Source of the DNA: Flagellimonas sp. HMM57
Lineage (GTDB): Bacteria; Bacteroidota; Bacteroidia; Flavobacteriales; Flavobacteriaceae
Length of the DNA: 64,000 bases
Direction of reading: 5' to 3'
Assembly (NCBI RefSeq): GCF_021390175.1
Contig: NZ_CP090004.1
Span: 1,426,001 to 1,490,000 of the forward strand
Part shown: piece after piece, positions 1-64,000 of the stretch
Position numbering within the stretch: position 1 is the first letter of the stretch
Layout of the letters: every line of letters begins with the position of its first letter
Position numbers and translations under genes: made by a program
Notes under the pieces: model-generated
The model's database searches: none
The model's input: the letters and a program-made list of their open reading frames with translations, nothing else
Told to the model about the DNA's origin: nothing

Positions 1-1
1 G

Positions 2-76
2 GATTTCTTGCGGACGGACATGCTGAAAAATGTCATGCCATTAAACAGTAATAGCTGCAAAAAACCCGTACAGTGA
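2..76 (+). other. Possible 3' end of a gene entering from the left edge
   Basis: Two frames are open from the window edge. One runs to a TGA at 74-76, one base before the TTG start of the next gene. The other reads GFLADGHAEK and stops at 49-51. The tight spacing of the first to the acyltransferase suggests an operon partner, but 24 codons are too few to identify a family or to choose the frame. Confidence 0.2.
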
Positions 77-77
77 T

Positions 78-1217
78 TTGAAAAAAAATAAACGAAATAG
101 TGCCATAGATGTAGTACGGGGTTTATGTATTCTGGCGGTAATCCTTTTACACCTCAACATTCAAGTGCCTTTTAAGGATACCTTTCTTGGAACGTTTATG
201 CCCAAAAAGTTGTACACCTTATTCTTTTGGAGCGGGTATTATGGTGTAATCGTATTTTTCACTTTATCTGGATACCTAATCACCAATTCCACATTGAAGA
301 AATGGGGGAATCTGACGAAAATCAAAGCCAGTGACTTTTATATCTTAAGAATCGCCAGAATCATGCCCTTATTGTTGGCATTGCTAGCGGTACTGGCTGT
401 ATTGCACTTAATGTCCGTTCCTGGATTTGTAATCAACGAGGAGCAAACATCTTTGGGAACAGCCATCTTTTCTGTTTTGACCTTTCATATGAATCACTTG
501 CAATTAGAAGTAGGCTATTTACCGGGCAGTTGGGATATTTTATGGTCTATCTCCATTGAGGAATCTTTTTATCTCGTTTTTCCGCTACTCTGCCTAATTG
601 TCCGTAAGGAATGGCACTTTGCAGCACTAGTGTTGATTTTTCTATTTATATCGCCCTGGGCCAGAACAGGGTTTTTTCCAGAGAACGAGCTGGGAGACCG
701 TAATCATTTGGCATACTTAGACGCGATAGGTATCGGTTGCATCACATCTTTGGCGGTCCATAGAATTAAGGAATTGGCATATTATAAAAATATTGCCTTG
801 GTAAACGGTTTGGCTCTAATCGTTTTGGTATTATTTTTTAGAGGTTTTGTCTACAGATCTGGATTAGCTTCGATTGGTCTAAATGTGACACTGTTATCCT
901 TGGGGACCGGTTTGCTGGTCATTTGGATGCATTATCGTCATATATCCGGGAAACAGAAAAACTACTGGTTACTCAATGGCATAAGAAAAATGGGAATATT
1001 GAGCTATGAGATGTATTTAACACATATGTTCATCATTATAGCCTTGGTGGGTGCCTTCAATAAAATCAAGGCTCCAAAGGAAGCTATTTACGTGTTGTAT
1101 TTATCCACTATTATCCTCTCGTTTTTACTTGCAAAGTACATTAATAAATGGTTGACAAAACCAATCAATTATATGATAAGGAGAAAACATGTTGCTGTTA
1201 AAAGTGAAAACAAGTAA
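78..1217 (+). CDS. Acyltransferase 3 family membrane protein (OafA/YrhL-like)
   Basis: This is a 379-residue integral membrane protein of the acyltransferase-3 family, which transfers acetyl or other acyl groups to sugars of surface polysaccharides, lipids or antibiotics. The N-terminus has the family signature (RNSAIDVVRGLCILAVILLH, with the conserved Arg and His), followed by about ten hydrophobic segments and the typical WSISIEESFYLVFPLL stretch near residues 155-170. It begins with TTG (78-80), because no ATG lies before the conserved Arg/His motif. The gene sits one base after a possible upstream stop codon, so it may close a polysaccharide-synthesis operon to the left of the window. The acceptor substrate cannot be predicted. 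Confidence 0.88.
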   Translation: MKKNKRNSAIDVVRGLCILAVILLHLNIQVPFKDTFLGTFMPKKLYTLFFWSGYYGVIVFFTLSGYLITNSTLKKWGNLTKIKASDFYILRIARIMPLLLALLAVLAVLHLMSVPGFVINEEQTSLGTAIFSVLTFHMNHLQLEVGYLPGSWDILWSISIEESFYLVFPLLCLIVRKEWHFAALVLIFLFISPWARTGFFPENELGDRNHLAYLDAIGIGCITSLAVHRIKELAYYKNIALVNGLALIVLVLFFRGFVYRSGLASIGLNVTLLSLGTGLLVIWMHYRHISGKQKNYWLLNGIRKMGILSYEMYLTHMFIIIALVGAFNKIKAPKEAIYVLYLSTIILSFLLAKYINKWLTKPINYMIRRKHVAVKSENK

Positions 1218-1376
1218 TATAAAAGTAAGGTTTCTATTTAATCAATGTTATGTAAAACCATCTGACTGAAATAATCCCAGAAAGGTGACTCCCCTTGTAC
1301 CCAATTTGTTCTTTGAGGCCATGAAAAAAAGTAGTCATTATTTATATTCACCAAGCTTTTTAGGTTTGTACAGGGC

Positions 1377-2051
1377 TTAATCAATATAATTGTCAAGCAA
1401 TCCTCTCCTAAGTTTTTTATCAATTTGATTTGTACTTAAAGAATCTGGAAATGCGAACAAGCGATAGATAAGTTCACGAGATCTTATTGTTCTTGGCAGG
1501 CTTTCCCCTAAATCCTTAAAAGTCCTGCCTGTATATGTTTCAGAAATACGATAAGGCAAATTACCATTGTAAATTTGTTCTATTTTCAAAGAATTGTGAT
1601 TGGTTCCAGCAACTTTTGAAATACTTTCTGACAAACTATTGCCTTCATAAAGGGCATTCATACACACCAAAACATGGTGTTTGTCCATTGCCAGATCAAA
1701 TCGGTACAACCTATAATCCGATTCATCAGGGTTTTCTAGTTTAAATTCAAAAATGATCTCTTTGTACAGATTATCATTATCATCCCAGACACTGATTTTG
1801 TATTTGCCTTCAGGAATTCTTTTAATGATGCTCGAATTGGGTTCAAGCTTTTCGTCAACGTACCATACATCGGATAGTTCACCATCAGCATTGAACATCT
1901 CAAACGTTACCGACTTTGTACCATTGCTTGTATTCACAAATTTAAAAGACTGTCTCGGGCCATCGGACCGGTCAGCAATAACACCAAAGACAACGGCTAT
2001 TAACATCAATACAATTAGTACTGAACAGCCTATTTTTAAACCCTTTTTCAT
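1377..2051 (-). CDS. Hypothetical membrane-anchored protein
   Basis: Not recognised. It is a 224-residue protein with one N-terminal hydrophobic segment (about residues 7-26, MKKGLKIGCSVLIVLMLIAV), which is either a signal anchor or an uncleaved signal peptide. The rest is polar and should lie outside the membrane. Residues 35-105 (NTSNGTKSVTFEMFNADGEL, then a conserved-looking EGKYKISVWDD) have the alternating pattern of a beta-sandwich. Its start directly abuts the stop of the upstream gene at 2052, so the two are probably translationally coupled. Together with 2052-2579 and 2610-2825 it forms a three-gene minus-strand group of unknown role. Confidence 0.65.
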   Translation of the reverse strand: MKKGLKIGCSVLIVLMLIAVVFGVIADRSDGPRQSFKFVNTSNGTKSVTFEMFNADGELSDVWYVDEKLEPNSSIIKRIPEGKYKISVWDDNDNLYKEIIFEFKLENPDESDYRLYRFDLAMDKHHVLVCMNALYEGNSLSESISKVAGTNHNSLKIEQIYNGNLPYRISETYTGRTFKDLGESLPRTIRSRELIYRLFAFPDSLSTNQIDKKLRRGLLDNYID

Positions 2052-2579
2052 CTAAGCGACAATTTGCATAGATATGACCTTTCTTATATCTAGAATTAAT
2101 TGGTCGTTTTCTTTTTTCTCCTGCTTGAGAAATATCGATTTAAAAAAATATATCAATAGCCCACCTGGAATAAGTCCAACGATTCCTCCTAACGCTGCTG
2201 CTAATTTTCTTCCCGGCAAAAATGCAAGAGGTTCTATATTGTTCAACCCCATATATGCGCAGATTAACGAGATGGGTATTAAAACAACATAAATTAAGAT
2301 GTTGCCTATTTTTGATGATTCTTCAACATTCATCTCTACGATAGCAGGGGATTCCTTTTTCCACTTTAAATCTAACCGCGCTCCTATCTTGGCTCCTTTT
2401 CTTATCTTAATTTCATGAGACCAATCTTCTTTTGGGGGTTCTATATCGGAAAATGAAATTTCATATGCTTCGCCAAACTCATTTTTTAGTTTTGCAATAA
2501 TCTCAGTACAGGTGTTTTTCAAAACTATTTCAATGTCTTCCCCTTCATTCCTAGTAAGATTGTAAGTAATTGTTTCCAT
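2052..2579 (-). CDS. Hypothetical protein with two membrane segments
   Basis: Not recognised. The first 90 or so residues are soluble and acidic. Two hydrophobic segments follow (IGNILIYVVLIPISLICAYM and the Gly-rich LAAALGGIVGLIPGGLLIYF), then a short charged tail (FLKQEKKENDQL). A TTG six bases further upstream is in frame, but the ATG at 2579 is the better start. The gene abuts the next one with no spacing. The architecture of soluble domain, membrane hairpin and short tail would suit a sensor or an assembly factor, but there is no motif on which to base a function. Confidence 0.62.
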   Translation of the reverse strand: METITYNLTRNEGEDIEIVLKNTCTEIIAKLKNEFGEAYEISFSDIEPPKEDWSHEIKIRKGAKIGARLDLKWKKESPAIVEMNVEESSKIGNILIYVVLIPISLICAYMGLNNIEPLAFLPGRKLAAALGGIVGLIPGGLLIYFFKSIFLKQEKKENDQLILDIRKVISMQIVA

Positions 2580-2609
2580 GGTCAAGTTATTTTTATTGAT
2601 ACATTATAA

Positions 2610-2825
2610 TTATAACGACGTTACCGTAAAATATTTATAGTACTCAAAGAGCGAAGCGCATAAAAGAATTACCGCCAAAACTTTAATGGTAACCACGTAT
2701 CCTTTTACTCCAAATATAGATTTGAATACTTTTACAAACATGGTTGTTGATTCTTCGGATGGGGCTTCTGACATAACGAACCAAAAAACCAGTGCAAGAA
2801 TCAGCAGAATTGTTCCTCCTATCAT
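2610..2825 (-). CDS. Small hypothetical membrane protein (71 aa)
   Basis: Not recognised. It is a small protein with an N-terminal hydrophobic segment (MIGGTILLILALVFWFVM) and a second one near residues 45-62 (VVTIKVLAVILLCASLFEYY), joined by a short polar loop. It starts with ATG and lies 30 bp before the next minus-strand gene, so it probably leads the three-gene group 2825-1377. Similar two-helix proteins are often subunits or chaperones of larger membrane assemblies, but nothing here shows the partner. Confidence 0.5.
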   Translation of the reverse strand: MIGGTILLILALVFWFVMSEAPSEESTTMFVKVFKSIFGVKGYVVTIKVLAVILLCASLFEYYKYFTVTSL

Positions 2826-3470
2826 TATATATCCATTTTTAGAATTAAACTTAATACTTCAACATTTATGTGGTTCATCATCTTACGTTTTATTTGTTTT
2901 TCAATTATCAGAAAAAGAGCGTGTGTTATTTACAATTCTGATATCCCATAATGCATTCTCGTGTATAACCAGCAAAACCTGGCGCATCATTTTCTTTAGT
3001 GCGACCATTGGAAGACACCTTGTGGCATTGAAATGTTTTGGATTAAAAAAAAACTGCCCTTCAAAGAACAAGAGGGACAAAAACGAACCCATGATTCGTT
3101 TACTCGGAACAAGTACGGACATCCTATAAGGAAAATTCTCTTTATGGATGTTACTTACCGCACTTGACCAAGACGGGGAAACTAAACTTTCATTAAAAAT
3201 TATATGCAAAGTAAAGTAGGTTCGATTGCTATAAAATTCCAGGTTCTGGGTAAAAGTAATAGGTTCACCTACTTATGTATTTGTCAAAAAGTTACTTTTT
3301 TCAAAAACAGTAAATAAAAAACCATAGTGTGTTAGGGTTCTTGTGCCATTTAGTCTTCAAAGCCCTTTTATCAAGAGTTTCCTTGAATTACTTTAATTGA
3401 CAGTGTCGTTGAATATCATTTGTAGAAAGTAAAGAGCAATATCACTAAGGTTTTAATAGTAGTATAAAGA
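2826..3470 (+). other. Gene-poor interval, about 645 bp
   Basis: No convincing gene was found. Overlapping open frames exist on both strands between about 2690 and 3210, but their composition is not coding-like and no family is recognisable, so the stretch may be decayed coding sequence. Near 3289-3303 there is a short palindrome (AAAAAGTTACTTTTT). The promoter of the minus-strand membrane-protein group should lie just after 2825. Confidence 0.5.
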
Positions 3471-5528
3471 CTAACGACCTACGTTTTTGCCCGATACGAG
3501 CATACGTTCAAGAGGTTCAAATAATATGCCGCCCTTATTGCTATTGGTCATCAATACAAAACCAACATCTTTTTCTTCAAAATACGTGGCAATGCATGTG
3601 AAATCACCATTGTTGCCGCTATGCCCAAAGATTTTGCCCAATGGTGTTTCTTGAAGCCCCATTCCAAGACCAAACCAGCTTTTCCAACCAATTTTATCTT
3701 CCCATTCGCTATGGGTTCGAGTATCAAATTCCAGAAAGGCGTCGTACGTTTTCGGTTGTAACCCTTCTCTGTTTCTTATTCCAATAAAATACTTGGCCAA
3801 CTCGGCAGCATTGATGTGCAAACTAGAGGACACCTCAGCGGTTTCGAGAAAATCCCGTCGAGTAGGGTGACCATCCAGATGACCATTGACTTTGTATTCT
3901 TTAAGGTAGTCGTTTTCTTCGAAGTACGCATTTTTCATGTTGAAAACATCCAAGACTTCCTCTTTTAATACCGTAGAAATGTCTTTGCCCGTCTTAATGA
4001 CAATTACATCTTTGAGGTACTCAAATCCAGCTCCACTGTAACCAAAACTTGTACCTGGAGTAAAATTGATCGACAACTTATTGTTTGCGTTTCCTCCCGG
4101 CCAATTTGGAAAACCTGTGCTATGATTGAGAACGTAGCGTGCCGTAATCAATTTCATTTTAGGGTCGTCTGCCACGTCAGGATGTGTCAAAGTTTCGTAC
4201 AACGGTTCATCAAGATCAATAATACCCTTTTCAACAAGGCGCATTACAGCAAAAGCAAATACAGGCTTGGAAATGGAAGCCGCCTCAAAGAGGGACTTAT
4301 TGTCCAATGCAGTACCAGAATAAGCGTTCGCCTTTCCTAAGGTCAAGGTATCCTTTAGTTTACCATTTTTGATAATCGCTAAACTGATGCCCGGTACCTG
4401 AAAGTAATCCATATATTTTGTTAGTTCCGCTTTAATAATCGATTTGTCATACTCTTTTTCATCCAATAATAGCGATAAGGGATATTCTGGTGAATCAAAA
4501 GGTTTCAAGTGCAATTCCGGCCCCTCAAGCACAGTTTCTTCATTTTGTTTTACTACTACTTCGGAATGGGAAAGTGTCTTATCCCATTTTATCCAACTTA
4601 TATCTGTTGCCGTCTTTTGTTCACCCTTACTTATAAAAGTGGAAAATGGAGTTATGCTATACCTCCCCATAGGTAGTTGTGCACTATAGTTGCCTATGCT
4701 GTCTACTGCTAGATCAAACCACAGATTAGCATTATCCATCGATTTGACCCTAAGATATTTAGGCATTTCCAGAACAGTGCCTTTTGGCGGTTGAATCTTA
4801 CCCTGTAATTTTCCCATTTTCTTCAAATATCCAGTATCTGCGAACACTACAACACCCATTCTCTGGGAAGTATAACTTTTGGCACCTGCCTTTGTCCATA
4901 CAATCAACTCATTGGTGTTATCCTTGTTAAAATCAACAGTCATGTGACCTAGACCTATGGAGCTTCCGACCTCTATGGGCTTTCCAAGTTCCACCTCATA
5001 TTCAATTGTGACCTTTCCGTTTTCATACTTTGTTTTGGATGTAATATTTTCGGAAGTAAATTGCGCTATACTCTTATCCCAAGAATTGTTTGTTCCTTCT
5101 GTTTTCGCAATTCTTTCGTTAGCATAGTGAGACAATACGGCCGGCCCCCCAAGATCTCGATGGTTATCTATGTAAAGTATATGCACGTCTTGTGACGCAT
5201 TGGATAGGGAGTCACTGATTAGTCTGTACTTGTCAAAATACCGTACTGCCACAAACAACTTGCTATTATCCGAATCGTACGCTACCTTGAACGCTGTATT
5301 TCGTAAGGTATCTTTGGATTCAGGATGCTTTAAAGGCCTGGATATCGTATTCCACTTTATCGTTTGGGGCCAATCGTCCAGATTTCCATCAATTTTGGGC
5401 ATCTCTATCGGTAGTGCATAGACTAACCCTTCTTGTATTTCCACCTCTGTAAGCTCTTTCTTCTTACAGCTTGCGAACAGTATCAATAAAGAAAATACTA
5501 GCATAATTCGGGTCATAGATCGTATCAT
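3471..5528 (-). CDS. Lipoprotein with CBM9-like domain fused to a beta-lactamase-fold serine hydrolase
   Basis: The 685-residue protein has a lipoprotein signal (MLVFSLLILFASCKKK, Cys near residue 21), so it is likely anchored to a membrane facing the periplasm or outside. Residues about 35-235 resemble CBM9-type carbohydrate-binding domains (KIDGNLDDWP, VAYDSDNSKLFVAVRYFD). Residues about 365-685 form a class C beta-lactamase/esterase domain. The nucleophile motif S418-x-x-K421 (SISK), Y497-S498-G499 and H636-S637-G638 are all present, so it should be active. Such proteins are mostly esterases or D-amino-acid peptidases rather than resistance enzymes. The binding domain suggests action on a polysaccharide- or peptidoglycan-linked substrate. 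It stands alone on its strand. Confidence 0.85.
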   Translation of the reverse strand: MIRSMTRIMLVFSLLILFASCKKKELTEVEIQEGLVYALPIEMPKIDGNLDDWPQTIKWNTISRPLKHPESKDTLRNTAFKVAYDSDNSKLFVAVRYFDKYRLISDSLSNASQDVHILYIDNHRDLGGPAVLSHYANERIAKTEGTNNSWDKSIAQFTSENITSKTKYENGKVTIEYEVELGKPIEVGSSIGLGHMTVDFNKDNTNELIVWTKAGAKSYTSQRMGVVVFADTGYLKKMGKLQGKIQPPKGTVLEMPKYLRVKSMDNANLWFDLAVDSIGNYSAQLPMGRYSITPFSTFISKGEQKTATDISWIKWDKTLSHSEVVVKQNEETVLEGPELHLKPFDSPEYPLSLLLDEKEYDKSIIKAELTKYMDYFQVPGISLAIIKNGKLKDTLTLGKANAYSGTALDNKSLFEAASISKPVFAFAVMRLVEKGIIDLDEPLYETLTHPDVADDPKMKLITARYVLNHSTGFPNWPGGNANNKLSINFTPGTSFGYSGAGFEYLKDVIVIKTGKDISTVLKEEVLDVFNMKNAYFEENDYLKEYKVNGHLDGHPTRRDFLETAEVSSSLHINAAELAKYFIGIRNREGLQPKTYDAFLEFDTRTHSEWEDKIGWKSWFGLGMGLQETPLGKIFGHSGNNGDFTCIATYFEEKDVGFVLMTNSNKGGILFEPLERMLVSGKNVGR

Positions 5529-5759
5529 TTTTAGATGTTTGGAAATTTGATTTTAAAGAATTCTTATTATCAGTTTTGTTACAGTAGTGCTAGAAAATTT
5601 TAGGATTTATACCGTCAAGGATTTGAAACCACGAATGCTTTTTCAAAGTTCCATAGGGCAAAATCCTTTATCTATCTTCATCCACTACATTTTTTTAGTT
5701 ATTCATCGGAAAGAGAATGGAATTTTTAAACTTTGATTCGTCAAAAACTCTTTTTTTAA

Positions 5760-5975
5760 CAATTTTTCATCTTAACAAATGGGCCACCATCCAAACTTGC
5801 GAGTTTTTGGGAAGGTGACAATAAGTATGGTCTGGCCAGTTCCATTGTTAGATATATAGATTTAAAATATGGAAGGGAAAAGCTGATAGGACTTTTGGGG
5901 TTCAATGATTTGGATGAATTGCTAAATAATGAGAACGAGTTAATATCGGGATGGAGGAACTCCATTCAAGAATAG
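5760..5975 (+). pseudogene. 3' remnant of a lost gene (peptidase MA/gluzincin-like C-terminus)
   Basis: An in-frame stretch opens after a stop at 5757-5759 and ends at TAG 5973-5975. It encodes about 71 residues with coding-like composition (FWEGDNKYGLASSIVRYIDL, then KYGREKLIGLLG) but has no start codon or ribosome-binding site. The pattern of a Ser-Ile-Val-x-Tyr-Ile helix, KYGREKL, then a helical end resembles the C-terminus of M1/gluzincin-like peptidases that follow the zinc-ligand helix. The catalytic part is missing, and the upstream 230 bp show no continuation in any frame. The minus-strand frame on this stretch is a shadow. Confidence 0.5.
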
Positions 5976-6001
5976 TGGGCAAGTTGCTGCTCTTGATTTA
6001 G

Positions 6002-7372
6002 CTACTTGTTTCCTTTCATTCTCTTTATGCTTTCTTTTAGATGGTCCAAAATGGAATTGGGATAATTCTTTCTACTTAGATTTAATTCATTTTCTACATC
6101 TGCTGTAAGTTCAATGCCTTTTTCCTTATCGATTATTATACCATTGTGTATTACCATATAAATCGTTCTAGTATTAGCTATATTTTCCAGTGGGTTTTTA
6201 TCCAAAACCAATAGAGAGGCTTTCTTGTTTTCTTCGATGCTTCCATATTCTGATTGAAGGCCAAGGGTTTTTGATGCATTGATGGTAGCGGATTTGAGGG
6301 CAGTCAAATTTGTCACATCCAATCTATTTACTAGTAATTCAAGTTCCTTATGAAGACTTGAACCGGTTAAAACTCCCGGCACTCCTAAATCTGTTCCAGC
6401 TAACAAAGTTTCTGGATTGACAATCCTCTTGGAGAATTCATTGAAAATTGCATTTATACTGTCCCACTTCATTGGAGCTTCCAACATTTTAATGGCATCA
6501 AAAACTTCCCAGTTTTCTTTAAGTTCTGGACTAAGTTGTTGTTTTTCAATAGCTGTTAGATCTTTAAATGCTGTAGAGTTGAGCCTTGAATTTTCAGTTG
6601 CTATTAGTGTTGGGGTGAAGTAAGGGGATTTACTTTTAAAGGATTCGATGATACTTTCCTTTATAGAATCTTCAGCTCCTAACAATTGGAAAAAGGTTGT
6701 ATGTTCCACACTATAAAGATGGATATTCAATGCATCCATCATTCTAAGGTTAGCTTCGATATGGCCAGCAACATTAAGGTTCTTTTTTTTGGCGAATTGT
6801 ACAATCGCTGATAAGGTAGGCATATCTTTTGCAGATCTTACCTTAATAAAATCAACACCTTCTGTATTTAGAGAGTCTATGATTTCAAAGGCCCTTTCAG
6901 GTGAAGGAACGGGAATTCTTGTTTTTGCAAAATCCGGTCCCATTAACTGTTTTACAAGTTGATAAAATGGTTTTGACTCAAGTATCGGGCCTGGAGAGAA
7001 AATTGTGGGCCAGTAACTATGTTTTTGTTCCTTCCATTTTTTGATATCCTTCCAATTTCCACCCATATCTCTTACGCCAATAATGCCATTGGTTATAAAA
7101 AGCGGCAGAGATTCTTTACCAACGTTGGTCAGGTGAACATGCATGTCCCATAGACCAGGAATGACATATTTGCCTTTTAGTTTTATTCTTTTGTCGGATT
7201 TCCTAAATGGTCTTGGACCAATCTGTTGAATGATGTCATTGTTTAATTGGATATTCTGATTTTTTATTATCGTACCAGAAATTACGTCTACTATATTGAC
7301 CCCCTCTAAGGAGACAGTTTGGGATTGCATGGTCGTTGAAACAATCAAAACCAAAGAAACTAAGTATCTCAT
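6002..7372 (-). CDS. Secreted amidohydrolase family protein (imidazolonepropionase-like)
   Basis: This is a metal-dependent hydrolase of the amidohydrolase superfamily with a signal peptide (MRYLVSLVLIVSTTMQSQ). The ATG at 7372 is chosen because it places that signal at the N-terminus; a longer TTG-started frame exists. The metal site is visible: H78-x-H80 in LWDMHVHLT, a Lys in FIKVRSAKD, His in AGHIEAN, His in SVEHTTF, and the Asp of AGTDLG. The C-terminal small beta-domain (KASLLVLDKNPLENI) is typical of members that act on cyclic amides or dipeptides. In Bacteroidota many are exported dipeptidases or prolidases. Its substrate is unknown. The divergent-looking regulator gene upstream (7455-8417) is on the same strand. 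Confidence 0.85.
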   Translation of the reverse strand: MRYLVSLVLIVSTTMQSQTVSLEGVNIVDVISGTIIKNQNIQLNNDIIQQIGPRPFRKSDKRIKLKGKYVIPGLWDMHVHLTNVGKESLPLFITNGIIGVRDMGGNWKDIKKWKEQKHSYWPTIFSPGPILESKPFYQLVKQLMGPDFAKTRIPVPSPERAFEIIDSLNTEGVDFIKVRSAKDMPTLSAIVQFAKKKNLNVAGHIEANLRMMDALNIHLYSVEHTTFFQLLGAEDSIKESIIESFKSKSPYFTPTLIATENSRLNSTAFKDLTAIEKQQLSPELKENWEVFDAIKMLEAPMKWDSINAIFNEFSKRIVNPETLLAGTDLGVPGVLTGSSLHKELELLVNRLDVTNLTALKSATINASKTLGLQSEYGSIEENKKASLLVLDKNPLENIANTRTIYMVIHNGIIIDKEKGIELTADVENELNLSRKNYPNSILDHLKESIKRMKGNK

Positions 7373-7454
7373 TGTCTTTTTTAGCAAAACTGGGAACAAT
7401 TCATTCAAAAAAAGTACGGAATCATCATCCCAGATTCATTTAAACGGATGGATT

Positions 7455-8417
7455 CTATTCCTCTTTTTGCTTTCTGAACTGATTTGGTGTTTTCCCTGTG
7501 AATTTTTTGAACGATGTGTAGAACGAATCCTTGCTATTGAAACCAGATTCAAAAGCAACTCCCAGAATTTTAAGATGATTATGATCGTTAGATAATAAAA
7601 GAGACTTAGCATGTTCCACTCTGTAAGAGTTTATGTAATCTGAAAAGTTCTTTTTTGAGACTTGATTAATGGTCTGGGAAAGTTGTCTTTCGTTAACTGC
7701 GAGCTCTGTGGATATTTTTTTCAAAGATAATTGTGGGTCTAGAAACAGTTGTTGTTTAACCATTTGATAGTCCACTCTTTCAAAGATTTCCTTTGCTTTT
7801 TGGTAAGAAAGTTTATTAGAGCTGTATTTTTCGATTTTTGGTTTTGTAAAATTCATAGGAAAGAAGAACCCAATATACCCTAGAAAAAAAATAAGTGCAA
7901 CCAAGAGAATCGCATAAAATGAATCAGATATAAGATTTCCAGATATAATAGTAGTCCAGAAAGCTATTTGTACAATAATAAATGATAAAATGAATATTGA
8001 TAAAGAACTTTTTATACTCAACCTCTGTTTTCGAAGTAAATAAATAGAACTACTGGTATATAATAATAGATGTAATCCCTTAATTAAACTAGGAAAGGAA
8101 ATCAAATTTTCCCCTGTATTTACTGAATTAAAACCAATAATTAGCTTTTTTGGATCTCCTTTTAAATAAAAGTAATAATAGCCTAGAACAAACAAAGTAT
8201 AGATTAATGCTATTACGAAGTGCAACAGGTCACGATTGCTAAAAGAGGACTTTTTTTGGTTTGAAAATCCGCGAATGTGAAGATAAAGAATAGGGCCCAA
8301 TATCAGTGGAGCAGTTGTAGCAATCAAGAAAACAATTGGAATCTGAAGATAAAGTGAATTTTGCACTAAATATTCACCAAATATCCATAAGGTCGCTATT
8401 AATATCAATAGAGGCAA
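7455..8417 (-). CDS. Membrane-anchored AraC family transcriptional regulator
   Basis: The C-terminal third (about residues 205-320) is an AraC/XylS double helix-turn-helix (LSLKKISTELAVNERQLSQT; ILGVAFESGFNSKDSFYTSF). The N-terminal part has six or seven hydrophobic segments, a layout common in Bacteroidota, where the membrane part senses an unknown signal. The start is doubtful. The listed TTG lies inside a reading frame that stays open back to a stop at 8532-8534, and the extra 38 codons encode a hydrophobic helix (GSLFIIGILQGLILGFGLLI) that belongs to such proteins. No ATG, GTG or TTG precedes that helix, so a CTG at 8504 or a nearby ATT/ATA must serve, or the start is damaged. Confidence 0.8.
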   Translation of the reverse strand: MPLLILIATLWIFGEYLVQNSLYLQIPIVFLIATTAPLILGPILYLHIRGFSNQKKSSFSNRDLLHFVIALIYTLFVLGYYYFYLKGDPKKLIIGFNSVNTGENLISFPSLIKGLHLLLYTSSSIYLLRKQRLSIKSSLSIFILSFIIVQIAFWTTIISGNLISDSFYAILLVALIFFLGYIGFFFPMNFTKPKIEKYSSNKLSYQKAKEIFERVDYQMVKQQLFLDPQLSLKKISTELAVNERQLSQTINQVSKKNFSDYINSYRVEHAKSLLLSNDHNHLKILGVAFESGFNSKDSFYTSFKKFTGKTPNQFRKQKEE

Positions 8418-9014
8418 CCAAATATCAATTGATTTATCTTTCTGTTTTTTGATCAGTAAACCAAAGCCAAGTATGAGTCCTTGTAAAATCCCTATAATGA
8501 ACAGTGAACCTATTTGATAAAACCTTAATTGTTAAACAATTTGACAAGAATTCACCTTGCCATGGGTTAAAATTACTTATTTCTAATTATTGATTTAATC
8601 AGTATAGAACCGGGTTTTATTTTTTGGCAGTTTTAAGGGAATGTATGACAAAATCAATTTCCGGATAATTGAGGTGTCCTTTTCTTGGTCTTTTTTAATA
8701 GTTTCGCTAATTCACCTTTTATGGGACAGTTCGACACACATATTCAGTTTCTTATCACATTTTGATTATAATTAATGTTAAACAGGTTTATTTTATTTCT
8801 AAGAATCTGATTTTCTTTAGATTTTAGGTATCAGCAAAATTTGGAGTCTTTTGGCCAAATATGATTGACGCGAAAGGCCTTAGTGTTTACAGTTTTTGTC
8901 CTACCTGCAGGACGAAGAATGTAAAGCAAGAGGGTAACACGCTAACGCAATGTTACGTTTTTTAGTTTTTCGATTTTCAATAAATTATGATGATTTAAAG
9001 TATGATCAAAATAA

Positions 9015-9031
9015 GTTTTTACTGTAAAAAC
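9015..9031. repeat. Palindrome, copy 1 of 2
   Basis: GTTTTTACTGTAAAAAC is a perfect palindrome around a central T. Its 15-bp core recurs at 9059-9073 with centres 43 bp apart, about four helical turns, as in paired operator sites. Confidence 0.5.
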
Positions 9032-9058
9032 CTTGGTAGGTCCCGTAAACACTAGAAT

Positions 9059-9073
9059 TTTTTACTGTAAAAA
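9059..9073. repeat. Palindrome, copy 2 of 2
   Basis: TTTTTACTGTAAAAA is identical to the core of the palindrome at 9015-9031. No gene lies within several hundred bases downstream on either strand except tRNA-Asn, so the bound factor, if any, is unknown. Confidence 0.5.
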
Positions 9074-9386
9074 TATTATTTACCTCAATTTGTAGCCGTT
9101 TGGGAAACTTTTTGTGTCAAATTTAATTTGACATTGTTTAGTGCTGTTTGAAAGTCTCATTTTAGATTGAAAAAAGGATATTAAGAGGATGGTAGGTGCG
9201 CCCTATCCCAATTTTACTTTACGCGTATCTTTCCGAACACTATAAAATTGGAACAGGATCCATGCGCAAAGTTTAAGGGTAAGGATTTGGGACAAATTGC
9301 AAGTAATTCTAGAAATTTTTAGACTGAAATGTTAAAGTTTAACTCCAAATAAAATTTTTCTCAATCCGAGTGCAAATTGCGTGCAA

Positions 9387-9424
9387 ATAAAAAAGGCTTT
9401 AGAGTTTAATTTCTCTAAAGCCTT
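9387..9424 (-). terminator. Rho-independent terminator of the tRNA-Asn transcript
   Basis: A perfect 12-bp stem (AAGGCTTTAGAG at 9393-9404 with CTCTAAAGCCTT at 9413-9424) with an 8-nt loop. On the minus strand the stem runs directly into a T-run, placing it 11 nt after the end of tRNA-Asn. Confidence 0.85.
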
Positions 9425-9434
9425 ACTATTATTG

Positions 9435-9508
9435 CTCCCCCTCTTGGGCTCGAACCAAGGACCCTCTGATTAACAGTCAGATGCTCTAACCAACTGAGCT
9501 AAGGAGGA
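9435..9508 (-). tRNA. tRNA-Asn (anticodon GTT)
   Basis: Reading the minus strand, a 7-bp acceptor stem (TCCTCCT with AGGGGGA, one G-T pair), a D-arm (TTAGCTCAGTTGGTTAGAGC), an anticodon arm TCTGA-CTGTTAA-TCAGA with anticodon GTT, and a T-arm CTTGG-TTCGAGC-CCAAG are all present. The discriminator base is G, as usual for tRNA-Asn. The 3' CCA is not encoded (GCA follows). A perfect terminator lies just downstream, so it is a single-gene transcript. Confidence 0.96.
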
Positions 9509-9646
9509 ATATTTGTCTTAAGCGGCTGCAAATATAGCAGTTTCTTTATTACGTTACAAACAAAAAAACTTTTTTACCCTTAAAATTTTTTCCAAAATTT
9601 CATAAAAAATCAGAGTGCATTATAGAAACATGCAAAACATCAAAAC

Positions 9647-10963
9647 CTAAATAAAACGCTTCACAAGATTCCAGATATCATTACCGAAGATTACGGCCAT
9701 AAGCCCCATTAAAATAACAAAACCTACTATCTGTCCCCGCTCCAATACTTTTTGACTTGGCGGTCTTCCACTGATCATTTCATATAATAAAAACATGACA
9801 TGTCCGCCATCTAAAGCTGGGATGGGCAAAATGTTCACAAAGGCCAACCAAACGGAGAACATGGCCATGAAGCTCCAGAAAAAAGTCCAGTTCCAAGATG
9901 TTGGCATCATTTCAACAATTCCAATAGGTCCTTTTACTTGCTTATAGGCACCTGTTTTGGAATTGAATATTATTTTGAACTGTCTTACTTGGTCGGTCAA
10001 AACTTTGATAGTTCTAGTGAAACCAGCGGGAACTGCTTGAAAAAATCCAAAGGTATCTGTCGTTCTAAGATCATCATAATCTGGATAAACCCCTATTTTC
10101 GCCTCTTCTGGAACAGTAACGGTGATGGTTTTTTCTTTTCCATCATTTAGTACTTGAATATCCAGCTTTTTATTGGGTGAAGATTGTACGATATCCGTAA
10201 ACTCATCCCAAAAATCAACTTTTTCACCATTGATACGTAAAATTTCATCCCCGGCTGTTATCCCTGCCTCTTTTGCAACAGATGAATCTAAGACCGCTAG
10301 GACTTTGGCCTTTGATCTATATCCAATAAAGTTTCGGCCTTGAGATTCAAGCACTTCTTTTTTGCCTTCGTCGGTCAGTGGAAACGTCAGGTTTTCACCG
10401 TTCCTGTCTACTGTTACTTCATCTCCTAAAATAATATCGAGAACGGCTTCATTAAATCGTTTGGACGGTTTACCATCCACAGCAACTATTTTATCCCCGG
10501 TCTTTAAACCCAGTTTCTCTCCTATTGAATCAACCTGAATACCGTACTTTAAACTTTTTGAAGGAATGTAGGTATCGCCATTATTGAAAAGTAAAAAGGT
10601 GTAGATAATCCATGCAAGAAGAAAATTAACCACTACTCCCCCGATCATTATGATAAGACGTTGCCATGCCGGTTTACTACGAAACTCCCATGGTTTTGGC
10701 TCCTCCTTCATTTGCTCGGTATCCATGCTCTCGTCCACCATACCGGCGATTTTAACGTAACCGCCCAAAGGCAACCATCCAATACCGTAAACAGTCTCCC
10801 CTATCTTTTTCTTGAACAGGGAAAATTTAACATCAAAAAAGAGGTAAAACTTTTCAACTTTGGTTTTAAAATATTTGGCGGGCAGAAAATGCCCCAACTC
10901 ATGCAAAATCACCAAAACAGAGATGATCAACACGAACATCACTATCTGCGTAAAAATACCCAT
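9647..10963 (-). CDS. rseP: RIP metalloprotease RseP (site-2 protease)
   Basis: This is an intramembrane zinc metalloprotease that cuts membrane-spanning anti-sigma factors and remnant signal peptides in the inner membrane. The N-terminal helix carries H21-E22-L-G-H25. The C-terminal NILPIPALDGGH motif supplies the third zinc ligand Asp (about D384). Two PDZ-like domains lie between (about residues 130-200 and 210-280). The ATG at 10963 gives the usual MGIFTQ start; a TTG two codons earlier is in frame. A TACTTTTG box at 10991-10998 (minus strand) gives a short leader. Candidate substrates in this window include the membrane anti-sigma factor at 15243-16034, though that pairing is only inferred. 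Confidence 0.95.
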   Translation of the reverse strand: MGIFTQIVMFVLIISVLVILHELGHFLPAKYFKTKVEKFYLFFDVKFSLFKKKIGETVYGIGWLPLGGYVKIAGMVDESMDTEQMKEEPKPWEFRSKPAWQRLIIMIGGVVVNFLLAWIIYTFLLFNNGDTYIPSKSLKYGIQVDSIGEKLGLKTGDKIVAVDGKPSKRFNEAVLDIILGDEVTVDRNGENLTFPLTDEGKKEVLESQGRNFIGYRSKAKVLAVLDSSVAKEAGITAGDEILRINGEKVDFWDEFTDIVQSSPNKKLDIQVLNDGKEKTITVTVPEEAKIGVYPDYDDLRTTDTFGFFQAVPAGFTRTIKVLTDQVRQFKIIFNSKTGAYKQVKGPIGIVEMMPTSWNWTFFWSFMAMFSVWLAFVNILPIPALDGGHVMFLLYEMISGRPPSQKVLERGQIVGFVILMGLMAVIFGNDIWNLVKRFI

Positions 10964-11104
10964 CGACAACTGTATCTAAATTTAAGCTCACAAAAGTAAG
11001 CTTTTAACACTTTCCTAAAAAAGATGACCATGTCAATTAACGGATTTAAGAAAGTTTTAGCACCAAAACTCATACTTTATCTTGAAGAATCTACCCTATG
11101 GTCG

Positions 11105-11112
11105 TAATTTTG
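11105..11112 (+). promoter_or_regulatory. Promoter box of the SCO1-like gene
   Basis: TAATTTTG matches the Bacteroidota -7 consensus TAnnTTTG. A CTTG about 20 nt upstream could be the -33 element. Only 6 nt separate the box from the ATG at 11119, so transcription should begin at or next to the start codon. Confidence 0.5.
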
Positions 11113-11118
11113 TAGGCT

Positions 11119-11793
11119 ATGCGCTCATTTTTCTCAAAATACAAATTTTTTGGGGTTGTCCTGTTGCTACTTTCTGCAGTCATCATCTATTTGTTTTACA
11201 ATGCGTTGCAGCCAAAAAAAATGCTTCCCGTTTTCCAACCCTCTATGGTAAGTCAAGAATTGGTCGATAGCACTTTGCACTATAAAAAAAAGTACCACAC
11301 CATAGCCGATTTTGAATTGATCAATCAAAATGGCGATATGATAACCCAAAAGAATTATCAAGGCAAGATATATGTGGCAGATTTCTTTTTTACCACCTGC
11401 CCCACCATCTGCCCCATTATGACCAAAAACATGGTGCAGATACAAAATTCGATTTTGGACGATGACAACGTATTGTTGCTGTCCCATTCGGTTACCCCAG
11501 CCATTGATTCCGTACCCCAGTTAAAAAAATACGCCAAAGAAAAGGGCGTTATTGACAAAAAATGGAATTTGGTCACTGGTGATAAAAAACAAATCTATGA
11601 GCTTGCTCGAAAATCATATCTGGCAGTAAAAACCGATGGCGATGGTGGCCCCTATGATATGATCCATACCGAAAACTTTATTCTAGTGGACAAGGAACGA
11701 CGTATTCGAGGTTTTTACGATGGAACCAATCCAGAAGAAATAGAGAAGCTTCTTATAGATTTGGACATCTTAAAAGCCAGCTATTCTGAATAA
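11119..11793 (+). CDS. SCO1/SenC family copper chaperone
   Basis: A thioredoxin-fold, membrane-anchored protein that delivers copper to the CuA site of cytochrome c oxidase or acts as a thiol-disulfide reductase in the periplasm. It has one N-terminal membrane anchor (about residues 11-28) and the copper ligands C94-P-T-I-C98 in FFFTTCPTICPIM with H183 in YDMIHTENF. The length of 224 residues is normal. The divergent neighbour is rseP, and the iron-transport operon follows after 89 bp. No oxidase subunit genes are nearby, so the partner oxidase must be encoded elsewhere. Confidence 0.92.
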   Translation: MRSFFSKYKFFGVVLLLLSAVIIYLFYNALQPKKMLPVFQPSMVSQELVDSTLHYKKKYHTIADFELINQNGDMITQKNYQGKIYVADFFFTTCPTICPIMTKNMVQIQNSILDDDNVLLLSHSVTPAIDSVPQLKKYAKEKGVIDKKWNLVTGDKKQIYELARKSYLAVKTDGDGGPYDMIHTENFILVDKERRIRGFYDGTNPEEIEKLLIDLDILKASYSE

Positions 11794-11842
11794 TTTAAGA
11801 GTGTCTTTTGAATATTTGGAAATCCATATGCGCTTTTTTACC

Positions 11843-11850
11843 TATTTTTG
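11843..11850 (+). promoter_or_regulatory. Promoter box of the feo operon
   Basis: TATTTTTG fits TAnnTTTG. A TTTG at 11815-11818 lies 24 nt upstream as a possible -33 element. The start of feoA is 32 nt further on. No clear Fur-type palindrome is seen around it. Confidence 0.45.
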
Positions 11851-11882
11851 CGCTTAATTAAAATTAATCTAAATAAGATTTT

Positions 11883-12125
11883 GTGGCCACAGTTACCGAT
11901 CTTAAACAAGGGCAAAAGGGAATTATACGTGATTTTTTAGGAACCGCTCTTCCTATAAAGTTATTGGAATTGGGATGCTTGCCAGGTAACATGGTGGAAC
12001 TGATACAGACAGCGCCTTTAAACGACCCTATTTACATCAACGTGAATGGAAGCCACATAGCTATAAGACGTTCTTTGGCTAAACTTATTGAGCTTGATGT
12101 TATTGAAGATTCCACGACCGTATGA
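11883..12125 (+). CDS. feoA: Ferrous iron transport protein A
   Basis: A small cytoplasmic SH3-fold protein (80 residues) that associates with FeoB and supports Fe(II) uptake. The family pattern is visible: TVTDLKQGQKGIIRDFLG, then a LLELGCLPGNMVEL turn and a C-terminal ISGS-like loop (VNGSHIAIRRSLAKLIEL). It begins with GTG at 11883; no ATG is available upstream. Its stop overlaps the feoB start in an ATGA arrangement, showing translational coupling. Confidence 0.93.
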   Translation: MATVTDLKQGQKGIIRDFLGTALPIKLLELGCLPGNMVELIQTAPLNDPIYINVNGSHIAIRRSLAKLIELDVIEDSTTV

Positions 12126-14359
12126 GCAAAAAAATCAATGTTGCACTCATTGGGAATCCTAACACCGGAAAAACTTCCGTTTTTAACCAACTTACCGGAT
12201 TAAAACAGAAAGTAGGCAACTATCCGGGCATCACCGTTGAAAAAAAAGAAGGAATCTGCAAACTACCTATGGGTGTCAAAGCCCATATTCTTGACCTCCC
12301 TGGTACTTATAGTCTAAACACCACTTCATTGGACGAAAGCGTGGTTATAGAGCTTTTGCTAAATAAAAAAGATAAAGATTATCCAGATGTTGCCGTAGTA
12401 GTAAGTGACGTAGAAAACCTAAAAAGGAATCTATTGTTATTTACCCAAATAAAGGATTTACGGATTCCAACAATTTTGGTCATCAACATGTCCGATAGGA
12501 TGTCCAGAAAAGGGATCACACTTGATGTTGAGGCCTTAGAAAAAAAACTGAATACAAAAATTGCCCTGGTAAGTACCCGAAAACGCAATGGCATTGCACG
12601 CATTAAGGAATTGATTGCCGACTATACGGCATTGTCCAATTCACCAAATGTGAATACCGCTAGAATTTCCCCAGAATATTTTGAGCGTTTACAGAAAGCT
12701 TTCCCAAAAGAGGATTTGTACAAACTTTGGTTGGTCATTACGCAAGATGTGAATTTTATGCGTATTGAGAAGAAGCGGATTCAAGATGCCACTTCATTTT
12801 CCACAAAATCCAAAGCAGAGCTCAAAAAACTACAGCATAAAGAAACCGTACTACGTTACAAATTTATTAATGACACTTTAAAAGAAACCTACAAAGTAGA
12901 TTTTCAAGCCGCTAAAGGATTAAGGGCTTCCCTAGACAAAATCTTGACTCATAAGATTTTTGGCTATATTATTTTCTTTGTCATTCTGCTCACTATTTTT
13001 CAGGCTATTTTTGACTGGAGCACTTATCCCATGGACTTTATCGACGAGCAATTTGCAATGGCAGGGGAATGGATCAAAAACACCCTGCCTGCTGGTGTGT
13101 TTACAGATTTATTGGCTGAAGGTATTCTTGCGGGCATTGGGGGCATCGTTATCTTTATTCCACAAATAGCCTTTTTATTCTTGTTCATCGCACTACTTGA
13201 AGAGACAGGGTATATGAGTAGAGTGGTTTTTCTAATGGACAAACTCATGCGCCCTTTTGGGCTAAGTGGCAAAAGTGTCGTGCCGCTTATATCTGGAACC
13301 GCCTGCGCCATCCCTGCAGTTATGGCGACCAGAACTATTGAAAACTGGAAAGAACGATTGATTACCATTTTAGTAACACCGTTTACCACATGTTCTGCCA
13401 GACTACCGGTTTATCTTATCCTTATTGCCCTGGTAATCCCTGAAGGGAGATTTTTAGGATTAAGCTATCAGGCATTAACATTGATGCTCTTATATCTTTT
13501 GGGATTTGGAATGGCCATTTTTTCAGCCATGGTATTGAATAAGATCCTCAAAATAAGAAGTAGTTCTGTTTTTATGGTAGAAATGCCCACATACCGGCTT
13601 CCGCTAATAAAAAATGTTGCCTATACCGTTCTGGAAAAGACCAAAAGTTTTGTTTTTGGGGCGGGAAAGATTATTCTGGCAATTTCAATCGTGCTTTGGT
13701 TCTTGGGCTCCAATGGATATTCCAAAGATTTTAAAAATGCGGAAGAAATCGTAAGCAAAAGAATTGAGGAACAAGGATTGTCCCCCTATAGCAAAAATTA
13801 CATTCAGAATAATATTACTGCATATAAGCAGAATACAAAATTGAGTGTCGTCGACCAGTCTAATGCCATTGGATTAAAATCACTACAAGATTCTGTGCAA
13901 ATAATGACAAATATTCTTAAAGAAAGAGCAAGAGCACAGGAAATAGCAAGCTACCGATTAGAACATTCATACATAGGTAACTTAGGCAAGACTATAGAAC
14001 CTTTGGTACGACCATTGGGCTATGATTGGAAAATAGGAATAGCAGTAATAACCTCTTTTGCAGCTAGAGAAGTATTTGTAGGTACTTTGGCAACCATTTA
14101 TAGTGTTGGCAATGATGAAGAAGAAACCATTAAAAGTAGAATGGCGGCCGAGCTGCACCATTCGGGGAAAAAGCCCCTTTTCAACTTAGCTTCAGGAATT
14201 TCTTTAATGCTGTTCTACGCTTTTGCCATGCAGTGCATGAGTACCTTAGCTATTGTAAAAAAAGAGACCAACTCTTGGAAGTGGCCCTTGTTACAATTAC
14301 TAAGTATGAGCATTATTGCGTATCTTGTAGCATTGACCGCTTATCAAATTCTTAACTAA
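12122..14359 (+). CDS. feoB: Ferrous iron transporter FeoB
   Basis: The inner-membrane Fe(II) permease with an N-terminal GTPase domain. Visible G motifs: G1 GNPNTGKTSVFN (residue 11 on), G3 DLPGTYSL, G4 NMSD. A helical spacer follows (about residues 160-275), then a polytopic region with two Gate repeats (the first at IPQIAFLFLFIALLEETGYM, the second at KSFVFGAGKIILAISIV) and a FeoB C domain between them. Residues about 540-630 form a polar insertion (YSKDFKNAEEIVSKRIEEQG) usual in Bacteroidota FeoB. The 745-residue length is typical. feoA overlaps by 4 nt and a small Cys-rich gene overlaps the stop codon. Confidence 0.96.
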   Translation: MSKKINVALIGNPNTGKTSVFNQLTGLKQKVGNYPGITVEKKEGICKLPMGVKAHILDLPGTYSLNTTSLDESVVIELLLNKKDKDYPDVAVVVSDVENLKRNLLLFTQIKDLRIPTILVINMSDRMSRKGITLDVEALEKKLNTKIALVSTRKRNGIARIKELIADYTALSNSPNVNTARISPEYFERLQKAFPKEDLYKLWLVITQDVNFMRIEKKRIQDATSFSTKSKAELKKLQHKETVLRYKFINDTLKETYKVDFQAAKGLRASLDKILTHKIFGYIIFFVILLTIFQAIFDWSTYPMDFIDEQFAMAGEWIKNTLPAGVFTDLLAEGILAGIGGIVIFIPQIAFLFLFIALLEETGYMSRVVFLMDKLMRPFGLSGKSVVPLISGTACAIPAVMATRTIENWKERLITILVTPFTTCSARLPVYLILIALVIPEGRFLGLSYQALTLMLLYLLGFGMAIFSAMVLNKILKIRSSSVFMVEMPTYRLPLIKNVAYTVLEKTKSFVFGAGKIILAISIVLWFLGSNGYSKDFKNAEEIVSKRIEEQGLSPYSKNYIQNNITAYKQNTKLSVVDQSNAIGLKSLQDSVQIMTNILKERARAQEIASYRLEHSYIGNLGKTIEPLVRPLGYDWKIGIAVITSFAAREVFVGTLATIYSVGNDEEETIKSRMAAELHHSGKKPLFNLASGISLMLFYAFAMQCMSTLAIVKKETNSWKWPLLQLLSMSIIAYLVALTAYQILN

Positions 14360-14508
14360 TGGAACTTCTGCAACACACTTTGATGTATCTGACCTTAACC
14401 GTCGCGATTGGATATTTGTTATGGAAATTTGTGCTCCCCAAGTCTTTGGTTTCAAGCAAAAAAAAGACTTCCAAATCTTGTGGTCAAGAAGATTGTGGAT
14501 GTAGCTGA
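14359..14508 (+). CDS. FeoB-associated Cys-rich membrane protein (49 aa)
   Basis: A small gene that starts on the last base of the feoB stop codon (TAATG). It encodes one membrane helix (about residues 8-27, LMYLTLTVAIGYLLWKFVL), a basic linker and a Cys-rich tail CGQEDCGCS with three cysteines. That is the layout of the small Cys-rich proteins that follow feoB in many bacteria and are thought to help Fe(II) handling or FeoB assembly. It is too short for ordinary gene-length cut-offs, so it is easy to miss. Confidence 0.85.
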   Translation: MELLQHTLMYLTLTVAIGYLLWKFVLPKSLVSSKKKTSKSCGQEDCGCS

Positions 14509-14540
14509 ATATTTGATGGTTGATAAAAAGTCTACTCTTT

Positions 14541-14600
14541 TCGTACTTCGCACTTTTTCCTATTTCATACTTTGTACTTCCCGTCTCGTACTTTGAACGT
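14541..14600. repeat. Degenerate TACTTyG microrepeats
   Basis: Between feoB and the sigma-factor gene the phrase (T)CGTACTT(C/T)G recurs: TCGTACTTCGCACTTT (14541-14556), CATACTTTGTACTTCC (14567-14582) and TCGTACTTTGAACG (14586-14599). The remainder of 14509-14715 holds no gene. Confidence 0.45.
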
Positions 14601-14657
14601 TATCAATAGTCAAACTTCTCCTTAGAAAACAATTTTTCAAAAAAATTCCACTTCTTG

Positions 14658-14687
14658 TGTAACCTTTTCTAAATTCCTGATTCTATA
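14658..14687 (+). promoter_or_regulatory. Candidate ECF-type promoter of the sigma/anti-sigma operon
   Basis: TGTAACC (14658-14664) followed by CTATA (14683-14687) has the look of a promoter read by ECF sigma factors (AAC core in the -35), about 29 bp before the TTG start of the sigma gene. This would make the operon autoregulated. The assignment rests on pattern only. Confidence 0.4.
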
Positions 14688-14715
14688 GCATAACAACACC
14701 AATTAAAAAGAAGAT

Positions 14716-15240
14716 TTGAAAGAGCTTTCAGATGAAATGTTAATGCAAAAAGTTGCTTTGGGCAATCTGGATTTGTTAAAGGTTCTTTTTGACCGACATC
14801 ATAAACACGTATATAATTTTTTGTACAAAATGTCGGGAGACAGCATGTTGAGCGAGGATTTAACACAAGATGTCTTTTACAAATTAATCAAGTATAGAAG
14901 TTCATACAAGAATGGGTCTTTTCTGTCTTGGTTATTCACCATAGCAAGAAATAATTTAAAGACCCATTTTACAAGGAATAATCAAAAACACGATGATATC
15001 GATGTACTCGAATTCAAACCTGCAGAAAATGGGGAAACTGAAAAAGAAGACTATTCGCATTTACAAAACGCACTCAACAAGCTCGATTCAGCAGACAGAG
15101 AACTTATCATCTTAAACCGGTTTCAAGAAGTGAAGTACGAAGAACTGGCAGAAATTATTGGAAGTACTCCAGGAGCTGTAAAAACAAGGGTCTGTAGGGT
15201 ATTGAAAAAACTTAAGAATATTTATTTAGAAAGTATATAG
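14716..15240 (+). CDS. ECF-type RNA polymerase sigma factor
   Basis: A 174-residue sigma-70 family protein with only regions 2 and 4. Region 2 covers about residues 20-90 (LFDRHHKHVYNFLYKMSGD, then AEDLTQDVF-like SEDLTQDVFYKLIKY, WLFTIARNNL). Region 4 covers about 115-170 (LNKLDSADRELIILNRFQEV, then YEELAEIIGSTPGAVKTRVC). The start is TTG at 14716, with a Met at codon 8 as the alternative. It lies 2 nt before its anti-sigma gene and should be held at the membrane until a signal releases it. It probably drives the DUF4097/ankyrin genes downstream. Confidence 0.92.
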   Translation: MKELSDEMLMQKVALGNLDLLKVLFDRHHKHVYNFLYKMSGDSMLSEDLTQDVFYKLIKYRSSYKNGSFLSWLFTIARNNLKTHFTRNNQKHDDIDVLEFKPAENGETEKEDYSHLQNALNKLDSADRELIILNRFQEVKYEELAEIIGSTPGAVKTRVCRVLKKLKNIYLESI

Positions 15241-15242
15241 CT

Positions 15243-16034
15243 ATGAAAGACGACCATATATCAGATTTGTTCCCAGAATATCTGGACAATACATTGAACG
15301 ATAGCGACAAACAAAAGATAGAGCAACATCTGGCAAGTTGTATACAGTGCAAACTAGAGTTGGACGAAATGAAACTCTTGTTCAAAGCCTTTAAAAACGA
15401 TAGTGTTTCTGTTCCTTCGGATAGGCTTTCGGTTAAGTTTGAAGCAGCTTTGAACCAAGAAAAAGCCGCTACCACAAAAATAGTTTCCATTGCTCCCAAA
15501 AAAGAAAAATCCAATTGGGCGTCCAACTTGCTCAAGGTTGCCGCAAGTATTGCACTATTGGTTACTTCTTTTCAAATAGGTAGGGTGATACAATCACAGA
15601 AAAACAATCAAGAGTTGGTTGTTCTACAAGACGAGACCCTTCAGTTTAAGCAAGCTGCAATGCTTTCTTTAATGGAAAACCAATCTGCAAGCAAACGCAT
15701 TCAAGGCGTAAATTATATTGAGGAATTTCCAAATCCAGACGAAGCTATCGTGAAAGCATTAACGGACCGATTGCTTTATGACGAAAATGACAACGTACGG
15801 TTAAATGCCTTTGAAGCACTATCAGGTTTCACTACTTCGGAAACAGTAAAAATCGCTTTTATTAAGGCATTGGAACAAGAGAAAAATCCAAGCATACAGG
15901 TTGCTATAATACAAGCATTGGTGAAAATACAGGAAAAAAAAGCCATAGGTCCTATGCAAAAATTATTGGAAAAAGAGGATACACAACCTTTTATCAAAAA
16001 AGAAATTGAACAAGGATTACCAAAAATTATATAA
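15243..16034 (+). CDS. Transmembrane anti-sigma factor with C-terminal HEAT-like repeats
   Basis: The N-terminus is a zinc-finger anti-sigma domain (zf-HC2) with H29-x3-C33-x2-C36 in QHLASCIQCKLEL. A basic linker and one membrane helix follow (about residues 93-113, NLLKVAASIALLVTSFQIG). The periplasmic part (about residues 140-263) has alpha-helical repeats of HEAT type: ALTDRLLYDENDNVRLNAFE, AFIKALEQEKNPSIQVAIIQ, ALVKIQEKKAIGPMQKLLEK. A zinc finger facing the sigma factor and a repeat domain facing outside suggest that protein binding in the periplasm controls release. RseP at 9647-10963 is a plausible protease, by inference. Confidence 0.85.
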   Translation: MKDDHISDLFPEYLDNTLNDSDKQKIEQHLASCIQCKLELDEMKLLFKAFKNDSVSVPSDRLSVKFEAALNQEKAATTKIVSIAPKKEKSNWASNLLKVAASIALLVTSFQIGRVIQSQKNNQELVVLQDETLQFKQAAMLSLMENQSASKRIQGVNYIEEFPNPDEAIVKALTDRLLYDENDNVRLNAFEALSGFTTSETVKIAFIKALEQEKNPSIQVAIIQALVKIQEKKAIGPMQKLLEKEDTQPFIKKEIEQGLPKII

Positions 16035-16045
16035 ACAAAAGTAAA

Positions 16046-16090
16046 GTGCTGAGCGCAGTCGAAATAGCTGTGTTGAGCGAAGTCGAAACA
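16046..16090. repeat. Two copies of the GAGCGnAGTCGAAA repeat
   Basis: GTGCTGAGCGCAGTCGAAAT (16046-16065) and GTGTTGAGCGAAGTCGAAAC (16070-16089) stand in tandem between the anti-sigma gene and the first DUF4097 gene. Two further copies precede the ankyrin gene. Confidence 0.75.
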
Positions 16091-16106
16091 TCAAAAACGA
16101 AAAATC

Positions 16107-16859
16107 ATGAAACAGTTAACACTAATTTTATTCGCATTTGTCATAGGAACAAGTGCTAAATCCCAAACAGATTACACCAAATCCCTAAGTGGTATTGAAT
16201 GGGTCAAAATCGAATCAAAATCGGACATTATCCTAAAGACACATTCTGCGGATGAACTATTGATAAAAAACAGTAGAAGCTCAGAAGTATCCCAAAGGGC
16301 GAAAGGCCTTAGACTTATTGGCGAAGGAGGCTCCGACAATACCGATGTTGGTTTTTATGTAGTACAGGATGGAAACACCTTGATTGTCAAAAACCTGAGA
16401 AAGAATGACGAAGGCGAAATCTACTTGCCCAAGGACCAAAATGTATCGGTTAAAAGCACATGGAATGGCGACATTGAGATGAGCGGCTTTCATGGAGAAA
16501 TCGAAGCAGATGCGGAATTAAACGGTAGTATAGAGATCTTGGATGCAAGAGGCCCTGTTACCGCTAATGCCTTGAACGGCGAAATTAACGTGGTTTTTGG
16601 AAAAGTAAATCAAGACTCTCCCATCTCTATTTATACCACAAATGACGAAGTGGATGTCACCCTCCCTTCGGATACTCCATCAGACTTGGTCATGAGTACG
16701 ACCAATGGAGATATTTATACCGATTTTGAGCTTACGCGGGAAGAAAAGGATGGACTAAAATCAATGTCCGGCAGAAAAGTAAAAGCAACGATCAACAATG
16801 GAGGAGTGAATATCTCACTAAAGTCCACCAATGGAACTATTTATCTAAGAAAAAAATAA
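16107..16859 (+). CDS. Secreted DUF4097-type beta-helix protein
   Basis: A 250-residue exported protein (signal MKQLTLILFAFVIGTSAKSQ). The body is a run of short beta strands with repeating motifs such as SVKSTWNGDIEMSGF, ANALNGEINVVFG and STTNGDIYTDF. That 'xNGxI' ladder is typical of DUF4097/DUF2807-like adhesin-type beta-helices. The role of these families is not settled; they often follow ECF sigma/anti-sigma pairs in Bacteroidota. It shares domain type and leader sequence with 17622-18335, so one is probably a copy of the other. It is likely under control of the sigma factor upstream. Confidence 0.8.
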   Translation: MKQLTLILFAFVIGTSAKSQTDYTKSLSGIEWVKIESKSDIILKTHSADELLIKNSRSSEVSQRAKGLRLIGEGGSDNTDVGFYVVQDGNTLIVKNLRKNDEGEIYLPKDQNVSVKSTWNGDIEMSGFHGEIEADAELNGSIEILDARGPVTANALNGEINVVFGKVNQDSPISIYTTNDEVDVTLPSDTPSDLVMSTTNGDIYTDFELTREEKDGLKSMSGRKVKATINNGGVNISLKSTNGTIYLRKK

Positions 16860-16861
16860 GC

Positions 16862-16907
16862 TGTACAGAGCGAAGTCGAAATACTTGTGCTGAGCAAAGT
16901 CGAAACA
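16862..16907. repeat. Two copies of the GAGCGnAGTCGAAA repeat, second site
   Basis: TGTACAGAGCGAAGTCGAAA (from 16862) and TGTGCTGAGCAAAGTCGAAA (from 16886) lie right after the DUF4097 stop codon. The second flows into the leader CATCAAAAAACGAACAATC shared by the neighbouring genes. Confidence 0.75.
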
Positions 16908-16924
16908 TCAAAAAACGAACAATC

Positions 16925-17590
16925 ATGAAAAAAACTAGAACCTTATTTTTAACCGTATTCACGTTACTTGGATTTCTTAGTATGCTATCCCAGGCCAAAA
17001 GAACAGATGTCGATTCTTGTAAAACCTTACTCAAAGCGATTGAAGTCAATGAAGCAGAAGAAATTACACAATTTCTTAAAACCACCGACCCAAATTGTAC
17101 GTGCCAATGGAACAGCGATCCACGAACACCTTTGGTCTTGGCAGGAAGAATGGGGAATCTTAAAATCGTAAAGCAATTAATAACCTCAGGGGCAGATGTA
17201 AAGTTCCATAGTAAAGGAGACGAAACCCCATTGATGGCAGCCGCATTAAATGATAATGTGGCGCTTGTTGACTATTTGATACAACAAGGAGCGACTATAA
17301 ATAAAGCGCTTTCTGGCGATGGCACTGCGTTGTTGATTGCTGCAAGAGAAGGCAACTATGAGGTGGCAAACTATCTTATTAAAAATGGCGCCGAAGTCAA
17401 TACCATAGTCACTGGCGATGGTACTGCATTGATACAAGCTGCAAAGAACGGTCATAAAAAGGTCGCAGAACTTTTATTAAAAAACGGGGCAGATCCAAAA
17501 CTTGAGGCCCCAGGTGATGAAAACCCTATGTACCATGCCCTTGCCTCTAATGACAAGAAAATGGTTTCCCTTTTAAGAAAGTACCTGTAA
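16925..17590 (+). CDS. Exported ankyrin repeat protein
   Basis: A 221-residue protein with a signal peptide (MKKTRTLFLTVFTLLGFLSM) and about four to five ankyrin repeats across residues 55-215, for example RTPLVLAGRMGNLKIVKQLI, ETPLMAAALNDNVALVDYLI, GTALLIAAREGNYEVANYLI and GTALIQAAKNGHKKVAELLL. Repeats three and four both begin with GDGTAL, so they are recent copies. Ankyrin arrays bind proteins. A likely role is to link the flanking DUF4097 proteins or the HEAT-bearing anti-sigma factor in the periplasm, but this is inferred from position only. Confidence 0.9.
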   Translation: MKKTRTLFLTVFTLLGFLSMLSQAKRTDVDSCKTLLKAIEVNEAEEITQFLKTTDPNCTCQWNSDPRTPLVLAGRMGNLKIVKQLITSGADVKFHSKGDETPLMAAALNDNVALVDYLIQQGATINKALSGDGTALLIAAREGNYEVANYLIKNGAEVNTIVTGDGTALIQAAKNGHKKVAELLLKNGADPKLEAPGDENPMYHALASNDKKMVSLLRKYL

Positions 17591-17599
17591 TAAAGTTTA

Positions 17600-17624
17600 T
17601 AGCATCAAAAAACGAACAATCATG
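17600..17624 (+). repeat. Third copy of the shared gene leader
   Basis: AAAAACGAACAATCATG ends at the start codon of this gene and occurs unchanged before the gene at 16925. A close variant (AAAAACGAAAAATCATG) precedes the gene at 16107. In this copy the GAGCG repeats are absent. Confidence 0.7.
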
Positions 17625-18335
17625 AAACAATTAGTAATACTACTGATGGTAGGTTTTCTATACCTACCGTTGAATGCCCAAAGAATCATTGAAAAGAATA
17701 TTGGACTTAACAACCGGACCGTTTCCGTTGATGTGAAATTCGCTTCGGACATCAAGGTGAAGACATGGGATAAATCTACGGTATACTTTAAAGCAGAGAT
17801 AATGACCGAGGGTGAAAAATATCTTGACATGTACAAACTCGATGTAAAGGAAAGCTCCAGTTCCATCACAATTACTTCAGAGACAAAGGCAATTTTTAAG
17901 GCACTCCAAGAAGAGCGCGATAAAAACAGGCCAGATGGAAAAAAACGCTATTACTTCACCTATCAAATGTATCAGTTTGATTATACCTTGTATGTTCCCA
18001 AAAATGCCAATTTCTCGGTGAGCAGTATCAATGGTGATTTGCAAGCAGAAATCATTGAAGGGGATTTTACTGCTGATTTGATCAATGGCACTATCGATAT
18101 CAAAAAATACAAGGGTGACCTAGACCTAAAGACTATTAATGGAGAGATAGATGTAACACTCACAGATACTACGTTCAGCGCAGAAACGGTTCACGGGCAA
18201 ATCTATGCAGATGAAAAACTAGACTTGCAGGTGACCGACCGCCACGTTGGTCAAAAAGTCAAAGGTAACTTTGGAAACGCCACCAACAGCTTGCGGTTAG
18301 ATACCGTAAACGGGAACATGTATCTTAGGCTTTAG
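17622..18335 (+). CDS. Secreted DUF4097-type beta-helix protein, second copy
   Basis: A 237-residue exported protein (signal MKQLVILLMVGFLYLPLNAQ). The N-terminal part (SVDVKFASDIKVKTWDKSTV) and the repeating VSSINGDLQAEII, ADLINGTIDIKKY and LKTINGEIDVTL strands define a DUF4097-like beta-helix, as in 16107-16859. It closes the sigma/anti-sigma operon and is convergent, by 8 bp, with the DUF423 gene. No catalytic motif is visible. The likely site is the periplasm or outer-membrane surface. Confidence 0.8.
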   Translation: MKQLVILLMVGFLYLPLNAQRIIEKNIGLNNRTVSVDVKFASDIKVKTWDKSTVYFKAEIMTEGEKYLDMYKLDVKESSSSITITSETKAIFKALQEERDKNRPDGKKRYYFTYQMYQFDYTLYVPKNANFSVSSINGDLQAEIIEGDFTADLINGTIDIKKYKGDLDLKTINGEIDVTLTDTTFSAETVHGQIYADEKLDLQVTDRHVGQKVKGNFGNATNSLRLDTVNGNMYLRL

Positions 18336-18343
18336 AATGGTAT

Positions 18344-18736
18344 TTATAGTATTGGAGCGATAAAAGAATACAGCAACAAAGCCCAACCAATCACCAGTAG
18401 CAAACCTCCTATCGGCGTAACGGGCCCAAGAAAACGAAGTTTTTTTCCGTTGGCAGCGCTTAGACATAAGCCATAAATACTGAAGGAAAATAACAAAATG
18501 CCTATAATGAAACAATAGGCGATATAGCTATCTAAAGATTGGTCAAAGCCTAAATTGAAGCTCAGAATGACGAGCAAAATAGCATGGTACATTTGATATT
18601 TCACCCCAGTCTCAAAACTATGGAGGAGTTCTGGGGTGAGTTTCTTTTTTAGGGCATGTGCACCGAATGCACCAAAAATAACCGCCAAAAGTCCGTAAAG
18701 AGCGCCCATAACTTGGGCCAGTAAAATCGTTTCCAT
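18344..18736 (-). CDS. DUF423 family inner-membrane protein
   Basis: A 130-residue protein with four hydrophobic segments. The family signature is at the N-terminus (GAFGAHALKKKL, then a Phe-rich LLHSFETGVKYQMYHAILLV) and the C-terminus has GPVTPIGGLLLVIGW. DUF423 proteins (YgdD-like) are widespread four-helix membrane proteins without an agreed function. The gene stands 25 bp before the DUF2141 gene's stop on the same strand. Confidence 0.9.
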   Translation of the reverse strand: METILLAQVMGALYGLLAVIFGAFGAHALKKKLTPELLHSFETGVKYQMYHAILLVILSFNLGFDQSLDSYIAYCFIIGILLFSFSIYGLCLSAANGKKLRFLGPVTPIGGLLLVIGWALLLYSFIAPIL

Positions 18737-18761
18737 AGGAATGTCGTTGCTTAATGTAAGT

Positions 18762-19169
18762 TTATAAGTCTATGCGAATTTCAAAGTCCGAAGTTACTCT
18801 AAAAGCACATTCCTCATATTTTGGGGGACCAAACGTTTTCATTTTGGCATTGGAAAAGGCTACTTTTTCTTTGGGAATCCCCAACCAATTGGTATCCAAC
18901 TCGTCATTGCCATTCTTATCATAAAACAGTGCTATGGCATACTTTCCAGTGGGGATATCATCAATTTTTAAACTGACCTTTCCTTTTTTGGCAGAGGTGC
19001 TTCCAGATTTAAAAACACCTTCAAACTTTAAAAAAGTTGCATCAGAATCATAAACTGCCACGTTAATATTTCCCTCTTCCGAAGGAATGTTGGTCACATT
19101 TACCGTAATCGTATGTTGTGAAAGCAAAAAAGCAGGAATCAGAAAAAAAGAAAAACAAGTAAATCTCAT
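18762..19169 (-). CDS. DUF2141 domain secreted protein
   Basis: A 135-residue protein with a signal peptide (MRFTCFSFFLIPAFLLSQ) followed by a single DUF2141 beta-sandwich domain: VNVTNIPSEEGNINVAVYDS, then IPTGKYAIALFYDKNGNDEL and a WLGIPKEKVAFSNA segment that are diagnostic for the family. These proteins are abundant in marine Bacteroidota and are thought to lie in the periplasm. The function is unknown. Confidence 0.9.
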   Translation of the reverse strand: MRFTCFSFFLIPAFLLSQHTITVNVTNIPSEEGNINVAVYDSDATFLKFEGVFKSGSTSAKKGKVSLKIDDIPTGKYAIALFYDKNGNDELDTNWLGIPKEKVAFSNAKMKTFGPPKYEECAFRVTSDFEIRIDL

Positions 19170-19219
19170 AGATACTTTTGATATCAGCTATTTTTAAAAA
19201 ACACGTATTGTGTCAAAAC

Positions 19220-19654
19220 TTAATTAGGGTTCTCAAGGTTTGCCATGAATTGCGAGTTCAAGGTTTCGTAAAATTGTTGGGTCTGTAAGCTATCATTAAA
19301 ATTTAGATACGTCTTTAGTGAATCATGATGGACCAGCTTTATTTTTTGTTGCATTAAATCATCTACAAAAACATAAACTTTGGTCTGTGTAATGGAATCG
19401 TTGAACACTCCCTTCTCCTTTGCCATCCAAGAGAATCCGTTAAAACGTTCCATTTCGGGCAGTTTATCGACCAATAAAAGACTGTCGATTTCCGCTATTG
19501 GGATGTTCTGGTAATAGATGCCAGATAGGATTCTAAGCTCCCCTTCTTCAATTTTATGCCAGTTTTTATAGTGTAGGATAAATGCAAAAACGCAAACAAC
19601 GAGTGTTACAACAATTATGATATTCCACAACCAATGCCGTTTCTCTTTATTCAT
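19220..19654 (-). CDS. Hypothetical membrane-anchored protein
   Basis: Not recognised. With the ATG at 19654 the protein begins MNKEKRHWLWNIIIVVTLVV, a single signal-anchor helix, and about 110 polar residues face the periplasm. An upstream extension to 19702 would run through the end of the S9 peptidase gene in another frame and is rejected. The start overlaps the peptidase stop by 8 nt, so the two are probably co-translated. No motif points to an activity. Confidence 0.75.
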   Translation of the reverse strand: MNKEKRHWLWNIIIVVTLVVCVFAFILHYKNWHKIEEGELRILSGIYYQNIPIAEIDSLLLVDKLPEMERFNGFSWMAKEKGVFNDSITQTKVYVFVDDLMQQKIKLVHHDSLKTYLNFNDSLQTQQFYETLNSQFMANLENPN

Positions 19655-21686
19655 TTTTGTTCGCTGTTCTATACCTGTCAAACCAAGCAACGGTATGTGC
19701 AATTTTGGCGATCAGATTACTCGGTTTGCTTGCAATTCCATGGCTTGCCCCCGGAATCTCGACCAAAACGGTTTCAATTTTGCGCAATTTTAAAGCGTGG
19801 TACAATTGTTTGGCCTCACTTGGTGGCGTTCGCAAATCGTTCATGCCTACCATTACCATAGTTGGGGTCTCTATATTACCAACGAGCGAAATTGGTGAAA
19901 ATTTCCAATAATGCTCAAAATTTTCCCAAGGCTGTCCTTCGTATCGCGAATTGGCATAGCCAAAATAATTATCGGCGACCAAGGTCTTACTGATCCAGTT
20001 CATGACAGGTTTTGCGACCACTGCCGCTTCAAACCTATTGTTCTTGCCAATCATCCAAGCGGACATGATGCCTCCGGCACTACCACCCGTAACAAACAAC
20101 TGATCTTCGTGAGCAATTCCCATTTTTATACAATGATCCACGCCGTCCATAGTATCGTCATAATCTTGCCCTGGATAGTTACGGTATAATAAATTGGCGA
20201 ACTCTTCTCCGTAACTTGTACTTCCGCGAGCGTTTGGATAAAAGACTACATACCCTTCGGATGCATAGAGCTGCATTTCAATGGAAAAACGATCTCCGTA
20301 ATTAAGAATTGGTCCTCCGTGGTTTTCTACCATGAACGGATATTTTTTAGAGGCATCATAGTTTGGGGGATAAACTACCCATCCTTGAATATCCCTGCCA
20401 TCAAAAGAAGATTTATACCATACCTCTTCCACCTTTCCTAAAGTTCTATATTTTAATAATCCACCATTTAAATCTGTGATTTTTTTAGGTGTTTTTGCCT
20501 TTGGGCCAATAATCGCAAGTTCTGCAGGGTAATCGGGTCTTGAATGGGTATAGGCAATAGTACCGCTGTTGGAAACACTGTACGAACCACTACCATAAGG
20601 CCTTCCAAGGGTAGTTCCTCCTCTATTGTCCGCTAGCTTGGTTATTTTTCCCAAAGTAGTTACATAGCCAACCTTTCCATTGCCTTTATCATCATAATTA
20701 AAATAAAGTCCATTGCTCTTGGCATCCCACATCAATCCTGAAACACTCCTATCTAAATTGTCCGTAATGCTTCGCTTATTGCCACCATCACTATCCATGA
20801 GGTATAATTTTCGTGTTTGATAGGCTTCCCGTTTATCACCATAACTGATGTAGGCTATATGTTTTCCATCTGGAGATATTGCTGGAGTGTTGTCCGGGCC
20901 ATCCCTGTCGGTCAAAGCGACTATTGTACCATTTTCAACATCGACAGAATAAATCTCACTATTACGAAAACGATATTCCCAATCTTCTACCCGATTGGCT
21001 GAAAAGTAAATTTTAGAACCATTTGGCGCCCACGATAGTGTGCCTCTGTGGTGCCAATCCCCAGAAGTAATCTGCCTTGCCGCACCTCCATTGGAAGGCA
21101 TAACAAAAATATGGTTAAACCCTGGCTTTATATAGCCACGGCCATCTGCTTCATGATAGACCCTATCCGTAATCCGTGGGGAATCTGCCCACTTTGCCCC
21201 TTTTGGTTTTTTGGGAATCTTGGCAATCACTAGTGGTGCTTTGGGAACGTTCATGGAAAAAGCCAATTGCTTTCCGTCTTGTGACCACGTTAAAGAACTG
21301 GGACTAAAAGGCAGTTGGGTCAGCTTGGCAACTTTGCCTGAAGCTACCCAATACATGTAGATTTCAGAACCTTCTTCCGTACTGCTGGAAAAAACGATTC
21401 TATCTCCTGTGGGCGACCATTTGGCCCTGGACTCGTTGCCTTCCCTTGTCGTCATTTTTTGGTGTTGGCTACCATCAGTTTTTATGAGCCATAAATTCCC
21501 GACAGATCTATCTTTCATCATATCAAAGCCCATTCTGCGATATACCACCCACTCCCCATTTGGCGAAATTTGAGGGTCGGACACATATTGCAGATCAAAG
21601 ACATCCAAATAAGAGAAATGCTGTTTTTGTCCAGTTGAAAATTGGATTGAAAAAAGAAATACAAATAATGGAAAAAGAGTACGCAT
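19647..21686 (-). CDS. S9 family prolyl oligopeptidase-type peptidase
   Basis: A secreted serine peptidase of 679 residues (signal MRTLFPLFVFLFSIQFSTGQ). Residues about 25-410 form a WD40-like/TolB-like beta-propeller (DPQISPNGEWVVYRRM, SRAKWSPTGDRIVFSS, PAISPDGKHIAYIS). Residues about 430-675 form the alpha/beta-hydrolase domain. The catalytic triad is visible: S536 in GGSAGG, D617 in GMNDLRTP and H649 in GASHGIA. Such enzymes release dipeptides or act as acylaminoacyl-peptidases in the periplasm. The gene overlaps the membrane-anchored protein gene at 19654. Confidence 0.94.
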   Translation of the reverse strand: MRTLFPLFVFLFSIQFSTGQKQHFSYLDVFDLQYVSDPQISPNGEWVVYRRMGFDMMKDRSVGNLWLIKTDGSQHQKMTTREGNESRAKWSPTGDRIVFSSSTEEGSEIYMYWVASGKVAKLTQLPFSPSSLTWSQDGKQLAFSMNVPKAPLVIAKIPKKPKGAKWADSPRITDRVYHEADGRGYIKPGFNHIFVMPSNGGAARQITSGDWHHRGTLSWAPNGSKIYFSANRVEDWEYRFRNSEIYSVDVENGTIVALTDRDGPDNTPAISPDGKHIAYISYGDKREAYQTRKLYLMDSDGGNKRSITDNLDRSVSGLMWDAKSNGLYFNYDDKGNGKVGYVTTLGKITKLADNRGGTTLGRPYGSGSYSVSNSGTIAYTHSRPDYPAELAIIGPKAKTPKKITDLNGGLLKYRTLGKVEEVWYKSSFDGRDIQGWVVYPPNYDASKKYPFMVENHGGPILNYGDRFSIEMQLYASEGYVVFYPNARGSTSYGEEFANLLYRNYPGQDYDDTMDGVDHCIKMGIAHEDQLFVTGGSAGGIMSAWMIGKNNRFEAAVVAKPVMNWISKTLVADNYFGYANSRYEGQPWENFEHYWKFSPISLVGNIETPTMVMVGMNDLRTPPSEAKQLYHALKLRKIETVLVEIPGASHGIASKPSNLIAKIAHTVAWFDRYRTANKNE

Positions 21687-21803
21687 GTTAGGCTGTTTTT
21701 GTAATTTTTAAAGGTAGTGGAAAGAAGTGATTTCAACAACCAGTTGAAGTATCGGATATTCTTCTTAAAAACAACTAATTTCACGCAACAAAAACTAATT
21801 CCA

Positions 21804-21812
21804 TACTTTTTG
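21804..21812 (+). promoter_or_regulatory. Promoter-like box of the SDR gene
   Basis: TACTTTTTG is a one-base-longer variant of TAnnTTTG. It ends 5 nt before the ATG at 21818, the same spacing as in other genes here with likely leaderless messages. Confidence 0.4.
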
Positions 21813-21817
21813 TCAAA

Positions 21818-22576
21818 ATGAATTTTTCGGGAAAACATATTTTAATTACTGGAGCTTCGAGGGGCATTGGAAAGTCCACGGCAATTGCTTTTGCCGAAAA
21901 AGGTGCCAAAGTGGGCATTAATTATAGAACAAATACCAAAAATGCAAAACAAACACTAGAAGAGTTGCCAGGTACGGGTCATCAACTGTTCCAACAAGAT
22001 ATTTCGGAAAAAGGAGGTCCTGAAAAACTCATTAACGACTTTGTCTCGCATTATGGCAAATTGGACATTTTGGTTAACAATGCGGGCATCTCTATTTTTC
22101 ATACAATTGATGAAGTTGATTTTGACCATTGGACATCAGCTTGGGAAAACACCTTCAAAACTAATCTTTTTGCAGTTTCAAATTTGTGCTATTGGGGTGC
22201 AAAAGCCATGATGCAAACAGGAGGCGGACGTATTGTAAATGTTTCTTCTAGAGGTGCTTTTAGAGGAGAGCCAACCAAACCGGCCTACGGTGCTAGCAAA
22301 GCTGCATTGAATTCCATGAGTCAGTCTTTGGCAAAAGCATTGGCGCCCCATAAAATCTATATTGGTGTTGTGGCTCCCGGTTTTACCGAAACTGAAATGG
22401 CCGCTGTAACCTTGACCCCTGCCGAACGGGAAAACCTGCTTAGGGAATCTCCTTTTCAGCGCATGGCACAGCCAAAAGAAGTAGCTCATGCCATACTTTT
22501 CTTAGCTTCGGAAGGTGCTGAGTATTCTTCGGGAACAATTATTGATGTTAATGGGGCTTCTTATTTAAGGAGTTAA
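21818..22576 (+). CDS. SDR family NAD(P)-dependent oxidoreductase
   Basis: A classical short-chain dehydrogenase/reductase of 252 residues. The cofactor motif T11-G-A-S-R-G-I-G18, NNAG in LVNNAGISI, the catalytic Ser in NVSSRGAF and Y157-G-A-S-K161 are all present, and the C-terminal GTIIDVNGASYLRS ending is typical of the 3-oxoacyl-ACP-reductase-like subgroup. The substrate cannot be told. R15 after the Gly motif and no acidic residue at the end of beta-2 favour NADP. The next gene begins 9 bp later. Confidence 0.92.
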   Translation: MNFSGKHILITGASRGIGKSTAIAFAEKGAKVGINYRTNTKNAKQTLEELPGTGHQLFQQDISEKGGPEKLINDFVSHYGKLDILVNNAGISIFHTIDEVDFDHWTSAWENTFKTNLFAVSNLCYWGAKAMMQTGGGRIVNVSSRGAFRGEPTKPAYGASKAALNSMSQSLAKALAPHKIYIGVVAPGFTETEMAAVTLTPAERENLLRESPFQRMAQPKEVAHAILFLASEGAEYSSGTIIDVNGASYLRS

Positions 22577-22581
22577 CTTTG
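22574..22581 (+). promoter_or_regulatory. Promoter-like box inside the SDR 3' end
   Basis: TAACTTTG fits TAnnTTTG and overlaps the SDR stop codon. It ends 4 nt before the ATG of the next gene. No good -33 element is seen. Confidence 0.3.
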
Positions 22582-22585
22582 CATT

Positions 22586-23062
22586 ATGAAAGCAGCTACC
22601 GTTGTCCAAATTAAAAAAGAGCTTCAACATAAAAATCCTGATGAGTTATTGGAATTATGCCTTCGCTTATCAAAATTTAAAAAAGAAAATAAAGAGTTAT
22701 TGACTTATCTCTTGTTCGAAGCAGATAATGAAGAAGGGTATATAGAAACCGTAAAGTCCGAAATAGACGAACTCTTCGAAGAAATCAATACCAGTAGCTA
22801 TTTCTACATTAAAAAAAGTATTCGAAAAATCCTCAGGAATCTCAAAAAGTATATCCGTTACTCGGGGAACAAGGAAACAGAAGTTGAGCTGCTACTATAT
22901 TTTTGCCAAAAACTCAAAGACTTTAGACCCTCTATTGAACGAAACACTACGTTGACCAACCTTTATGAGCGGCAACTAATCTATATCCGTAAAAAAATAC
23001 TTCTCTTACATGAAGATCTGCAATATGATTTTGGGTTAATGCTTGAAGAATTGGAATACTAA
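22586..23062 (+). CDS. Hypothetical helical protein (158 aa)
   Basis: Not recognised. The sequence is highly charged and helical throughout (KKELQHKNPDELLELCLRLS, FFYIKKSIRKILRNLKKYIR-like YFYIKKSIRKILRNLKKYIR), with no signal peptide and no membrane segment. It should be a cytoplasmic alpha-helical bundle. The gene follows the SDR by 9 bp but also has its own TAnnTTTG-like box. It overlaps by 4 nt, tail to tail, with the minus-strand gene at 23059. Confidence 0.75.
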   Translation: MKAATVVQIKKELQHKNPDELLELCLRLSKFKKENKELLTYLLFEADNEEGYIETVKSEIDELFEEINTSSYFYIKKSIRKILRNLKKYIRYSGNKETEVELLLYFCQKLKDFRPSIERNTTLTNLYERQLIYIRKKILLLHEDLQYDFGLMLEELEY

Positions 23063-23568
23063 AATTTTTGAAACTCTTTCTTAGCTAGATCTTCAGCTGT
23101 AATGGGTTTCCCATTGATATTGGTGGTATCCCAATCTTGGGTTATCTTCCAAGTGCCATCAATCTTTTTGAGCACAATATGAAATTGCCCATAGCTATAG
23201 TTGGTCACGCCTGCCTTATCCTTGAACCCAATTCGATAAAAACCTACTTCGTATGATGTGGATTCATTGGTATGCCTACTATCGAACCAGAAGTCCAGCG
23301 CAATAGACATTCCATCTGCTTTATTTTTTTGAAACCGCTCCAGATTTCCGGATTTAAATATACTCTCGGTATCAATTCCTTGTGGGGTTACTCTTAGTAC
23401 CTCATCTGCATATATTGAATTTAATGCAATACCGTCTAGCGTTTCAAAAGCTATTTTGAAACGCTTCCAAACTTCTCTGTTGATTTCTTCTTGAATTTGG
23501 GTGACAGAATCTTGGGAATAGCTCAAAAAAGCAGTGAATACAAAGAGTATCAAAATTAACTTGCGCAT
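23059..23568 (-). CDS. Secreted DUF4440/SnoaL-like (NTF2 fold) protein
   Basis: A 169-residue protein with a signal peptide (MRKLILILFVFTAFLSYSQ). The rest fits the NTF2-like fold of DUF4440: a helix that begins REVWKRFKIAFETLDGIAL, a short LYADEVLRVTPQG-like segment, and C-terminal strands (YSYGQFHIVLKKIDGTWKIT, DWDTTNINGKPI). Such proteins are small pocket-bearing proteins, seldom enzymes. The family call is moderately sure. The function is unknown. It lies 29 bp after the ZIP gene on the same strand. Confidence 0.7.
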   Translation of the reverse strand: MRKLILILFVFTAFLSYSQDSVTQIQEEINREVWKRFKIAFETLDGIALNSIYADEVLRVTPQGIDTESIFKSGNLERFQKNKADGMSIALDFWFDSRHTNESTSYEVGFYRIGFKDKAGVTNYSYGQFHIVLKKIDGTWKITQDWDTTNINGKPITAEDLAKKEFQKF

Positions 23569-23597
23569 AACTCAATCTTTTAGAATGTACTTTATTG

Positions 23598-24419
23598 TTA
23601 CCCTAGTCCTACATCCAGAGTCATCATAATGATAAAACCTCCTATGAAACCCATCGTAGCTATATCGGTATATTTATCTCTTTGGGTCTCGGGAATAACT
23701 TCTTCTACCACTACAAAAATCATAGCCCCGGCTGCAAAAGATAGTGCATAGGGCAAAATAGGTTCAAAAGTGAGTACGGCCCAAGCTCCCAAAACAGCTG
23801 CAATAGGCTCTACCATTGCAGAAGCTTGCCCAAACATAAAACTTTTAGTTCTACTCAATCCCTGTCTACGAAGTGGCATTGCTACTGCAAAGCCTTCAGG
23901 GAAGTTTTGTAGGCCTATCCCTAAGGCCAGTGCAACTGCCCCGCCAATCGTTGCACCATCAAAACCAGCGGCCACACCTCCAAAAAGTACTCCGACGGCC
24001 AATCCTTCCGGAATGTTGTGCAATGTAATTGCTAAAGTCAACAAGGTTGTTCTGTGCCAAGGTGTCTTTACGCCTTCGGCTTCACTTTCTTTAAAATTGA
24101 TATGCAAATGCGGAAGTACTTTGTCCAGACCAAAAATAAAAGCTGCTCCCAATAAAAATCCTACCGCAGCCGGAATCACTTTTACAAAACCTTCTCCCTC
24201 GCTCATTTCAATACCCGGTGCAAGTAGGCTCCAAAAACTTGCTGCAACCATAACACCTCCAGTAAAACCTAACATTCCGTCCAGTACCGCACGGTTCATT
24301 CCTTTAAAGAAAAACACCAAAGCTGCTCCGGCGGCGGTTAATCCCCACGTGAAAAGTGTAGCATAAAAAGCTGCTAAAATGGGATTGATACTTTCAAAAT
24401 ATTGGACAACCTGTTCCAT
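23598..24419 (-). CDS. ZIP family divalent metal transporter
   Basis: An inner-membrane metal importer of 273 residues with eight predicted helices. The metal-site helices are clear: TIALHNIPEGLAVGVLFG-like LAITLHNIPEGLAVGVLFGG (HNxPEG) and LGIGLQNFPEGFAVAMPLRR (QNFPEG). Between helices III and IV is a short His-containing loop (LPHLHINF). It should take up Zn(II), Mn(II) or Fe(II). The start codon overlaps the stop of the DtxR-type regulator gene by one base (TAATG), so regulator and transporter form a unit, and the metal is probably the regulator's co-repressor. Confidence 0.93.
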   Translation of the reverse strand: MEQVVQYFESINPILAAFYATLFTWGLTAAGAALVFFFKGMNRAVLDGMLGFTGGVMVAASFWSLLAPGIEMSEGEGFVKVIPAAVGFLLGAAFIFGLDKVLPHLHINFKESEAEGVKTPWHRTTLLTLAITLHNIPEGLAVGVLFGGVAAGFDGATIGGAVALALGIGLQNFPEGFAVAMPLRRQGLSRTKSFMFGQASAMVEPIAAVLGAWAVLTFEPILPYALSFAAGAMIFVVVEEVIPETQRDKYTDIATMGFIGGFIIMMTLDVGLG

Positions 24420-25075
24420 TAGTCATTCTTTTTAACATATAGGTTAGATGCTATTTGATGGGATATATGAAGGTCTTTGCCCTCCATTTTTATATGCAAC
24501 GATTCATCAAAATCTTCTCTTTCCAAAACCTCTATCGTTTTGCCCAAGGCAATATTGTACTTATCCAAAAACTTTAAAAAAGCTGATGAGGTATCCTTTA
24601 CGCCTACACAAACTCCCTTGGTATTTATTGGTAGTTCGCTCAACAATTGTTTGTCCCGTTCTAAAAAGATTCCATCCTTTGTGGGTATAGGGTCACCATG
24701 TGGATCATACTTTGGAAAGTCCAGAAGCTCGTCGAGCTTATCGATCAATTTTTCACTTTTAATGTGTTCCAACTGTTCGGCCACTTCATGAACTTCATCC
24801 CAAGAGAAATCCAGCTTCCTAACTAAAAACACTTCCCACAAACGATGCTTGCGTATAATGGAAAGCGCTGTTTTTATTCCAAAATCTGTCAAAGAAACAC
24901 CTTGATAGGGTTGGTAGTTTAAAAACTCTTTGTCTGCAAGTTTTTTGGCCATATCCGTTACCGAGGACGGCTTTGTTTCCATCTGTTCCGCAATAGCGTT
25001 GGTGGCAACAAGTGTTGTAGTATTCCCTCCTAAATGGAATATGGTTTTGATATAATTCTCCTCAGAGCGAGTCAT
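24419..25075 (-). CDS. DtxR/MntR family metal-dependent transcriptional regulator
   Basis: A 218-residue repressor. Residues 1-60 form a winged helix (SEENYIKTIFHLGG, AIAEQMETKPSSVTDMAKKL). Residues about 65-140 are the metal-binding and dimerisation domain (HRLWEVFLVRKLDFSWDEVH, EVAEQLEH). A C-terminal FeoA/SH3-like domain (about 150-215, GVKDTSSAFLKFLDKYNIAL) is also present, as in full-length DtxR. With metal bound it should repress its own operon, which includes the ZIP transporter. A 16-bp palindrome overlaps the -33 element of its promoter. Confidence 0.93.
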   Translation of the reverse strand: MTRSEENYIKTIFHLGGNTTTLVATNAIAEQMETKPSSVTDMAKKLADKEFLNYQPYQGVSLTDFGIKTALSIIRKHRLWEVFLVRKLDFSWDEVHEVAEQLEHIKSEKLIDKLDELLDFPKYDPHGDPIPTKDGIFLERDKQLLSELPINTKGVCVGVKDTSSAFLKFLDKYNIALGKTIEVLEREDFDESLHIKMEGKDLHISHQIASNLYVKKND

Positions 25076-25088
25076 AAGAATATTTTTT

Positions 25089-25118
25089 CAAAAATACATT
25101 TTTATTTGTAAAAACAAA
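25089..25118 (-). promoter_or_regulatory. Promoter of the dtxR-ZIP operon
   Basis: On the minus strand TTTG (25118-25115), 18 nt, TATTTTTG (25096-25089), then 13 nt to the ATG: a textbook Bacteroidota promoter. Confidence 0.7.
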
Positions 25119-25119
25119 T
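25104..25119. promoter_or_regulatory. Palindromic operator candidate for the DtxR-type regulator
   Basis: ATTTGTAAAAACAAAT is a perfect inverted repeat of 6+4+6 and covers the -33 element. Its position predicts repression of the regulator's own promoter. Confidence 0.6.
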
Positions 25120-25303
25120 TTTTAGATGACTCTAAAATCGCTTTCAAATTGATATACAAAACACTTTCTTAAATTTTAAAGCATAGTCCATAAACATTAT
25201 TAAATAAAAGTATAGCTAGAATTCCCAAAGGAAAGTTATGTTTGTTCAGGAACTGGAATAATTGAAATACATTTATTCTTAGCGAACAGCAAAATAACTC
25301 ATT

Positions 25304-25606
25304 ATGATTGCACGAATATGGCATGGAACAACTAAGGCTGAAGATTATGAGGAGTACACCGCCTTTATGAAATCTAAAGCGATACCAGATTATAGAGAAA
25401 CAAAAGGTTTTGTAAAGCTCTCTTTTTTAAGAAGAATTGAGGGGGATATTGCCCATTTTACCTTAATAACCTACTGGGAGAACATTGGTGTCATCAAAAA
25501 TTTTGCTGGTGATGATTTTGAAATTGCCAAATACTACACGCTTGATCATGAGTACTTACTGGAATTTGAAGAAAAAGTGACGCATTATGAAGTTTTTGCG
25601 GAGTAG
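25304..25606 (+). CDS. Antibiotic biosynthesis monooxygenase (ABM) fold protein
   Basis: A 100-residue dimeric alpha+beta barrel protein. The family pattern is visible: MIARIWHGTTKAEDYEEYTA (first strand with Trp-His-Gly), KGFVKLSFLRRIEGDIAHFT (second and third strands) and LITYWENIGVIKNFAG (Trp in the helix). Members include small monooxygenases and heme- or polyketide-modifying proteins; without a partner no substrate can be given. The gene precedes the lycopene cyclase gene by 26 bp, but that gene has its own promoter. Confidence 0.85.
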   Translation: MIARIWHGTTKAEDYEEYTAFMKSKAIPDYRETKGFVKLSFLRRIEGDIAHFTLITYWENIGVIKNFAGDDFEIAKYYTLDHEYLLEFEEKVTHYEVFAE

Positions 25607-25628
25607 AACTTTCCATTCCTTATTTTTG
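25595..25628 (+). promoter_or_regulatory. Promoter of the lycopene cyclase gene
   Basis: TTTG (25595-25598), 22 nt, TATTTTTG (25621-25628), 4 nt, ATG. The short gap predicts a leaderless message. The -33 element lies within the end of the ABM gene. Confidence 0.6.
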
Positions 25629-25632
25629 ATGA

Positions 25633-26775
25633 ATGCCTAACTACGATTACATCATTATCGGCGCTGGAGCTTCGGGGCTTCTATTGGCCAGCGCTTTTGG
25701 AAAAGATGACTTTTTTTCATCCAAATCCATATTGATAATTGATAAAGATGATAAGACCAAAAATGACCGTACTTGGTGTTTTTGGGAGAAAGGCAGTGGT
25801 AAATTTGATGAACTCATATACAGAAAATGGCCAAACATTTTTTTTGCCGGTAAAAAGCTAGCGCTTTCAACACCATTGCATCCGTATTGCTATAAGATGC
25901 TTCGAGGAATCGACTTTTATAACCAATATATAAGTGAAGTCAAGAATTCTGCGAATGTTACTTGGCTGCACGACAAGGTCATCGATATTCAAGACAACGA
26001 AAATGATGTAACGGTAGTTACCGAGACCGAGAGCCATACCGGGGGAAAAGTCTTCAATAGCCTCTTTGATTATAAACAAGCCAAAAACCAAAAAAAATAT
26101 CCTGTTCTACAACAGCACTTTGTGGGCTGGTTCGTTAAAACAGAAAAACCGGTCTTCAAACCGGATGAGGCTACCTTTATGGATTTTTCAATTCCACAGA
26201 AAGGAAACACACGTTTTATGTACGTACTTCCTTTCTCTGAAAACCAAGCCCTCTTGGAATACACCTTGTTTTCCAATACTACACTTGAACGTTCGGAATA
26301 TGAAAAAGGTATCATAGATTACCTAGAAAATAAATTGGAATGCTCCAACTATACTATTTTGGAAAAGGAAAGTGGCAATATTCCAATGACCTGTTATGAG
26401 TTTCATCAACATAATTCCAATAGAATCTTACATATTGGCATTGCAGGAGGGTGGGCAAAACCAAGCACAGGTTTTACTTTTTACAATACCAATAAAAAAG
26501 TGGATGCATTGATTGGTCACCTAAAAAAGAAAAAACCTTTAAAACAATTTGCCAAGAAAGATAAATTCTGGTTTTACGATCTATTGTTGTTAGATATTCT
26601 TTACAAGAAGAACCACTTGGGACAACCGATTTTTGAATCACTATTTAAAAGGAGAAAAGCATCGCTTATCTTAAAATTTTTAGATAACGAAACCTCGCTT
26701 TGGGAGGATATAAAAATTATGTCGGCACCAAAACCCTTCCCATTTATAAAAGCACTTTTAAGCAGGATTTTTTAA
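25633..26775 (+). CDS. crtY: Lycopene beta-cyclase
   Basis: An FAD/NAD(P)-binding carotenoid enzyme of 380 residues that closes the ends of lycopene to make beta-carotene, the precursor of the yellow zeaxanthin-type pigments of flavobacteria. The N-terminus has the dinucleotide motif YDYIIIGAGASGLLLA and the family markers NDRTWCFWE and ILHIGIAGGWAKPSTGFTFY. The length is normal for CrtY-type cyclases. Neighbours are an ABM protein and a polyprenyl diphosphate synthase on the opposite strand, but crtB/crtI are not in the window. Confidence 0.92.
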   Translation: MPNYDYIIIGAGASGLLLASAFGKDDFFSSKSILIIDKDDKTKNDRTWCFWEKGSGKFDELIYRKWPNIFFAGKKLALSTPLHPYCYKMLRGIDFYNQYISEVKNSANVTWLHDKVIDIQDNENDVTVVTETESHTGGKVFNSLFDYKQAKNQKKYPVLQQHFVGWFVKTEKPVFKPDEATFMDFSIPQKGNTRFMYVLPFSENQALLEYTLFSNTTLERSEYEKGIIDYLENKLECSNYTILEKESGNIPMTCYEFHQHNSNRILHIGIAGGWAKPSTGFTFYNTNKKVDALIGHLKKKKPLKQFAKKDKFWFYDLLLLDILYKKNHLGQPIFESLFKRRKASLILKFLDNETSLWEDIKIMSAPKPFPFIKALLSRIF

Positions 26776-27755
26776 ACTGTCCGTTTCATAAGGTTTTCAC
26801 CAAACTTTTTCAATACCTGTTTATTCGATTCTGAAATATTGATAGCGTTCAACGCATTAAAAGCCCTCTTTGTATAATCAGCTATGGCAGCATTTGTCTC
26901 TTCAACGGCACCACTTTCCATAAAAATTGATTTTACCGTCTCAATCTTAGAAGTGGCTTCTTTTGGTCTTATGGAATACAAATGCATAAGACCTTCTTTT
27001 TGTTCTTTTGGTGCCAGCTCCATCGCTTTTAAAACAAGAAAGGTCTTCTTGTTTTCTATAATATCCCCACCAACCTGTTTGCCAAAAGATTTAGGGTCCC
27101 CAAAAGCATCCAAATAATCATCTTGAAGTTGAAATGCCAATCCAAGATTCTTTCCAAAATCATATATAGCATCGGCGTCTTGCTGGGATGCGTTGGCAAT
27201 TATAGCTCCCATTTTCATGGCCGCAGCGACCAAAACTGCTGTTTTGTATTCTATCATTTTTAGATACTCGGGAATACTTACATCGTCCCGTAATTCAAAA
27301 TCCACATCATACTGCTGTCCTTCACAAACTTCAACCGCTGTTTTACTGAACAATGATATAAGTTCCTTGAAACTATCGGGAGGATAACTTTCAAAAAACT
27401 GATACGAATTGATGAGCATAGCGTCACCGGACAAAATACCCGTATTTATATCCCACTTTTCATGCACTGTAGTTTTCCCTCTTCGGAGCGGGGCGTCATC
27501 CATAATATCGTCATGGACCAGCGAAAAATTATGAAACATCTCTACGGCCAATGCGGCATTCATGGCATCTTTGGACTTACCACCAAACAAGTCAGTTGTC
27601 ATAAGTGTTAGTACTGGACGCAGACGCTTACCGCCCAGCCCCAAAATATAATTGATGGGCTCATAAAGGTTTTTAGGTTCTTTTGATTGGATTTCTTGGT
27701 TCAGGTACGAAACAAATTCCGCCCTGTAGTCGTCTATAGTTTTTGAATTTACCAT
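26772..27755 (-). CDS. Polyprenyl diphosphate synthase (trans-isoprenyl)
   Basis: A 327-residue all-helical enzyme that condenses isopentenyl diphosphate with allylic primers. The first Asp-rich motif is D82-D-I-M-D86 in LVHDDIMDDAPLRRG and the second is D212-D-Y-L-D216 in FQLQDDYLDAFGD. GGKRLRP is the diphosphate-binding motif. No two-residue insertion sits in the first motif, and F77 lies five residues before it, which favours a short product (C15-C20), but the length is not proved. It would feed the carotenoid pathway that ends in CrtY. The two genes overlap tail to tail by 4 bp. Confidence 0.92.
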   Translation of the reverse strand: MVNSKTIDDYRAEFVSYLNQEIQSKEPKNLYEPINYILGLGGKRLRPVLTLMTTDLFGGKSKDAMNAALAVEMFHNFSLVHDDIMDDAPLRRGKTTVHEKWDINTGILSGDAMLINSYQFFESYPPDSFKELISLFSKTAVEVCEGQQYDVDFELRDDVSIPEYLKMIEYKTAVLVAAAMKMGAIIANASQQDADAIYDFGKNLGLAFQLQDDYLDAFGDPKSFGKQVGGDIIENKKTFLVLKAMELAPKEQKEGLMHLYSIRPKEATSKIETVKSIFMESGAVEETNAAIADYTKRAFNALNAINISESNKQVLKKFGENLMKRTV

Positions 27756-27759
27756 GAAT

Positions 27760-27792
27760 CAAAAATAATGTCAATAAAGACACGAAAGCAAA
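27760..27792 (-). promoter_or_regulatory. Promoter of the polyprenyl synthase gene
   Basis: On the minus strand TTTG (27792-27789), 21 nt, TATTTTTG (27767-27760), 4 nt, ATG at 27755. It has almost the same geometry as the crtY promoter, again predicting a leaderless message. Confidence 0.65.
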
Positions 27793-27875
27793 ATTTAAAA
27801 AAAGTTTATCTGAAAACGCAATAGATTTGAAAATGTTCGTCTTTATAATTGAAGACAGCTAACAGCCTTTTTTGA

Positions 27876-28415
27876 ATGGTATCCAATAAAGAAAATCATA
27901 ATAAACTATCCACTTTTTTTAGTGAAGAATATAGTTCTTTAAGAGGGTATGTGCATTCAAAAATAACGGATACTACCGAGCAGGATGCCGAAGATATAAT
28001 ACAAGATGTGGCGCTGCGCATATTTTCAAGGTCAGAAGACGCTTCGCCCATAACCAATATTGCTGGTTTTGTCTACAATGCTATCAAAAATAGAATCATC
28101 GACATTATGCGGACGGGAAAAAGGGTAAGACAAGAAAATGATGAAATTGACAGACTTTGGGCCGACTTTGCTGAATTATTTTACAGTGATGCCGACAATG
28201 CCTATCCCCCAGGCTTAAAAAATGCCTTAAAATACGAGATAGAAAGCTTAAAGCCAGACTATAGGGACATTATTCTGGCCATAGACTTTGAAGGATATTC
28301 CTATAGAGAAATATCGGAGCAGACCGGTATTTCCCAAGGTACTTTAATGTCCAGAAGACATAGGGCATTATCTATATTATCAAAAAAATTAGAACAAGAA
28401 AAAACAAGTACATAA
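27876..28415 (+). CDS. Sigma-70 family (ECF-like) RNA polymerase sigma factor
   Basis: A 179-residue sigma factor with region 2 (about residues 10-80: TTEQDAEDIIQDVALRIF, NIAGFVYNAIKNRIIDIMRT) and region 4 (about 115-175: LKPDYRDIILAIDFEGYSYR, ISEQTGISQGTLMSRRHRAL). It is unlike the sigma factor at 14716: the linker is longer and has an acidic LWADFAELFYSDADNAYPPG segment. The next gene, 11 bp downstream, encodes a membrane protein that may act as its partner. Its own promoter is not clear. Confidence 0.88.
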   Translation: MVSNKENHNKLSTFFSEEYSSLRGYVHSKITDTTEQDAEDIIQDVALRIFSRSEDASPITNIAGFVYNAIKNRIIDIMRTGKRVRQENDEIDRLWADFAELFYSDADNAYPPGLKNALKYEIESLKPDYRDIILAIDFEGYSYREISEQTGISQGTLMSRRHRALSILSKKLEQEKTST

Positions 28416-28426
28416 AAAAATAAATT

Positions 28427-28822
28427 ATGGAAAAACGAGAAAAATACGAGAGAAAAATAGAGAAATATGTCACCAAAGGGTTTAAGGTCCTGTTCATGAT
28501 TTTCATTGGTATCCTGTTTATATTTCTAATGGGATATATCCTTATGCTACTATGGAATTGGCTTATGCCCGATATTTTTGGCTTAGCAACATTGAGTTAT
28601 TGGCAAGCAATGGGATTACTGGCATTGGCCAAAATAATCTTTGGTTTTGGCAACAAAGGTGGAAGCAAAAACCATAAAAAGAATAAACACCAAAGCAAAC
28701 TTAAACGGTTTTGCGACTCTAAAGATGAATTTTCCGACTGGAAACATTACGATGCATTTTGGAAAGAAGAAGGTAAGTCTGCTTACACAGATTATGTAAC
28801 CCGTAAACAAAAAGAAGAATGA
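28427..28822 (+). CDS. Hypothetical membrane protein paired with a sigma factor
   Basis: Not recognised by function. It has 131 residues: a charged N-terminus, two membrane helices (about residues 21-44, VLFMIFIGILFIFLMGYILM, and about 58-78, YWQAMGLLALAKIIFGFG), a basic stretch GGSKNHKKNKHQSKLKRFC and an acidic C-terminal helix. It is always possible that such partners hold the sigma factor at the membrane without a zinc finger, but no anti-sigma motif is visible. Its stop overlaps the start of a small open frame at 28819. Confidence 0.7.
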   Translation: MEKREKYERKIEKYVTKGFKVLFMIFIGILFIFLMGYILMLLWNWLMPDIFGLATLSYWQAMGLLALAKIIFGFGNKGGSKNHKKNKHQSKLKRFCDSKDEFSDWKHYDAFWKEEGKSAYTDYVTRKQKEE

Positions 28823-28980
28823 TCCCCAAAAAAAGACTTGCCTCTTTAAAGGCCAGAATGAGAAGCAATACAGGACATTTTTTCATGTATTCAAGAAAAA
28901 AAACGACAATTCAGTCCAAAATCAATTCGCACTTTCGTCTCTATAGTATTCATTTAGATGTGAAAACTGAAAATGAATAA
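28819..28980 (+). CDS. Possible small basic protein (53 aa)
   Basis: An ATGA overlap joins this frame to the membrane protein gene before it (ATG 28819-28821, previous stop 28820-28822), and it stops at TAA 28978-28980. The product is basic (MIPKKRLASLKARMRSNTGH) without membrane segments. The coupling geometry is the only strong argument for it; composition is not decisive. Confidence 0.35.
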   Translation: MIPKKRLASLKARMRSNTGHFFMYSRKKTTIQSKINSHFRLYSIHLDVKTENE

Positions 28981-28997
28981 GACGTTAAAAAAATGTA

Positions 28998-29030
28998 AAA
29001 CTTTAGAAACTTTTTTTGTTTCTAAAGTTT
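28998..29030. promoter_or_regulatory. Operator candidate of the TetR-type regulator
   Basis: A perfect 13-bp inverted repeat (AAACTTTAGAAAC and GTTTCTAAAGTTT) around seven T's, 24 bp before the TetR start codon. A promoter-like TATACTTTAG follows at 29036-29045. No T-run follows either arm, so a terminator is less likely. Confidence 0.6.
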
Positions 29031-29054
29031 CCATGTATACTTTAGCGCCCTGTT

Positions 29055-29660
29055 ATGCGAGAAAAAATTTTACACAAAGCAACGGAATTGTTTTTAAATC
29101 TGGGGTTTAAGAGTGTTACCATGGACGATTTGGCCAATGAAATGGGAATCTCAAAAAAGACGATCTACTCCCATTTTGACAATAAGACCAAATTGATAGA
29201 AGAAAGTACAATGGATTTATTCTGGTGTATTTCCAATGGCATTGACGAGATTCTGACCGATAAAAAAAACCCTATTGAGGAACTGTATGAAATAAAAAAG
29301 TTTGTGATGCTACATTTAAAAGATGAGAAATCGTCCCCGCAGCATCAACTACGAAAATATTATCCAAAAATTTTTGAAACTCTAAAAAAGAAAGAGTTCG
29401 AAGTAATGCAAAAATGTGTGGTCGATAATATAAAACGAGGAATGGAAATTGGAATATACCGCGAAAATCTGAACATACAATTTGTAGCCCGCATTTACTT
29501 TTCGGGTGCGGTAAGTCTTGGCGACTTGGACCTTTTTCCATCAACCATGTTCACGAAAATTGAGCTGGAAGACTATTACTTAGAATATCATTTAAGGGGA
29601 ATCGTAACCCCAAAAGGAAGAAAAATATTAAACTCAATCATCAACTCAAACCAAGAATAA
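29055..29660 (+). CDS. TetR/AcrR family transcriptional regulator
   Basis: A 201-residue repressor with the N-terminal TetR helix-turn-helix (ILHKATELFLNLGFKSVTMD, LANEMGISKKTIYSHFDNKT) and a helical ligand/dimer domain. It heads an efflux operon and its stop is followed at once by the TolC-like gene. It should sense a compound that the pump exports and repress the operon through the palindrome at 28998-29030. Confidence 0.92.
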   Translation: MREKILHKATELFLNLGFKSVTMDDLANEMGISKKTIYSHFDNKTKLIEESTMDLFWCISNGIDEILTDKKNPIEELYEIKKFVMLHLKDEKSSPQHQLRKYYPKIFETLKKKEFEVMQKCVVDNIKRGMEIGIYRENLNIQFVARIYFSGAVSLGDLDLFPSTMFTKIELEDYYLEYHLRGIVTPKGRKILNSIINSNQE

Positions 29661-30998
29661 ATGCGAACAACACTTACAAGTATACTTTTGATTTTGCCAT
29701 GGTTTTTACTGGCTCAAGAAAGTACCGATAAAACTAGTTTTAGTCTAGACGAGGCTATCATATATGCACTACAGAACAACTATAAGGCCATCAATGCCGA
29801 TAGGGATATTGTTGATGCCCAAAAACAAAAATGGGAAACCATTGCTGGAGGATTACCACAGATAGACGGTACCGTAAATTATCTGAACCAATTAAAACAG
29901 CAAGTAGTTCAGTTACCTGGTGAAATTGCAGATGGTGAACCCGGTACTTTTGTAGAAGTTGTTTTTGGACAGCCCCAACAGGCAACGGCAACGGCTACGC
30001 TAAGGCAACAAATATTTGATGGCTCCTATATTGTTGGAGTACAAGCAACAAAAGCTTTTTTGAGCTATAGCCAGAACAACAAAGAAAAAACGGATTTAGA
30101 CGTTCGCAAAGCGGTAGTGGAAGCTTACGGTAATGTACTTCTGGCTCAAGAGAGTGTTCTAATTTCAGAAAACAACAAGACTACTTTAGAGAAAAATCTT
30201 TATGAAACCAAACGCATCTTTGAAAATGGGCTTGGAGATGAAGAAAGTGTAGACCAATTGCAAATCACCCTTTCTTCAGTTGAAAATCAACTGAAGAATG
30301 CCAAGCGTTTGGAAAAGATTACGTTACAAATGCTAAATCTAATGATGGGGTTGCCCATTGATTCTCCAACAAGTCTTACGGAGAACTTGGATGATCTGGC
30401 CCAAGAAAAAATAGATTTGGGATTGTTAGATACCGAGTTTAAGATGGAAAACAATGTTGATTTTAAACTTGCCGACAATTTAAATGAACAACGCTTTTAC
30501 GAATTAAAATTGGCCAAAAGTAGAGCTTTGCCCACCCTTAACGCTTTCATTAACTATGGCGGTATTTCGTTTGGGGATAGTTTCACTTTTTTGGATAACG
30601 GACAAGACTGGTTTGCTTTTTCAAACTTTGGCGTTGACTTGAACATCCCAATTTTTAGTTCTTTCAAAAGAAGCGCAAGTACCCAAAGGGCAAAAATCGC
30701 CTTGGAAAAAGCAAAAACACAACTTACAGAAGCAGAGGAGCAAATACGTCTTCAACTGGCAAATGCAAAGAGCGATTATATTTTGGCGATAGAGGAATAC
30801 GGTACTTCAAAAGAAAACTTAAAACTTGCCGAACGTATTGAAAACAAGAATCAGATAAAATATTCAGAAGGTATAGCTACCAGTTTTGAATTGAGGCAAG
30901 CACAAACGCAGCTGTACACGACCCAGCAGGAATATCTACAATCAATGGTAGATGTTATCAATAGAAAAACCGAACTGGAAATCATACTTAATCAATAA
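29661..30998 (+). CDS. TolC family outer-membrane efflux channel
   Basis: The 445-residue outer-membrane component of a tripartite efflux system. It has a signal peptide (MRTTLTSILLILPWFLLAQ) and two homologous halves with the long helical hairpins of TolC proteins (SLDEAIIYALQNNYKAINAD; NAFINYGGISFGDSFTFLDN; ALEKAKTQLTEAEEQIRLQL; YSEGIATSFELRQAQTQLYT). Start codon ATG follows the TetR stop without a gap, and the adaptor gene is 23 bp away. Confidence 0.93.
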   Translation: MRTTLTSILLILPWFLLAQESTDKTSFSLDEAIIYALQNNYKAINADRDIVDAQKQKWETIAGGLPQIDGTVNYLNQLKQQVVQLPGEIADGEPGTFVEVVFGQPQQATATATLRQQIFDGSYIVGVQATKAFLSYSQNNKEKTDLDVRKAVVEAYGNVLLAQESVLISENNKTTLEKNLYETKRIFENGLGDEESVDQLQITLSSVENQLKNAKRLEKITLQMLNLMMGLPIDSPTSLTENLDDLAQEKIDLGLLDTEFKMENNVDFKLADNLNEQRFYELKLAKSRALPTLNAFINYGGISFGDSFTFLDNGQDWFAFSNFGVDLNIPIFSSFKRSASTQRAKIALEKAKTQLTEAEEQIRLQLANAKSDYILAIEEYGTSKENLKLAERIENKNQIKYSEGIATSFELRQAQTQLYTTQQEYLQSMVDVINRKTELEIILNQ

Positions 30999-31021
30999 TC
31001 AAAAAAGAAAACCACATCATC

Positions 31022-32197
31022 ATGAAAACAATCATATATCTAGTCCTTACATCAGTCATTTTATACTCTTGCGGCGGAAATTCCAAAGCCACAGTGGAAA
31101 GTGTTATTGCTGGAAACGATTTGGCTGCCATGCGCACAAAACGAAGCGAAATCTCTGAACAACAAAAGGTTTTGGAAAATCAAATCCGTTCATTGGACTC
31201 TGTAATCGCTACTTTGGATGTTAATGAAAAACTACCATTGGTTACCACCATAGAAGCAAAAGCAGAAAACTTTGACCATTATCTTGAACTCCAAGGAGAT
31301 GTAATGACCAAACAAAATGTGCTTATTTATCCAGAAATATCCGGAACATTGAATCGTGTTTATGTCAAAAAAGGACAAAAAGTCTCCAAAGGTCAGTTAC
31401 TTGCATCAATAGACGATGGTGGATTGTCCAGTCAATTGGCACAAATGAAAACGCAATCCGAACTGGCTAAGACTACTTTTGAGCGACAAAAGAGACTTTG
31501 GGAACAAAATATCGGTTCAGAGATTCAGTACCTGCAGGCAAAAACTTCTTACGAAGCACAAGAAAGCGCTGTAAAACAAATGCAGAGCCAGGTTTCTAAA
31601 TCCAATATCAGGGCACCGTTTTCAGGAATCATAGACGATGTTATAAAAGACCAAGGGACAGTGGTAGCTCCAGGCCCTGGTTCTGAAGTTTTTAGAATCG
31701 TTAACCTATCGAACATGTACATTGAAGTAGAAGTGCCCGAAAGTCACCTGCCCAATGTTACACCTGGGAAAAATGTAAATGTTTATTTTCCTGTGTTAGG
31801 TGATAGTGTTACCGCCAAAATCAGGCAAACAGGCAATTTCATTAACCCAAGTAATAGGTCTTTTACCGCTGAAATACCCGTTCCAAGTAATGATGGTAGG
31901 GTAAAGCCCAACTTGACCGCAAGGGTAATGATCAACGACTATACCAATGAAAGTGCCATTCTAATCCCTCAAAGTATTGTATCTGAAAATGCAGAAGGAG
32001 AACAGTATGTATATGTGGTCGAGGGTGATTCGGTCTCCGCTGATGCCATTGCCAAGAAGACCATTATTACAACAGGAAAAACGCAAGGAGACTTTGTAGA
32101 AGTACTTTCTGGAATAAATAATGGTGACGGCATCATCGATGAAGGTGCCAGAAGCGTAAAAGAAGGGCAAAAAGTAAAAATTAAGAATGCTGAATAG
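31022..32197 (+). CDS. RND efflux periplasmic adaptor (HlyD/MFP family) lipoprotein
   Basis: A 391-residue periplasmic adaptor that joins the RND pump to TolC. The signal carries a lipobox (VLTSVILYSCGGN), so it is anchored by lipid in the inner membrane. A helical coiled-coil (about residues 25-60 and 140-195) and lipoyl-like domain (YPEISGTLNRVYVKKGQKVS; KGQLLASIDDGG) and beta-barrel (YIEVEVPESHLPNVTPGKNV) follow. It precedes the pump gene by 15 bp. Confidence 0.94.
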   Translation: MKTIIYLVLTSVILYSCGGNSKATVESVIAGNDLAAMRTKRSEISEQQKVLENQIRSLDSVIATLDVNEKLPLVTTIEAKAENFDHYLELQGDVMTKQNVLIYPEISGTLNRVYVKKGQKVSKGQLLASIDDGGLSSQLAQMKTQSELAKTTFERQKRLWEQNIGSEIQYLQAKTSYEAQESAVKQMQSQVSKSNIRAPFSGIIDDVIKDQGTVVAPGPGSEVFRIVNLSNMYIEVEVPESHLPNVTPGKNVNVYFPVLGDSVTAKIRQTGNFINPSNRSFTAEIPVPSNDGRVKPNLTARVMINDYTNESAILIPQSIVSENAEGEQYVYVVEGDSVSADAIAKKTIITTGKTQGDFVEVLSGINNGDGIIDEGARSVKEGQKVKIKNAE

Positions 32198-32212
32198 TCA
32201 AAAGACAGAAAT

Positions 32213-35200
32213 ATGAGTAAGCAAAAGAAAAAAGTAGACAAAGAATTTAAGCTATCGTCTTGGGCTATCGACAATAAAACAACCATGTATGTTTTAATTG
32301 CTGTAATCTTATTTTTGGGGGCTTCGGCTTACTTTAGTATGCCAAGGGAAAGCTTTCCAGAGATAAAGGAAACCAAAATCTACATTAGCTCCATATACCC
32401 TGGGAATACTGCTGAGGATATTGAAAAATTGATTACCGATCCACTCGAAGATGAGTTGAAAACGGTAAGTAACGTAACCGAGATTACATCTACATCGCAA
32501 GAGGATTATTCCATGATCATTGTTGAGTTTGATGAAAAGATTACTGTTGAAGCTGCTTTACAAAAAGTAAAAGACGAGGTAGACACCGAAACTGCTGGTG
32601 AAGATTGGCCTACCTTCAATGGGGCTAAAGTAGAGCCCAATGTCTTTGACTTGAGCATGTCCGAAGAAATACCAATTCTCAATATCAATATTTCCGGTGA
32701 TTATCCAGTTGATAAGCTAAAGGAATATGGGGAATATTTAGAAGATGAAATCGAGGGCTTGCAGGAAATAAAGCAGGTAGATATTAGAGGGGTTCAGGAG
32801 AAAGAGGTAGAAGTTGCAGTGGACATCTATAAAATGATGGCTGCACAAGTAAGTTTCGATGATGTTATCAATACGATCAGTAGGGAAAACATGACGACCT
32901 CCGCAGGTAATCTTATTACGAGCGGACAGCGAAGAACCATTAGAATAGTTGGTGAAATCGACAAACCCAGTGAGCTTGAAAATTTTGTTGTCAAAGCCGA
33001 AAACGGTAATCCTATCTATTTAAAGGATATAGCAAAAGTGTCCTTTAAAGAAGAGGATAAAACTACGTTCGCAAGGGAATTTGGACACCCAGTAGTTATG
33101 TTGGACGTAAAAAAGCGTGCCGGCAAAAACATGGTTGCTGCGGCAGAACAAATTCAAGTCATCGTTGACAAAGCTGTAAAAAACGTATTTCCACAGGATG
33201 TAGAAGTGACCATTGCAAACGATCAATCCTCCAAAACCATAGGTCAAGTAGATGATTTGGTGAACAACATTATTTTTGGGATCATTCTGGTGGTTACAGT
33301 ACTTATGTTCTTTCTGGGATTCAAGAATGCATTGTTTGTTGGTTTTGCCATCCCAATGTCCATGTTCATGTCACTCATGATTTTGAATCTTTTGGGGTAC
33401 ACCATGAATACCATGATTCTTTTTGGATTGATCATGGGGCTTGGTATGTTGGTAGATAACGGAATTGTTGTTGTCGAAAATGTATACCGCTTAATGGATG
33501 AGGAAGGTATGTCGCGCGTAGAAGCGGCTAAAAAAGGGATTGGGGAAATCGCGTTTCCTATAATCATATCTACGTTGACAACGGTAGCAGCGTTTGTTCC
33601 GCTTGGTCTTTGGCCAGGAGTGATGGGGCAGTTTATGATCTACTTCCCTGTAACCCTTTCCGTAGTTCTTGGTTCATCACTATTTGTTGCTATCTTTTTT
33701 AACTCTGTATTGGTCTCCAAGTTTATGACCACAGAGGACAAAAGTATGCCGTTAAAACAAATTATTAGAACTACCTCAATTATGGGCGTAATAGGACTAC
33801 TGATTTTGATTTTTGGCGGAGCCTACCGGGCACTGGGCACTTTAATGTTGTTTACAGCTATCTTACTGTGGATTTACAGACTTTTCTTAAGAAATTGGGC
33901 GAACGGGTTTCAGAACAAGATTTTGCCAAGATGGGAACGTCTGTATGAAAGAACATTGCGCTATGCTTTGTCTGGCAAAAAAGCAATTTTCATTGCTGTT
34001 GGAACCTTTGTACTTCTGTTTGTAGCCATAGCTGGGTTTATATTCTCTGCAGCTACCCAACGGACAGCTATCGAATTTTTCCCAGATAATACTCCTAATC
34101 AAATTACGGTTTACATTGAATATCCAGAAGGTACCGATATTAAAAAAACCAATGCTATCACAAAAGATATAGAAGAGCGGGTTTATGATATCATCAACCA
34201 AAATACCTACATGAACGCGGATTTCAACTTTTTAACAGAAAGTGCGGTATCACAGGTTGGAGAAGGAGCCGGAAATCCAATGACGGATGGAGGTTCAGCT
34301 GCAGAAATGCCCCATCGTGGAAAGATAACCGCTACGATGAGAGAGTATAAGTTTAGAGAGGGAGCGGATAGTAATGAACTCATGAAAGAGATTCAAGAGG
34401 CATTAAAAGACATCTATCCCGGTGTTGCGATTTCTGTTGAAAAAGATGCCGTTGGCCCGCCAGCCGGTTACCCTATAAATATAGAATTGGAAGGTGATGA
34501 CTATTCAGAATTGATTGTTACCGCGGAGAAAATGCGGAATTACATCAACTCAAAGAACATCCCAGGTATAGATGAGCTTAAGGTCGATGTGAACAAATCC
34601 AAGCCTGCAATGTTGGTTGAAGTTGATCGTAAAAAGGCTGGCGAACTCGGTGTTGCCACCGGACAAGTTGGACAACAATTACGTAATTCAATTTTTGGGG
34701 CCAAAGCTGGTATTTACAAAGAAGATGGCGAGGACTATGACATCTATGTTCGTTTCAATGAACAGAATAGATACAATACGAGTGCAATCTTCAACCAAAA
34801 AATCACATTCAGGGATGCATCCTCGGGCCAAATAAAGGAAGTTCCTGTTTCTGCAGTGGCCAAACAAGTGAACAGTTCTGGTTTTAGCGCCATAAAACAT
34901 CGTGATGTTAAACGTGTTGTTACGGTTTATTCTGCACTTGCTCCAGGGTTTAACGATGCGGGAGTAGTTGTAAGCAAAGTTCAAGACGAAATGAAGAATT
35001 TTGATGGACTTCCTGCGGATATCAAAATTGACTATACGGGTCAAATAGAAGAGCAGGAAAAAGAGTTTTCATTTTTGATGGGTGCTTTCTTTACTGGGCT
35101 CGGATTGATTTTCTTTATCTTGATTTTCCAATTCAACTCGGTTTCCAAACCGGGAATCATCATGTTAGCAATATTCTTGAGTTTGATCGGAGTATTTGGA

Positions 35201-35722
35201 GGCATTGTTGCTACCGGTAGTGCCTTCGTTATCATAATGACCATGATGGGCATCATCTCATTGGCAGGTATCGTGGTCAACAACGGTGTGGTACTCTTGG
35301 ACTATACTCAGTTGGTGATAGATAGAAAAAAAGTTGCATTGGACCTTGAAGAAGATGACATGTTGGAACGAGAGGATTTTATGGAAGCTGTAGTAAAAGG
35401 AGGTAAGGCGAGACTAAGACCTGTATTGCTTACCGCTATTACTACTATTTTAGGATTAATTCCTTTGGCAACAGGGTTCAATATTAATTTCTTTACGTTC
35501 TTTAGTGAATTTAATCCCAATATCTATTTTGGTGGAGATAATGTCATTTTCTGGGGACCCTTGGCATGGACCGTCATTTACGGACTATTAGTGGCTACGT
35601 TCTTAACCTTGGTAGTTGTACCAATTCTTTTCAGCCTTGTCTACAGAATTAAAGTAAGGATTAGAAGAAATAGAAATAAGAAAGAGAACAATAAAAAAGG
35701 AACTCTGGAGATAGCGGCCTAG
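32213..35722 (+). CDS. Efflux RND transporter permease (AcrB/HAE family)
   Basis: The 1169-residue inner-membrane proton/drug antiporter. The typical repeats are visible: helix 1 (TTMYVLIAVILFLGASAYFS), the N-terminal porter domain (SSIYPGNTAEDIEKLITDPL), helices with the proton relay region LFGLIMGLGMLVDNGIVVVE (GMxVDNG), and the second half with VPVSAVAKQV and MMGIISLAGIVVNNGVVLLD. Between the halves an extra pair of helices occurs (GVIGLLILIFGGAYRALGTL), making it longer than the roughly 1050 residues of AcrB. It lacks a recognisable charge pattern for heavy-metal pumps, so it probably exports lipophilic compounds. Confidence 0.94.
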   Translation: MSKQKKKVDKEFKLSSWAIDNKTTMYVLIAVILFLGASAYFSMPRESFPEIKETKIYISSIYPGNTAEDIEKLITDPLEDELKTVSNVTEITSTSQEDYSMIIVEFDEKITVEAALQKVKDEVDTETAGEDWPTFNGAKVEPNVFDLSMSEEIPILNINISGDYPVDKLKEYGEYLEDEIEGLQEIKQVDIRGVQEKEVEVAVDIYKMMAAQVSFDDVINTISRENMTTSAGNLITSGQRRTIRIVGEIDKPSELENFVVKAENGNPIYLKDIAKVSFKEEDKTTFAREFGHPVVMLDVKKRAGKNMVAAAEQIQVIVDKAVKNVFPQDVEVTIANDQSSKTIGQVDDLVNNIIFGIILVVTVLMFFLGFKNALFVGFAIPMSMFMSLMILNLLGYTMNTMILFGLIMGLGMLVDNGIVVVENVYRLMDEEGMSRVEAAKKGIGEIAFPIIISTLTTVAAFVPLGLWPGVMGQFMIYFPVTLSVVLGSSLFVAIFFNSVLVSKFMTTEDKSMPLKQIIRTTSIMGVIGLLILIFGGAYRALGTLMLFTAILLWIYRLFLRNWANGFQNKILPRWERLYERTLRYALSGKKAIFIAVGTFVLLFVAIAGFIFSAATQRTAIEFFPDNTPNQITVYIEYPEGTDIKKTNAITKDIEERVYDIINQNTYMNADFNFLTESAVSQVGEGAGNPMTDGGSAAEMPHRGKITATMREYKFREGADSNELMKEIQEALKDIYPGVAISVEKDAVGPPAGYPINIELEGDDYSELIVTAEKMRNYINSKNIPGIDELKVDVNKSKPAMLVEVDRKKAGELGVATGQVGQQLRNSIFGAKAGIYKEDGEDYDIYVRFNEQNRYNTSAIFNQKITFRDASSGQIKEVPVSAVAKQVNSSGFSAIKHRDVKRVVTVYSALAPGFNDAGVVVSKVQDEMKNFDGLPADIKIDYTGQIEEQEKEFSFLMGAFFTGLGLIFFILIFQFNSVSKPGIIMLAIFLSLIGVFGGIVATGSAFVIIMTMMGIISLAGIVVNNGVVLLDYTQLVIDRKKVALDLEEDDMLEREDFMEAVVKGGKARLRPVLLTAITTILGLIPLATGFNINFFTFFSEFNPNIYFGGDNVIFWGPLAWTVIYGLLVATFLTLVVVPILFSLVYRIKVRIRRNRNKKENNKKGTLEIAA

Positions 35723-35746
35723 ACCTAATTTAGTTTGAGCATAAAT

Positions 35747-35785
35747 AAAAAGCCCTGACCGTAAAATTACGGTCAGGGCTTTTTA
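35747..35785. terminator. Bidirectional terminator of the efflux operon
   Basis: A perfect 18-bp stem starting AAAAAGCCCTGACCGTAA with only two unpaired bases, T-rich on both strands. It ends the efflux operon on the plus strand and the small YwqK-like gene at 35804 on the minus strand. Confidence 0.92.
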
Positions 35786-35803
35786 GCACACTTAATTCTA
35801 AAA

Positions 35804-36154
35804 TTATTTATCTACCGAAACCAATTCAGATTGATTCCAATTCTTTACGTTGACAATACGATTATCCGCAAAATCGACCTCTTTCAATATCTGACCTTCC
35901 CAGAAAAACCATTTCCCGGCTCGCTTACCTTCATTGTACTTACCAGAGGCAATTTTTTTACCATTTGTATCGTACTTGAACCATTGTCCATGTAACTTAC
36001 CTTTTAATAAATAGCCAGTTTGGGCTATCTCACCGTTTTCGTGAAAATATGTAGCTTTTACCATTTTCCCCACTTTTTCCAAAGTCGGTTCTGTACCTTG
36101 AGCATATATACAGACCGAAAACATCACCGCTAAAAAAAATATTGCTTTCTTCAT
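35804..36154 (-). CDS. Secreted YwqK/MORN-like repeat protein
   Basis: A 116-residue protein with signal peptide (MKKAIFFLAVMFSVCIYAQG) and three copies of a short beta repeat of the MORN/YwqK kind: TYFHENGEIAQTGYLLKGKL, GQWFKYDTNGKKIASGKYNE and GKWFFWEGQILKEVDFADNR. Proteins of this type are called 'toxin-antitoxin YwqK family antitoxin' in many annotations, but there is no toxin neighbour here and an exported protein cannot be such an antitoxin. It stands alone between two intergenic regions. Confidence 0.85.
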   Translation of the reverse strand: MKKAIFFLAVMFSVCIYAQGTEPTLEKVGKMVKATYFHENGEIAQTGYLLKGKLHGQWFKYDTNGKKIASGKYNEGKRAGKWFFWEGQILKEVDFADNRIVNVKNWNQSELVSVDK

Positions 36155-36526
36155 TATGATATGGGTTTTAAATTATTTCAATAACATTAACGTTACAAAA
36201 GTAAATATTATTTTACATTAATTACATGTTTAAATAACAATTAATTTACATTAAATTAACTTTAAGATTATAAAATACTTATTTTCAATTGATTAAAAAA
36301 TCAAGAGCGCTGTAAAAAAGAAACAATCAACGAACAAATCTTACTTTTAATCCAAGAAAAACGATTGTAATCTTAACGCCACATCTCAATTACATGATGA
36401 CTGTCAAGTTATTTCATCGTCCACTACTTCCAAAAAACAGCAATGGCACATTAAGATTCAGAAAATGACCATAACTGGCAATTAATATGGACATTCCTAT
36501 TAAATTTGCCGCTCAGATTAAAGATT
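36155..36526. other. AT-rich divergent intergenic region
   Basis: About 370 bp without a gene, very AT-rich, with near-repeats TTACATTAATTA and TTACATTAAATTA between 36211 and 36260. It must hold the promoters of the YwqK-like gene and aspS; for aspS a TAAATTTG box is at 36501-36508. Nothing else is recognised. Confidence 0.5.
36501..36508 (+). promoter_or_regulatory. Promoter box of aspS
   Basis: TAAATTTG fits TAnnTTTG. A message starting about 5-7 nt later excludes the upstream frame start at 36506 and supports the ATG at 36527. No clear TTTG lies at the -33 position. Confidence 0.45.
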
Positions 36527-38275
36527 ATGTACAGAAGCAATACATGTGGTGAACTTAGAGCATCACATATTACATCAAAGGTTACATTAAGTGGATGGGT
36601 ACACAAGGTACGGGACAAGGGCTTTGTTGTTTGGGTAGATCTGCGCGATCGCTATGGCATTACGCAGTTGGTGTTCGACCAAGACCGCACTGAAAAAGGA
36701 CTTTTGGACAATGCCATAGCACTGGGAAGAGAAACTGTAATACAGGTTAAGGGAGAGGTGATAGAAAGGGCTTCCAAAAACCCTAATATTCCTACAGGAG
36801 ACATTGAGGTACTTGTTTCTGAGCTTCAAATTTTGAATGAGTCGATTCTACCTCCATTCACTATAGAAGATAAAACGGATGGTGGCGAGGATTTGAGAAT
36901 GAAATACCGCTATCTAGATATACGAAGAAATCCTGTTAAAGACAACCTTATCTTCAGGCACAAGGTTACCATGGAAGTCCGTAAATATCTATCGGACAAT
37001 GGATTTATTGAGGTGGAAACACCATATTTGATAAAATCCACTCCAGAAGGTGCACGTGATTTCTTGGTGCCCAGCAGAATGAACGAAGGACAATTTTATG
37101 CGCTCCCACAATCGCCGCAAACCTTTAAGCAATTGCTAATGGTAGGTGGAATGGACAAGTATTTTCAGATTGTAAAATGCTTTAGGGACGAAGACCTGCG
37201 TGCAGATAGACAACCTGAATTTACCCAGATAGATTGCGAAATGGCATTTGTAGAGCAGGAAGACATTCTAAACGCTTTTGAAGGGTTGACCAAACATCTG
37301 TTAAAAGAAGTACATGGTATAGATTCTGGGGATTTTCCAAGAATCACTTATGACGATGCCATGCGCCTGTACGGTAACGATAAGCCCGATATTCGTTTTG
37401 AAATGAAATTTGGCGAACTCAACGCCGTGGCCCAACATAAGGATTTTAATGTGTTCAACTCAGCAGAATTAGTAGTTGGTATTGCAGTTCCAGATGGTGC
37501 TTCGTACACTCGTAAAGAAATTGATAAGCTTGTGGATTGGGTAAAACGTCCTCAAGTTGGAGCCAAGGGCATGGTCTATGTAAAATGTAACGAAGATGGC
37601 ACCTATAAATCCTCGGTAGACAAGTTTTACGATCAAGGTGATTTGGCCAAATGGGCAGAGGTCACGAATGCAAAAGTAGGGGATTTGATATGCGTGCTTT
37701 CAGGAAACACCAATGAAACCAGAGCACAAATGAGCGCACTCCGTATGGAGCTTGCTGAACGTTTAGGACTTAGAAAACCAGATGAATTTGCTCCATTGTG
37801 GGTGATTGACTTTCCATTATTGGAATTGGATGAAGAAACAGGTACCTACCATGCTATGCACCATCCGTTCACCTCACCAAAACCTGGACAGTTAGAGCTA
37901 TTGGAAACCAATCCCGGAGACGTAAAGGCCAACGCCTACGATTTGGTGCTTAATGGCAATGAAATAGGTGGCGGTTCCATACGTATCCACGATAAGGAAA
38001 TACAAGCTACCATGTTCAAGCATCTTGGTTTTACGCCAGAGGAAGCAAAAGCGCAATTCGGATTCTTAATGGATGCTTTTCAATATGGTGCCCCACCCCA
38101 TGGTGGAATTGCCTTTGGACTTGATAGGTTGGTCGCTATTTTGGGTGGACAGGAAACTATTCGAGATTTTATAGCATTTCCCAAGAACAACAGCGGAAGA
38201 GATGTAATGATAGATGCCCCTGCAACAATCGACAACGAACAATTGAAAGAACTACATTTAAAACTTGATTTATAA
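36527..38275 (+). CDS. aspS: Aspartate--tRNA ligase
   Basis: A class II aminoacyl-tRNA synthetase of 582 residues that charges tRNA-Asp. The N-terminal OB-fold anticodon domain is clear ([40 protein letters not shown]). Motif 1 is in [13 protein letters not shown], motif 2 is [18 protein letters not shown], and motif 3 is [14 protein letters not shown]. The bacterial GAD insertion domain (about residues 290-420) is present. The ATG at 36527 gives the usual MYRS start of flavobacterial proteins. The presence or absence of AsnRS, which decides whether it is discriminating, cannot be seen here. Confidence 0.97.
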
Positions 38276-38331
38276 TATTTGCTTAACTTTATAGCAACCT
38301 CATTAAAAGTTTCAGCCTCTAGTTAAAATAT

Positions 38332-38931
38332 ATGAGTTTATGTCTTCGATTAAAAACAGAATCGATGCATAAAATAGTATCAATTTTAAAAGTGGTTAAA
38401 AAATCAATATTATCAATAGTTACCGTATCCATATGGATTGTAGGCATCATGTCCTGCAATAAAACAGTTGATAAATCCTGTGACTCTTCAAAAGGTTTCA
38501 AAAAATATGTCCATAATGTGGAATACATAAGTCCTAATGAGGCTCGATTGAACGAAGGCTTTAAACTATGCAACGAACGTCGAATAGGTCAATATTATAA
38601 TCCAGAAAAAGCCACGTACAGCAAAGGTAAGAATGGCCTGCGAAAATTTATTCTCACAAATTATACCAACAAGGGGTATTCGGACTCAGGATACCTTAAC
38701 ATCAGATTTGTGATAAATTGCCACGGAAAAGCAGGAAGGTATATCATACACGAAAACGATTTGGACCTCAACCCCAAAAAACTGAACGAAGATATGGTGG
38801 AACAAATTTTTCAGTTGACAACCCAATTAAAAAATTGGAATCCCAATTTTATTCGAGATGAATTTTGGGATTCTTACATTTACTTATCCTATCGTATTGA
38901 AAATGGAGAAATTGTTGAAATACTACCTTAG
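38332..38931 (+). CDS. Hypothetical lipoprotein
   Basis: Not recognised. With the ATG at 38365 the N-terminus is a lipoprotein signal that ends in WIVGIMSC (lipobox). The longer 38332 start adds 11 residues. The mature part (about 155 residues) has a segment YLNIRFVINCHGKAGRYIIH resembling TonB-C-like or energy-transducer domains, weakly. The end overlaps the next gene by 29 nt, so the two are probably co-translated. Confidence 0.7.
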   Translation: MSLCLRLKTESMHKIVSILKVVKKSILSIVTVSIWIVGIMSCNKTVDKSCDSSKGFKKYVHNVEYISPNEARLNEGFKLCNERRIGQYYNPEKATYSKGKNGLRKFILTNYTNKGYSDSGYLNIRFVINCHGKAGRYIIHENDLDLNPKKLNEDMVEQIFQLTTQLKNWNPNFIRDEFWDSYIYLSYRIENGEIVEILP

Positions 38932-39733
38932 CCTTTATCTGGCCATACTTTGTTTGGCTTGCCATGAAAAAAAGCCCGAACTAAATGCGGCGCAACGAAG
39001 AGCCCGTGCGGAAGAAGTTTTTAAGAATGGTTCACATCTACCTCAAGGTTCACCAAAAAGCATGACTAGGATAGAAGCAGCTATAAAGATTGATACCACG
39101 TATGCAGAGGCTATTCAAGAACTCTCGGTTGCATATCTTAAAAGAGGTATGCCACATAAATGGAGGCCAATTATAGACCGAGCAGTTTATTACGATGCCA
39201 AAACTTGGCAACCATGGCGGGGTTATCTCTATTTATGGTTTTATCGAGATTATGAAAAGGCCATTGCCGACTTTAATGCTTCAGATACCTTAACGCCCCA
39301 TATTGATTATCCGCAAGGACATAGTGTAGATTTTTGGAGGGGCATCGCTTATTTAGGATTGAAGGATTATCAGAATTCCATAGCCTATTGGGACAAGCAC
39401 ATTATAAAAGAAACCAACGATTCCGGTGAAGATTGGGTAGAATTGGAAGCATTTCTATACCGTGGCATAGCATATTATGAATCCGACAATACTGATAGAG
39501 CTTTGGAAGACTTCGAAAAAATTCTGCGATACTTCAAATCCTCTGCAGACGCAAAATACTATATGGCCAAAATTTTCCTCGAACAAAAGCAGTACAAAAA
39601 AGCAAGGAAATTCGTAGAAGAGGCTAAAGTGGATTTTAAAAAAGGATTTTACAACAATAGGGTTTATGTAGAGGCTCTGCGACAAATTTATTGGGAAGAT
39701 TTAGAGGAATTGAGCAGTAGTATTGATGACTAA
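38903..39733 (+). CDS. TPR repeat lipoprotein
   Basis: With the ATG at 38903 the protein (276 residues) begins with a lipoprotein signal (MEKLLKYYLSLYLAILCLAC). It then has tetratricopeptide-like repeats: AAIKIDTTYAEAIQELSVAY, YLWFYRDYEKAIADFNASDT, AYLGLKDYQNSIAYWDKHII, YRGIAYYESDNTDRALEDFE and YMAKIFLEQKQYKKARKFVE. An upstream frame start at 38858 lies far inside the preceding gene and would delay the signal. Such proteins bind partners on the periplasmic face. The pair 38332-39733 has no clear role. Confidence 0.82.
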   Translation: MEKLLKYYLSLYLAILCLACHEKKPELNAAQRRARAEEVFKNGSHLPQGSPKSMTRIEAAIKIDTTYAEAIQELSVAYLKRGMPHKWRPIIDRAVYYDAKTWQPWRGYLYLWFYRDYEKAIADFNASDTLTPHIDYPQGHSVDFWRGIAYLGLKDYQNSIAYWDKHIIKETNDSGEDWVELEAFLYRGIAYYESDNTDRALEDFEKILRYFKSSADAKYYMAKIFLEQKQYKKARKFVEEAKVDFKKGFYNNRVYVEALRQIYWEDLEELSSSIDD

Positions 39734-39761
39734 ATCAGTACTTTTAATCAACCTTAACCCC

Positions 39762-41543
39762 ATGCCGAACACCAAAAAACTTCTCACAAGATTTTTAAAA
39801 TGGAGATACAAACACATTTCCAACAAGACTTTTGTGCACCTTATGAGCATAATCGTTGGTTTTTTAGCAGGATTGGTAGCTGTAACCCTAAAAAACACCA
39901 CTTATTTTATTGAAGCCCTTTTAGAAAAAGGCATTGTTTTTTCCGAAAATCAACTGTACTTTATCCTTCCTACCATTGGCTTGACTTTTGTCTTTCTTTA
40001 TGTAAAGTTTGTAAACAAAAAACCGATCCAACATGCTGTCTCTTCCATCATTTTCGCACTATCAAAAAAAGGAGGATTATTAAAAGTAAAAAATATTTAT
40101 GCCCCTTTAATCACGGCTCCTTTGACCGTTGGTTTCGGAGGGTCGGTAGGATTGTTGGGCCCTGCGGTAAAATCAGGGTCAGCCATAAGTTCAAACCTTA
40201 GCAGATTATTTCATATAGATACAAAAACACGCTCGTTGCTCGTTGCTTGTGCATCAGCTGGTGCTATCTCCTCTATTTTTCAATCCCCTATTGCAGCCAT
40301 TATTTTTGCCGTAGAAGTATTTACCATGGATTTGACCATGCTGTCTATGCTTCCATTACTTTTGGCTTCAATTTCCGGGGTGCTTACCTCCTATTTCTTT
40401 TTGGGAAATGAAGTCCTTTTTAGTTTTTCATTATCTGAAGGTTTTCAACTAGAGGACACTTTCTTTTACATTCTTCTGGGTGTTGGCACCGCTTTTTCAT
40501 CTATATATTTTACCAAAATGTATTTTGGCATTTTCGATATATTCAAACGTTTTAAAAGTCCAAAATATAAGCTTTTGGTCGGGGGTATTGCCATTGGAAT
40601 CATGCTCTACGCCGTACCACCCTTATATGGAGAAGGTTTTGGGTTTATAAACAACCTATTAGACGGGAATCATGTAGAAGCACTGGGAAAAACTCCTCTA
40701 GATGCTTACATGGATAATATTTGGGTGGTTATCGCCTTATTGTTCGGGATTACCATTTTTAAGGCCATTGCAATGACGACCACTTTTGCAGCTGGCGGTG
40801 CAGGAGGAATCTTTATACCCACAATGGTCATGGGAAGTGCACTTGGCAATGCAGTTGCAAAAGTTATCAATAACCTTGGGCTGGGTTTTGAGGTTTCTGA
40901 AAGTAATTTTACCCTTATTGGTATGGCAGGATTGATAGCCGGGGTTATCCATGCCCCTTTAACGGCTATTTTCTTGATAGCTGAAATTACGGGAGGATAC
41001 CAACTTTTTGTCCCGTTGATGATTACGGCATCCATATCTTATCTGATTACAAAAAATGCATTGGACTATACTATTTACACCAAAGAATTGGCGAAAATTG
41101 GAGCGATTTTAACCCATGATAAAGACCAAATGGTACTGAGGATGCTAGAAATGGAAAACATTATTGAGAAAAACTTTAAAGCTGTCCGTCCAGAAATGTC
41201 ACTTGGACAAATGCTCCATGAATCGGTATCCAAATCAAATCGTAACATTTTTCCTGTACTTGATGTAGAGGAAAAATTAATGGGCATCATTGTTTTGGAT
41301 GATATTCGAGAGTTTATGTTCGATACCGAACTTTACACTTCCGTATATGTAAAGAATTTAATGCATGCCCCACCCGAACAAATATTCTACGAAGCAGATA
41401 GCATGAAACAAGTAATGCAAAAATTTCAAGATAGCGGGGCATGGAATTTGCCGGTAATAAAAGAAGGTAAATATGTAGGATTTATTTCTAAATCAAAGTT
41501 GTTGACCGCATATCGAAGAAAACTTATCAATTTTACGAAATGA
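39762..41543 (+). CDS. ClC-type chloride channel protein with CBS domains
   Basis: A 593-residue membrane protein. Helices of the ClC family are present, with GFGGSVGLLGPAVKSGSAIS (N-terminal selectivity-filter region), FQSPIAAIIFAVEVF and AGGAGGIFIPTMVMGSALGN (GxFxP filter). A pair of CBS domains follows (about residues 455-590). Position 132, which holds the gating Glu of GREGP in ClC exchangers, is Leu here (G130-L131-L132-G133-P134), whereas the internal Glu in FAVE is kept. The ATG at 39762 is preferred over an upstream one at 39723 that overlaps the TPR gene. The next gene overlaps by 4 nt. Confidence 0.92.
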   Translation: MPNTKKLLTRFLKWRYKHISNKTFVHLMSIIVGFLAGLVAVTLKNTTYFIEALLEKGIVFSENQLYFILPTIGLTFVFLYVKFVNKKPIQHAVSSIIFALSKKGGLLKVKNIYAPLITAPLTVGFGGSVGLLGPAVKSGSAISSNLSRLFHIDTKTRSLLVACASAGAISSIFQSPIAAIIFAVEVFTMDLTMLSMLPLLLASISGVLTSYFFLGNEVLFSFSLSEGFQLEDTFFYILLGVGTAFSSIYFTKMYFGIFDIFKRFKSPKYKLLVGGIAIGIMLYAVPPLYGEGFGFINNLLDGNHVEALGKTPLDAYMDNIWVVIALLFGITIFKAIAMTTTFAAGGAGGIFIPTMVMGSALGNAVAKVINNLGLGFEVSESNFTLIGMAGLIAGVIHAPLTAIFLIAEITGGYQLFVPLMITASISYLITKNALDYTIYTKELAKIGAILTHDKDQMVLRMLEMENIIEKNFKAVRPEMSLGQMLHESVSKSNRNIFPVLDVEEKLMGIIVLDDIREFMFDTELYTSVYVKNLMHAPPEQIFYEADSMKQVMQKFQDSGAWNLPVIKEGKYVGFISKSKLLTAYRRKLINFTK

Positions 41544-41803
41544 AATTCAAGATTAAATATCTTATAGTCATCATTGTACTGGCATCATTCGCTTCAATTG
41601 GTTATGGTTTCAGCATAAAAGAAGAAAATCCACCTAAAGCCAACAAATGTATCGGATTTGGTACTTTAGGACTTTTCCTAATTGCTATGCCTCTTTTTTT
41701 AATCAAGGAAAGTAAGGGGAAAAGTATGAAAGATTATATGCTAACCAACGAAAACATTAAAAAAATGCAAGGTAAAGACCAGAAAAACCCTGAAAATCAA
41801 TAA
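41540..41803 (+). CDS. Small hypothetical membrane protein
   Basis: Not recognised. 87 residues with two hydrophobic segments (YLIVIIVLASFASIGYGFSI and IGFGTLGLFLIAMPLFLI) and a charged tail (LTNENIKKMQGKDQKNPENQ). It overlaps the ClC gene by ATGA, so the two are translationally coupled, and it may be an accessory subunit of that protein. The terminator-like pattern after it is absent. Confidence 0.7.
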   Translation: MKFKIKYLIVIIVLASFASIGYGFSIKEENPPKANKCIGFGTLGLFLIAMPLFLIKESKGKSMKDYMLTNENIKKMQGKDQKNPENQ

Positions 41804-41884
41804 TTTTCTTAAGATTTAAAGCTTAATTTACTTTGATAGATTCAAAATACCCTACATTAGTATTTTAACAATTTATTTAATTTC

Positions 41885-42079
41885 ATGACTGGTACAGTAA
41901 AATTTTTTAATGAGTCAAAAGGTTTTGGCTTCATTACCAACGACGACACGGGAAAAGACATTTTTGTTCATGTTACGGCATTGAACGGAGTGGAACTGAA
42001 CGAAGGCGACAAAGTAGAATACCAAGAAGAAGAAGGGAGAAAAGGAACAGTTGCCGCACAAGTGCAGGTAATCGGGTAA
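41885..42079 (+). CDS. Cold shock protein (CspA family)
   Basis: A 64-residue OB-fold protein that binds single-stranded RNA and DNA and keeps mRNA unfolded. RNP1 is KGFGFIT and RNP2 is DIFVHVT, both intact ([20 protein letters not shown]). It is a single-gene unit between the ClC operon and a terminator. The 80-bp leader is AT-rich, without an obvious cold-shock box. Confidence 0.96.
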
Positions 42080-42106
42080 AAATATGTATTCTTGATTTGA
42101 TTACGA

Positions 42107-42131
42107 CCCTGATGCATGCATCAGGGTTTTT
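42107..42131 (+). terminator. Rho-independent terminator of the cold shock gene
   Basis: CCCTGATGCATGCATCAGGG is a perfect 20-bp palindrome followed by TTTTTAG. It sits 28 nt after the stop codon and abuts the 3' end of the tadA gene on the other strand. Confidence 0.9.
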
Positions 42132-42579
42132 AGTTTAAATTTCTTTTCTGCACAAAAAAACGTTTCAAAAGCTGTGAGGCTTCGTTTTCCAAAATACCAC
42201 TAACAACTTCGGTTTTGGGATGTATGTTCGTTCCCATTACATTAAAGCCCCTTTCCAAATCGGGAGCTCCATATACAATTTTAGAAATTTGACTCCAATA
42301 CAATGCACCAGCACACATTTGACAAGGTTCTAGAGTTACATAAAGTGTACATCCATGTAAATATTTACCGCCTAAAAAATTAGATGCAGCAGTAATAGCC
42401 TGCATCTCTGCATGTGCCGTTACATCTTTTAACCGTTCTGTGAGATTATGTGCCCTGCCAATGATTCTGTTATCTATGACTACCACGGCACCTACGGGTA
42501 CTTCACCATTTTCAAAAGCAATCTCGGCCTCCTGTAAGGCCTTTCTCATAAAGTAATTATCATCAAACGGATTCTCCAC
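42130..42579 (-). CDS. tadA: tRNA-specific adenosine deaminase
   Basis: A 149-residue zinc deaminase that makes inosine at the wobble position of tRNA-Arg(ACG). The catalytic motifs are H56-A-E58 in TAHAEMQAI and P85-C86-x-x-C89 in TLEPCQMCAGAL, as in TadA; GAVVVIDNRIIGRAHNL is also typical. It begins with GTG at 42579. A TAAATTTG box at 42589-42596 (minus strand) lies only 9 nt upstream. Some nucleoside deaminases have similar motifs, but this length and core fit TadA best. Confidence 0.92.
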   Translation of the reverse strand: MENPFDDNYFMRKALQEAEIAFENGEVPVGAVVVIDNRIIGRAHNLTERLKDVTAHAEMQAITAASNFLGGKYLHGCTLYVTLEPCQMCAGALYWSQISKIVYGAPDLERGFNVMGTNIHPKTEVVSGILENEASQLLKRFFVQKRNLN

Positions 42580-42588
42580 TATTTTCTA

Positions 42589-42596
42589 CAAATTTA
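42589..42596 (-). promoter_or_regulatory. Promoter-like box of tadA
   Basis: TAAATTTG on the minus strand, 9 nt before the GTG start. It leaves a leader of only a few bases. Confidence 0.4.
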
Positions 42597-42642
42597 TAAC
42601 GAGGCTAAGCTAAGCATAAAATAGTTTTTGCCGATTAATGGG

Positions 42643-42650
42643 TACTTTTG
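42643..42650 (+). promoter_or_regulatory. Promoter box of dxs
   Basis: TACTTTTG fits TAnnTTTG. Transcription from it would begin near 42656-42657, which rules out a frame start at 42628 and supports the TTG at 42664. Confidence 0.5.
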
Positions 42651-42663
42651 CCTTTTGGTTTCC

Positions 42664-44439
42664 TTGAAAAAGTTTTTAACACATATCAATACTCCAAAAG
42701 ACCTCAAGAAACTATCGCTCGATGAGTTGCCTCAACTTGCCTTGGAACTGAGGGAGTTTATTATTGATATTGTTTCTGCCAAGGAAGGACACCTTGGCGC
42801 AAGTTTGGGAGTTGTAGAACTTACCATTGCGCTACACTATGTTTTTGATACTCCAAATGACAAATTGATATGGGATGTTGGACACCAGGCCTATGGACAT
42901 AAAATTTTGACAGGTAGAAAGGAAGATTTCCATACGAACAGACAGTTAGGAGGCATAAGCGGTTTTCCCAAACGTAGTGAAAGTGAGTTTGATGATTTTG
43001 GCACGGGACACAGTTCAACCGCCATTTCTGCCATTCTCGGTATGGCCATGGCTTCAAAGATAGTCGACGAGAATTCAAAACAACATATCGCTGTTGTTGG
43101 TGATGCTTCCATAGCCAGCGGAATGGCTTTTGAAGGTTTGAACCACCTTGGGGTCACCAATACAAACTGCTTGGTCATACTCAATGATAATGCTATCGGT
43201 ATCGACCCAAGTGTTGGCGCATTAAAAAAATACCTTACCAATGTGAAGTTGGGAACAGCAAAGGATGAAAATATTTTTGAGTGTCTTAATTTAAATTATT
43301 CGGGCCCTATTGATGGGCATGATATCCACAAGCTAGTATCAGAACTGCAACGACTCAAGTCTGTGGAGGGACCTAAATTACTTCACATCATTACCACAAA
43401 AGGAAAAGGACTAAAAAAAGCCGAAGAAAATCAGGTAGTCTATCATGCCCCGGGAAAATTTGACAAAGATACTGGCGAACAAATAAAAAAAGCCGGTATA
43501 GAACAACCTCCCAAATATCAAGATGTTTTTGGTCTTACCTTACTTGAACTGGCCAAACAAAACAAAAAAATTGTTGGTATTACCCCGGCCATGCCTACTG
43601 GAAGTTCCCTAAAGCTCATGATGGAAGAGATTCCAGAAAGAGCTTTTGATGTCGGTATTGCAGAGCAGCACGCAGTAACTCTTGCTGCAGGAATGGCAAC
43701 TCAAGGCCTGATCCCTTTTTGCACTATTTATTCCACTTTTCTTCAACGGGCCTATGACCAGGTAATACATGATGTAGCACTACAAAAACTTCCTGTCATA
43801 TTTTGCTTGGACAGGGCAGGACTCGTAGGGCAGGACGGCCCAACCCATCACGGAGTTTTTGATTTAGCATATCTAAGGTGTATTCCCAATCTAATTGTTT
43901 ATGCCCCCATGAACGAGATGGAACTCCGCAACATCATGTACACTGCTCAAAGAGGAATAGAGTCACCAATAGCTATACGTTACCCAAGGGGGCGTGGTGC
44001 AAACCTTAACTGGAAAACCCAATTAAAGCCTATTGAAATTGGCACGGCACGTTGTCTAAAAAAAGGTACAAAAACTGCTGTTCTGACCTTGGGGCATCCC
44101 GGGAATCAGGTTGCCAACATTATGGAAGAACTAGGCCAGCCAAAATCTTTAGGGCATTACGATATGCGTTTTGTAAAACCATTGGATAAAAAAATGCTCA
44201 GAAACATTTTTACACAATATGACCACATCATTACGGTCGAAGATGGTTGCAAGACAGGTGGTTTTGGTTCTGCTATTTTAGAATTTGCCAACGAACAAAA
44301 TATTTCAACTCCCATTAAAATCTTTGGTATTCCAGATAAATTTATTGAGCATGGTACAATACCAGAAACCCAGCAAATGGCTGGTACGGATTTTGATGCA
44401 CTATACACTTATATTAAATCAACCTCATCATGCGACTAG
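42664..44439 (+). CDS. dxs: 1-deoxy-D-xylulose-5-phosphate synthase
   Basis: The first enzyme of the MEP pathway for isoprenoid precursors: it joins pyruvate and glyceraldehyde-3-phosphate using thiamine diphosphate. The motifs are clear: GHLGASLGVVELTIALHYVF, the cofactor-binding GDASIASGMAFEGLNHLG...N, and the diagnostic FCLDRAGLVGQDGPTHHG. 591 residues, normal for this phylum. The start is TTG at 42664; the preceding in-frame codons would begin before the promoter box. It should supply the polyprenyl synthase and carotenoid genes at 25.6-27.8 kb. Its end overlaps the next gene by 10 nt. Confidence 0.96.
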   Translation: MKKFLTHINTPKDLKKLSLDELPQLALELREFIIDIVSAKEGHLGASLGVVELTIALHYVFDTPNDKLIWDVGHQAYGHKILTGRKEDFHTNRQLGGISGFPKRSESEFDDFGTGHSSTAISAILGMAMASKIVDENSKQHIAVVGDASIASGMAFEGLNHLGVTNTNCLVILNDNAIGIDPSVGALKKYLTNVKLGTAKDENIFECLNLNYSGPIDGHDIHKLVSELQRLKSVEGPKLLHIITTKGKGLKKAEENQVVYHAPGKFDKDTGEQIKKAGIEQPPKYQDVFGLTLLELAKQNKKIVGITPAMPTGSSLKLMMEEIPERAFDVGIAEQHAVTLAAGMATQGLIPFCTIYSTFLQRAYDQVIHDVALQKLPVIFCLDRAGLVGQDGPTHHGVFDLAYLRCIPNLIVYAPMNEMELRNIMYTAQRGIESPIAIRYPRGRGANLNWKTQLKPIEIGTARCLKKGTKTAVLTLGHPGNQVANIMEELGQPKSLGHYDMRFVKPLDKKMLRNIFTQYDHIITVEDGCKTGGFGSAILEFANEQNISTPIKIFGIPDKFIEHGTIPETQQMAGTDFDALYTYIKSTSSCD

Positions 44440-45488
44440 TTACTTTTTTCGCTATTTTTCTTTTTGCTTTTTCTTCGGTTTATGCACAGGTAAATCCTTT
44501 ACAAGTATTTGAAAAGGATAGCGTAGCACCAGCATTTCAGGTGCAGCGCATTAAAGACATCAAACTAAAGTATGTTCCGCGGAGTGCGAAACTTACGGAT
44601 CCGAGAACTGTTCTTAACAGGGTGAAGCCTGTTCGTAAAAGATACAAGCAGTTTAAACCAACCTCGTTTTGGACAAAAGTCAATGAGTTTGGCCTTAACA
44701 TCAATGAAGTTGCATTTGTCAACTGGAACGCGGGTGGAGAAAACTCGGTATCCGCACTGAGTAGCGCACGTTTTGTCAGGAACTATAAGTTTCGATACTT
44801 AAACTGGAACAATGAGGCCCAACTTAGATATGGTGTAAACGCACAGGAAGGAAGGAAACTCAGAAAAACCGACGATCAAATTCGTCTCGCATCCGCAATA
44901 AGTTTCAGGAAAGATACGATTACCAACTGGTATTATTCCGTCAAAGCAACATTTAACACACAATTTTCCAATGGATTTAAATACCCAAATAGAGATACTC
45001 CTATCTCTAGGTTTATGTCCCCTGGATACCTATTTGTAGGTGCAGGTAAATCTTATATTCCCGAAGATGGAAAGTTCAATCTATATATATCACCATTGAC
45101 CCAAAAAGCAACATTTGTCTTAGACGAAGATTTATCTGAACAGGGAGCTTTTGGAGTAGAGCAAGGTGAAAACATTTTTATGGAAATTGGATTTCTTATC
45201 AATAACTCATGGGAAACTGAAATCCTCAAAAACGTGCTTATGAACCATAGGGTAAGTCTGTATACAGATTACCTCTTAAGCTTTGGAAATGTTGATATCG
45301 ATTGGGAAATGAACTTTAATCTAAAAGTGAACAAGTTCATCAACGCCAATATAGGCACCCATGTAATTTATGATGATGATATTAAATTTGACGAAGTGGT
45401 TGCCGATGACGGAACAGTCACAGACCCCGGAACTCCACGAATACAGTTTAAACAATTGTTGGGTGTAGGGTTGACCTATGCCTTCTAA
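44430..45488 (+). CDS. DUF3078 domain protein (outer-membrane beta-barrel type)
   Basis: A 352-residue exported protein (signal MRLVTFFAIFLFAFSSVYAQ). DUF3078 signatures include WTKVNEFGLNINEVAFVNW, the NWNAGGENSVSALSSARFVR-like VNWNAGGENSVSALSSARF and the C-terminal LGVGLTYAF, which ends in the aromatic residue usual for outer-membrane barrels. Its amphipathic strands agree with a porin-like barrel. The function is unknown. It overlaps dxs by 10 nt and is convergent, by 4 nt, with the dGTPase gene. Confidence 0.88.
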   Translation: MRLVTFFAIFLFAFSSVYAQVNPLQVFEKDSVAPAFQVQRIKDIKLKYVPRSAKLTDPRTVLNRVKPVRKRYKQFKPTSFWTKVNEFGLNINEVAFVNWNAGGENSVSALSSARFVRNYKFRYLNWNNEAQLRYGVNAQEGRKLRKTDDQIRLASAISFRKDTITNWYYSVKATFNTQFSNGFKYPNRDTPISRFMSPGYLFVGAGKSYIPEDGKFNLYISPLTQKATFVLDEDLSEQGAFGVEQGENIFMEIGFLINNSWETEILKNVLMNHRVSLYTDYLLSFGNVDIDWEMNFNLKVNKFINANIGTHVIYDDDIKFDEVVADDGTVTDPGTPRIQFKQLLGVGLTYAF

Positions 45489-46843
45489 AAATGTTTCCCC
45501 ATCAATTTTTCGTGAATGTGTACCGCTGCACTATCCGACAAGCTAGCAACAAAACAACAGGTATTCAATAAAATACTGTAAACAGAGGTATCCGTATTTC
45601 TATACGTTTCAGGCAAACTCCGTATCAATAGCGTATCATAATTGGTGTGGCTTCCTTCTTTCTTGTTGATAAGCGCATTCGTATAAATATCAAGAATATC
45701 TGAAATGATTTTATATCCGGCCAATTCCTTATCAGTTACCTCTGTCGACCTATAGATTTTTTCAATACTTAGCTTTATGATATCATCTACTTGTGCTTTA
45801 TACATTCCTTTGTCCAATAAGGATGAACTAAAACTACCATCCAGAATCTCCTTCTCATTCTTTTCAAAAACCTCGACCGCATCCAAAATCAAAGTGTTTA
45901 TGGCAAGTGCTCTCAAATAACTAAGTCGATCACTTGGGTATTTCATGGCGTTGTACTTTTTGGTATTGATGCTGCCTTTTACCAGATTTATGAGATATTC
46001 CAATGCATATTCTTCTGGAATAAGACCTAGGTTGATACCATCCTCAAAATCAATAATGGTATAACATATATCATCTGCAGCTTCCACCAGATAAGTCAAA
46101 GGATGCCTATAAAATCCTGTTTTAGGATTATTGGGATTAGTCTTAAGGCCAATTTCTTCAACGACTTGTCCAAAAAACTCTTTTTCGGACTGAAAGTACC
46201 CAAATTTTTTATCCGCAATATGCTTGGAAGGTTTTGTAGGCAATGAAGCTTTGGGGTATTTCATAAATGCCCCCAAGGTAGCATAGCTTAAACGCAGCCC
46301 ACCGGGAACCCCTTTTCGCGATTCGGTCAAAAGTTTAAATCCATTTGCGTTTCCTTCAAAATCTATGATATCTTGGTACTCTTCGGCTGAAAGGAGAGCT
46401 TTATAATTCTTTCCATTTCCTTGCTTAAAGTAATTTCCAATAGCTTTTTCACCACTATGACCAAAAGGCGGGTTTCCTATATCATGGGCAAGGGCCGCCG
46501 CAGCAACAATGGCCCCAAAATCATTAAAATGATATCCATGGACTTCGCTTAAATATGGATTTTTTGATAAGATCCGTTGCCCTGCAATACGTCCTAAACT
46601 CCTACCCACTACCGAAACTTCCAGACTATGGGTGAGTCGTGTGTGCACAAAGTCCTTTTTAGAACCAACGCTTATGGGCAGGGGAATGACCTGGGTTTTG
46701 TCCTGAAGACTTCTAAATGCAGAAGAAAAAATGATACGATCGTAATCTACTTCAAATCCTAAACGTGTCTCTTCCTGTTCTTTTCGTAGCCTTTTGCCCG
46801 TATCCCCATAGCGCTTCAAAGAAAGTAACCGTTCCCAGTCCAT
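45485..46843 (-). CDS. dgt: Deoxyguanosinetriphosphate triphosphohydrolase
   Basis: An HD-domain enzyme that splits dGTP to deoxyguanosine and triphosphate. The N-terminal signature is FSSAFRSLQDKTQVIPLP, then FVHTRLTHSLEVS with a metal-binding His and the HD pair in ALAHDIGNPPFGHSGE. 452 residues with the ATG at 46843 (MDWERLLSLKRYG); the longer frame to 46939 has no family match and overlaps the divergent promoter region. Related proteins act on dNTPs in general, so the substrate is assigned by family only. Confidence 0.93.
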   Translation of the reverse strand: MDWERLLSLKRYGDTGKRLRKEQEETRLGFEVDYDRIIFSSAFRSLQDKTQVIPLPISVGSKKDFVHTRLTHSLEVSVVGRSLGRIAGQRILSKNPYLSEVHGYHFNDFGAIVAAAALAHDIGNPPFGHSGEKAIGNYFKQGNGKNYKALLSAEEYQDIIDFEGNANGFKLLTESRKGVPGGLRLSYATLGAFMKYPKASLPTKPSKHIADKKFGYFQSEKEFFGQVVEEIGLKTNPNNPKTGFYRHPLTYLVEAADDICYTIIDFEDGINLGLIPEEYALEYLINLVKGSINTKKYNAMKYPSDRLSYLRALAINTLILDAVEVFEKNEKEILDGSFSSSLLDKGMYKAQVDDIIKLSIEKIYRSTEVTDKELAGYKIISDILDIYTNALINKKEGSHTNYDTLLIRSLPETYRNTDTSVYSILLNTCCFVASLSDSAAVHIHEKLMGKHF

Positions 46844-46992
46844 AGCATTATTAGTTTTGGGCGAAGATATGCCAAAAGATAAATTTTCTTCTTTTAGCAT
46901 TAAAAATAATCCTGTTTTCCTGATTGCATTTCGTAACATTTTATTAACCTTGATGCGGATTTATAATAGCATTTTTGCCATATTTCTTTTAT

Positions 46993-49275
46993 ATGGGGGA
47001 GAACATCTACATTTTCATGGTTATCGCCTTGGCAATTCTTGCAATAACCGATTTAGTGGTTGGTGTCAGTAATGATGCTGTTAACTTTTTAAACTCTGCA
47101 ATAGGGTCCAAAGCAATTTCCTTTAAAACAATAATGATCGTTGCAAGTGTAGGTATCGCTTTTGGTGCTATATCTTCAAGTGGTATGATGGAAGTTGCCC
47201 GAAAGGGTATTTTTAATCCGGGTGAATTTGTCTTTGAGGAGATTATGATCATATTTATGGCGGTCATGATCACGGACATTCTGCTCTTGGATTTTTTCAA
47301 TACGTTGGGTATGCCCACCTCTACAACTGTTTCCATTGTATTTGAACTTTTAGGTGCTTCCGTGGCAATCTCATTGGTCAAAATAAACAAAATGGATGGT
47401 GGGTTTTCAGACCTGGCAACCTACATCAATACAGATAAGGCCACAGAAATCATTGTAGGAATATTGCTCTCGGTTTTTATAGCTTTCACCATTGGTGCCA
47501 TAGTTCAGTTCCTTTCAAGATTATGGATTTCCTTTAACTTTAAAGCAAGGTCCAAATGGGTAGAAGCTCTTTTTGGGGGCTTGGCCATTACCGCGATTAT
47601 TTATTTTATATTGGTAAAGGGCCTAAAAAGTGCCGCTATTTTTAATGGCGCTCTTTCTGAATTTATTGCCACCCAACCACAACTTTTTGTATTGGCGGAC
47701 ATTATAGTATGGACACTAATTTCTTATGTTTTTGCCAAATTTCTGAACTGGAATGTTTATAAACTTGTCATTGCTTTTGGAACCTTTGCATTGGCTATGG
47801 CCTTCGCTGGAAATGACCTCGTAAATTTTATAGGTGTTCCCATTGCAGCACTACAATCCTTCCAAGATTGGAGTGCTTCAGGTATAGCCCCGGCAGACTA
47901 TAACATGAGTGGATTATCTGCTGCTGTACAGACCCCAACACTACTTTTACTTCTTTCTGGTGGCATCATGGTCATTACACTTTGGTTTTCCTCTAAAGCA
48001 AAAAGTGTCGTTAAGACCAGTGTAGATCTTGCAAGACAGGACGAAGGCGATGAGCGTTTTCAACCCAATTATCTTTCTAGACAGGTTGTAAAACTGAGTA
48101 TTGCCGCATTTGAAAATCTTTCAAAAGTAATTCCACCTTCTATTCAAAAAGGTATAGACAAACGTTTTGCTGTTCCATACACTTATGTTCCAAAAAGTAA
48201 AGTTCAGGAAATGCCTGCATTCGATATGGTAAGAGCTTCTGTAAATCTTATGGTGGCCAGTGTTCTTATATCCATTGCCACCTCCATGAAGTTGCCTTTA
48301 TCGACTACCTATGTCACATTTATGGTCACCATGGGTACATCTCTAGCAGATAGGGCATGGGGAGCGGAAAGTGCTGTATATAGAGTTGCCGGAGTATTGA
48401 ATGTAATAGGCGGTTGGTTCTTTACGGCCTTGAGTGCCTTTGTAGCAGCTTCGATCATAGCCTATATCCTTTACCTTGGCGGATTTATTGGACTGATACT
48501 ATTGTTGCTTGCCGCAGCCACTATTTTACTGCGCAATTACATGTCTCACAACAAAAAAACAAAGGTCATTAGAGCGGAAGATAGCTTGCGCAGGGCAGAG
48601 AGCAGTTCCATACAGGGGGTTATCGAAGAAAGTGCCGATAATATTGGCAACATGATCAAGAGAAGTAACAAAATATACACCAATTGTGTCAACGGATTGG
48701 CAAGACATGATATAGAAACACTCAGAAAAAATAGAAAGGGGGTCAATAAAATGTCTGGTGAAATAGACGATCTAAAAAACAACATTTTCTATTTTATCAA
48801 AAATTTGGACGAATCCAGTGTTGGTGGTGCCAGTAATTTCTACATCAGTCTATTGGGCCACCTACAGGATTTTTCACAATCTCTGGAATACATTTCCACA
48901 TTGGGTTACAAACATGTGCATAACAATCATAAAAAGTTAAAGTATACACAGATCAAGGAACTCAAGGAACTGGATGTTGAACTGGAACAACTTTTTAACA
49001 ATACCCAAGAAATTTTTCAGACCAGGACTTTTGAAAAAATTCAATCAATCTTGATACGTAGGGATCAACTGTTTAAAATTATTTCGGAAAAAATAGAAAA
49101 GCAGGTAGCACGAACACGTACCGAAGAGTCGAGCCCAAAAAACACAACCTTATATTTCTCCTTTTTGACAGAGAGTAAGGACTTGGTAAAATCCACAATG
49201 AAATTATTGGAACTCTATTATTCAGAGCATGATAGCACTGTGGAGCCGGCCAGAATTGAAAAACAAAATAATTAG
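46993..49275 (+). CDS. Inorganic phosphate transporter (PiT family) with C-terminal helical domain
   Basis: A 760-residue Na+/H+-coupled phosphate transporter. The two PiT signatures are TDLVVGVSNDAVNFLNSAIG near the N-terminus and MAFAGNDLVNFIGVPIAALQ in the middle. About twelve helices end near residue 530. The last 220 residues (RAEDSLRRAESSSIQGVIEE onward) are soluble and helical and resemble the PhoU/DUF47 partners that in other bacteria are encoded beside pit. ATG at 46993 is preferred to the TTG at 46975. It is divergent from dgt. Confidence 0.92.
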   Translation: MGENIYIFMVIALAILAITDLVVGVSNDAVNFLNSAIGSKAISFKTIMIVASVGIAFGAISSSGMMEVARKGIFNPGEFVFEEIMIIFMAVMITDILLLDFFNTLGMPTSTTVSIVFELLGASVAISLVKINKMDGGFSDLATYINTDKATEIIVGILLSVFIAFTIGAIVQFLSRLWISFNFKARSKWVEALFGGLAITAIIYFILVKGLKSAAIFNGALSEFIATQPQLFVLADIIVWTLISYVFAKFLNWNVYKLVIAFGTFALAMAFAGNDLVNFIGVPIAALQSFQDWSASGIAPADYNMSGLSAAVQTPTLLLLLSGGIMVITLWFSSKAKSVVKTSVDLARQDEGDERFQPNYLSRQVVKLSIAAFENLSKVIPPSIQKGIDKRFAVPYTYVPKSKVQEMPAFDMVRASVNLMVASVLISIATSMKLPLSTTYVTFMVTMGTSLADRAWGAESAVYRVAGVLNVIGGWFFTALSAFVAASIIAYILYLGGFIGLILLLLAAATILLRNYMSHNKKTKVIRAEDSLRRAESSSIQGVIEESADNIGNMIKRSNKIYTNCVNGLARHDIETLRKNRKGVNKMSGEIDDLKNNIFYFIKNLDESSVGGASNFYISLLGHLQDFSQSLEYISTLGYKHVHNNHKKLKYTQIKELKELDVELEQLFNNTQEIFQTRTFEKIQSILIRRDQLFKIISEKIEKQVARTRTEESSPKNTTLYFSFLTESKDLVKSTMKLLELYYSEHDSTVEPARIEKQNN

Positions 49276-49286
49276 TCTACCTTACA

Positions 49287-49294
49287 TATCTTTG
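49287..49294 (+). promoter_or_regulatory. Promoter-like box before the gene at 49300
   Basis: TATCTTTG fits TAnnTTTG and ends 5 nt before the ATG at 49300. The -33 element is not clear. Confidence 0.4.
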
Positions 49295-49299
49295 GTCCT

Positions 49300-50016
49300 A
49301 TGCGTCAACTGTTTATAGTTTTTGTGCTGCTAATTGGTGGAATTGCTGTTGCCCAAAACATTTCAGCTACTGAATTATTGGAAAAGACCATCGAATTTCA
49401 CGATCCAAACAAACGATGGAACACCTTTAAAGGTTCTTTTAAGATTACAATGCAAACTCCTAAATCCAGCGAGCGATTAAGTATAATAGCTTTAAATAAC
49501 CCAAAGGAACAATTCAATTTAAAAGTAGAAAAAGATAGTGCCGTCTACCAATATGATTTTGATGGAGAGAAGTGTACTACAACCCTGAATGGCTCTCCAG
49601 AAGTTACCGATGCAGCTAGAAAAAAGTACAGATTGACCTGTGAACGGGGTAAAATGATGCGAAATTACTATACCTATCTATATGGGCTTCCCATGAAATT
49701 AAAAGACCCTGGAACTATTATTGATGACAAGGTACAGCACAAAAAATTTAAGGGGAAAGACTATTTGGTTCTAAAAGTTAATTATACAGAGGGCGTTGGT
49801 GATGATGTCTGGTACTTCTATTTTGACCCGAAAACCTATGCTATGGAAGTCTACCAATTTTATCATGATGAGACAAAAAATGATGGGGAGTATATTCTTT
49901 TGGAAGACTTAGAAGATATCAATGGAATAAAAATGCCCAAGAAAAGGGCATGGTACTATAACAAGGATAATACGTATTTGGCTACGGATACTTTAAAAGG
50001 TTCAGCTCAAAAGTAA
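49300..50016 (+). CDS. Secreted protein of DUF6503 / lipoprotein-sorting-like fold
   Basis: A 238-residue exported protein (signal MRQLFIVFVLLIGGIAVAQN). The mature part reads as one curved beta-sheet: TFKGSFKITMQTPKSSERLS, KDYLVLKVNYTEGVGDDVWY and DVWYFYFDPKTYAMEVYQFY, which fits the half-barrel of LolA-like and DUF6503 proteins. A role in handling lipids or lipoproteins in the periplasm is inferred from fold only. It is convergent with nadD by 2 bp. Confidence 0.72.
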   Translation: MRQLFIVFVLLIGGIAVAQNISATELLEKTIEFHDPNKRWNTFKGSFKITMQTPKSSERLSIIALNNPKEQFNLKVEKDSAVYQYDFDGEKCTTTLNGSPEVTDAARKKYRLTCERGKMMRNYYTYLYGLPMKLKDPGTIIDDKVQHKKFKGKDYLVLKVNYTEGVGDDVWYFYFDPKTYAMEVYQFYHDETKNDGEYILLEDLEDINGIKMPKKRAWYYNKDNTYLATDTLKGSAQK

Positions 50017-50018
50017 AC

Positions 50019-50603
50019 TTACCTGTAAAAATTCATCTCATCCATGTACCGCCAAACAGCATCAGGTAGTAATGGCCTGATGTTTTTCCCGTTTTTATGT
50101 TCTTTTCGAATGAACGTAGAGGAAATCTCCATTATAGGAGCTTTTATGGCCGTAATCTTTGGATGTCCTTTAAACCTATGTTCTATGGTTCCTTCAGATA
50201 CTCTGGGATACACGTAGATTGAATAATGTTCTAAAATGGCTTCATAATTTTTCCATTTATGAAAGCTCTTTAGGTTATCCTCGCCCATGATAAGTGAAAA
50301 GCTATGGCCCTCGCCATAATTCTCATCCAAATGTGCCAAAGTTGTAATGGTATAATTGGGCTGTGGTAGGTCAAACTCTATCTTGCTCGGTTTCAATTTT
50401 GGATAGTCTTGTACCGCTTCAAAAACCATTTGATACCGATGGTGGTTTTCCAATAGGGATTGTTTTGTTTTAAAGGGGCTTTGCGGGGTGATGATGAACC
50501 AAATCTCATCCAATTCGGAAAATTCGACCATATGATTGGCAATGGCCAAATGTCCAACATGTATGGGGTTAAAAGTACCAAAGTAGAGTCCTACTTGCTT
50601 CAT
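50019..50603 (-). CDS. nadD: Nicotinate-nucleotide adenylyltransferase
   Basis: A 194-residue nucleotidyltransferase that makes nicotinate adenine dinucleotide in NAD synthesis. The (H/T)xGH motif is GTFNPIHVGHLAIAN, and the C-terminal ISSTFIR (SxTxxR) motif is intact. It lies 3 bp after gmk in the yicC-gmk-nadD operon, an order widespread in Bacteroidota. Confidence 0.95.
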   Translation of the reverse strand: MKQVGLYFGTFNPIHVGHLAIANHMVEFSELDEIWFIITPQSPFKTKQSLLENHHRYQMVFEAVQDYPKLKPSKIEFDLPQPNYTITTLAHLDENYGEGHSFSLIMGEDNLKSFHKWKNYEAILEHYSIYVYPRVSEGTIEHRFKGHPKITAIKAPIMEISSTFIRKEHKNGKNIRPLLPDAVWRYMDEMNFYR

Positions 50604-50606
50604 TTC

Positions 50607-51206
50607 CTAATCTTCGTCTGAAGTGGTTATTTCCGCTCCCACAAAATCAGAGACCAATTTATGGGCTTCTTTTAATGCAATATCTAGATCATAATTCTTG
50701 ATGATTTCATCAAACTGTGGTGCCGTAGCAAGTTCAACGGAAGCTTTTGCGACACGCATGTTTATTTTATCATCGCTTTCTGTACTGCGTTTTTTGAGCC
50801 TAATTTTTAATTCATCAACACTGGGTGGCTTTACAAAAACTGCCAAGGTCTCTTTAGGAAACTTCTTTTTTATGCGCAATCCGCCAACCACATCGATATC
50901 AAAAATTACATTCTTGCCCTCGGACCATAGACGTTCCACCTCACTCTTTAGCGTACCATAGAAGTTATCGCGGTAGACTTCCTCCCATTCTAAAAAATCT
51001 TCATTTTTAATGTGATTTTTAAATTCGGATATCGACATAAAATAATAATTGATACCGTGCTTCTCCTTACCTCTCCTTGGGCGTGATGTTGCCGAAACGG
51101 AGAACGCCAAATTAAGCTCTGGTTGTTCCAATAAATATTTGACTATTGTGGTTTTTCCACTGCCCGAAGGTGCCGAAAAAATGAGAAGTTTTCCACCTTT
51201 CTTCAT
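50607..51206 (-). CDS. gmk: Guanylate kinase
   Basis: A 199-residue kinase that converts GMP to GDP. The P-loop is SAPSGSGKTTIVKYL. The GMP-binding region SVSATSRPRRGKEKHGINYY is typical. Its start overlaps the yicC stop by 4 nt (ATGA), and nadD follows. Confidence 0.96.
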   Translation of the reverse strand: MKKGGKLLIFSAPSGSGKTTIVKYLLEQPELNLAFSVSATSRPRRGKEKHGINYYFMSISEFKNHIKNEDFLEWEEVYRDNFYGTLKSEVERLWSEGKNVIFDIDVVGGLRIKKKFPKETLAVFVKPPSVDELKIRLKKRSTESDDKINMRVAKASVELATAPQFDEIIKNYDLDIALKEAHKLVSDFVGAEITTSDED

Positions 51207-52060
51207 AATACGTTCAACATTTGTTCCTTAATTTTCTCCAACTCATCCTTCATTTGGACTACCAATTGCTGCATTGGTGCATAGTTGGCTTTAGAACCTA
51301 TCGTATTGATTTCCCTACCGATTTCCTGCGCAATAAAACCAAGTTTCTTACCATTGGAGTCTTTGGATTGCAGTGTACTTTCAAAATAGTTTAGATGGTT
51401 CGTCAGGCGCACTTTCTCTTCGGTGATGTCGTATTTCTCCAGATAGTAGATCAATTCCTGTTCAAACCTATTGGCATCCAATTCTACTTTCAAGTCAGCA
51501 ACAGCTTTTTCCAAACGTTCCCTTACGGTATTTAAACGTTCTGGGTCCATAGTATTTACCTCGTCTAGGAGAACTTTTAGATTTTTAAGCCGTTCTATAA
51601 AATCTTTTTCCAAAACTTCTCCCTCTTCATTACGAAACGCAACGATTTTGGTAAGTGCCTGTTTCATTGCCTCTTTTATGGATGCATACTCCGTCTCGTC
51701 AATGTCCCCTTTTTCGGTCTTCATGGTGTCTGGCATGCGCAAGGCCATTTCCAATAATTTCAAATCATCGCCATCTGCTATTTTGGAAAGTTGTTGCATA
51801 TATTGTTTCACTACAACCTGGTTTACTTCTGCTGTAGTCTCCTCTCCCGTAATTTCTACGTAAAGTCCAAAATCCACTTTGCCCCTAACCAAAATATTGG
51901 CGATCATTTTCCGAAGCTCTAATTCTTTTTCCCGATACGATTGGGATATTCTGGCATTGATATCGAGGTTTTTGCTGTTAAGTGATTTGAGCTCAACGGT
52001 AATTTTTTTAGAAGGAAGCTGTACTACATGCTTCCCAAAGCCTGTCATGGATTGAATCAT
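51203..52060 (-). CDS. yicC: YicC family endoribonuclease
   Basis: A 285-residue protein with the YicC N-terminal domain (MIQSMTGFGKHVVQLPSKKI, TVELKSLNSKNLDINARIS) and a DUF1732 C-terminal domain (ERLEKAVADLKVELDANRFE onward, ending ELEKIKEQMLNVL). Family members in enterobacteria and Bacillus degrade selected RNAs. It leads the operon with gmk and nadD. A TACCTTTG box at 52081-52088 (minus strand) lies 20 nt before the ATG. Confidence 0.93.
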   Translation of the reverse strand: MIQSMTGFGKHVVQLPSKKITVELKSLNSKNLDINARISQSYREKELELRKMIANILVRGKVDFGLYVEITGEETTAEVNQVVVKQYMQQLSKIADGDDLKLLEMALRMPDTMKTEKGDIDETEYASIKEAMKQALTKIVAFRNEEGEVLEKDFIERLKNLKVLLDEVNTMDPERLNTVRERLEKAVADLKVELDANRFEQELIYYLEKYDITEEKVRLTNHLNYFESTLQSKDSNGKKLGFIAQEIGREINTIGSKANYAPMQQLVVQMKDELEKIKEQMLNVL

Positions 52061-52148
52061 ACGGGGTGATTATATTTCAACAAAGGTAACCAAAATAGGA
52101 TTCTACCGTTTGGTTTGTACTAGGGCGCTTAAGGGGCTACTTTATAGC

Positions 52149-52904
52149 CTAATCCAATTCCCGCACCCAAATGTTTCTGTAACTCACCCTACTGTTATCC
52201 CTATGGTCCTGTAATACTAACGGAGCTTTTCCATGGGCCTCATATTTGGGCCATCCTATATACTTGATCGTACCTTCAATGACAAAATGGTCCTGTACCA
52301 AAACACCATTGTGCAGTACCGTTACCGTTGCAGGTTCAACAATATTTCCGCCCCTACTGAACTCTGGAGCATGAAAAATAATATCGTACGTATTCCATTC
52401 GCCTGTTGGCACCGACGCCATTGCCAAAGGAACTCCTTGTTTGTAAACAGACCCTACTTGGCCATTGGTGTATGTAGGGTTGTCGTTGTTGTCCAAGACT
52501 TGCACTTCATAACGCTGCTGTATAAAAACACCACTATTGGCCCTATTTTGACCTTCACGTTGTACCTCGGCCGGTGATTTCCACTCCAGATGAAGTTGTA
52601 TGCTGCCAAAGGTCTTTTTGGTCTGTATGTCTCCGGTTTTGTCCTTAACGGTCATGCTACCATCCTCATTTAAGTGCCATGTTACAGCGGTACTATCTAC
52701 GCTGCTTATCCATTGGTCAAAGCTCGTTCCATCAAAAAGAACAATGGCATCACTTGGCGGTGCACCATCTTTTCCGGGGACAACCTTTGGAGGAACTGGC
52801 TCATAAAATTCAGTAGCTTCTGGCGTAGTCGGTTCTTTTTCTTGACCGAAAGAAATAGTAGAAATTAGTAGAAAGACCAGAAAGATTTTTGAGTACTCTA
52901 ACAT
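52149..52904 (-). CDS. DUF1080 (3-keto-disaccharide hydrolase-type) protein
   Basis: A 251-residue exported protein (signal MLEYSKIFLVFLLISTISFG) with one DUF1080 domain of concanavalin-like fold. The family core is visible: IVLFDGTSFDQWIS, SIQLHLEWKSPAEVQ, ANSGVFIQQRYEVQVLDNND and PLVLQDHRDNSRVSYRNIWV. DUF1080 members are linked to cleavage of 3-keto-glycosides and are frequent near GMC oxidoreductases. It lacks a lipobox, unlike the neighbour 2 bp upstream. The mature protein has long Pro-rich linker residues (EPTTPEATEFYEPVPPK). Confidence 0.88.
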   Translation of the reverse strand: MLEYSKIFLVFLLISTISFGQEKEPTTPEATEFYEPVPPKVVPGKDGAPPSDAIVLFDGTSFDQWISSVDSTAVTWHLNEDGSMTVKDKTGDIQTKKTFGSIQLHLEWKSPAEVQREGQNRANSGVFIQQRYEVQVLDNNDNPTYTNGQVGSVYKQGVPLAMASVPTGEWNTYDIIFHAPEFSRGGNIVEPATVTVLHNGVLVQDHFVIEGTIKYIGWPKYEAHGKAPLVLQDHRDNSRVSYRNIWVRELD

Positions 52905-52906
52905 TT

Positions 52907-53650
52907 TTATAATTCTTTGATTTTAATATTTCTAAAGGCTACACGGTCACCGTGATCCTGCAATCCTATTATTCCCGTTTTATATTCGCCAAATCCATCC
53001 CAATCTGCAAATTTGGAACTGGCCACCATCTTTTCCCAATCTGGACCATGTACAGGAAATTCAACTATTTTTTTCCCATTGAGCAAAACATGGCCTTCAT
53101 TCGTATCGTGATTCACCATCAGTTCTACCTTGTTCCATTCACCTGCTGGTTTAACTACTTTTTTCGCAGGTGCAACCATATCGTACAAGGCACCGGCCTG
53201 GTGGGTCGTGCCATTCTTGGAATCGGGATGCCTTTCATCATCCAATACTTGTATTTCTGGCCCGGTTTGATAGGGTTGTCCATATTCACCGCCTTCGAAA
53301 ACTCCCCAGAAAATACCGCTATTGCCTCCCTCGGCGACTTTCCATTCCAAGGTAAGCACAAAATTGGTGTATTCCTTATCTGTAACTATGTTATAGCTTT
53401 CTCCTTCCGGTCTTTCTTCGGGTGGATAAAAAACCATAGCTCCGTTCTCCAATTTCCAGGGCTCAGTAATTCCCTCACCATTATAAAAATGCCAGCCGTC
53501 AAAAGAGGACCCATCAAACAAAACAACCCATTCATCGTCTTCTTCTGTTTGTATTTCCATTTCTTCTTTCGCTTCGCCAGGAGTATCCTTTGATTTTTCC
53601 TTGCATGCAAAAACAGTTATTAGTACAACTAGTAAAATTGGTTTTTTCAT
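52907..53650 (-). CDS. DUF1080 lipoprotein
   Basis: A 247-residue lipoprotein (ILLVVLITVFACKEKS, lipobox) with one DUF1080 domain: VLFDGSSFDGWHFYNGEGIT, NFVLTLEWKVAEGGNSGIFW, GPEIQVLDDERHPDSKNGTT and IGLQDHGDRVAFRNIKI. The glycine/glutamate arrangement differs from the neighbour at 52149-52904, so the two copies are old, not recent. It overlaps the isomerase gene by 4 nt (ATGA). It should act on the outer face of a membrane, probably to cleave 3-keto-glycosides made by the GMC enzymes. Confidence 0.9.
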   Translation of the reverse strand: MKKPILLVVLITVFACKEKSKDTPGEAKEEMEIQTEEDDEWVVLFDGSSFDGWHFYNGEGITEPWKLENGAMVFYPPEERPEGESYNIVTDKEYTNFVLTLEWKVAEGGNSGIFWGVFEGGEYGQPYQTGPEIQVLDDERHPDSKNGTTHQAGALYDMVAPAKKVVKPAGEWNKVELMVNHDTNEGHVLLNGKKIVEFPVHGPDWEKMVASSKFADWDGFGEYKTGIIGLQDHGDRVAFRNIKIKEL

Positions 53651-54699
53651 AGTCCCAATATTTTTTTAAGTTTTTCTTTATCGATCTCTGCGCCAGCAAA
53701 ATCATCAAAGGCTTTTGTGGTTGCCTCAATAATATGTTCTTGAATAAACTTTGCGCCTTCACGGGCTCCCTGCTCCGGGCTTTTAATACAACATTCCCAT
53801 TCCATCACTGCCCATACATCGCAACTGTACTGTGTTAACTTGGAAAAAATGGTCTTAAAATCGATCTGTCCATCGCCCAAGGAACGATACCTGCCAGCAC
53901 GGTCGCCCCAATCGTTGTAGCCCCCAAATGCACCTTTCTTTCCTGTGGGATTAAACTCGGAATCCTTCACATGAAATGATTTTATAAATTCGTGGTAGTG
54001 ATCTATGTATGCGATATAATCCAATTGCTGCAACACAAAATGGCTTGGGTCATATAAAATATTTACCCGTTTATGATTTCCCGTTGCCTCTAAAAATCGC
54101 TCAAAAGTATCCCCATCGTGTAAATCCTCTCCCGGGTGTATTTCATAGCAAACATCGATACCCTCTGCATCAAAATGATTCAAAATGGGCATCCAACGTT
54201 TGGCCAGCTCCTCAAAACCCATTTCAACTAAACCCGGTGGTCTTTGGGGCCAAGGGTGCGCGGTATGCCAAAGTAAGGCCCCTGAAAATGTGGCATGGGC
54301 ATTTAGTCCCAATCTTCTGCTTGCAGTAGCTGCTTTTTTTACGGTTTCCACAGCCCATTCCGTCCGGGCCTTAGGATTGTTTTTAACAGCATCTGGTGCA
54401 AAATTATCGAACATAATATCGTACGCAGGGTTTACAGCTACCAATTGTCCTTGTAAGTGAGTGGAGAGTTCGGTAATCTCCAAACCATAGGAGTTGATTT
54501 TCCCTTTAAGTTCATCACAGTAGTCTTGACTCTCCGCAGCTTTGTCCAAATCTATCAAAAACGATTCCCAAGTTGGTATCTGTATTCCTTTATAACCCAG
54601 GTCTGAAGCCCATTTACATAACCCATCCAAAGAATTGAACGGGGGTTGGGAATCAACAAATTGCGCAAGAAATACTGCAGGTCCTTTAATTGTTTTCAT
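53647..54699 (-). CDS. Sugar phosphate isomerase/epimerase (TIM barrel)
   Basis: A 350-residue cytoplasmic protein of the xylose-isomerase-like TIM-barrel (AP-endonuclease 2) fold. Metal-binding acids and histidines are spread in ICYEIHPGEDLHDGDTF-like VCYEIHPGEDLHD, ILYDPSHFVLQQ, SFHVKDSEF and WAVMEWECC. Members isomerise or epimerise sugars or keto-sugars, and some split or dehydrate 3-keto-glycosides. No signal peptide is visible. It is the first gene of the isomerase-DUF1080-DUF1080 operon that is divergent from the GMC gene at 54843. Confidence 0.9.
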   Translation of the reverse strand: MKTIKGPAVFLAQFVDSQPPFNSLDGLCKWASDLGYKGIQIPTWESFLIDLDKAAESQDYCDELKGKINSYGLEITELSTHLQGQLVAVNPAYDIMFDNFAPDAVKNNPKARTEWAVETVKKAATASRRLGLNAHATFSGALLWHTAHPWPQRPPGLVEMGFEELAKRWMPILNHFDAEGIDVCYEIHPGEDLHDGDTFERFLEATGNHKRVNILYDPSHFVLQQLDYIAYIDHYHEFIKSFHVKDSEFNPTGKKGAFGGYNDWGDRAGRYRSLGDGQIDFKTIFSKLTQYSCDVWAVMEWECCIKSPEQGAREGAKFIQEHIIEATTKAFDDFAGAEIDKEKLKKILGL

Positions 54700-54720
54700 T
54701 TAGTTGTGCTTTTTAAGAAT

Positions 54721-54751
54721 TGATAAATCCTTAACATTTTAGGATTTATCA
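54721..54751. promoter_or_regulatory. Perfect inverted repeat in the divergent control region
   Basis: TGATAAATCCT (54721-54731) and AGGATTTATCA (54741-54751) with a 9-nt spacer lie between the isomerase operon and the GMC operon. Its place and size suit a dimeric repressor or activator site. No regulator gene is adjacent. Confidence 0.6.
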
Positions 54752-54842
54752 CCTATATTTAAGAAAAAAACTATCGTGTTTTTATTTTCTGCGTAGAAAA
54801 ACATAAATATAGGAATTAGCGAACAATTAAAACAACAGAACA

Positions 54843-56546
54843 GTGAATGAAAATATGGTTTACGATGCAATTGTTGTAGGCACTGGAATAAGTGGTGGCT
54901 GGGCTGCTAAGGAGCTCTGCGAAAATGGCTTGAAAATACTTGTATTGGAGCGCGGTCCCATGGTAAAACATATAGAAGATTATAAAACCATGCACGATGA
55001 CCCATGGGATTATCCGTTAAAGGGTGAACTATCTGAGCATGAGAAAAAAAACTACCAAAAACAACTGCGTGTCGGGTGGGCTCCAAGAGATGACGTAAAA
55101 CATTTTTTTGTAAATGATTTGGAACATCCTTACCAAGAGACCAAACGTTTTGATTGGATTCGTGGCTATCACGTTGGAGGCAGATCACTGACTTGGGGCA
55201 GGCAAAGTTATCGTTGGAGCGATATTGATTTTAATGCCAATAAGAAAGATGGTATTGCTATAGACTGGCCCGTTCGTTATAAGGATATTGCTCCTTGGTA
55301 CGATAAAGTTGAATCGTACATAGGTGTTAGTGGTGAAAAATTAGGTTTGAAGCAATTGCCTGATGGTCAGTTTCAACCTCCCATGGAGTTGAATTGCGTT
55401 GAAAAAGACCTACAAGATTCAATCAGCGCCAATTTTGATGATAATCGGCTTTTGACCATAGGTAGGGTTGCCCATATTACAGAAAATACTACTGAATTTA
55501 AAGGTAGAGGACCTTGCCAATATAGAAATCGATGTTGGAGAGGTTGTCCGTTTGGAGGGTATTTTAGCAGTAATTCCTCTACACTGCCTGCTGCAGAGCG
55601 AACAGGAAATATGACTTTACGGCCAAATTCTATAGTCCATGAAGTGGTTTATGATGATACGCAAAAAAAAGCGACTGGAGTAAAAGTCATAGATTCGGAA
55701 ACCCATGAAAAACTGGAATTCAAAGCAAACATTATATTTCTATGTGCTTCTGCTATGGCTTCTGTTGGAATTCTATTGCAATCCAAATCAAAAACATTTC
55801 CGAACGGAATAGGCAACAACTATGACCAACTTGGACGTAACATCATGGATCATCATTACCAATTAGGTGCATCTGCAAAAGTTGACGGCCATTTGGATAA
55901 ATATTACAAGGGAAGACGACCAAACGGATTTTATATTCCCAGATTTGTAAACTTAGACGAGGATACGAAACAAAAGGATTTTATACGAGGTTTTGGATAT
56001 CAAGGAGGGGCAAGCAGAAGAAATTGGTCTGAGGTCATAGCTGAAATGGGCTATGGAGAAAAACTTAAAGAGGCTGTTCTTAAACCTGGAGGTTGGGAAA
56101 TTGGCATGACAGGTTTTGGGGAAATGTTGCCCCATCCGGAAAACCGTGTAACTTTAAGCACAACTAAAAAAGACAAGTGGGGATTACCACAATTGGATTT
56201 TGATGTTGAGTTTAAAACAAATGAGCTAAACATGCGGGAGGCCATAAAAAAAGAAGCAGTTTCTATGTTAACAAAAGCGGGGTATAAAAAGGTGAAGGCA
56301 TACGATAAGGAAACTGGTCCAGGTTTAGGAATACATGAAATGGGTGGTGCTCGGATGGGAGATAATCCAAAAACTTCTGTTTTAAACAAGAACAATCAAG
56401 TACATGAAGCACTAAATGTATATGTTACGGATGGTGCTTTTATGACTTCGTCCAACTGTGTAAATCCATCTCTAACGTATATGGCATTTACCGCCAGAGC
56501 GGCCAATCATGCAGTACAACAATTTAAAAACAATAAATTTTCTTAA
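54843..56546 (+). CDS. GMC family FAD-dependent oxidoreductase, copy 1
   Basis: A 567-residue glucose-methanol-choline oxidoreductase. The FAD motif is IVVGTGISGGWAAKELCENG (residues 9-28). The active-site His is H498 in GLGIHEMGGARMG and the Asn is N541 in CVNPSLTYMAF. A Cys cluster C225-x5-C231-x3-C235 (CQYRNRCWRGC) resembles the cluster of sugar 3-dehydrogenase large subunits. There is no signal peptide. The GTG at 54843 or the ATG at 54855 can start it; GTG is chosen. It probably oxidises a sugar hydroxyl and passes electrons to a partner; no subunit-3 gene is next to it. An ASCH gene follows by 9 bp. Confidence 0.92.
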   Translation: MNENMVYDAIVVGTGISGGWAAKELCENGLKILVLERGPMVKHIEDYKTMHDDPWDYPLKGELSEHEKKNYQKQLRVGWAPRDDVKHFFVNDLEHPYQETKRFDWIRGYHVGGRSLTWGRQSYRWSDIDFNANKKDGIAIDWPVRYKDIAPWYDKVESYIGVSGEKLGLKQLPDGQFQPPMELNCVEKDLQDSISANFDDNRLLTIGRVAHITENTTEFKGRGPCQYRNRCWRGCPFGGYFSSNSSTLPAAERTGNMTLRPNSIVHEVVYDDTQKKATGVKVIDSETHEKLEFKANIIFLCASAMASVGILLQSKSKTFPNGIGNNYDQLGRNIMDHHYQLGASAKVDGHLDKYYKGRRPNGFYIPRFVNLDEDTKQKDFIRGFGYQGGASRRNWSEVIAEMGYGEKLKEAVLKPGGWEIGMTGFGEMLPHPENRVTLSTTKKDKWGLPQLDFDVEFKTNELNMREAIKKEAVSMLTKAGYKKVKAYDKETGPGLGIHEMGGARMGDNPKTSVLNKNNQVHEALNVYVTDGAFMTSSNCVNPSLTYMAFTARAANHAVQQFKNNKFS

Positions 56547-56555
56547 ATACCTACT

Positions 56556-57020
56556 ATGGAAAATGCTTCAGCCCGAAATTTATGGGGCGATTTTCTTGAT
56601 GCACATCTGGAATTTGCCTCTGAGGATGCCCCAAAAGTGATTCATTTTTGTGATAATGAAAAAGACGCCAATACTTGTGCAAGCCTAGTCCGAAAAGATA
56701 TTAAAAGAGCTACTTCACATTCGCTTTTAGGATTACAACTGCGCAAAGAAGAATTGCCTAAAATCGGTGATTTTGCAATAGTGACGGACTGGTCTGGAAA
56801 TGCAAAATGCGTCATTAGGACCACCTCTGTAAAACTAGTGCCCTATTTCGCCATAAATGCAGATCATGCCCGCATAGAAGGTGAAGGGGACAAAAGCTTG
56901 GAATACTGGAAACAAACACACTGGGACTATTATACCAGAGAACTTTCGGCATTTGAGAAAACACCAAGAGAAAGTATGATCGTAGTCTTTGAGCAGTTCG
57001 AAAAAGTATTTGAAAGATAA
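56556..57020 (+). CDS. ASCH domain protein
   Basis: A 154-residue protein with an ASCH domain, a PUA-like fold that binds RNA or nucleotides. The core is visible: SLLGLQLRKEELPKIGDFAI, TDWSGNAKCVIRTTSVKLVP and a DKSLEYWKQTHWDYYTREL end. It begins 9 bp after the GMC gene and must be co-transcribed with it, though no link between RNA binding and sugar oxidation is known. The gene is convergent with the dehydrogenase at 57028 by 7 bp. Confidence 0.88.
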   Translation: MENASARNLWGDFLDAHLEFASEDAPKVIHFCDNEKDANTCASLVRKDIKRATSHSLLGLQLRKEELPKIGDFAIVTDWSGNAKCVIRTTSVKLVPYFAINADHARIEGEGDKSLEYWKQTHWDYYTRELSAFEKTPRESMIVVFEQFEKVFER

Positions 57021-57027
57021 TTTCCCC

Positions 57028-58164
57028 TTAGTCCAGGTTTATCCAAACATTTCCCTGCTTATGGGAAGCTACTGTACTCTCAATAAAGTTTAGTCCCCTT
57101 ACACCATCCAACATTGTAGGGAATTCACCATCGTTATATTTTTCACCACGAATGGCACGAGCAGCACCCAAATAAATATTGGCCATGGCATCAAAAATAC
57201 CTTCAGGGTGACCGGGCGGTAACTTAGTTCCATCCAAGGACAATTCAGAATTATAGGCATGCCCCGGTTTATAAACCTGTAATGGCTCCGTATCGCTCAG
57301 CTTATAAAGAAAATTTGGATTTTCCTGTTCCCATCTAAAAGCTCCTTTCTCCCCATATATGGCAATTGTTAGCCCATTCTCTTCTCCTGTTGCAACCTGA
57401 CTTGCCCTGATGACACCTTTTACATGTTCATCCATCCGTATCAATACCGTACCGTCCACATCCATTTGATTGTCTTTGTACAGGTAATTAAAATCGCATA
57501 AAAGCGATTTAATCTGTAATCCTGTGGTAAACTCAATCATATTGAAGGCATGGACCCCAATATCTCCCATACAGGAACTTATTCCCGCTTTTTCTGGGTC
57601 AAGACGCCATACGGAAGAACGTTTGTCCTTATCATGGATGATTGTATTTATCCATCCTTGGTAATATTGCGCATCTACTTTATGCATTTTTCCTAGAGCT
57701 CCTTCCTTAATCATTTCCCGCATTTGGCGTACCATAGGATAACCTGTGTAGGTATGGGTAACTGCAAATACAGTTCCCGCTTTTACCAGAGCCTCTTGTA
57801 AAATTTTGGCCTCTTCGTATGTTGTGGTCATCGGTTTTTCACAGATAACATGAAACCCATTTTCCAGCAATTTCTTCGCCATGGGAAAATGCAGAAAATT
57901 AGGGGTCAATATTGAACATACCTGAATACGTTCGCCTTCGGGAAGTTTTAACTCCTCTTCCACCAAGGTTTCAAAATCTTTATAAATTCGATTTGTGGGC
58001 ACATCGATTTCTTTGGCAAATTCTAAGCTCTCTTCAAAATCGGCATTAAATACGGCACCTACAATTTCATAATTATCATTGATATGTGCGGCTACTCTGT
58101 GAAGCACCCCAATAAGGGAGTCACCACCGCCACCAAGAACTCCAAGTTTTATTTTTTTTGGCAT
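57028..58164 (-). CDS. Gfo/Idh/MocA family oxidoreductase
   Basis: A 378-residue NAD(P)-dependent sugar dehydrogenase. The Rossmann N-terminus is KLGVLGGGGDSLIGVLHRVA, and the CEKPMTTTYEEAKIL motif (EKP) is diagnostic. The C-terminal domain has the catalytic-type residues in SCMGDIGVHAFNMIEFTTGL (GxxxDxxxH). Members act on myo-inositol, keto-sugars or 1,5-anhydro-sugars. It is the last gene of a five-gene minus-strand operon (62061-57028). In the proposed pathway it would reduce or epimerise a keto-sugar made by the GMC enzymes. Confidence 0.92.
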   Translation of the reverse strand: MPKKIKLGVLGGGGDSLIGVLHRVAAHINDNYEIVGAVFNADFEESLEFAKEIDVPTNRIYKDFETLVEEELKLPEGERIQVCSILTPNFLHFPMAKKLLENGFHVICEKPMTTTYEEAKILQEALVKAGTVFAVTHTYTGYPMVRQMREMIKEGALGKMHKVDAQYYQGWINTIIHDKDKRSSVWRLDPEKAGISSCMGDIGVHAFNMIEFTTGLQIKSLLCDFNYLYKDNQMDVDGTVLIRMDEHVKGVIRASQVATGEENGLTIAIYGEKGAFRWEQENPNFLYKLSDTEPLQVYKPGHAYNSELSLDGTKLPPGHPEGIFDAMANIYLGAARAIRGEKYNDGEFPTMLDGVRGLNFIESTVASHKQGNVWINLD

Positions 58165-58174
58165 GTTAACTCGT

Positions 58175-59350
58175 TTAAACTACTTGTGGATTTGTTTTTC
58201 TTTTTTTCATGTAAATATTCAATCCAATAAACAGAATGATTAGAATTGCTGGTAGGATCGACATTATTTTTAACGCATCATTGGCACTGGCATTATCGAT
58301 TATATTTCCCATGATGGGTAAAATCAAGGAAACGGAGAACATTCCGGCACCTCCCATTATGGATAATCCCAATGCTCCACTTTCTGGAATGTATTCCGCC
58401 ACAAAGGAAAGCATAGTTGGCCAAAAAAACGTTATTCCCACAGCAAAAACCGCTGCTGCAAAAAATGTCATCGGTCCACTTGTTATAGTGAGTAGCCATA
58501 GGCCCAAAAAAGCAAAAATTGCAGAAAACAATAACATTCCTTCCGGTTTTAGTTTATGTACTACTTTGCCAGCAGAAGCTCTTCCCAATGCCATGATACC
58601 ATTTATGAACGCTAATACTAAAAGTGGTACTGCTACGGTTGATTTGAGCAAGGATTCTATCCGCTGATTGGTACCTAATTCCGTAGCTGCTGTCAACAGC
58701 ATACAAATCACCATAAAAATAAAAAGTGGTTTAGCAACGCTGGAAAACATTTTCTGATTGCTTACGCCAAGTTTTACACGCTCTGTAACAGGAAAATCCT
58801 GTCCTAAGAACATAAAACCATAAATAACCAATGGAATAAACAGAACTCCTACCATAATCTGCCAGCTTAGACCCATTACATCCATAATCAACCATCCTAC
58901 TATTGACCCAATTACAATTCCCCCAGGAAACCAGATATGGAAACGGTTCAGCATTTTTGTTTTGTTTTCACTATACATGGATGCAATCATAGGGTTTAAG
59001 GCCGCTTCGACCATACCGTTGCCTATGCCCACAAAAAGCGTGGCCAAAAAGAGAGAAGTCTGATCTTTGGCCAATAATGTCCATGTAATTCCTATAGCAT
59101 GGGTAATAAAGGCCAACCAAGTGATTTTTTTGATTCCCAAGGTATCTACCAAAAACCCACCAAATATCATTGCAATGGTAAAGCCAAAAAAAGCTGGGGT
59201 AAAAGCCCAACCTATTTGTTCTAATGTCAGTCCAATACCTTCGGGTCCAAAAACGGTTTCCAATCTTGCTCTAATCGCAAATGTCATGGCCGTTACCAAG
59301 AGTGCGATACAGGACGCGACAAATAATCGATTTTTGTTTACACTTTCCAT
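58175..59350 (-). CDS. MFS transporter (sugar-type)
   Basis: A 391-residue major-facilitator protein with twelve predicted helices. The family loop after helix 2 is visible as GGFLVDTLGIKKITWLAFIT, and the second-half equivalent is in RASAGKVVHKLKPEGMLLF. The length and the absence of long loops fit sugar-uptake members like FucP/Gal permeases. It stands 10 bp before the Gfo/Idh/MocA gene, so its cargo is probably the substrate or product of that enzyme. Confidence 0.88.
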   Translation of the reverse strand: MESVNKNRLFVASCIALLVTAMTFAIRARLETVFGPEGIGLTLEQIGWAFTPAFFGFTIAMIFGGFLVDTLGIKKITWLAFITHAIGITWTLLAKDQTSLFLATLFVGIGNGMVEAALNPMIASMYSENKTKMLNRFHIWFPGGIVIGSIVGWLIMDVMGLSWQIMVGVLFIPLVIYGFMFLGQDFPVTERVKLGVSNQKMFSSVAKPLFIFMVICMLLTAATELGTNQRIESLLKSTVAVPLLVLAFINGIMALGRASAGKVVHKLKPEGMLLFSAIFAFLGLWLLTITSGPMTFFAAAVFAVGITFFWPTMLSFVAEYIPESGALGLSIMGGAGMFSVSLILPIMGNIIDNASANDALKIMSILPAILIILFIGLNIYMKKRKTNPQVV

Positions 59351-59374
59351 TGTTATTATCAGTTTTGGTTTTTA

Positions 59375-60604
59375 TCAAGATTTATATTCCACCTCTTCTT
59401 TTTTAAAGAACAAGGCAAACAATAGCATCACAACTAAAGCAAAGACCGAAGGAATAATCCAGATACTTTGCCAGTTATGTATTTTTTCAGAAATGAGATA
59501 CATGTCCGTAACCTTTCCCGAAATCCAAAATCCAACTAGCATCCCTACTCCATAGGTAGCTAGTGTTATGAGGCCTTGAGCGGCGCTTTTGTATTTTTCC
59601 CCTGCTTTTGAATCGGTATATATTTGTCCTGACACAAAGAAAAAGTCGTAACAAATTCCATGCAAGGCTATCCCAATCAACAACATAAAGGCCAATTCTC
59701 CAGCATTGCCATAGGCGAACAATATATAACGAACGGTCCAAGCGAGCATTCCTATCAATATGGTCTTCTTAAAACCAAATTTTTTAAAGAAAAAGGGCAA
59801 CAATAGCATAAAAACCACTTCTGATGCCTGTCCAATGGTCATTTTCCCGGTAGGATTGTTTACTCCAATTTCCGAAAGAAACGGATTTGTATTTTGATAG
59901 TAAAATGCCAAAGGAATGCATATCAAGATAGAAGCTAAAAAGAAAATAAGAAAGTTTCTGTCTTTAAGCAGCTTAAGTGCATCCAACCCCAATAATGTGG
60001 AAATATTTACTTTTTCGTCTTTTGCGATTCTGGGTGGTGTTTTGGGAAGGGTAAAACTGAACAACCCTAGAAGAGCAGAAGCAATTGCTACCATTAAAAA
60101 GGTATTTTTCAACAAGCCTTCAGAACGTGATTGTGGGGAATCCCATAAAAAAACATAACCTATGATTAATCCTGCAACTATCCATCCCATGGTACCAAAT
60201 ACCCTTACAAAAGAAAATTCCTTCGCAGGGTCCTTCATCTGATTGAAAGATATAGAGTTTACAAGGGCTAGTGTTGGCATGTATAAAATCATGTACACAA
60301 AGACATATGGGTAAAAAGTATTGAAATCGTTTGTGGCATACATTTGATACATTAATAATGCACCTAAAAGATGTAAAACCCCAAGAATTCGTTCAGCATT
60401 AAAATACTTGTCGGCAATCAGGCCTATAATAAATGGCGCTATTATGGCTCCCCAAGATTGAGTCGAAAAAGCTTGGGCTATTTCTGCACCATTTGCATTT
60501 AGGTTTTCTCCCAGAAAAGTACCTAGTGTAACAAACCATCCTCCCCAAATGAAGAATTCCAAGAACATCATAAAAGAAAGCTGAAACTTAATTCTAAAGC
60601 TCAT
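59375..60604 (-). CDS. MFS transporter of the nucleoside:H+ symporter (NupG-like) family
   Basis: A 409-residue protein with twelve predicted helices. N-terminal features typical of the NHS subfamily are MFLEFFIWGGWFVTLGTFLG, AFSTQSWGAIIAPFIIGLIA and SISFNQMKDPAKEFSFVRVF. The subfamily is named for nucleoside permeases, but in Bacteroidota its members often stand in sugar loci. Here it is the third gene of the minus-strand operon, 24 bp before the other MFS gene. Its cargo is uncertain: nucleoside, or a keto-sugar or glycoside. Confidence 0.9.
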   Translation of the reverse strand: MSFRIKFQLSFMMFLEFFIWGGWFVTLGTFLGENLNANGAEIAQAFSTQSWGAIIAPFIIGLIADKYFNAERILGVLHLLGALLMYQMYATNDFNTFYPYVFVYMILYMPTLALVNSISFNQMKDPAKEFSFVRVFGTMGWIVAGLIIGYVFLWDSPQSRSEGLLKNTFLMVAIASALLGLFSFTLPKTPPRIAKDEKVNISTLLGLDALKLLKDRNFLIFFLASILICIPLAFYYQNTNPFLSEIGVNNPTGKMTIGQASEVVFMLLLPFFFKKFGFKKTILIGMLAWTVRYILFAYGNAGELAFMLLIGIALHGICYDFFFVSGQIYTDSKAGEKYKSAAQGLITLATYGVGMLVGFWISGKVTDMYLISEKIHNWQSIWIIPSVFALVVMLLFALFFKKEEVEYKS

Positions 60605-60615
60605 ACAAACAGGGG

Positions 60616-61059
60616 TTATCTTTTGTAAAATATATAGTCCAAAGATTCTGGCTCTATTCCATTGACTCGAAAATCTGCCAAAATCTGCCCTCTGTGGTGA
60701 GTAGAGTGATTTATAATATGAAATAGGATATCCTTTAACTCATTGGCATAAGTTCTGTTCTCGCTACTTTCATAATCTATACGTGTGCTAAAATCTTCTG
60801 TATTGGTGATGATCTCAAAGGAAGACCGCTGGTTTTCGTAGTGTATATCTCCCCAGTTTTCTATTGGATGTATGTGGGAAATAGGAAAATCTGTCGGTTT
60901 TCCCACAATTCTTTTGTTCCATGTATGGTGTGCATTTAGGATGTGGTTAAAAAGCCCTGAGCTCTTTTCAGGAACTTTTTTTATGGCCGTACATTGCTCT
61001 ATAAGTTTTTTGTTGCAATAAAAATTATAATCAAAGAGCTGGTGTAAGAATGCCTTCAT
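60616..61059 (-). CDS. DinB family protein
   Basis: A 147-residue four-helix-bundle protein. The metal-binding His residues of the DinB fold are visible: LFDYNFYCNKKLIEQ, SGLFNHILNAHHTWNKRIVG and LFHIINHSTHHRGQILADFR (HxxxHRGQ). Family members include thiol-dependent transferases such as bacillithiol S-transferases, and some are isomerases. It sits 11 bp before the NupG-like gene and 12 bp after the TIM-barrel gene in the sugar operon, an unusual place for it. Confidence 0.9.
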   Translation of the reverse strand: MKAFLHQLFDYNFYCNKKLIEQCTAIKKVPEKSSGLFNHILNAHHTWNKRIVGKPTDFPISHIHPIENWGDIHYENQRSSFEIITNTEDFSTRIDYESSENRTYANELKDILFHIINHSTHHRGQILADFRVNGIEPESLDYIFYKR

Positions 61060-61071
61060 AAACCTAGTGTT

Positions 61072-62061
61072 TTATGTAGATAGATTTAGTGATTTGGCAA
61101 CTAATTCTTTTGTAGCAATGATTCCTTCTTCTTCACTTAGACCTTCGCCTTCATATTCTACCCCAACGTAACCGGTATAACCTGAATCCTTTACAATTTT
61201 CATCATACGGTCATAGTCTGTATGGACTTCGTTGCCCTTTTCATCAAAGTCATGTGATTTTGCGCTTACGGCTTTTGCAAAGGGCATCAATTCTTCTATT
61301 CCTTTGTATCTGTCGTACTCTTCAATGCAAGCAGTTTCAAAATAAGAACCATCTTCTCTTTTCATACAAAAATTGCCAAAATCTGGAAGTGTACCACAGT
61401 TGGGAAGGTTCACCTTTTTCATCACTTCGACCAACATTTGCGCATCCGATGAAAATCCACCATGATTCTCAACAATAACATTGATGTTTTTGTCTTTCGC
61501 ATAACTCGCCAATTGCGTTAATCCATCTACTGAGGCAGGTGTCCACTCTTCTGCTACTTTACTTCCCATTAAATTTACACGAACGGAATGGCATCCAAGA
61601 GCAGCAGCAGCATCTACCCATTTATAATGGTTTTCAACGGCAGCTTTCCGTTCCTTCTCGTCGGCAGCGGATAAATCCCCTTCGTGATCGATCATTATGA
61701 TAAGATTCTCCAATCCATACTTTTCACTCGCTGCTTTGGACTTTGCTACAAAACCATCCATTGCTTCTTTAGAAAAATTAGCGGCTTTCAATTCTTCTTC
61801 ATAAAGTTGACTCACATATTCCAAACCTGAAAATCCCCAATCCTTTGCTTTTTTCGCAAACTGATATGGATCCATTCCCTCGTCTTTGATCATCCTATGT
61901 ATGGACCATTGCGCAAGGGAGAGTTTGAATAATGGTTCAACTTCTTCTGCTATTGGAGCAGTCATATCCTTCTTTTGATTTTGTTTACATGCGTAATTTC
62001 CCAATATCATAAGAGCTATCCCTGCTTGGGCACTATTTTGGATAAAATACCTTCTTTTCAT
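61072..62061 (-). CDS. Exported sugar phosphate isomerase/epimerase-like TIM-barrel protein
   Basis: With the ATG at 62061 the protein (329 residues) begins MKRRYFIQNSAQAGIALMIL and a lipobox-like GNYAC, a twin-arginine-style signal (KRRYFI) combined with lipid attachment. The rest is a xylose-isomerase-like TIM barrel: LSLAQWSIHRMIKDEGM, VIVENHGGFSSDAQMLVEVM, LPDFGNFCM and KSHDFDEKGNEVHTDYDRM. Its metal residues are intact. It probably acts outside the cytoplasm as a keto-sugar isomerase, lyase or hydratase. It leads a five-gene operon, divergent from the second GMC gene. Confidence 0.9.
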   Translation of the reverse strand: MKRRYFIQNSAQAGIALMILGNYACKQNQKKDMTAPIAEEVEPLFKLSLAQWSIHRMIKDEGMDPYQFAKKAKDWGFSGLEYVSQLYEEELKAANFSKEAMDGFVAKSKAASEKYGLENLIIMIDHEGDLSAADEKERKAAVENHYKWVDAAAALGCHSVRVNLMGSKVAEEWTPASVDGLTQLASYAKDKNINVIVENHGGFSSDAQMLVEVMKKVNLPNCGTLPDFGNFCMKREDGSYFETACIEEYDRYKGIEELMPFAKAVSAKSHDFDEKGNEVHTDYDRMMKIVKDSGYTGYVGVEYEGEGLSEEEGIIATKELVAKSLNLST

Positions 62062-62197
62062 AAAAATTAATTGTAATACGTCAAAAAGAATCAAAAAACT
62101 ACAACGTTATAGTAGGGAATTCTCAATAAACGTAGGGATTAAATGTAGAAAATTAATTTAATAATTAATACATTTAGGAAATAAACAATACTGTTAA

Positions 62198-63916
62198 ATG
62201 AGTAAATTTTATTACAACGAAGAGCAGGAATCTTATGATGCCATTGTAGTAGGAACGGGCATTAGTGGAGGTTGGGCCGCCAAAGAGCTCTGCGAGAACG
62301 GACTAAAGACATTGGTCTTGGAACGTGGTCGTATGGTTAACCATATTACGGACTATCCCACGGCAAACCTAGATCCCTGGGATTTTCCCAACAATGGGGA
62401 ACTGTCTCCTGAGAAAATTGCAAGACAAGAAAAGCAAAATAGAACAGGTTACACGGTAAAAGCAGCGCACCATTTTTGGTTTGTGGATGATATTGACCAT
62501 CCCTACAATGAAACAAAACGCTTCGATTGGATGAGAGGCTACCATGTAGGCGGGAGATCATTATTGTGGGGAAGACATAGCTATCGATGGAGTGAAATGG
62601 ATTTTGAGGCCAATAAAAAGGAGGGTGTTGCTGTAGATTGGCCAGTGCGCTATAAGGATATTGCCCCTTGGTACGATAAAGTGGAAAGTTATATAGGGGT
62701 TACCGGGGAAACTCTCGGATTATCACAACTGCCCGATGGCATTTTTGAGCCCATGATGCAGTTGAACTGTGTAGAACAACATGTTCGTGAGCAAGTAGCG
62801 GAACATTTTGATGGACGGGTGATTACGGCAGGTAGAGTGGCCCATATTAATAGTGATAAAAAATTTGAGGGCCTAAACCGAAGTTCGTGTAAATTTAGGA
62901 ACAGATGTATAAGAGGTTGTCCTTTTGGGGCATATTTTAGCAGCAATTCGTCTACTTTGCCCGCAGCTGAACGTACCGGAAACATGACACTTAGACCGGA
63001 TTCCATTGTCCATGAGATTATTTATGATGCGGACACCAAGAAGGCTACCGGTGTAAAAGTAATTGACAGGGTCACAAAGGAAACTTATGAGTTCAAGGCA
63101 AAGGTTATTTTCCTCTGTGCTTCTGCCGTGGCCTCAACTTCCATTCTTATGCAATCCAAATCGGATAGATTTCCTGATGGGATGGGCAATGATTCGGGAG
63201 AACTTGGACACAACATCATGGACCACCATTTTAAGGCAGGTGCACGAGGTAAAATGGATGGTTACGAAGACAAATATTACAAAGGAAGAAAGCCGAACGG
63301 AATTTACGTTCCCCGTTTTAGAAACCTCGGAGGTGCCAGTGAAATGAAAGATTTTAATCGCGGTTATGGCTATCAAGGAGGTGCATCCAGAGGAAATTAT
63401 GAGGATATAATTGCAGAGGTCTCCCACGGAAAAGAGCTTAAGGAAGCTATCTTGGGGGTCGGAGGATGGCAGGTGGGCATTAATGGTTTTGGTGAAATTT
63501 TACCCTATCACGAAAACAAGATGACCTTAGATTATGACAAATTAGACCAATGGGGTCTGCCTACGGTTACTTTTGATGCTGAAATAAAGGATAACGAGCT
63601 CAATATGCGCAAGGATATGCAGGAGCAGGCAGCGGCCATGTTGGAAAAATCAGGTGTTCGCGATATTGAAACCTACGATGAAACCTATGCGCTTGGCCTT
63701 GGTATACACGAAATGGGTACGGCCAGAATGGGCAAGAACCCAAAGACCTCCGTAGTTAATGCAAACAACCAATTGCATGCTGTTGAAAATGTTTATGTTA
63801 CAGATGGTGCCTTTATGACTTCCGCAAGTTGTGTAAATCCATCATTAACCTATATGGCTTTTACGGCCAGAGCTGCCAATCATGCAGTCCAAGAACTTAA
63901 AAAAGGAAATATCTAA
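62198..63916 (+). CDS. GMC family FAD-dependent oxidoreductase, copy 2
   Basis: A 572-residue GMC enzyme closely similar to copy 1: long shared blocks include VVGTGISGGWAAKELCENGL and TDGAFMTSSNCVNPSLTYMA-like TDGAFMTSASCVNPSLTYM. Active-site residues are H504 (GLGIHEMGTARMG) and N547 (CVNPSLTYMAF), the same 43-residue distance as in copy 1. The Cys cluster is C231-x5-C237-x3-C241. It has no signal peptide and the next gene starts on its stop codon (TAATG). That gene encodes a subunit-3-like protein with a twin-arginine-like N-terminus, so this copy is likely exported as a complex with it. Confidence 0.93.
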   Translation: MSKFYYNEEQESYDAIVVGTGISGGWAAKELCENGLKTLVLERGRMVNHITDYPTANLDPWDFPNNGELSPEKIARQEKQNRTGYTVKAAHHFWFVDDIDHPYNETKRFDWMRGYHVGGRSLLWGRHSYRWSEMDFEANKKEGVAVDWPVRYKDIAPWYDKVESYIGVTGETLGLSQLPDGIFEPMMQLNCVEQHVREQVAEHFDGRVITAGRVAHINSDKKFEGLNRSSCKFRNRCIRGCPFGAYFSSNSSTLPAAERTGNMTLRPDSIVHEIIYDADTKKATGVKVIDRVTKETYEFKAKVIFLCASAVASTSILMQSKSDRFPDGMGNDSGELGHNIMDHHFKAGARGKMDGYEDKYYKGRKPNGIYVPRFRNLGGASEMKDFNRGYGYQGGASRGNYEDIIAEVSHGKELKEAILGVGGWQVGINGFGEILPYHENKMTLDYDKLDQWGLPTVTFDAEIKDNELNMRKDMQEQAAAMLEKSGVRDIETYDETYALGLGIHEMGTARMGKNPKTSVVNANNQLHAVENVYVTDGAFMTSASCVNPSLTYMAFTARAANHAVQELKKGNI

Positions 63917-64000
63917 TGGAAAGAAGAGTTGCATTAAAAAACATGGGGCTTGCCTTTGGGTATACCATTGTCGCCCCCACACTTTTGGGAATTGTACAAA
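63916..64000 (+). CDS. Gluconate 2-dehydrogenase subunit 3 family protein, 5' end only
   Basis: The window ends 28 codons into this gene. It begins with ATG on the last base of the GMC stop codon. The visible residues MERRVALKNMGLAFGYTIVA, then PTLLGIVQ, have a paired Arg (ERRVALK) and a hydrophobic stretch like the twin-arginine signals of the small subunits of sugar 3-dehydrogenases and gluconate 2-dehydrogenase. The position right after a GMC gene is the usual one. Identity of the mature part cannot be seen. Confidence 0.75.
   Translation, partial: MERRVALKNMGLAFGYTIVAPTLLGIVQ

Follow-up and report, generated by a model that had tools for sequence, protein, structure and literature searches.

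A candidate oxidation–elimination–hydration–reduction pathway for small glycosides at one locus of Flagellimonas sp. HMM57

Near the end of a 64,000-nucleotide stretch of the Flagellimonas sp. HMM57 genome (contig NZ_CP090004.1, positions 1,426,001 to 1,490,000; hereafter the window), several enzyme families occur in pairs. A sequence-only reading of the window saw in them a locus for 3-keto-glycoside oxidation and cleavage with two parallel sets of enzymes, one working outside the cell and the other inside, which raises the question of whether these genes encode two pathways or one. Gene content, order and conservation, a full-length hydratase match, conserved catalytic-type residues and localisation signals make it likely, in our judgement, that the locus encodes one linear oxidation–elimination–hydration–reduction pathway that acts on small glycosides and frees glucose (or a related hexose). 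The pathway belongs to an already known kind, with some parts still to be assigned.

Extent and gene content of the locus

The locus spans 52149–64566, extending 566 bp beyond the end of the window, and contains 12 genes according to the list of open reading frames and Pfam. Its features are as follows (window positions):
52149..52904, minus strand: DUF1080a, exported DUF1080 protein (PF06439; Pfam, 130 bits; 4qhz, E = 2.6e-72)
52907..53650, minus strand: DUF1080b, lipoprotein-type DUF1080 protein (PF06439; Pfam, 174 bits)
53647..54699, minus strand: HYD, AP_endonuc_2 TIM barrel, putative cytoplasmic 2-hydroxy-3-keto-glucal hydratase type (Pfam; 8ro4 match)
54700..54842: divergent intergenic region HYD/GMC1 (open reading frames and intergenic comparison)
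54843..56546, plus strand: GMC1, putative FAD-dependent C3 dehydrogenase subunit type (Pfam)
56556..57020, plus strand: ASCH-domain protein, embedded (Pfam)
57028..58164, minus strand: GFO, cytoplasmic Gfo/Idh/MocA oxidoreductase (Pfam; 3v5n, E = 2.7e-89)
58175..59350, minus strand: MFS1 transporter, variable (Pfam)
59375..60604, minus strand: NupG-type MFS transporter (PF03825; Pfam, 398 bits)
60616..61059, minus strand: DinB-family protein, embedded (Pfam)
61072..62061, minus strand: TIM2, lipoprotein-type AP_endonuc_2 TIM barrel (Pfam; N-terminal lipoprotein-type Cys)
62062..62197: divergent intergenic region TIM2/GMC2 (of 61 related intergenic stretches, 40 share the conserved A+T-rich element TAAATGTAGA)
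62198..63916, plus strand: GMC2, core putative FAD-dependent C3 dehydrogenase subunit type (Pfam)
63916..64000, continuing to 64566 beyond the window, plus strand: SUB3, Tat-type small subunit (Gluconate_2-dh3; Pfam)

All families named in the sequence-only reading are present: two GMC, DUF1080, TIM-barrel and MFS proteins each, one Gfo protein and, at 63916, the start of a gluconate-dehydrogenase subunit 3-like protein. The ASCH and DinB genes, which that reading did not mention, are additional, and a role of their products in the pathway is doubtful. GMC and DUF1080 genes cluster more than chance predicts; the 4.16-Mb genome contains 3 and 8 matches, respectively, and the expectation per 20-kb stretch is 0.014 and 0.038 matches. 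The same linkage is seen again in other Bacteroidota loci.

As the earlier reading stated for classic glycoside hydrolases, none of the 12 genes encodes a glycoside hydrolase over the Pfam cut-off; TIM2 matches GH97 with 19 bits against a cut-off of 32.5. Among the same genes, Pfam revealed neither the marks of a polysaccharide utilization locus (a SusC/SusD pair and CAZymes) nor a cytochrome c. Cytochrome c is encoded in 15 of 39 broader hydratase loci (described below), but has no clear homologue in this genome, where searches with these proteins gave matches of E = 2e-3 or weaker (E = 8e-91 in the source genome), a point against the pathway proposed here. The locus has no counterpart of the cytochrome c component of LacABC, which we take to be LacB, encoded with the dehydrogenase.

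Predicted activities and cellular location of the proteins

HYD matches 8ro4_A, deposited as a 2-hydroxy-3-keto-glucal hydratase, from end to end (residues 1–350; E = 3.4e-160, 536 bits), and its candidate metal residues E186, H188, D217, H220, H243 and E300 are invariant in 120 of 120 sequences, which points to a hydratase of this type. The DUF1080b gene overlaps the end of HYD by 4 bp. GFO, proposed to be a 3-keto-glucose reductase, belongs to the type of Gfo dehydrogenase that adjoins this hydratase in other phyla and is 37% identical to the Gfo protein next to the hydratase in Rhizobium; family and linkage both suggest a reductase that works with HYD. The same two proteins bear on a different reading, in which the locus serves non-glycosidic catabolism of polyols or sugar acids through an inositol-like set of dehydrogenase, TIM-barrel dehydratase and Gfo protein. 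HYD matches IolE weakly (59 bits, cut-off 290), GFO matches the levoglucosan (98 bits, cut-off 650) and inositol (49 bits, cut-off 355) dehydrogenase models equally weakly below their cut-offs, and the fold of TIM2 does not tell eliminases from epimerases. We consider this reading improbable because the match of HYD to the keto-glucal hydratase is much stronger and because keto-glycoside pathways are where DUF1080 proteins and C3 flavo-dehydrogenases belong.

HYD and GFO have no signal sequence at the N-terminus. DUF1080a begins with a signal-like sequence that lacks a lipobox Cys in this genome, and DUF1080b, like TIM2, carries a lipoprotein-type Cys. These N-termini agree with the earlier assignment of one exported (52149), two lipid-anchored (52907 and 61072) and two cytoplasmic (53647 and 57028) proteins; the distinction between exported and lipid-anchored is not kept among relatives, since at least 51 of 73 DUF1080a sequences (the window's own included in the set) contain a lipobox-like Cys by a regular expression that undercounts.

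Both GMC proteins exceed the family cut-off and contain an FAD-binding motif directly at their start. They are 65% identical and fall into sister clades, as a single old duplication could have produced. GMC1 lacks a signal peptide and has a C-x5-C-x3-C motif present in 60 of 62 sequences, while GMC2 matches the large subunit of fructose dehydrogenase (E = 1.6e-33). The locus encodes one small subunit rather than one per GMC protein, and the genome's other copy lies at 301.6 kb. SUB3 has RR near its N-terminus in 70 of 70 sequences, and the genome encodes TatC; for Rhizobium, a TAT-pathway protein is listed next to the dehydrogenase among expressed proteins. We propose that GMC2, for which GMC1 would be an optional alternative, would be exported via SUB3 and oxidize C3 of the glycone in the periplasm, its C3 specificity being putative. 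The C3 flavo-dehydrogenase of Agrobacterium tumefaciens is presumably also a GMC member; the Bacillus smithii levoglucosan pathway presumably uses a dehydrogenase of another family instead of GMC.

DUF1080a belongs to a family of keto-glycoside lyases/hydrolases, and its nearest solved relative, 4qhz, has no named function. Its residues E133-x-Q135-xx-D138, Y154, N199 and Q232-x-H234 are each kept in no fewer than 98% of the 73 sequences compared. DUF1080b is a relative of Bacteroides DUF1080 proteins with 14 relatives in the PDB (best 4jqt, of unnamed function, E = 5e-42; 8rr2, 8tda and 3osd, E of about 2e-36); its H233 is aligned to H250 of 3osd and to the His inferred to be H275 of BT2157. 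The exported DUF1080 proteins, possibly together with TIM2, would cut the glycosidic bond by beta-elimination, generating the aglycone and 2-hydroxy-3-keto-glucal. The NupG-type protein, this genome's sole PF03825 match, is proposed to import 2-hydroxy-3-keto-glucal (or 3-keto-glucose). HYD would then add water to yield 3-keto-glucose, which GFO would reduce to glucose.

The role given to TIM2 in this model is tentative. We set its start at the ATG of MKRRYFIQ instead of the TTG at 62094; residue numbers count from the TTG. Residues C36, E209, H211, D238 and E313 are kept in 70 of 70 sequences (the model alignment comprised 37 sequences, from the best 120 of at least 8000 scored candidates). 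TIM2 matches 4ovx and, weakly, alpha subunits of C-glycoside eliminases. Perhaps TIM2 is an extracytoplasmic lyase. It is quite possible, if a little short of an even call, that TIM2 is instead an extracytoplasmic keto-sugar isomerase or epimerase and that DUF1080a and DUF1080b carry out all cleavage. Against this assignment, C-glycoside deglycosidase chains fill ranks 2–9 of a Foldseek search with TIM2, and the TIM protein adjoining DUF6379 in Croceicoccus matches TIM2 pairwise (E = 3e-9), the two lining up at E-x-H, D, K and E. Pairwise alignments place Ser277, found in 70 of 70 TIM2 sequences, at a position that is His in the Croceicoccus subunit and in DgpC1. TIM2 lacks one metal-ligand histidine, the beta-7 His of the C-glycoside deglycosidase metal site. 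In AtOGE, loss of the beta-7 His (H189A) leaves less than 0.1% of activity, which speaks against TIM2 as an eliminase. The beta subunit PF19906 (CGDB) has 0 matches in this genome; the control Croceicoccus record gave 3.

TIM2 was rejected as an AtOGE-type eliminase: it contains E-N-H instead of H-x-H and has no real match to a Rhizobium homologue of 8bvk, a structure that we take to be AtOGE from its length of 259. A match to 8bvk (E = 5.6e-14) is seen for another TIM protein of this genome, encoded at 300 kb.

One may speculate further that the pathway is split over the membrane (its first two steps, oxidation and elimination, on the outer side and the last two, hydration and reduction, on the inner), that the NupG-type protein is a dedicated keto-glucal importer and that TIM2 is the first of a new class of lipoprotein eliminases with E-x-H but no beta-7 His or beta subunit, a combination that we regard as rather unlikely. 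If true, TIM2 and the DUF1080 lyases would complement each other, and a single locus would then serve to cleave glycosides of both the alpha and the beta type.

Conservation of the locus and the question of parallel branches

Related loci were drawn from the best 80 of 587 confirmed, at 89–99% identity; 42 were fully covered (yicC present together with either nrdA or an inset SUB3, a rule that partly builds in the SUB3 count) and 38 were set aside as incomplete. The flanking labels yicC, gmk, nadD, nrdA and nrdB were assigned by sight. HYD, GFO, GMC2 and the ASCH gene occur in all 42, TIM2 in 41, DUF1080b and the DinB gene in 39, DUF1080a in 38, the NupG-type gene in 34, GMC1 in 26 (the other 16 have GMC2 alone) and MFS1 in 6. 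At this identity the counts speak for close relatives only and synteny by descent contributes; ASCH, DinB and flanking genes are conserved like the pathway genes.

A broader set, drawn from 37 further genomes of the phylum, comprised 39 hydratase loci; the same family accounts for 7 of them. It represents 39 of 44 non-self true-orthologue places and excludes 18 genomes with hydratase matches of only 31–35%. GFO is found in 33, NupG in 26, DUF1080 in 22, GMC in 21, SUB3 in 18 and ASCH in 3; 6 have no Gfo and 18 no GMC within the fetched stretch, three of these stretches being only 7.3 to 18.6 kb long. If each genome has a single NupG copy, as this one does, chance would place it in about 0.2 of the 39 loci. 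Among four of 310 plasmid records with a match, that of Pseudoalteromonas carries Gfo-HYD-MFS-DUF1080-GMC-SUB3-TIM as a single run, its transporter adjoining HYD being an MFS unlike NupG, and in Rhizobium, Sphingobium and Croceicoccus the Gfo gene lies about 0.2 kb or less from HYD. This neighbour survey, in which absence of linkage would have spoken against a keto-glycoside locus, found the genes conserved together in related and broader loci; the sequence-only reading of the pathway was right in kind.

Its two complete branches fared differently. Two GMC, two DUF1080 and two TIM-barrel proteins with mixed localisation signals suggest such an arrangement. However, the TIM barrels share no BLAST similarity (HYD is of hydratase type, TIM2 matches 4ovx), the DUF1080 proteins are only 27% identical and both carry export signals, as does the single SUB3, and those proteins that have neither an export signal nor an export partner belong to the hydratase and reductase types. 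GMC1 and the second MFS protein are variable, whereas hydratase, Gfo and GMC2 are always present, which indicates that the doubling is dispensable. We therefore regard two parallel branches as very improbable. HYD and GFO lack export signals, and their steps follow cleavage in the known pathway; inside and outside are therefore better read as consecutive stages of the one linear pathway.

The hydratase is encoded in 71 of 71 genomes of the genus. Of the 19 family genomes sampled, 8 encode it and 11 do not, and within the phylum sample 137 of 198 genomes are without it. Its presence throughout the genus and in part of the family suggests that the pathway may be routine small-glycoside use by these bacteria.

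Comparison with known systems

The A. tumefaciens GlycDH-AtOGE-AtHYD-Gfo operon (PMC10628242) encodes a glycoside pathway with the same four steps. It resembles the pathway proposed here in those steps, in its hydratase-type and Gfo-type proteins and in its C3 flavo-dehydrogenase; the cleaving enzyme is AtOGE there and would be two DUF1080 proteins and TIM2 here. The related Rhizobium locus has an ABC transporter in place of MFS.

The Caulobacter lactose pathway (LacABC plus DUF1080) likewise combines a C3 dehydrogenase with an exported DUF1080 protein, with periplasmic cleavage proposed and a transporter, sugar epimerases and a reductase nearby; Bacteroidetes examples are named in Pedobacter, Indibacter and Algoriphagus (PMC9007349). 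Against the model proposed here, none of the ten DUF1080 genes of a Pedobacter strain gave a lactose phenotype.

Bacteroides thetaiotaomicron BT2156–BT2160 is linked to the locus through DUF1080b, which shares the family of BT2157 and keeps the QDHG His. GFO scores 33 bits against the NCBIfam BT_2158 dehydrogenase model (cut-off 750), and oxidation here would fall to GMC. Deletions of BT2157 and BT2158 caused no growth defect on raffinose-family sugars, which also speaks against the model. The TIM-barrel subunit of C-glycoside deglycosidases (DgpB/C, CarB/C and DfgA/B) has the same fold as TIM2 and agrees with it at E-x-H, Asp and Glu; these enzymes differ in their PF19906 subunit and in the beta-7 His that is Ser in TIM2.

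The B. smithii levoglucosan system LgdA-B1-B2-C (PMC7676230) also proceeds by oxidation, elimination, hydration and reduction with two dissimilar isomerase-annotated enzymes, but acts on an anhydrosugar. Earlier work on hydrolysis-free cleavage of glycosides concerned Agrobacterium, Bacteroides, Caulobacter and Bacillus; the Flagellimonas locus supplies candidates for two parts that were missing, a membrane transporter for the keto-sugar product and an unclassified lipoprotein TIM barrel that possibly cuts the bond.

Organization and conservation of the locus

The locus spans window positions 52149-64566; its final gene crosses the window end at 64000, and the remainder was read from the genome. 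Gene calls and Pfam matches confirmed every family named in the sequence-only reading and added two members, one encoding an ASCH protein and one a DinB protein. Gene spacing divides the locus into four units, which are arranged around two divergent intergenic regions. Genes that resemble, by sight, yicC-gmk-nadD and nrdA-nrdB flank the locus.

Genes of the locus, assigned to units by spacing
53647-54699 (-), unit 1: HYD, TIM barrel
52907-53650 (-), unit 1: DUF1080b
52149-52904 (-), unit 1: DUF1080a
54843-56546 (+), unit 2: GMC1, FAD-dependent dehydrogenase subunit
56556-57020 (+), unit 2: ASCH protein
61072-62061 (-), unit 3: TIM2, lipoprotein-type TIM barrel (residues numbered from the TTG start)
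60616-61059 (-), unit 3: DinB protein
59375-60604 (-), unit 3: NupG, PF03825 MFS protein
58175-59350 (-), unit 3: MFS1
57028-58164 (-), unit 3: GFO, Gfo/Idh/MocA oxidoreductase
62198-63916 (+), unit 4: GMC2, FAD-dependent dehydrogenase subunit
from 63916 (+), unit 4: SUB3, Gluconate_2-dh3 small subunit

We examined the best 80 of 587 HYD loci, among which the closest named relative is Flagellimonas sp. 389 (HYD, 99%), and based counts on the 42 that were fully covered. This relative places the window in the corresponding group of the Flavobacteriaceae. HYD, GFO, GMC2, and ASCH are present in all 42, as is SUB3, whose figure is partly due to the coverage rule. TIM2 occurs in 41, DUF1080b and DinB in 39 each, DUF1080a in 38, NupG in 34, GMC1 in 26, and MFS1 in 6. 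Because these loci come from close relatives, synteny by descent contributes to the counts. The pathway role of ASCH and DinB, embedded in the locus in those 42 and 39 cases, is not obvious. In 29/42 loci, a further exported-type TIM barrel follows SUB3 (L158:17814-18734 in one fetched genome stretch, and equivalents); it is missing from that place in the window's genome. The divergent intergenic region between TIM2 and GMC2 (62062-62197) contains words such as TAAATGTAGA that are common to 40/61 relatives and may mark a regulator site.

One route or two branches

The sequence-only reading proposed two parallel enzyme sets that constitute one outside and one inside branch. In a midpoint-rooted FastTree of 142 GMC sequences, GMC1 falls in a clade of 57 (support 1.0) and GMC2 in a sister clade of 65 (support 0.86; joining support 0.80), which suggests one old duplication. 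GMC1 is absent from 16/42 fully covered loci, DUF1080a and DUF1080b share 27%, and the TIM barrels of HYD and TIM2 do not match each other; parallel sets are thus not borne out. The inside branch fared no better, since none of the cytoplasmic-type proteins encoded here resembles a lyase and the locus has no oxidases besides the GMCs. The division between exported and lipid-anchored proteins seen in this genome is not maintained in relatives.

HYD is found in 71/71 genomes of the genus, with one copy in this genome. Residues 1-350 align with 8ro4 (E 3.4e-160), deposited as 2-hydroxy-3-keto-glucal hydratase, and E186, H188, D217, H220, H243, and E300 are unchanged in 120/120 sequences. A search of 198 genomes sampled from the phylum gave a bimodal result: 43 contain a match at 63-100% identity, 18 contain only one at 31-35%, and 137 yielded none at E 1e-20. 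The locus is real and conserved and belongs to a known kind of pathway; a single linear route across the membrane, which we consider likely, explains it better than two branches. Our confidence in that route is not higher because HYD occurs in 8/19 same-family genomes of the sample (own genome counted; 11/19 are without it) and because deletions of BT2157 and BT2158 in Bacteroides cause no defect on raffinose-family sugars.

Candidates for cleavage, oxidation, and export

DUF1080b belongs to the family that contains the Bacteroides DUF1080 enzymes; its best solved match, 4jqt, has no named function. H233 of DUF1080b aligns with H250 of 3osd. BT2157 is 290 residues long, and 3osd probably comprises its residues 27-290, which would make H250 equivalent to BT2157 H275. 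A Bacteroides lyase, presumably BT2157, is reported to have an H275N variant devoid of hydration activity. DUF1080a keeps the residue pattern of DUF1080b. Genetic results on DUF1080-type systems elsewhere are mixed, as DUF1080 is important for lactose in Caulobacter and had no detectable effect in Pedobacter.

TIM2 carries a lipoprotein-type Cys in 70/70 sequences, and its predicted model is confident (pLDDT 94). Foldseek ranked 4ovx first and C-glycoside deglycosidase chains at 2-9, whereas VIA-align scored the isomerase Art22 ahead of the deglycosidases. Pairwise alignment with a Croceicoccus deglycosidase subunit (E 3e-9, 25%) shows that E209, H211, D238, K279, and E313 coincide with residues of that subunit. 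TIM2 is a candidate lyase and not an assigned one, because Ser277 (70/70) occupies the position of a His in the Croceicoccus subunit, a PF19906 search of this genome found no deglycosidase beta subunit, and activity of the Agrobacterium eliminase AtOGE falls below 0.1% without the corresponding His (PMC10628242).

SUB3 would carry the GMC out of the cell. As expected for such a carrier, an RR lies close to the SUB3 N-terminus in 70/70 sequences and both GMCs open straight on the FAD-binding motif; TatC is present in this genome. The C-x5-C-x3-C motif, kept in 60/62 GMC1 and 79/80 GMC2 sequences, aligns with fructose dehydrogenase and presumably has an iron-sulfur role. C3-dehydrogenase activity has precedent, since PMC7676230 describes Cytophaga marinoflava C3 dehydrogenases that use artificial acceptors, not NAD.

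A second GMC and SUB3 pair lies elsewhere in this genome (fetched stretch L136:7270-18035, about 299.3-310.0 kb) beside a TIM barrel with an H-P-H motif that matches 8tcd and 8bvk. This cluster, which includes a GntP permease and an AraC regulator and adjoins GH26, GH130, and epimerase genes, contains no hydratase and may feed the single-copy HYD.

Linkage across the phylum and known systems

A broader set comprised 39 hydratase loci from 37 other phylum genomes, with 32 of the loci outside the family. GFO accompanies 33, NupG 26, DUF1080 22, GMC 21, and SUB3 18; two additional TIM barrels of exported type are present in 17 and 12. NupG is the sole PF03825 match in this genome; its linkage is therefore far above chance (roughly 0.2/39 expected). 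The interest of the locus lies in its transporter candidate and TIM2. Fifteen of the 39 loci (L166:9069-9470, in another fetched stretch, and 14 more) encode a small lipoprotein of the cytochrome c type that may accept electrons from GMC/SUB3. The window's locus contains no cytochrome c, and its genome no clear homologue of the linked one.

According to PMC10628242, an Agrobacterium operon encodes a C3 flavo-dehydrogenase (GlycDH), the Mn-dependent eliminase AtOGE, a putative hydratase supported by preliminary evidence (AtHYD), and an oxidoreductase of the Gfo family proposed to act on 3-keto-glucose as a reductase; expressed Rhizobium proteins listed there include a TAT-pathway protein alongside GlycDH. 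Each of these has a homologue or counterpart in the window. GFO is 37% identical to the Rhizobium Gfo that adjoins a hydratase. In Pseudoalteromonas, Gfo, HYD, MFS, DUF1080, GMC, SUB3, and TIM genes occur together, but the MFS beside HYD is not NupG-like. In Croceicoccus and Sphingobium, HYD and Gfo are accompanied by a TIM plus DUF6379 pair, and PF19906 marks the Croceicoccus DUF6379 partner as a C-glycoside deglycosidase beta subunit. A relative of 8bvk, which we take to be AtOGE, adjoins HYD in Rhizobium. We read these arrangements as a pathway whose back end is constant and whose cleaving module is swapped between loci.
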